15,225 bases of DNA from an uncultured Prevotella sp. (lineage in GTDB: Bacteria > Bacteroidota > Bacteroidia > Bacteroidales > Bacteroidaceae). Location: contig CALIIG010000254.1 in assembly GCA_938018155.1 (NCBI GenBank), positions 1 to 15,225 on the forward strand, written 5' to 3'. The notes beneath the pieces are model-generated. The model was not told where the DNA came from. It was given only the letters and a program-made list of their open reading frames with translations, and did not search any database. This document shows positions 1 to 15,225 of the stretch, piece by piece (position 1 is the first letter of the stretch; each line of letters starts with the position of its first letter). Both the position numbers and the translations under genes were made by a program.

Positions 1-107
1 GCCGTCACACCCATCGTTCGACGACCGTCGTACGCGCTGCTGACGGCCGTCGAACAGCAATATTTACAGGCTTAGGCAGTTATCGTAACGTTTAAATGTA
101 AAAAACG
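1..107. other. Left-edge intergenic DNA with two GC-rich dyads
   Basis: No gene is visible. Two palindromes stand out: ACGACCGTCGT (21-31) and GACGGCCGTC (42-51), with centres about 21 bp apart. GCCGTCA (1-7) and TGACGGC (41-47) also form an inverted pair. This may be the 3' end of an upstream transcript or the last units of a dyad repeat array cut off by the window. What lies to the left is unknown. Confidence 0.3.
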
Positions 108-139
108 AATGGGGCAAAAGCCTTAGCCTTTGCCCCATT
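108..139 (-). terminator. Intrinsic terminator downstream of the flippase
   Basis: A perfect 11-bp stem AATGGGGCAAA / TTTGCCCCATT (108-118 with 129-139) encloses a 10-nt loop. Read on the minus strand it is followed closely by CGTTTTTTAC, a good U-tract. It lies about 100 nt past the flippase stop codon. On the plus strand the following bases are only moderately T-rich, so it fits the leftward transcript best, though it could also stop rightward transcription entering the window. Confidence 0.7.
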
Positions 140-180
140 ATCTTGCTATCTTACAGACGTATCGGTTGTGCGTTATCTCC

Positions 181-260
181 TTTTAATCCTTCAATTCTTT
201 AATTTTTTACTTCTAACCCCGCTCTTTTAATCTTTTAATTCTTTAATTTTTTAATTTTCC
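181..260. repeat. A/T low-complexity tract (AATTCTTTAATTTTTTA copies)
   Basis: The motif AATTCTTTAATTTTTTA occurs twice (about 193-209 and 238-254) inside a run of T-rich, near-repetitive sequence. It covers the 3' end of the flippase gene, whose last codons (KGKGKLKN) fall partly in it. Similar A/T tracts occur at 1754-1790 and 2064-2100. Confidence 0.5.
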
Positions 261-1748
261 CTTTCCCTTTTTCTTTCCTATAAAAGGAATGGATGACAGA
301 GGAATATCGCGCTTAACCACTACCGCCATAAACGCAATAAGGAGCAAAGTATTCACTGCAAGCGATGGAACCGTTGAAAGACGGGCATTGCTCAGCGTCA
401 TACCCACGAAAACAGCAGCGGCAAGCAGCACATAAAAACCAATGTCTTTGAGCGGATAGTTAATCGGGTAGTACTTCTGTCCGAAGAAGTAACTGGCTAC
501 CATACAAATGCCATAGGCCGCAAAACCAGCCCATGCGCACGCCATATAGCTGAATTGAGGTATGAAAACAACATCAATAATGATGAGCACTAAGCACCCA
601 AGGCCCGAGAAATATGCACCCCAAATGGTACGGTCGGTGAGTTTATACCAGAAGCTTAAGTTAAAATAGATACCGAACATAATCTCTGCTGCCATCACGA
701 TTGGGACAACTTTCAGCCCTTCCCAGTAGCTTGGGGCAACCACATGGCGCAATATATCCATGTAGCCTATGACGGCAAGATAGGCCAAAAGCGTAAATAC
801 GATGTAGTATTTCATTACTTTAGCATACGTCCCCTTTTTGTCAGCATCCTTGTTTCCAAACACAAAAGGCTCGTAAGCAAAGCGGAAGGCCTGTGTGATA
901 ATGACCATAATCATGGCAATTTTAATCGTTGCGCCATATATTCCAAGCTGTGCCATAGCTTGCTTGCTGTCGCCATCGTAGAGGTATGGGAAAAGAAGTG
1001 TTGAAGCACTCTGGTTTAATTGTCCTGCCACACCGAGAATAAGCATGGGCCAGGTGTACGAAAGCATTCGGCGACAAAGCTGGCGATCGAAGCCGTATCC
1101 TATGCCACGCATCTCCTTTCCCAACAAAAACATCGTAACAATTGATACGAAAAGGTTCACATAAAACACAATAGCCACATCGGGAGTACCATCTGAAGCA
1201 TAGAGGCCCGGGACGGTAACGCCCATGCCTGGCAACACAAGCAGAAGCAGAGCTACCAGTGTAACATTGATGAGAATGTTGGCAAGCTTGAGGAACATAA
1301 ACTTCCACGGTCGGTGTTGCTGTCGTAAATAGTCGAACATAATGGCAGTCCATGCATCAATTGCCACGCAAATGGCCATAACTCCAATGTATGAAGAGTG
1401 TTCGGCATAGCCCATAGCGGCCGATAAAGGCTTCAGAAATGCAATGACTAACAGCGCAAAACCCAATGCCACAGTGCCCACCATGCGTAACGCTGTAGAA
1501 TAAACCATACGCGGATTCTCACCTTCTTTGCTTGCAAAACGGAAGAAAGTGGTCTCCATACCAAACGTAAGGAGAATGATTAATATGCCTATATACGAAT
1601 AGATATTGGTTATAATACCATATTGTCCTCCGTCAGAGAGCCAGGCATAAGCCTCAATGGGTACCAATAAATAGTTGACAAAACGGCCTGCAATGGAGCT
1701 AATCCCGTATATTGCAGTGTCTTTTAGAAGTGATTTTAAGTTGGACAC
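243..1748 (-). CDS. Polysaccharide/lipopolysaccharide flippase (Wzx-like, MATE/MOP superfamily)
   Basis: This 501-residue, almost wholly hydrophobic protein has about 12-14 predicted membrane segments. It belongs by appearance to the polysaccharide biosynthesis (Wzx/RfbX-like) branch of the MOP exporter superfamily, which flips lipid-linked glycans across the inner membrane. The N-terminus (LLKDTAIYGISSIAGRFVNY) and the following NIYSYIGILIILLTFGMETTFFRF are typical of this family in Bacteroidetes. The start codon is GTG (1748-1746), giving MSNLKSLL; no ATG lies nearby that keeps the conserved N-terminus. A tract of 8-bp A/T repeats lies just upstream of the start, and I see no good -7 box. 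A terminator hairpin lies at 108-139. No glycosyltransferase genes are adjacent, so the substrate cannot be inferred. Confidence 0.85.
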   Translation of the reverse strand: MSNLKSLLKDTAIYGISSIAGRFVNYLLVPIEAYAWLSDGGQYGIITNIYSYIGILIILLTFGMETTFFRFASKEGENPRMVYSTALRMVGTVALGFALLVIAFLKPLSAAMGYAEHSSYIGVMAICVAIDAWTAIMFDYLRQQHRPWKFMFLKLANILINVTLVALLLLVLPGMGVTVPGLYASDGTPDVAIVFYVNLFVSIVTMFLLGKEMRGIGYGFDRQLCRRMLSYTWPMLILGVAGQLNQSASTLLFPYLYDGDSKQAMAQLGIYGATIKIAMIMVIITQAFRFAYEPFVFGNKDADKKGTYAKVMKYYIVFTLLAYLAVIGYMDILRHVVAPSYWEGLKVVPIVMAAEIMFGIYFNLSFWYKLTDRTIWGAYFSGLGCLVLIIIDVVFIPQFSYMACAWAGFAAYGICMVASYFFGQKYYPINYPLKDIGFYVLLAAAVFVGMTLSNARLSTVPSLAVNTLLLIAFMAVVVKRDIPLSSIPFIGKKKGKGKLKN

Positions 1749-1753
1749 GGTTG

Positions 1754-1790
1754 AAAAGTAAAAAGGTAAAAAGGTAAAAAAGTAAAAGAA
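1754..1790. repeat. 8-bp tandem repeat AAAAGGTA upstream of the flippase
   Basis: Four tandem units read AAAAGTA, AAAAGGTA, AAAAGGTA, AAAAAGTA (1754-1784), then AAAGAA. On the minus strand this is TTTTTACC/T repeated immediately 5' of the flippase GTG start (1748). Part of it (about 1770-1790) is an inverted match to 2081-2101 on the far side of the broken gene. Confidence 0.65.
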
Positions 1791-1819
1791 TCAAACTCCT
1801 TTGATGGTATTATCATCTT

Positions 1820-2036
1820 CTATTCCCTACTTTCTATCTGTGTGATTATTGTCTTGTCGTTTTCTTTAACTTTATTAATGATATTGACAGTAGTGCCAAT
1901 AATTGTCTTTAAATCATTAGAAAGAGAATCAAATTCCTTTGCTTTAATGATGTCAGCCTCCTTTAAAAGCTCGAGCCAATAAAAGGTTTCGTTGGCTTCT
2001 TTCAGTGATAAGTCTTAACTTTTTCACAGCTATGCC
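1820..2036 (-). pseudogene. Remnant of a four-helix-bundle protein (23S rRNA intervening-sequence/Avd-like family)
   Basis: On the minus strand a frame ending at TAG (1822-1820) reads LKEANETFYWLELLKEAD, then IIKAKEFDSLSNDLKTIIGT and VNIINKVKENDKTIITQIES. LKEANET.YWLELL is the hallmark of the C-terminal half of the roughly 120-residue four-helix-bundle family found as IVS-encoded and stand-alone proteins. Just upstream, KKLR lies in another frame; removing one base (AGA-CTTATCA read as AGA-TTA-TCA) would restore KLRLSLKEANET, so there is a one-base frameshift. The N-terminal half (helices 1-2) is absent. The fragment lies between inverted A/T-rich repeats (1754-1790 and 2064-2100). It is judged non-functional. 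What is seen is the sequence; the family call is from memory. Confidence 0.72.
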
Positions 2037-2045
2037 ATATCTTTA

Positions 2046-2063
2046 AAAGGCCTGTTGGCCTTT
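2046..2063 (-). terminator. Probable terminator of the SpmA-SpmB-like gene
   Basis: AAAGGCC (2046-2052) and GGCCTTT (2057-2063) form a 7-bp stem with a 4-nt loop about 34 nt past the stop codon. The minus strand continues TTTAAAG, a short U-run. The plus strand has a longer T-rich tail (TTTGTTTTACTTTTTTAA), but no rightward gene precedes it. Confidence 0.5.
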
Positions 2064-2100
2064 GTTTTACTTTTTTAATTCTTTACTTTTTTACCTTTAA
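2064..2100. repeat. A/T-rich inverted counterpart of 1754-1790
   Basis: The segment reads as runs of TTTTAC/TTTTTTAATTC. Its reverse complement contains AAAGGTAAAAAAGTAAA followed by GAAT, matching about 1770-1790 with a single extra A there. The pair flanks the broken four-helix-bundle gene. Confidence 0.5.
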
Positions 2101-3326
2101 AAGAACATATAGCATATAAATACCGCAGCAATAGCACCGGCAACATCGGCAATTAAGCCGCATGTAACGGCATAACGAGTATATTTTATGCTTACCGAAC
2201 CAAAGTAAACGGCAAGGATGTAGAATGTCGTGTCGGTGGAACCCTGAAATAAACAGCTCAATCGGCCGACGAAAGAGTCGGCTCCGAATTGCGTCATCTC
2301 ATCGAGCATCATGCCTCTTGCTCCGCTCCCTGAGAGCGGTTTCATCAACGCTGTGGGCATAGCGTCAACCCATTTAGTGTCTGCACCTATCCAATTAACG
2401 AAATATTTTATGCCAGTTATCAGTCCGTCCATTGCACCTGAAGCACGGAAAATAGCGATGGCTACGAGGAAAGCCACGAGATATGGTATAATACGGACGG
2501 CTGTTGTAAAGCCATCTTTAGCCCCTTCGGTGAAAGTATCGTACACATTTATCTTCTTCATGATACCGGCAATCATAAAGCCTGTGATGATGGTCATGAG
2601 CAAAACGGCTGCAATGGATATGCTTACCGTGTTCATTGCAGCCGCATCAAGCTGCATAAATCCCCAGACAATGCCTGCACATATCGCGCACATACCGCCC
2701 AAAGCAAGTATTAATGTGCGGTTCAAAAGGTTGACATGCTGAAATAACGACGTCACAATAACGCCTACCAAAGAGGCTATAAACGTAGCAATAAGAATTG
2801 GAATGAATACATCAGTAGGGTGTGCAGCTCCCATCTGCGCGCGGTAATTCATGATGCTTACCGGTATAATGGTCAGGCCGGATGTATTGAGAACAAGGAA
2901 CATAATCATCGGATTGGTTGCCGTATCCTTTCGTGGATTGAGTTCCTGAAGCTGCGACATAGCCTTCAATCCCAGCGGTGTGGCCGCATTATCCAAGCCT
3001 AACATGTTAGCGGCTATGTTCATAAATATCGACCCCATGGCCGGATGGTTCTTCGGAATATCAGGGAAAAGGCGCGTAAAAACAGGAGAAAGCATACGTG
3101 CCAACGCATTAATAAGACCGGCTTTTTCGCCTATTTTCATGATGCCCAGCCACAAAGCCAGCACACCCGTAAGGCCAATGGAAATTTCAAAAGCCGATTT
3201 TGACGAGGTGAATGTGGAATCCATCATGGCCGGAAACACCGATGTGTCGCCTAAAAACACCAGTTTTATCAATGCAACGACGAAGCCAATTACGAAGAAG
3301 GCCACCCAAATATAGTTAAGCACCAT
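2097..3326 (-). CDS. SpmA-SpmB fusion: nucleoside-recognition (Gate) domain membrane protein
   Basis: This 409-residue integral membrane protein has two related halves. Residues 1 to about 200 resemble SpmA (GIMKIGEKAGLINALARMLS, MNIAANMLGLDNAATPLGLK, LNTSGLTIIPVSIMNYRAQM). Residues from about 210 resemble SpmB (TAVRIIPYLVAFLVAIAIFR, LSGSGARGMMLDEM, FQGSTDTTFYILAVYFGSV). In spore formers these are two genes named for spore maturation; non-sporulating Bacteroidetes carry the fused form, so a sporulation role is not implied. The nucleoside-recognition/Gate fold is associated with transport, but the substrate is unknown. The start MVLNYIW lies 36 bp downstream of an exact -7 box (3362-3369), and the gene ends in A/T-rich DNA followed by a hairpin. 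It is probably its own transcription unit. Confidence 0.85.
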   Translation of the reverse strand: MVLNYIWVAFFVIGFVVALIKLVFLGDTSVFPAMMDSTFTSSKSAFEISIGLTGVLALWLGIMKIGEKAGLINALARMLSPVFTRLFPDIPKNHPAMGSIFMNIAANMLGLDNAATPLGLKAMSQLQELNPRKDTATNPMIMFLVLNTSGLTIIPVSIMNYRAQMGAAHPTDVFIPILIATFIASLVGVIVTSLFQHVNLLNRTLILALGGMCAICAGIVWGFMQLDAAAMNTVSISIAAVLLMTIITGFMIAGIMKKINVYDTFTEGAKDGFTTAVRIIPYLVAFLVAIAIFRASGAMDGLITGIKYFVNWIGADTKWVDAMPTALMKPLSGSGARGMMLDEMTQFGADSFVGRLSCLFQGSTDTTFYILAVYFGSVSIKYTRYAVTCGLIADVAGAIAAVFICYMFF

Positions 3327-3361
3327 GGCTAATGAGATCTTGTTTTAGATGTTATAACATG

Positions 3362-3369
3362 CAAAGTTA
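3362..3369 (-). promoter_or_regulatory. -7 box upstream of the SpmA-SpmB-like gene
   Basis: The minus strand reads TAACTTTG, an exact match to the Bacteroidetes -7 consensus TAnnTTTG, 36 bp before the ATG. The -33 region is T-rich without a clean TTTG. Confidence 0.6.
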
Positions 3370-3391
3370 GTAAAAAACACAGAGCTAAAGC

Positions 3392-3403
3392 CCGCGTAAG
3401 CGG
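3392..3403 (-). terminator. Weak hairpin after the TIGR02757 gene
   Basis: CCGC-GTAA-GCGG forms a 4-bp stem about 19 nt beyond the stop codon. Its T7 tract (3405-3412) lies on the plus-strand side, which is wrong for leftward transcription; the minus strand continues GGCTTTAGC. It may separate the operon from the next gene, but the evidence is thin. Confidence 0.28.
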
Positions 3404-3421
3404 CCTTTTTTTCGTTCCGGT

Positions 3422-4183
3422 TCAATCAAGTTTACGGGCTATCCCTGCACCGAAGAGGGCAAAATCGGCTTTCAACGGGTCTGTAGGGAACGCCTCACGA
3501 AGCACATTTGTAAGTCGGATTGCAGCCGACATAGTGGCCGATTTCGACGTGATGAGGCCGAGTTTTATGGCTGTACTCACCACGTGTGTGTCCATAGGAA
3601 AGATTAATGTGCGCTTATCCACAAGGCCGTTCCATAGTCCAAGGTCAACGGGGCTGCCGTCACGCACCATCCACCGCATCATCATACACACGCGTTTACA
3701 ACACGATGTGGTATTTTTAGGCACTAAACCGTCGAGCTTATACATATGATACCATTGGCACAATAGGCTGACAGCCTCAAGCCCCGTGCACGCTTTTGAT
3801 ACACGAATATAATTTTTTAAGCTCCCAAATTCGTTAAAAAGCTTTTGCGTGGCTTGCAGAAAAAGGGTAAAGGCATGATGTGAATGCAATCGATAAAAGC
3901 AGCTGTCGTCGTTAGGAAACACTTCTTTGTATCTGCCATTGCATATCCATTGATAGGGCTCGCCATCGCTCAGGTTGAGCAACTGCTGTATTCGGGGCAT
4001 AAATTGCTTGCGGTTTCCATAGCTCAGAACAGAAGCTGTCCAGGCCATTGCTTCCTGATTCAGCCCGCCTTTCACCTGATGCATGAAATACGAAGGGTCA
4101 CCATTGATGAACGATGCCGTTTCGTAGGTATCGGCCAGACGATGCAGAAGAGCTGTTTTTTCAGGTGAAAGCAAGTTGTTCAT
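3422..4183 (-). CDS. TIGR02757 (DUF2400) family protein
   Basis: This is a 253-residue soluble protein of unknown function. Family landmarks in order are FINGDPSYF (25-33), SYGNRKQF (54-61), CCKRVCMMMRWMVR (161-174), VDLGLW (179-184), IFPMDTHV (194-201) and PTDPLKADFALFGAG (233-247). The motif P.DTHV followed by a Leu/Gly segment, then PxDPxKxDFALFGxG, recalls the helix-hairpin-helix DNA glycosylase fold, which is why a nucleic-acid role is sometimes suspected; that is inference only. The gene starts 40 bp after the MATE gene ends and lacks its own -7 box in the gap, so the two are probably cotranscribed. Length is normal for the family. Confidence 0.85.
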   Translation of the reverse strand: MNNLLSPEKTALLHRLADTYETASFINGDPSYFMHQVKGGLNQEAMAWTASVLSYGNRKQFMPRIQQLLNLSDGEPYQWICNGRYKEVFPNDDSCFYRLHSHHAFTLFLQATQKLFNEFGSLKNYIRVSKACTGLEAVSLLCQWYHMYKLDGLVPKNTTSCCKRVCMMMRWMVRDGSPVDLGLWNGLVDKRTLIFPMDTHVVSTAIKLGLITSKSATMSAAIRLTNVLREAFPTDPLKADFALFGAGIARKLD

Positions 4184-4223
4184 TGGTGTTGATGTAATGG
4201 AATAATGCAGAAAAATAAAAGTC

Positions 4224-5591
4224 CTATTGGTTTATTTCAGTCTGCTGCAAGGCAGCTTCTTCGTGCGAAAACTCAATAAATGCCCCGTGCATTACCCATA
4301 CAGTGGTAACGAAAGCGAGCGTATCGCTCCACGCCTGGCACATTTCTACACCCTGCAGACCGAAATATCTCGGAAGAATAATGACAAGAGGTATGAAGAA
4401 AATGCCTCTGCGGGCGGCGGCAAGCAGATTGGCACGCCACGGTTTACGGCAAGTTTGCATCATCATATTGCTAATCATGATGGTGGCTCCAAAGGGCAGG
4501 GTAGCCAGCTGCCAGCGCAAAGCCGTACCCCCTATGGCAATAACCTCGGGGTCGTTACGGAATATGGCAATAATGCCGGGAGTGAAAGCGAATCCCGCTA
4601 ACGTACAGACAAGCAGAAAGATTGTGCCTAAACGTACCGTAAACCCAAACCCATCTTTAAGCCGTTTATACAGGTGAGCACCGTAGCAAAAGCCGCAAAC
4701 GGGCTGAAATCCCTGTCCCAGCCCGATGATAACAGCCATGATAAGCATGCAGACACGGTTTACAACCGACATGCCTGCAATAGCAGCGTCGCCAAAATTA
4801 GCCGCTGCAAGGTTCAGCAGCATGGTTGAGATGGCTTCCAGTCCCTGCCTTGAGAACGAGGGAGAACCTCCATAAAATATTTCCTTAAAACCGTTGAGGC
4901 TGAATTTAAAGCTCGACCAGCGGATAGGAATATTGCCTGCATGGTAAGTCATGGCGAAGAGAATGCAAAAACTTACCACTTGTCCGATGACGGTTGCAAG
5001 GGCTGCTCCCGTAATGCCCATGCCGGCGGTGAATATCAACAGCGGGTCTAACACAACGTTTAATAAGGCTCCGGCCACGATGCCTACCATGGCATAGCGT
5101 GCGTTTCCCTGCAAACGGAGCTGGTTATTCAATGTTAACGAGCTCATAAAAAAGGGCGCACCGAGGAAGATGATGCCTATATAGTGCTCGGTATAAGGCA
5201 GGATAGTGGGGGTGCTGCCCAGAGCAACGGCTATGGGGCGCAGCAGTAGCAGTCCGGCAATACAAACTATACAGCCCGAAAAAAAGCAGGAAAAGAACCC
5301 CAGCGACGCCATGTTGCGCGCATTGTCGTGACGTTTTGCACCCAGTTCGCGCGAAATATAGTTGCCGCTTCCGTGCCCAAAGAAGAAACCGATAGCCTGC
5401 ATCAGGAACATGGCTGTGAAAGTAATGCCGATGGCTGCCGTCGACTGGGTGTTGATATGACCCACAAAAAACGTGTCGGCTATGTTGTAAAGGCTCGTAA
5501 TGAGCATGCTGATTATGGTGGGTACAGCCATAGTACCGATGACCTTTGGTATCGGACCCCGGGTGAGAAAAGTATAGTTATCTGTCTTCAA
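4224..5591 (-). CDS. MATE family efflux transporter
   Basis: This 455-residue protein has about 12 membrane segments in two repeated halves. The N-terminus FLTRGPIPKVIGTMAVPTII, then SLYNIADTFFVGHI and ELGAKRHDNARNMASLGFF, are classic MATE features (multidrug and toxic compound extrusion, Na+ or H+ antiport at the inner membrane). The second half has the matching AIAGMSVVNRVCMLIMAV and GLGQGFQPVCGFCYGA. The C-terminal residues are polar (EFSHEEAALQQTEINQ). The start is supported by a -7 box 23 bp upstream (5614-5621). It is the first gene of a probable two-gene operon with the TIGR02757 gene. The substrate cannot be told from sequence. Confidence 0.9.
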   Translation of the reverse strand: MKTDNYTFLTRGPIPKVIGTMAVPTIISMLITSLYNIADTFFVGHINTQSTAAIGITFTAMFLMQAIGFFFGHGSGNYISRELGAKRHDNARNMASLGFFSCFFSGCIVCIAGLLLLRPIAVALGSTPTILPYTEHYIGIIFLGAPFFMSSLTLNNQLRLQGNARYAMVGIVAGALLNVVLDPLLIFTAGMGITGAALATVIGQVVSFCILFAMTYHAGNIPIRWSSFKFSLNGFKEIFYGGSPSFSRQGLEAISTMLLNLAAANFGDAAIAGMSVVNRVCMLIMAVIIGLGQGFQPVCGFCYGAHLYKRLKDGFGFTVRLGTIFLLVCTLAGFAFTPGIIAIFRNDPEVIAIGGTALRWQLATLPFGATIMISNMMMQTCRKPWRANLLAAARRGIFFIPLVIILPRYFGLQGVEMCQAWSDTLAFVTTVWVMHGAFIEFSHEEAALQQTEINQ

Positions 5592-5613
5592 AACGCTTGC
5601 CTGTTGATAGTTG

Positions 5614-5621
5614 CAAAATTA
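5614..5621 (-). promoter_or_regulatory. -7 box of the MATE operon
   Basis: The minus strand reads TAATTTTG, matching TAnnTTTG, 23-30 bp before the ATG. A TTTG element lies only 12 bp further upstream, too close for a standard -33 box, so only the -7 element is claimed. Confidence 0.5.
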
Positions 5622-5890
5622 AATAAAATAGCGCAAATATCGTTGATGGCCGATGATTTTTCAGTCTGGGTATGGTTTTTCCTGCCTTTTTAAACGCCTT
5701 TTCCTTTTGTCGGATGACAAGTTTGCAAGGTCGTTATTTGTAAAAACAATTCTGAATTTTCAAGGTTAAAATCATAGTTGTTTTAGAATAATGGTATGTA
5801 TGTAAAGCCATATCGATGTGGTTTTGATTAGCCGTGTTGCAGATGTTTTCCCTTCGTTGAGGCCTTTTTTGCCCTTTACGCCACTATTGT

Positions 5891-5979
5891 GTTGCGTTTA
5901 CGGCGTAATGGCGTTGCGTTTACGGCGTAATGGCGTTGCGTTTACGGCGTAATCGGCGTGCGTTTACGGCGTAATGGTG
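5891..5979. repeat. Four-copy 22-bp tandem repeat with dyad core TTACG-G-CGTAA
   Basis: Units start at 5891, 5913, 5935 and 5958. The first two are identical, the third has one inserted base, and the fourth differs at a few positions. Each contains CGTTTACGGCGTAAT, centred on the odd palindrome TTACGGCGTAA. It sits roughly midway between the start of the MATE gene and the end of the Nudix gene. No ORF reads through it. Function unknown. Confidence 0.9.
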
Positions 5980-6271
5980 AGTTAATTGTGCCGTAAAGGG
6001 GCACTGAAAAGAAAGGAAAAGCATAGATTTGGTGCTGCAAAAAATGTTTTTTAGGCCAGCTTCTCACCTGGTTTTATATGCATTTGTGTCTGCCTTTACG
6101 CCGTGAAGACGTTGGAAAATGGATGAAAAAGGGGTTTGTTTTTTGTGAAAACACACGTAACTTGTTGTGTGTCAGCAACATGGCAAAGCTGTTCATTTCG
6201 GGCGTATTTGCAGCCAACAGGTTACTTACGTGCAAATATCGCAGCCACAGAAGGGCGTTTGTCATATTATT

Positions 6272-6538
6272 TCATAGTATATTGGTATGAGTATTATCTC
6301 TTTTTCGTAGAAATTTTATTCCATCCGTGTGAATCAAATCAAATGAAAGTGTAAAACCCATGCGAAGCCAACTTATTTCGTTAATCTTGCCCTCCCAACC
6401 TGAGTGACGAGCCGGTGAGAGCCTGGTTAAGCCATAAGGTGTTGCGAAGACGACAATAGGAACAAGATGTTGTGAGCGATTGGCAACATCAATATTAAAC
6501 AAGGTGTTGGTGTAAAGACAAAAATTTGCTGACTCCAA
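6272..6538 (-). CDS. Doubtful 88-residue ORF overlapping the Nudix 3' end
   Basis: The ORF overlaps the last 44 bp of the Nudix gene in another frame and contains FATPYGLTRLSPARHSGWEG followed by KINEISWLRMGFTLSFDLIH. I recognise no domain, signal peptide or promoter. The polar/aromatic mix is not obviously random, and such a segment may be part of a dispersed intergenic repeat rather than a gene. It is listed because nothing else explains 6272-6494. An alternative is plain noncoding DNA. Confidence 0.15.
   Translation of the reverse strand: MESANFCLYTNTLFNIDVANRSQHLVPIVVFATPYGLTRLSPARHSGWEGKINEISWLRMGFTLSFDLIHTDGIKFLRKRDNTHTNIL
6466..6490 (-). terminator. Hairpin just past the Nudix stop codon
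   Basis: GATGTTG (6466-6472) and CAACATC (6484-6490) form a perfect 7-bp stem with an 11-nt loop, 5 nt beyond the stop codon. The minus strand then reads TTGTTCC, a poor U-tract. It may be a weak terminator or a 3'-end stabiliser. Confidence 0.35.
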
Positions 6539-7025
6539 GCCTGATAGAGGTCAGCCCAAAGCACTCGGGGTTAACCTTATTAAGCGGTATCCACAAGAGG
6601 TTCGCAGCATCGTCGTTGGCTTTTGCCTGTTGGTAAGAGGTAACACGGCATAGGAAAAACAAGTCGAGCGTGTGCACGTCGAAACCCGAATAGGGATAGA
6701 TGTTCGGCCGGCTGAAGAGGTATTGCACATCGGTAACATCGAGGTTGGTCTCCTCTTTCACCTCACGCGCTATGCCTTGCTCGGCTGTTTCGTCCATGTC
6801 GCTGAAGCCGCCGGGCAGGTCGTACGTGCCTTTGGCAGGCTCTTGCTTGCGTACAACGACAAGCAGCTCATGGTGTTCGCTCAGGATAAAGGCCGCTGTG
6901 GCTGCGCTTGGATTGAGGTAATAAACAAAGCCGCAATCGGTACAGTGCTTGCTTTTGGCATCGTTGATATTGAAATTACTGCTGCCACACGCAGGGCAAT
7001 GGGTGAAATGATTTAACGGGTGCAT
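6495..7025 (-). CDS. Nudix hydrolase with N-terminal zinc ribbon
   Basis: This 176-residue protein begins with a zinc ribbon, Cys10-x2-Cys13 and Cys28-x2-Cys31 (CPACGSSNF...CTDCGFVYYLNP), followed by a Nudix fold. The Nudix box runs G73-x5-E79-x7-R87-E88-V-K-E91-E92-T-N-L95, matching GX5EX7REUXEEXGU except that Asn94 replaces the second Gly; the metal-binding glutamates are present. The family cleaves nucleoside diphosphates linked to another moiety. The ribbon-plus-Nudix layout recalls NudC (NADH pyrophosphatase), but the protein is shorter and lacks a clear SQPWPFPxS motif, so the substrate is open. It lies downstream of the lipoprotein gene; a strong hairpin (7041-7069) ends 16 bp before its ATG and no -7 box lies between them. 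Confidence 0.88.
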   Translation of the reverse strand: MHPLNHFTHCPACGSSNFNINDAKSKHCTDCGFVYYLNPSAATAAFILSEHHELLVVVRKQEPAKGTYDLPGGFSDMDETAEQGIAREVKEETNLDVTDVQYLFSRPNIYPYSGFDVHTLDLFFLCRVTSYQQAKANDDAANLLWIPLNKVNPECFGLTSIRLGVSKFLSLHQHLV

Positions 7026-7040
7026 GATGAAAAGAAAAAG

Positions 7041-7069
7041 GACAAGTCACAATGATGGTGTGACTTGTC
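7041..7069 (-). terminator. Strong hairpin between the lipoprotein and Nudix genes
   Basis: GACAAGTCACA (7041-7051) and TGTGACTTGTC (7059-7069) form a perfect 11-bp stem with a 7-nt loop. On the minus strand it is followed by CTTTTTCTTTTC, a good U-tract, giving a textbook intrinsic terminator for the lipoprotein gene. The U-tract runs straight into the Nudix start codon (7025), so it may act as an attenuator controlling read-through. A second small dyad (AGGCAA-TAG-TTGCCT, 7110-7124) lies closer to the lipoprotein stop. Confidence 0.75.
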
Positions 7070-7146
7070 TTTATGATTTGTTGTTTTCTGATGTCTTCAG
7101 CCGGTTTACAGGCAATAGTTGCCTTGTGTTTATTCAAGATGAGGCC

Positions 7147-8316
7147 TTAGAGCATGCTGTTAATGGCAGCGTCTAAGTCGCTGATTTGTGCGTCACGCTT
7201 TTGTAAAACATTCTGACGATCGATGAGGAAGAAAGTGGGTACCGTCTGAACATTATACTGTGCAGCGTATGAAGAGTTGGCACCATCGGCGTCGTGAACG
7301 CATATCCACGGCAGAGCCGCTACGCTTTCCTTCCAGAAATGCTCGTCGGGATCGAGGCTGACCTGATAAATTTCCAGTCCGCGGGCGTGGTATTTATTGT
7401 ATATTTCGCGCAGCTTCATGATGCGCGCCGTACTGCCTTGCGATGCAAATACGTGGAAATCGAGCAGTACAACCTTGCCTTTCAGGCTCGTTAACTTGCG
7501 CACATTACCCTTGTTATCCGGCAAGGCTATTTCGATAATGCCCGACGTATTCACCTTGCTGGTATCGATAGTCTGATTGTTTTCGGCCTGGATAATGCGG
7601 ATATTCTTTAAGCCTTCAATAGCGATGTTGTGCAAATTTTTGCCACGTTCCGACCCCGGATAATAGGTATCCCAGCTCGTCGCCACTGCCGCGAACACCT
7701 GAACATCCTCTTTTTTGCTCCTCGGATCGAAGATAAGGGCCGTCTGGTTGCCCACGTAAACGGTCTGGAACAGCGCATAATAGGCATAGGCACGCATGGG
7801 CTCCTTAAAGATGTACTGCATTTTTACCGTGTTTTTGTAGGCGTTAAGCAAATGCTGTATGCTGTCGCCTTCGGCCTGATACGGCACATTCGGATTGCTT
7901 GCCAGTGCATTAATCTGGCTCTGGAGGTTCATTTGCATGAGTGCTAATTCCTTAATTTTCGAGCATTCGTTAGAGCCTTGTACGTCGTATTGCGACGACA
8001 TTGTTGGATAAGAAGCCTTTACGGTGATATGCTCTGTGGAATCAACGGCAATGTTTATAATCTGATTCGCGATGCGAAGACGGTAAAATTCGGGATTCCC
8101 GGGAGCGTCTTCATCGAACGAAAACGAACCGTCTTCGCCGAGCTTTACGGAGTCGACGGTAACCGGTCCGTTCAGACTCATGTTCTCAAAATACAGTAAA
8201 GAGTCATTTGCATTGCTGATATTTCCTGACAAATGAAACTTTTTTCCCGTACAGGAAGCCAGAAAAAGCACAGCCATCATGATGGCCCATAGAGAGAATA
8301 AGCGTGGTATTTTCAT
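7147..8316 (-). CDS. DUF4369/thioredoxin-like lipoprotein lacking the CXXC motif
   Basis: This 389-residue predicted lipoprotein starts with MKIPRLFSLWAIMMAVLFLA and lipobox L19-A-S-C22. Residues about 27-120 form a DUF4369-type beta domain (FHLSGNISNANDSLLYFENM); residues about 259-389 form an AhpC/TSA-TlpA thioredoxin-like domain (KGKVVLLDF, Tyr-Gln-Val-Ser-Leu-Asp, and VPTFFLID with cis-Pro360). Where redox-active relatives have Cys-x-x-Cys, this protein has Ser292-Gln-Gly-Ser295, so disulfide chemistry is not expected; a binding or scaffolding role is inferred. The frame stays open upstream to 8403, but the ATG at 8316 is chosen because it begins the signal peptide and lies 27 bp after a canonical promoter. 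It is divergent from pnp. Confidence 0.88.
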   Translation of the reverse strand: MKIPRLFSLWAIMMAVLFLASCTGKKFHLSGNISNANDSLLYFENMSLNGPVTVDSVKLGEDGSFSFDEDAPGNPEFYRLRIANQIINIAVDSTEHITVKASYPTMSSQYDVQGSNECSKIKELALMQMNLQSQINALASNPNVPYQAEGDSIQHLLNAYKNTVKMQYIFKEPMRAYAYYALFQTVYVGNQTALIFDPRSKKEDVQVFAAVATSWDTYYPGSERGKNLHNIAIEGLKNIRIIQAENNQTIDTSKVNTSGIIEIALPDNKGNVRKLTSLKGKVVLLDFHVFASQGSTARIMKLREIYNKYHARGLEIYQVSLDPDEHFWKESVAALPWICVHDADGANSSYAAQYNVQTVPTFFLIDRQNVLQKRDAQISDLDAAINSML

Positions 8317-8342
8317 TTCAATATGATTTCTTTTGATGATTG

Positions 8343-8373
8343 CAAAGATACAGTTAATCAGTAAAAAAACAAA
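8343..8373 (-). promoter_or_regulatory. Promoter of the thioredoxin-like lipoprotein gene
   Basis: The minus strand reads TTTG (8373-8370), 19 bp, then TATCTTTG (8350-8343), an exact -33/-7 pair of the Bacteroidetes type. It lies 26 bp upstream of the ATG at 8316 and rules against a start at 8403, which would be upstream of the transcription start. Confidence 0.8.
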
Positions 8374-8413
8374 AAATATATATGTTTTCTTCTTATCTCT
8401 CATTTTTAATAGG

Positions 8414-8421
8414 TAACTTTG
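8414..8421 (+). promoter_or_regulatory. -7 box of pnp
   Basis: TAACTTTG matches TAnnTTTG exactly, 54 bp before the pnp ATG. The -33 position is T-rich (CATTTTTAAT and upstream) without a clear TTTG. It is back to back with the lipoprotein promoter. Confidence 0.6.
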
Positions 8422-8475
8422 CCCCGATTTCTATATTTAAGATGTAAGTCAAAACAATAATTTTTTAAGATTTAG

Positions 8476-10809
8476 ATGAACGTAATTACAAAATCTGTCC
8501 TGTTGCCTGATGGAAGAACCATTACGATTGAGACAGGAAAGGTTGCCAAACAGGCCGACGGTGCAGTGGTTCTTCGTATGAACAACACGGTACTTTTAGC
8601 CACTGTTACCGCAGCCAAGGAAGCTGTTCCAGGTACCGATTTCATGCCGGTAACTGTTGATTACAGAGAGAAGTACTATGCAACGGGTCGTTTTCCCGGA
8701 GGTTTTACCAAGCGCGAAGGTAAGGCAAGTGACGAAGAAATCCTCACATCGCGTCTTGTCGACCGTGCTCTTCGCCCGTTGTTCCCATCAGATTATCATA
8801 GCGAAGTTTTCGTACAGATCATGCTTCTGTCCTCAGACGGCGTTGACCAGCCGGACGCATTGGCCGGCTTTGCCGCTTCTGCCGCAATGGCTTGCTCTAC
8901 GATTCCTTTCGAACATACAATATCAGAGTGTCGCGTTGCCCGCATAAACGGCGAATATGTCATCAATCCAACCTTTGAACAAATGGAGGAATCGGACCTC
9001 GATATCATGGTAGGCTGCACGAAAGATAACCTGATGATGGTTGAAGGTGAGATGAGCGAGGTGTCAGAACAGGACCTTATCGGAGCACTTAAAGCCGCGC
9101 AGGAGGCCATCATCCCGATGTGCGAACTGCAGGATGAGCTTGCAAAGGAACTGGGAACAGACAAGAAACGCGAATACAATGACGAAATAAACGACGAGGA
9201 TTTACGTAAGCAAATCCACGCCGAACTGTATAATCCGGTTTACGAAATCAATCGTAAGGCTCTGCCGAAACAAGAGCGTAACGATGCTTTTGACAAGGTA
9301 TTGGCCGACTTCTTAGAGAAGTATGACGCTGCCCATACAGAGCTTTCGGAAGAAGAACTCGAAGAAAAGCACGCTGAAGCAGGCCGTTATTACGGCGACG
9401 TTATGCGCGACGCCATGCGCCGTTGCATATTGGATGAGGGCGTCCGTATGGACGGAAGGCAGACCGTTGACATCCGTCCTATCTGGTCAGAAGTGTCTCC
9501 TCTTCCCATGCCTCACGGCTCAGCTATCTTCCAGCGCGGCGAAACCATGTCGCTTGCAACATGTACCCTCGGTACAAAGATGGACGAAAAGCTCGTTGAC
9601 GGTGCTGTAAACAGAGGCTATCAAAAGTTCCTTCTCCACTACAATTTCCCGCCATTCTCTACCGGCGAGGCCAAATCGCAGCGCGGTGTAGGCCGTCGTG
9701 AGATTGGTCATGGCCACTTAGCATGGCGCGCTTTAAAGGGACAGATTCCCGCAGACTTCCCTTATACCGTTCGCGTTGTGAGCGATATTCTCGAGTCTAA
9801 CGGTTCTTCTTCAATGGCCAGCGTATGTGGAGGAACGCTCGCTCTGATGGATGCGGGTGTACCTGTCAAAAAGCCGGTATCGGGAATAGCCATGGGATTG
9901 ATCAAGAATCCGGGAGAAGACAAGTACGCTATCTTAAGCGACATCCTCGGAGATGAGGACCATCTCGGTGACATGGACTTTAAAACCACCGGTACTAAGG
10001 ACGGGTTGACCGCTACACAAATGGATATTAAGTGTGACGGACTGTCGTTTGATATCATCGAAAAGGCTCTTATGCAGGCCAAGGCAGGTCGTGAACATAT
10101 CATGAATGAGATGATGAAGACCATCTCTGAGCCTCGCAAGGAGATGAAACCGCAGGTTCCACGCATCGTAAGTATTGACATACCGAAGGAGTTTATCGGT
10201 GCTGTCATTGGCCCGGGTGGAAAGATTATCCAGCAAATGCAGGAAGATACGGGTGCCACTATCACCATTGACGAGGCCGACGGTAAGGGTCATGTACAGG
10301 TTTCGGCTCCCAACAAGGAGAGCATCGACGCCGCTCTGGCTAAGATAAAAGGCATTGTGGCTCTGCCCGAAGTGGGCGAAACATACGACGGTGTTGTCAA
10401 AAGCATCATGCCTTATGGCTGTTTTGTTGAGATTCTTCCAGGCAAGGAGGGATTGCTCCATATCTCTGAGATAGAATGGAGACGCCTCGAAAGCGTAGAG
10501 GATGCAGGCATAAAGGAAGGCGACCACATTGATGTGAAGTTGCTTGAAATAGATGGAAAGACCGGCAAATACAAGTTATCACACCGTGTTCTGCTCGAAA
10601 AGCCCGAGGGTTATGTAGAGCGTGAGCGTCGCCCAAGGCGTGAAGGTGACCGCCGTCCGCGCCGTGAGGGAGACCGTCCGCGTCGTGACGACCACCGCGA
10701 AGAGCGCGGAGAGTATCGCCCCCGTCGTTTTGAGCACCATGAAAATGAACAGCAGGACGAGCCGAAAGACTTCTCAACAGAGCTCGATAACAACAACGAT
10801 ATTGAATAA
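8476..10809 (+). CDS. pnp: Polyribonucleotide nucleotidyltransferase (PNPase)
   Basis: PNPase degrades RNA 3'-to-5' by phosphorolysis, releasing nucleoside diphosphates, and can add tails in reverse. The 777-residue protein has the full layout: first RNase PH domain (from residue 1; [13 protein letters not shown]), all-helical linker, second RNase PH domain (from about 322; [15 protein letters not shown]), KH domain (about 563-625; [11 protein letters not shown] with GPGG at 579-582) and S1 domain (635-705; [28 protein letters not shown]). The catalytic set is intact in [11 protein letters not shown]: Asp495, Asp501 and Lys503 correspond to E. coli Asp486, Asp492 and Lys494. The unusual part is a tail of about 70 residues after S1, first Arg-rich with [13 protein letters not shown] repeats, then acidic ([10 protein letters not shown]). 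The gene is apparently monocistronic, between its own -7 box and a strong terminator. Confidence 0.98.
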
Positions 10810-10824
10810 AACGACAATAGTTGC

Positions 10825-10846
10825 ATCAGCATTGTTGTATGCTGAT
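10825..10846 (+). other. Hairpin in the pnp 3' untranslated region
   Basis: ATCAGCAT (10825-10832) and ATGCTGAT (10839-10846) form a perfect 8-bp stem with a 6-nt loop, 15 nt past the stop codon and just before the terminator. It lacks a U-tract of its own, so it is probably a 3'-UTR structure. Confidence 0.45.
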
Positions 10847-10861
10847 TAGCAAAAAGAATAG

Positions 10862-10899
10862 AAAATACCCCGCCAGAACATCTTCTGGCGGGGTATTTT
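10862..10899 (+). terminator. Intrinsic terminator of pnp
   Basis: AAAATACCCCGCCAGAA (10862-10878) pairs perfectly with 10883-10899 around the 4-nt loop CATC: a 17-bp stem with a GC-rich centre flanked by A-rich and T-rich ends, so it could work in both directions. It lies 53 bp past the pnp stop codon. Confidence 0.93.
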
Positions 10900-10909
10900 A
10901 TTTAGTAAA

Positions 10910-11059
10910 CAGGAGGATTTCTTTTAGTAGTCAGGAGAATTTCTTTTGGGAGTCAGGAGTTAAGGAGTTAATGGAGTTAAGACAATACCAACGTGGAGTT
11001 AAGACAATACCAACGCACCCAACTAAAATTAAAAACGCACCCAACTAAAATAAAGAATT
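10910..11059. repeat. Composite array of three successive 22-bp duplications
   Basis: The array has pairs of 22-bp units. Pair C starts at 10910 and 10932 (CAGGAG.ATTTCTTTT core), followed by an 18-bp GGAGTTAA-rich linker. Pair A starts at 10972 and 10994 (both copies identical; TGGAGTTAAGACAATACC core). Pair B starts at 11016 and 11038 (CACCCAACTAAAAT core). Units A and B are unrelated except for short matches at the 3' end. It fills the space between the pnp terminator and the convergent CPBP gene. No coding frame or promoter was found. Confidence 0.88.
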
Positions 11060-11081
11060 AAAGGATTGGGAAATTCCTTTA
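11059..11081 (-). terminator. Possible terminator of the ribF-CPBP operon
   Basis: TAAAGGA (11059-11065) and TCCTTTA (11075-11081) form a 7-bp stem with a 9-nt loop about 20 nt past the CPBP stop. The minus strand continues ATTCTTTATTTTAG, which is T-rich. A second dyad, AGCGGG/CCCGCT (11090-11095 with 11110-11115), spans the stop codon itself. The 11059 stem also overlaps the last base of the repeat array. Confidence 0.4.
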
Positions 11082-11101
11082 TTTTAACGAGCGGGAAACG
11101 G

Positions 11102-11935
11102 TTATTCTCCCCGCTTTAAACGCAGGTTTAGCTGGAACAATGCGGGCAGGAAGATGAGCACTGAGCACAGCAGCCCCATCCACATCAGGCGTTCGTTGCC
11201 ATGGAAAAGGTCGATAAGCTTGCCGTCGTTCATCTGTGGCATGAGGTTAAACATGATATAAGCCACCGTGTTATTGACGCAATGGAACACAATGCCCGGA
11301 ATAACCGACCGCGTTCTGTAATACATCCAGCCCAGCATCAGCCCCATCAGCGCACCGTGTACAAACTGCGGGACGTTGCCGTGCACGGCTCCGAATATCA
11401 GCGCAGAGGCGATAATGGCCACCCAGTGCCACCGTTTGCCGCTCACGCCCAGCAGTCGCCGCAGCACGGCTCCGCGGAAAACCACCTCCTCGGACACCGC
11501 CGTTACAAGCCCGATAGCGATATAACCCAGCGGTTCGCGCATAATATCTTCGAACAGTTGTTCCACAGCCTTGGGCATGGTATATTGTATTTGCTCGATA
11601 ACCCACTCGGAAGGCAGAATAGAACCCAACGCCGCTGCTGCCACCCAAAACAGTACAAACCACGGCTTACCGCCTATCCAGTGGCGCGAAACGGGCGTCC
11701 ACCTGCGCCATACAAACCAGCAAATGCTGAATACACCGAAGAGAATGCTCACCGTTGCCAGCATTTTTCCTGTAAGTTGGGGGGCTTCTTTTAAATACAG
11801 CAGTGCCGTATGAAGCGAATTTCCCTCCATATAGGCACCAACAAACTGTACAAAATAGATAAAGAACAGTTGTATTAAAAAGAACACAACAACGTAGAAA
11901 ACGACATCTAAAAGTGCACGAAGGTTTTTATTCAT
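11102..11935 (-). CDS. CPBP family intramembrane glutamic protease
   Basis: This 277-residue membrane protein carries all three CPBP (Abi/CAAX-like) motifs: E149-E150-V-V-F-R154, F181-G-A-V-H185, and H218-C-V-N-N222. These residues form the active site in the membrane. Bacterial family members are intramembrane proteases, often of unknown substrate. Several hydrophobic segments precede and surround the motifs. The frame stays open to 12010, inside ribF, but the ATG at 11935 is chosen because it begins MNKNLRALLDVVFYVVVFFL, the first membrane helix, and because ATGAATAA overlaps the ribF stop by 8 bp, suggesting translational coupling. It is cotranscribed with ribF. Confidence 0.88.
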   Translation of the reverse strand: MNKNLRALLDVVFYVVVFFLIQLFFIYFVQFVGAYMEGNSLHTALLYLKEAPQLTGKMLATVSILFGVFSICWFVWRRWTPVSRHWIGGKPWFVLFWVAAAALGSILPSEWVIEQIQYTMPKAVEQLFEDIMREPLGYIAIGLVTAVSEEVVFRGAVLRRLLGVSGKRWHWVAIIASALIFGAVHGNVPQFVHGALMGLMLGWMYYRTRSVIPGIVFHCVNNTVAYIMFNLMPQMNDGKLIDLFHGNERLMWMGLLCSVLIFLPALFQLNLRLKRGE

Positions 11936-12896
11936 TTGCTTTATCTTGTTCAAAAAGTTTCTTGATTTCGGCCTCATCGCGCCTGAGTTGCGCGGCAAGC
12001 ATGTCGGCATTGTCGAAGCGTTGCTCCATACGAATACGATGAATAAAAGCTACCGAAAGTTCGCTGCCATAAAGATTACCATCAAAGTTAAACAGATTCA
12101 CCTCGAGCGTACGCTCATGTCCGTTAAACGTAGGGCGCATACCGATGTTCATCATGCCTTCAAACACCGTTTGAGAAGCCTCTTTACAACCGTTGTTTAC
12201 AATGCCGGCCTTCACCGCATACACGCCGTTGGCAGGCACCATACAGGCTGAAGCCGACACGTCCATGTTGGCCGTGGGGAACCCTAACTTCCTTCCCTCC
12301 TGATGACCGCTCACAACACGCCCCGTCAGCACGTAGGGCCGACCCAGACATCGGGTGGCATGGGCAATGTTGCCACGTCGCAGGGCCGACCTGACGAGAG
12401 ATGAGCTGACGTGCTCTCCGCCCGGCATAAAGGCCTCGCTTTGGACGACGCGGATGCCCAATTCCTGTCCATAGCGCACGTAATCATTGAAATTTTCAGT
12501 GCGCCCGCGGCCGAAACGGTTGTCGTAGCCTGTCACCAGCGTGCGCACGTTGAGCCTGCCGAGCAGCACCTGTTCCATAAAATCGCGGGCCGACAGCCGG
12601 GCCATTACCTGGTCAAAATGCAGCACGGCCACTGTGTCGATGCCCGTTTCTTCCAGCAGTTGCAGCTTCTCATCGGTAGTTGTAAGCAATGCAGGCTGAT
12701 AATTGTCCTGCAGAACCTGCCGCGGATGGCGGTCAAAGGTGATGACCATAGCCTCCCGTCCCTCCGCCATGGCCTGCTCGCGCACCTGGCTGATAAGGAA
12801 CCGGTGCCCGCGGTGCACGCCGTCGAAGAAGCCTATGGTTGCCACACAGGCCGTTTCGTTTAGCCGTGTGTGGCTGTCAACTTTTATAATATTCAT
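11928..12896 (-). CDS. ribF: Bifunctional riboflavin kinase / FAD synthetase
   Basis: RibF phosphorylates riboflavin to FMN and adenylates FMN to FAD in the cytoplasm. The N-terminal nucleotidyltransferase half has IGFFDGVHRGHRFLI (His28-x-x-His31, the HxGH-type motif), TFDRHPRQVL and the substrate-binding HVSSSLVRSALRRGNI. The C-terminal kinase half has GRKLGFPTAN (201-210), NIGMRPTF and ERTLEVNLFNFDGNLYG with the expected catalytic Glu265. Length (322) is normal. An upstream in-frame ATG at 12917 would add MAQTARA; the 12896 start fits the family's usual distance to the first motif, but both are downstream of the promoter and cannot be told apart here. The 3' end overlaps the CPBP start by 8 bp. 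Confidence 0.95.
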   Translation of the reverse strand: MNIIKVDSHTRLNETACVATIGFFDGVHRGHRFLISQVREQAMAEGREAMVITFDRHPRQVLQDNYQPALLTTTDEKLQLLEETGIDTVAVLHFDQVMARLSARDFMEQVLLGRLNVRTLVTGYDNRFGRGRTENFNDYVRYGQELGIRVVQSEAFMPGGEHVSSSLVRSALRRGNIAHATRCLGRPYVLTGRVVSGHQEGRKLGFPTANMDVSASACMVPANGVYAVKAGIVNNGCKEASQTVFEGMMNIGMRPTFNGHERTLEVNLFNFDGNLYGSELSVAFIHRIRMEQRFDNADMLAAQLRRDEAEIKKLFEQDKANE

Positions 12897-12949
12897 TGCT
12901 CGTGCTGTTTGCGCCATGGAATATCAAGCGTGAAGCCCCGTTTACAAGG

Positions 12950-12980
12950 CAAAGTTACGAAGAAACGCCAACAATAGCAA
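12950..12980 (-). promoter_or_regulatory. Promoter of the ribF-CPBP operon
   Basis: The minus strand reads TTG (12980-12978), 20 bp, then TAACTTTG (12957-12950), matching the Bacteroidetes -33/-7 pattern. The expected transcription start is about 25 bp before the first possible ATG. Confidence 0.7.
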
Positions 12981-13139
12981 GGAAACCACCTTACGATTTA
13001 TCCCTCGCCCAATCGACGGAATGCAAATGTGTCAGCAGGAAGGAATATCTCCACACCGGTCAGAATACTTTTCTTTCATACACGCTTTGATAAGTGTAAA
13101 ATAAGCTATCATTACAGTTGGTATTCTAAATTCAGACTT

Positions 13140-14168
13140 ATGCATTTCAGTATCTTTTCGTTTTTCAGTGGTAAAGACAGGCGGCGGAGAACTGCTGCCG
13201 TAGTGTCTCGGGCAAAGATGGCAGGGACGAAAGGGCAGGGCATCCCTCCCACCTTCTCCTCCGTCCTCCCCTCCGCCTCTCGGAGTGTGGGGCCGTCCAC
13301 CGCCGCAAACTATCTTACGGCGGTGCGTTCGTTTGTCCGCTTCTGTGGCGGGAGCGACGTGCCGCTGTCGGGCATCGACCGCCTCACGGTAGCCCGCTAC
13401 GAACGGTGGCTGCACAGCCGCGGAGTGTGCCCCAACACCTCGTCGTGCTACATTCGCTCGCTGCGTGCCATATATAATAAGGTGGCGGCTGCACGGCGGA
13501 TAAGGAACCGCCATCCCTTCGACGGTGCCTTCACGGGCAATGTGCGCACGGCGAAGCGCAGCCTCACAAGGGCCGAACTCACGAAGCTGCTGCAGACTGA
13601 TGCTGATTCGGGAGGGGCGGCTGGCCTTGCACGCGACCTGTTTCTCTTCTCATTCTGCGCCATGGGCATGCCGTTTGCCGACATGGTGCATCTGCGCCGC
13701 CGCCAGGTCAGAGACGGCACCATTACGTACTGCCGCCGGAAGACGCGCCGTCCCGTCAGCGTGAGGATTGAGTCGAACCTCCGGGCCATCATCAACCGCT
13801 ATGCCGGCGGCACGTCCGACTATCTTTTCCCCGTTCTGTCAAAAGATGGAAATATGCGAAGCTATTCCTCGGCCCTCGGCTGGTACAACCGTCAGCTGAA
13901 GCGGCTGGCCTCGCGGGCCGGCATCGGCACCCCGCTCACGTCGTATACCGCCCGCCACACATGGGCGAGCCTCGCCTACGCCGCCAACGTCAGCCTGCCC
14001 GTCATATCGAAGGCCCTCGGCCATACGAGCACGCAGACCACGCTCGTCTATATCGGTGAAATCAACGACAACCGTGTGGCAGATGCAAATAAAAAGTTGC
14101 TGGACAGTCTGATAACACTGCCTCTTCGCAAGAGGTGTGCGGCTTTGTGTTATCGGCTGCAAAGATAG
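13140..14168 (+). CDS. Bacteroidales-type tyrosine recombinase (probable DNA invertase)
   Basis: Residues about 50-120 form the SAM-like core-binding domain (STAANYLTAVRSFVRF, SSCYIRSLRAIYNK); residues about 140-320 form the catalytic domain. Visible active-site residues are Lys201 (RRKT), Tyr269 in the usual His position and Arg272 (TSYTARHTWAS), His295 (ALGHTSTQTT) and the nucleophile Tyr304 (TLVYIGEI). Box I reads CAMGMPFADMVHL, with Met175/Pro178 where the first catalytic Arg might be expected. Tyr for the box II His and a divergent box I are, as I recall, common in Bacteroidetes relatives. Start ATG 13140 is a choice; the frame is open to 13029 without family-like sequence, and no clear promoter was found. 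The last codons run through the left 27-bp inverted repeat and the promoter at 14160, making this the likely enzyme inverting that segment. Confidence 0.88.
   Translation: MHFSIFSFFSGKDRRRRTAAVVSRAKMAGTKGQGIPPTFSSVLPSASRSVGPSTAANYLTAVRSFVRFCGGSDVPLSGIDRLTVARYERWLHSRGVCPNTSSCYIRSLRAIYNKVAAARRIRNRHPFDGAFTGNVRTAKRSLTRAELTKLLQTDADSGGAAGLARDLFLFSFCAMGMPFADMVHLRRRQVRDGTITYCRRKTRRPVSVRIESNLRAIINRYAGGTSDYLFPVLSKDGNMRSYSSALGWYNRQLKRLASRAGIGTPLTSYTARHTWASLAYAANVSLPVISKALGHTSTQTTLVYIGEINDNRVADANKKLLDSLITLPLRKRCAALCYRLQR
14117..14143 (+). repeat. Left inverted repeat of the invertible segment
   Basis: These 27 bp begin ACTGCCTCTTCGCAAGAGG and end TGTGCGGC, and are identical to the reverse complement of 14291-14317. 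Internally CCTCTT-CGC-AAGAGG is itself a dyad, as expected for paired recombinase binding arms. It encodes LPLRKRCA near the recombinase C-terminus. Confidence 0.95.
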
Positions 14169-14190
14169 GTATTTTAAGAGAATACGGCAA
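14160..14190 (-). promoter_or_regulatory. Promoter inside the invertible segment, pointing left
   Basis: TTG, a 20-bp spacer, then TATCTTTG on the minus strand; spacing is the same as in the ribF promoter. In this orientation it would make RNA antisense to the 3' end of the recombinase gene. Confidence 0.72.
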
Positions 14191-14290
14191 GCATTTTTAC
14201 CGGAAATATTTCCTAACCGTCTCAATACCAGAGCAAACCGACTGCCGGGTATCCCTTTCTCCATTGGCCATACGGTGCTTTTTCCTTTCC

Positions 14291-14317
14291 GCCGCACACC
14301 TCTTGCGAAGAGGCAGT
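14291..14317 (-). repeat. Right inverted repeat of the invertible segment
   Basis: Exact reverse complement of 14117-14143 over 27 bp; the match stops abruptly on both sides. It begins GCCGCACACCTCTTGCGAAG. Confidence 0.95.
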
Positions 14318-14348
14318 CACCAATCGGGTGTACCGGCTATGCTGTTTA

Positions 14349-14360
14349 ACATTAATGTTC
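14349..14360. repeat. 12-bp perfect palindrome AACATTAATGTT
   Basis: A perfect 12-bp palindrome lies between the right inverted repeat and the hairpin array, in the leader that would be transcribed after inversion. It could be an operator-like site. A small hairpin (CCTCC-TGC-GGAGG) follows at about 14364-14376. Confidence 0.35.
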
Positions 14361-14392
14361 AACCCTCCTGCGGAGGATGCCGGAAAGGAAGC

Positions 14393-14524
14393 CTGACGGG
14401 TCCTGCTTCCGTGCCTGACGGGTCTTACTCCCGTGCCCAACAAGTCCTATACTTGTTCACAACAAGTCCTATACTTGTGCGCAACAAGTCCTATACTTGT
14501 GCGCGAGAAGTCCCATACTTGTCA
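14393..14524 (+). repeat. Six-unit 22-bp array of hairpins before the HU-related gene
   Basis: Units start at 14393, 14415, 14437, 14459, 14481 and 14503, exactly 22 bp apart. Each holds a 17-nt dyad. Units 1-2 have ACGGG...(T/C)CCGT stems; units 3-5 have ACAAGT-CCTAT-ACTTGT; unit 6 has one mismatch. Between the two types the stem changes from ACGGG/CCCGT to ACAAG/CTTGT, keeping pairing through compensating changes. It lies 44 bp before the HU-related ATG, in the leader expected from the flipped promoter. TATACTTG in units 3-5 also resembles a -7 box with one mismatch. Confidence 0.9.
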
Positions 14525-14568
14525 TTCACGCCTCCCGTCCGCCCCTGCAGGAACAAAACTTTTAGCTT

Positions 14569-15030
14569 ATGGCTTTCTATAAAAAAGTATTGAAGAAGAT
14601 TAACAACAAGTGGTATCCGCAGTCGGTGCTTGCAGGCAAGCCCGTAACGACGGATCAGGTTGCGAAACGAATCGCAGCCGAATCAACGGTAAGTCCGGCC
14701 GACGTTGCCGCCGTGCTCACCGCCCTCAGCGGCGTGATGGGCGACTATATGGCACAGGGCCGCTCGGTGAAGCTCGACGGCATCGGCTCGTTCTACTTCA
14801 CGGCCACATCGTCGAAGAACGGCGTCGAGAAGCCCGAAAAGGTATCTGCCGCCCAGATTACGGGCGTCCGCGTCCGCTTCACGCCCGAAACCCATTTCCG
14901 CCGCGCATCGGGCAGCCGCATTGCCACCCGCGCCCTGTCCGACGTGGAGGTTGACTGGGAGGAATGGCGCGCCGTAGACAAGAAGAAACCGGAGAAGAAA
15001 CCGGAGCCCGGCGTCACGCCCGAACCCTGA
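14569..15030 (+). CDS. HU-related DNA-binding protein (TIGR01201 HU_rel type)
   Basis: This 153-residue protein begins MAFYKKVLKKINNKWYPQSV, a typical N-terminus of the Bacteroidetes HU-related family. It contains helical residues about 28-65 (VAKRIAAESTVSPADVAAVL, followed by LSGVMGDYMAQG) and the HU-like beta turn SVKLDGIGSFYFTATSS (67-82). The C-terminal tail is Lys/Pro/Glu-rich (KKKPEKKPEPGVTPEP). Relatives bind DNA as dimers in the manner of HU/IHF; whether this one is a nucleoid protein, a regulator or a recombination helper is unknown. No -7 box lies directly upstream; transcription probably depends on the invertible promoter at 14117-14317. A hairpin follows the stop codon directly. 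G+C is visibly higher than in the left part of the window. Confidence 0.85.
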   Translation: MAFYKKVLKKINNKWYPQSVLAGKPVTTDQVAKRIAAESTVSPADVAAVLTALSGVMGDYMAQGRSVKLDGIGSFYFTATSSKNGVEKPEKVSAAQITGVRVRFTPETHFRRASGSRIATRALSDVEVDWEEWRAVDKKKPEKKPEPGVTPEP

Positions 15031-15049
15031 CCGGCAGTCAGGCTGCCGG
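15031..15049 (+). promoter_or_regulatory. Hairpin immediately after the HU-related stop codon
   Basis: CCGGCAG (15031-15037) and CTGCCGG (15043-15049) form a 7-bp GC-rich stem with a 5-nt loop, starting on the base after TGA. No U-tract follows, so it is more likely an mRNA-stabilising or processing structure between cotranscribed genes than a terminator. Confidence 0.45.
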
Positions 15050-15105
15050 AGTGGCAACGGCACGCCGCTGTCCCCGGGCAATCCGCAACATAAAACATTT
15101 AACCT

Positions 15106-15155
15106 GCCCCGCGCAACACGTCTTCCTCGCGTTTTCAGGAAACATGGAGCGGGGC
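15106..15155 (+). promoter_or_regulatory. Nested stem-loop leader before the last gene
   Basis: GCCCCGC (15106-15112) pairs with GCGGGGC (15149-15155), and inside it TTCCT (15123-15127) pairs with AGGAA (15137-15141). The structure ends 17 nt before the ATG at 15173, followed by A-rich sequence suited to Bacteroidetes translation initiation. It may protect or regulate the small gene's mRNA. Confidence 0.35.
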
Positions 15156-15172
15156 GCAAAAACAACAAACAT

Positions 15173-15225
15173 ATGAAGAAAACAGAACAGAAAACGAAAC
15201 AGGCGTACGTAAGGCCCGCAGTATG
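15173..15225 (+). CDS. Start of a small MKK...YVRPAV-type protein (partial)
   Basis: The ATG opens MKKTEQKTKQAYVRPAV before the window ends. The pattern MKK(x)nY.RP.V/E is common at the N-terminus of short Bacteroidales/Prevotella peptides (often 50-100 residues, some ending in Gly- or Cys-rich tails), whose roles are mostly unknown. It follows the HU-related gene by 142 bp in the same direction, with a structured leader between, so it probably belongs to the same phase-variable unit. The rest of the protein is not visible, so any function is unassigned. Confidence 0.55.
   Translation, partial: MKKTEQKTKQAYVRPAV

What the first reader, a model, noticed from the sequence alone, without database searches (positions are those of the whole stretch)
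14117..14317. Invertible promoter next to a tyrosine recombinase, caught in the OFF orientation
Seen: a perfect 27-bp inverted repeat 147 bp apart, with abrupt ends, enclosing a promoter (TTG-N20-TATCTTTG) that points left, away from the HU-related gene, plus a tyrosine recombinase gene abutting the left repeat. Known: Bacteroidales use tyrosine recombinases and short inverted repeats to flip promoters of surface loci. Inferred: inversion would switch on the hairpin leader, the HU-related gene (14569) and the MKK-type gene (15173). In the present orientation the promoter gives RNA antisense to the recombinase, a possible feedback on the switch. That the controlled gene is an HU-like DNA-binding protein, not a capsule or fimbrial gene, would make this a switch on a regulator.
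Basis: partly seen in the sequence, partly recalled or inferred. Interest (0 to 1): 0.87.

Follow-up and report, generated by a model that had tools for sequence, protein, structure and literature searches.

The report
Flip-flop promoter beside its recombinase
A Prevotella-like bacterium carries a short DNA segment with a promoter that a neighbouring enzyme can probably flip, turning a likely surface-protein operon (led by a DNA-binding HU-like gene) on or off; the general trick is well known, but the repeatedly conserved layout of this family is worth recording.

Summary
A perfect 27-bp inverted repeat (14117-14143/14291-14317) encloses a leftward Bacteroidales-type promoter; the left repeat lies inside, not beside, the 3' end of a tyrosine-recombinase gene. 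Relatives of this recombinase (about 50% identity or more) carry an inverted pair of CCTCTT-N3-AAGAGG at the same place, with the promoter's -7 box at a fixed distance from its nearest site. Inversion is supported in relatives: near-identical segments sit in opposite orientations in two loci of one Phocaeicola abscessus genome, a 68-bp block has changed sides between two paralogous loci of another genome, and two database recombinases end in exactly the tails predicted for the flipped state. Of 18 scorable loci, 16 (window included) point at the recombinase (OFF), 2 are ON. For the window itself flipping is inferred. The target is probably a surface operon whose first gene is HU-like, not a lone regulator: some relatives' switches precede fimbrillin- or OmpA-type genes, and the next, truncated ORF resembles small genes that precede large lipoproteins. 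New member of a known kind (Bacteroidales invertible promoter with local recombinase). Untested extra: antisense RNA from the OFF promoter could restrain the recombinase.

The parts
13140..14168 (+). tyrosine recombinase gene (342 aa from ATG); its last codons read through the left repeat and the complement of the -7 box
   Evidence: ORF; Phage_integrase E=6.9e-12, Phage_int_SAM_5 E=1e-11; K202, R273, H274, H296, Y305 invariant in an 11-sequence alignment, Pro179 at the position aligned to Arg I of 4a8e (residue 1 = codon at 13137)
14117..14143 (.). left inverted repeat; core site CCTCTTCGCAAGAGG at 14121-14135, read in frame as P-L-R-K-R
14291..14317 (.). right inverted repeat; core site CCTCTTGCGAAGAGG at 14299-14313
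14144..14290 (.). 147-bp segment predicted to invert
   Evidence: the corresponding segments of relatives are found in both orientations
14160..14190 (-). Bacteroidales-type promoter TTG-N20-TATCTTTG, presently pointing left (OFF for the HU operon)
   Evidence: same distance to the nearest site in 18 of 18 scorable loci
14400..14531 (+). six tandem 22-nt units in the leader of the HU gene, three of them perfect short palindromes
   Evidence: (family D2: 44-nt copies at 22-nt steps); leader 14318-14568 folds with z=-3.51
14569..15030 (+). HU-like DNA-binding protein (HU-HIG), first clear gene downstream of the switch
   Evidence: 78% identical over residues 1-138 to the HU beside the same kind of switch in L072
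15173..15225 (+). start of a small ORF MKKTEQKTKQAYVRPAV, cut by the window end; resembles small YVxP genes of relatives
   Evidence: by-eye comparison with L001, L002, L003, L005 and L093

Best explanation
A site-specific invertible promoter with its own tyrosine recombinase. The recombinase acts on two inverted CCTCTT-N3-AAGAGG sites, one inside its own 3' end and one upstream of the operon, and flips the promoter between them. In the sequenced state the promoter faces left, antisense to the recombinase, and the operon (HU-like gene, small YVxP-type gene, probably a surface protein beyond the window end) is OFF. After inversion the same promoter would start RNA roughly 20 nt before the core of the right site and read through the hairpin leader into the operon; inversion would also replace the last residues of the recombinase. 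Shown by sequence: repeats, promoter motif, recombinase with four of the usual catalytic positions, conserved geometry, both orientations among relatives. Inferred: that this strain flips, that the recombinase does it, that expression follows orientation, and what lies beyond 15225.
For: Perfect repeats. Inverted site pairs at the recombinase 3' end in 5 of 5 relatives found in the genome scan, with 3-4 pattern hits per genome against 0-1 for the reversed control; more in G079 and G340. The central 3 nt differ between loci but correspond within every pair seen. The -7 box lies 43-45 nt (as printed) from the outer edge of its nearest site in 18 of 18 scorable loci, with a 20-nt spacer to TTG or CTG in 16 of 18. 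P. abscessus loci C1 and C3: 265-bp segment 98.5% identical but inverted, 425 bp of downstream flank 97.4% identical in the same orientation. L117/L118: block changed sides. P0005 and P0003 carry exactly the flipped tails predicted for L001 and L003. Mfa_like_1, DUF3575 and Mfa2/DUF5119 genes downstream in L003 and L032.
Against: No flipped copy of this very locus was seen: the one near-identical recombinase listed (P0001, 99%, a representative of 15 sequences I could not see) has the OFF tail, and no genome is held for the window. No listed protein carries the flipped tails predicted for the window, L004, L005, L072 or the outer site of L002. The canonical Arg I is absent, although relatives sharing this seem to invert. 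The surface gene lies outside the window; 4 of 7 large downstream ORFs scanned (L005, two of L072, the 900-aa ORF of L032) hit no Pfam family. Only 1 of 40 HU loci examined stands beside such a recombinase.
Confidence: 0.82

Rival explanations
1. The switch serves mainly to turn a DNA-binding regulator (HU) on and off, with effects elsewhere in the genome.
For: HU is the first clear gene downstream here; in L072 it follows after one small ORF; L001 keeps an HU remnant near that position. No surface gene is visible in the window.
Against: The same switch in L003 and L005 has no HU in the stretch fetched but keeps two small YVxP-type genes and then a 909- or 928-aa ORF; L002 has no HU either, but its contig ends about 0.8 kb after the right site. 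The window's next ORF is of the small type. Related HU genes often stand behind small-gene/large-ORF pairs without a switch (10 of 40).
Confidence: 0.12
2. A once-invertible element that is now locked OFF in this strain (recombinase inactive or silenced).
For: Present orientation OFF; the 99% relative P0001 is OFF too; the Arg I position is Pro.
Against: Recombinase ORF intact, repeats perfect over 27 bp, and relatives with the same Pro show inversions.
Confidence: 0.1
3. A MITE-like element or a pair of transcription-terminator hairpins, not a recombination substrate.
For: 201-bp element with terminal inverted repeats; each core is itself a small hairpin.
Against: Sites recur at the 3' end of one recombinase family and are rare elsewhere in the same genomes, the interior holds a positionally fixed promoter, and flipped copies exist in relatives.
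Confidence: 0.02

Closest known systems
Bacteroides fragilis Tsr19/BF2766 switch IVp-I (PMC4747536, passages read)
   Same: local tyrosine recombinase, adjacent invertible promoter, several repeat copies possible between promoter and genes, OFF orientation prevalent in wild type, surface-related operon
   Different: target is an extracellular polysaccharide operon and a second, distant promoter is flipped too; kinship of its recombinase or repeats with this family was not tested
Tyrosine recombinases inverting promoters of outer surface proteins in B. fragilis (Weinacht et al. 2004: only the citation seen, in PMC12632263) and inverton groups near fimbrillin and site-specific integrase genes (PMC11892184, passages read)
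   Same: invertible promoter next to a recombinase, fimbrillin-family targets, Bacteroidales promoter
   Different: their repeat motifs are in supplements I could not open, so identity of motifs is unknown; an HU-led operon or a site inside the recombinase gene is not mentioned in the passages read
E. coli fimE-fimS switch (PMC9993118, passages read)
   Same: recombinase gene next to the invertible element, so inversion changes what follows the recombinase gene
   Different: fimE is controlled through a Rho-dependent terminator in fimS; here the candidate is antisense transcription and a changed C-terminal tail; no kinship was tested

Membership tests
Bacteroidales invertible promoter with local tyrosine recombinase | inverted repeats flanking a short segment | tested here: met
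Bacteroidales invertible promoter with local tyrosine recombinase | promoter of Bacteroidales type inside the segment | tested here: met
   TTG-N20-TATCTTTGC; -7 consensus TANNTTTGY as printed in PMC12632263
Bacteroidales invertible promoter with local tyrosine recombinase | adjacent intact tyrosine recombinase | tested here: met
   the Arg I position is Pro
Bacteroidales invertible promoter with local tyrosine recombinase | both orientations occur | tested here: inconclusive
   supported in relatives; not seen for the window's own locus
Bacteroidales invertible promoter with local tyrosine recombinase | orientation controls transcription of the neighbouring operon | not testable with these tools
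   needs RNA data
Bacteroidales invertible promoter with local tyrosine recombinase | recombinase catalyses the inversion | not testable with these tools
   needs an in vitro or knockout assay
Type V pilus / fimbrillin-like operon (as target) | fimbrillin-like structural gene downstream | not tested
   window ends at 15225; inferred from L003 (Mfa_like_1) and L032 (DUF3575; DUF5119/Mfa2), while 4 of 7 ORFs scanned had no Pfam hit

The most novel reading that the evidence does not exclude
The switch edits and restrains its own enzyme. One recombination site is part of the recombinase's coding end, so each flip rewrites the protein's tail, and in the OFF state the promoter transcribes the recombinase antisense. 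OFF would then be self-stabilising and ON self-erasing, with an HU-like protein made only in ON as a possible further co-factor.
Probability: 0.2. Interest if true: 0.65.

Novelty: new member of a known kind. Interest (0 to 1): 0.42.

Why it matters
It outlines a compact recombinase-plus-site family with a recognisable core (CCTCTT-N3-AAGAGG) and a promoter at a fixed distance, seen here in Prevotella, Alloprevotella, Phocaeicola abscessus and in G340, which holds the Bacteroides zoogleoformans protein P0050. That makes such switches findable by pattern and an OFF bias testable. If the antisense or tail-swap reading holds, it would offer an explanation for a bias like that reported for Tsr19, where supplying the recombinase from a plasmid abolished the OFF preference (PMC4747536).

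Tried and rejected
MITE/terminator reading: disfavoured by site distribution and flipped copies. Viral origin: scans of viral contigs with recombinase and HU, which reach close relatives only, confirmed none. Rfam: no match at E<=1 for 12900-15225. Solved structures: one weak recombinase match (4a8e, E=1.7e-05), none for HU. A function for the swapped tail: flipped tails are not alike between loci and the OFF tail is explained by the promoter DNA it overlaps, so I claim no protein-level role. Hairpin array as an HU-specific operator: weakened because 22-bp arrays occur elsewhere in the window. Papers: searches for intragenic inversion or a site in the recombinase's own gene and for this HU family or its repeats listed nothing on the point; the library is partial.

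Rows dropped before the orientation count: L116 (contig ends inside the segment); L006, L115, L120 (single unpaired sites) and the G1075:C10 hit (single, not fetched); L036, L037 (other repeat); L038, L039 (no comparable pair at the 3' end). L007-L031 are shorter copies of loci already named. In several loci further TTTGCA-like words occur inside the segment; I scored the one that aligns with the others at 43-45 nt.

Full report
WHAT IS THERE. The window's right end holds a recombinase gene (13140-14168), a perfect 27-bp inverted repeat 147 bp apart (14117-14143 and 14291-14317), a leftward promoter between the arms, a leader with short tandem palindromes, an HU-like gene (14569-15030) and the start of a small ORF (15173 on). 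About 8e-10 pairs of this length are expected by chance. The left repeat lies inside the recombinase ORF, so the gene ends within the segment. Inverting the segment on paper changes the residues after PLRKR from CAALCYRLQR (10) to a 33-residue tail beginning CAAERKKH.

FAMILY. A scan of the genome collection with the recombinase confirmed 5 loci at 50-58% identity: Prevotella sp. DNF00663, uncultured Prevotella RUG136, Alloprevotella sp. OH1205, Phocaeicola abscessus, Prevotella sp. SUG528. All 5 have at the recombinase 3' end an inverted pair of CCTCTT-N3-AAGAGG, some with extra copies. A whole-genome pattern search of these 5 gave 3-4 forward hits each against 0-1 for the reversed control. 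All lie at such switches except one unpaired hit in G003; G004 has two pairs. In a sample of 399 genomes of the family, 9 had a match at E<=1e-70: G001, G002, G003 and six new ones. Of the new ones, G079 and G340 hold 17 and 10 sites and G273 and G099 none; G041 and G113 were not pattern-searched. By position, 15 of the 17 sites in G079 and 10 of 10 in G340 fall in pairs or clusters; those examined stand beside recombinases, and most beside DUF3575-type genes. The central three bases differ between loci (CGC, GGT, GGC, GCT, ACG and so on) but correspond within each pair seen. Against generality: matches at 44-47% identity have another repeat (L036, L037) or no comparable pair at the 3' end (L038, L039), and in L072 (49%) the left site has one mismatch, ACTCTT.

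PROMOTER GEOMETRY. In 18 of 18 scorable loci the -7 box lies 43-45 nt, as printed, from the outer edge of its nearest site; counted to the same base it is 43 each time (my count). A 20-nt spacer to TTG or CTG is present in 16 of 18; L002 and L003 lack it. Strict TANNTTTG is met in 6 of 18 (window, L001, L002, L003, L005, L072); the others differ at one or two positions.

INVERSION IN RELATIVES. (a) P. abscessus carries two loci. A 265-bp segment is 98.5% identical but inverted, while 425 bp of downstream flank are 97.4% identical in the same orientation. The second locus (L040) is ON; no recombinase was found in the 13,438 bp fetched around it. (b) In G340, L117 and L118 have about 97% identical flanks. 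A 68-bp block ending in a site lies on the operon side in one and on the recombinase side in the other, with the promoter OFF in both; I read this as two successive inversions. (c) P0005 (96.4% to L001) ends in exactly CGNGRKSSW and P0003 (94.8% to L003) in exactly CGREGKSSW, the tails predicted for flipped L001 and L003. P0009 (93.3% to L002 and to L003) ends in V, as predicted for their inner right site, a one-residue match. No listed protein has the flipped tail predicted for the window, L004, L005, L072 or the outer site of L002.

ORIENTATION. 16 of 18 loci, from the window and 8 genomes, are OFF and 2 ON (L034, L040). A coin-flip model gives 0.0007, but 6 loci come from G079 and 4 from G340, so they are not independent, and assemblies show majority states.

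TARGET. Of 7 downstream ORFs scanned, 3 hit Pfam: Mfa_like_1 (L003), DUF3575 with a sub-threshold OmpA match (L032), DUF5119 with Mfa2 (L032). Four hit nothing: the 928-aa ORF of L005, two of L072 and the 900-aa ORF of L032. HU follows the switch in the window and in L072, a genome holding P0123 and P0021, both named as from Prevotella sp. HUN102; there one small YLQP ORF precedes HU. L001 keeps an HU remnant. A database contig of 10,970 bp may hold both a recombinase (P0008) and an HU (P0134); this rests only on equal contig length. A genus sample of 398 genomes gave 51 HU places in 20 genomes. I fetched 40 of the 51. One (L072) stands beside such a recombinase; L077 and L081 show weak recombinase hits 4-7 kb away. 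At 10 of the 40 (L085, L087, L088, L089, L093, L101, L102, L103, L105, L109) the printed rows show a small YxxP gene, a large ORF and then HU; this was judged by eye, without family scans. I therefore see HU as a member of a surface operon, with moderate confidence.

MECHANISM. K202, R273, H274, H296 and Y305 are invariant in an 11-sequence alignment. The position aligned to Arg of 4a8e is Pro, shared by relatives that show inversion. That the integrase IntDOT also lacks Arg I is recalled, not tested. A site-like motif near the C-terminus occurs in 42 of the 120 listed homologues by my rule. For fimE, inversion connects or disconnects a terminator and so affects FimE production (PMC9993118). 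For Tsr19 the OFF prevalence vanished when the recombinase came from a plasmid (PMC4747536). The present geometry offers antisense RNA as an analogous route, untested.

NOVELTY. Invertible promoters with nearby recombinases, including fimbrillin targets, are established (passages of PMC12632263 and PMC11892184). I file this as a new member whose particular features are the site inside the recombinase gene, the fixed promoter distance and the HU-led operon. My paper searches (on such switches; 61, 79 on orientation control; 63, 65 on the in-gene site; 64, 75 on HU) listed no description of these features, in a partial library and by title, abstract and passages only.

Noticed in passing
window 14400-14531; L074, L085, L093, L094, L096, L097 upstream of HU: The 420 bp upstream of these HU-like genes are rich in short palindromes: 69 seen against 20 in mononucleotide shuffles over 46 loci, the repeat cores of window and L072 counted in. 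L074 has the window's ACAAGTCCTATACTTGT unit twice.
   Followed up: partly
window 5875-5984, 10972-11055, 14400-14531: Three separate places outside the long ORFs carry tandem arrays with the same 22-bp period but different sequence.
   Followed up: no
window 13659-13676 (recombinase codons for AMGMPF): Where Arg I is expected this clade reads AMGMPF. A motif found the spot in 99 of 120 homologues, 74 with AMGM and none with Arg at the captured residues; the aligned Pro is invariant in 11 sequences.
   Followed up: partly
L114, L034 (G079), L117, L118 (G340), L001, L002, L003, L005: Several switches have three or four sites, so more than two arrangements are possible, as in a small shufflon.
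   Followed up: partly
P0122: A database copy of this HU lacks 16 residues (VRFTPETHFRRASGSR) present in the window copy; strain variant or assembly artefact.
   Followed up: no
L036, L037: Recombinases at 44-45% identity with a different inverted repeat stand before a gene that looks like a capsule UpxY antiterminator (by eye, name recalled).
   Followed up: no
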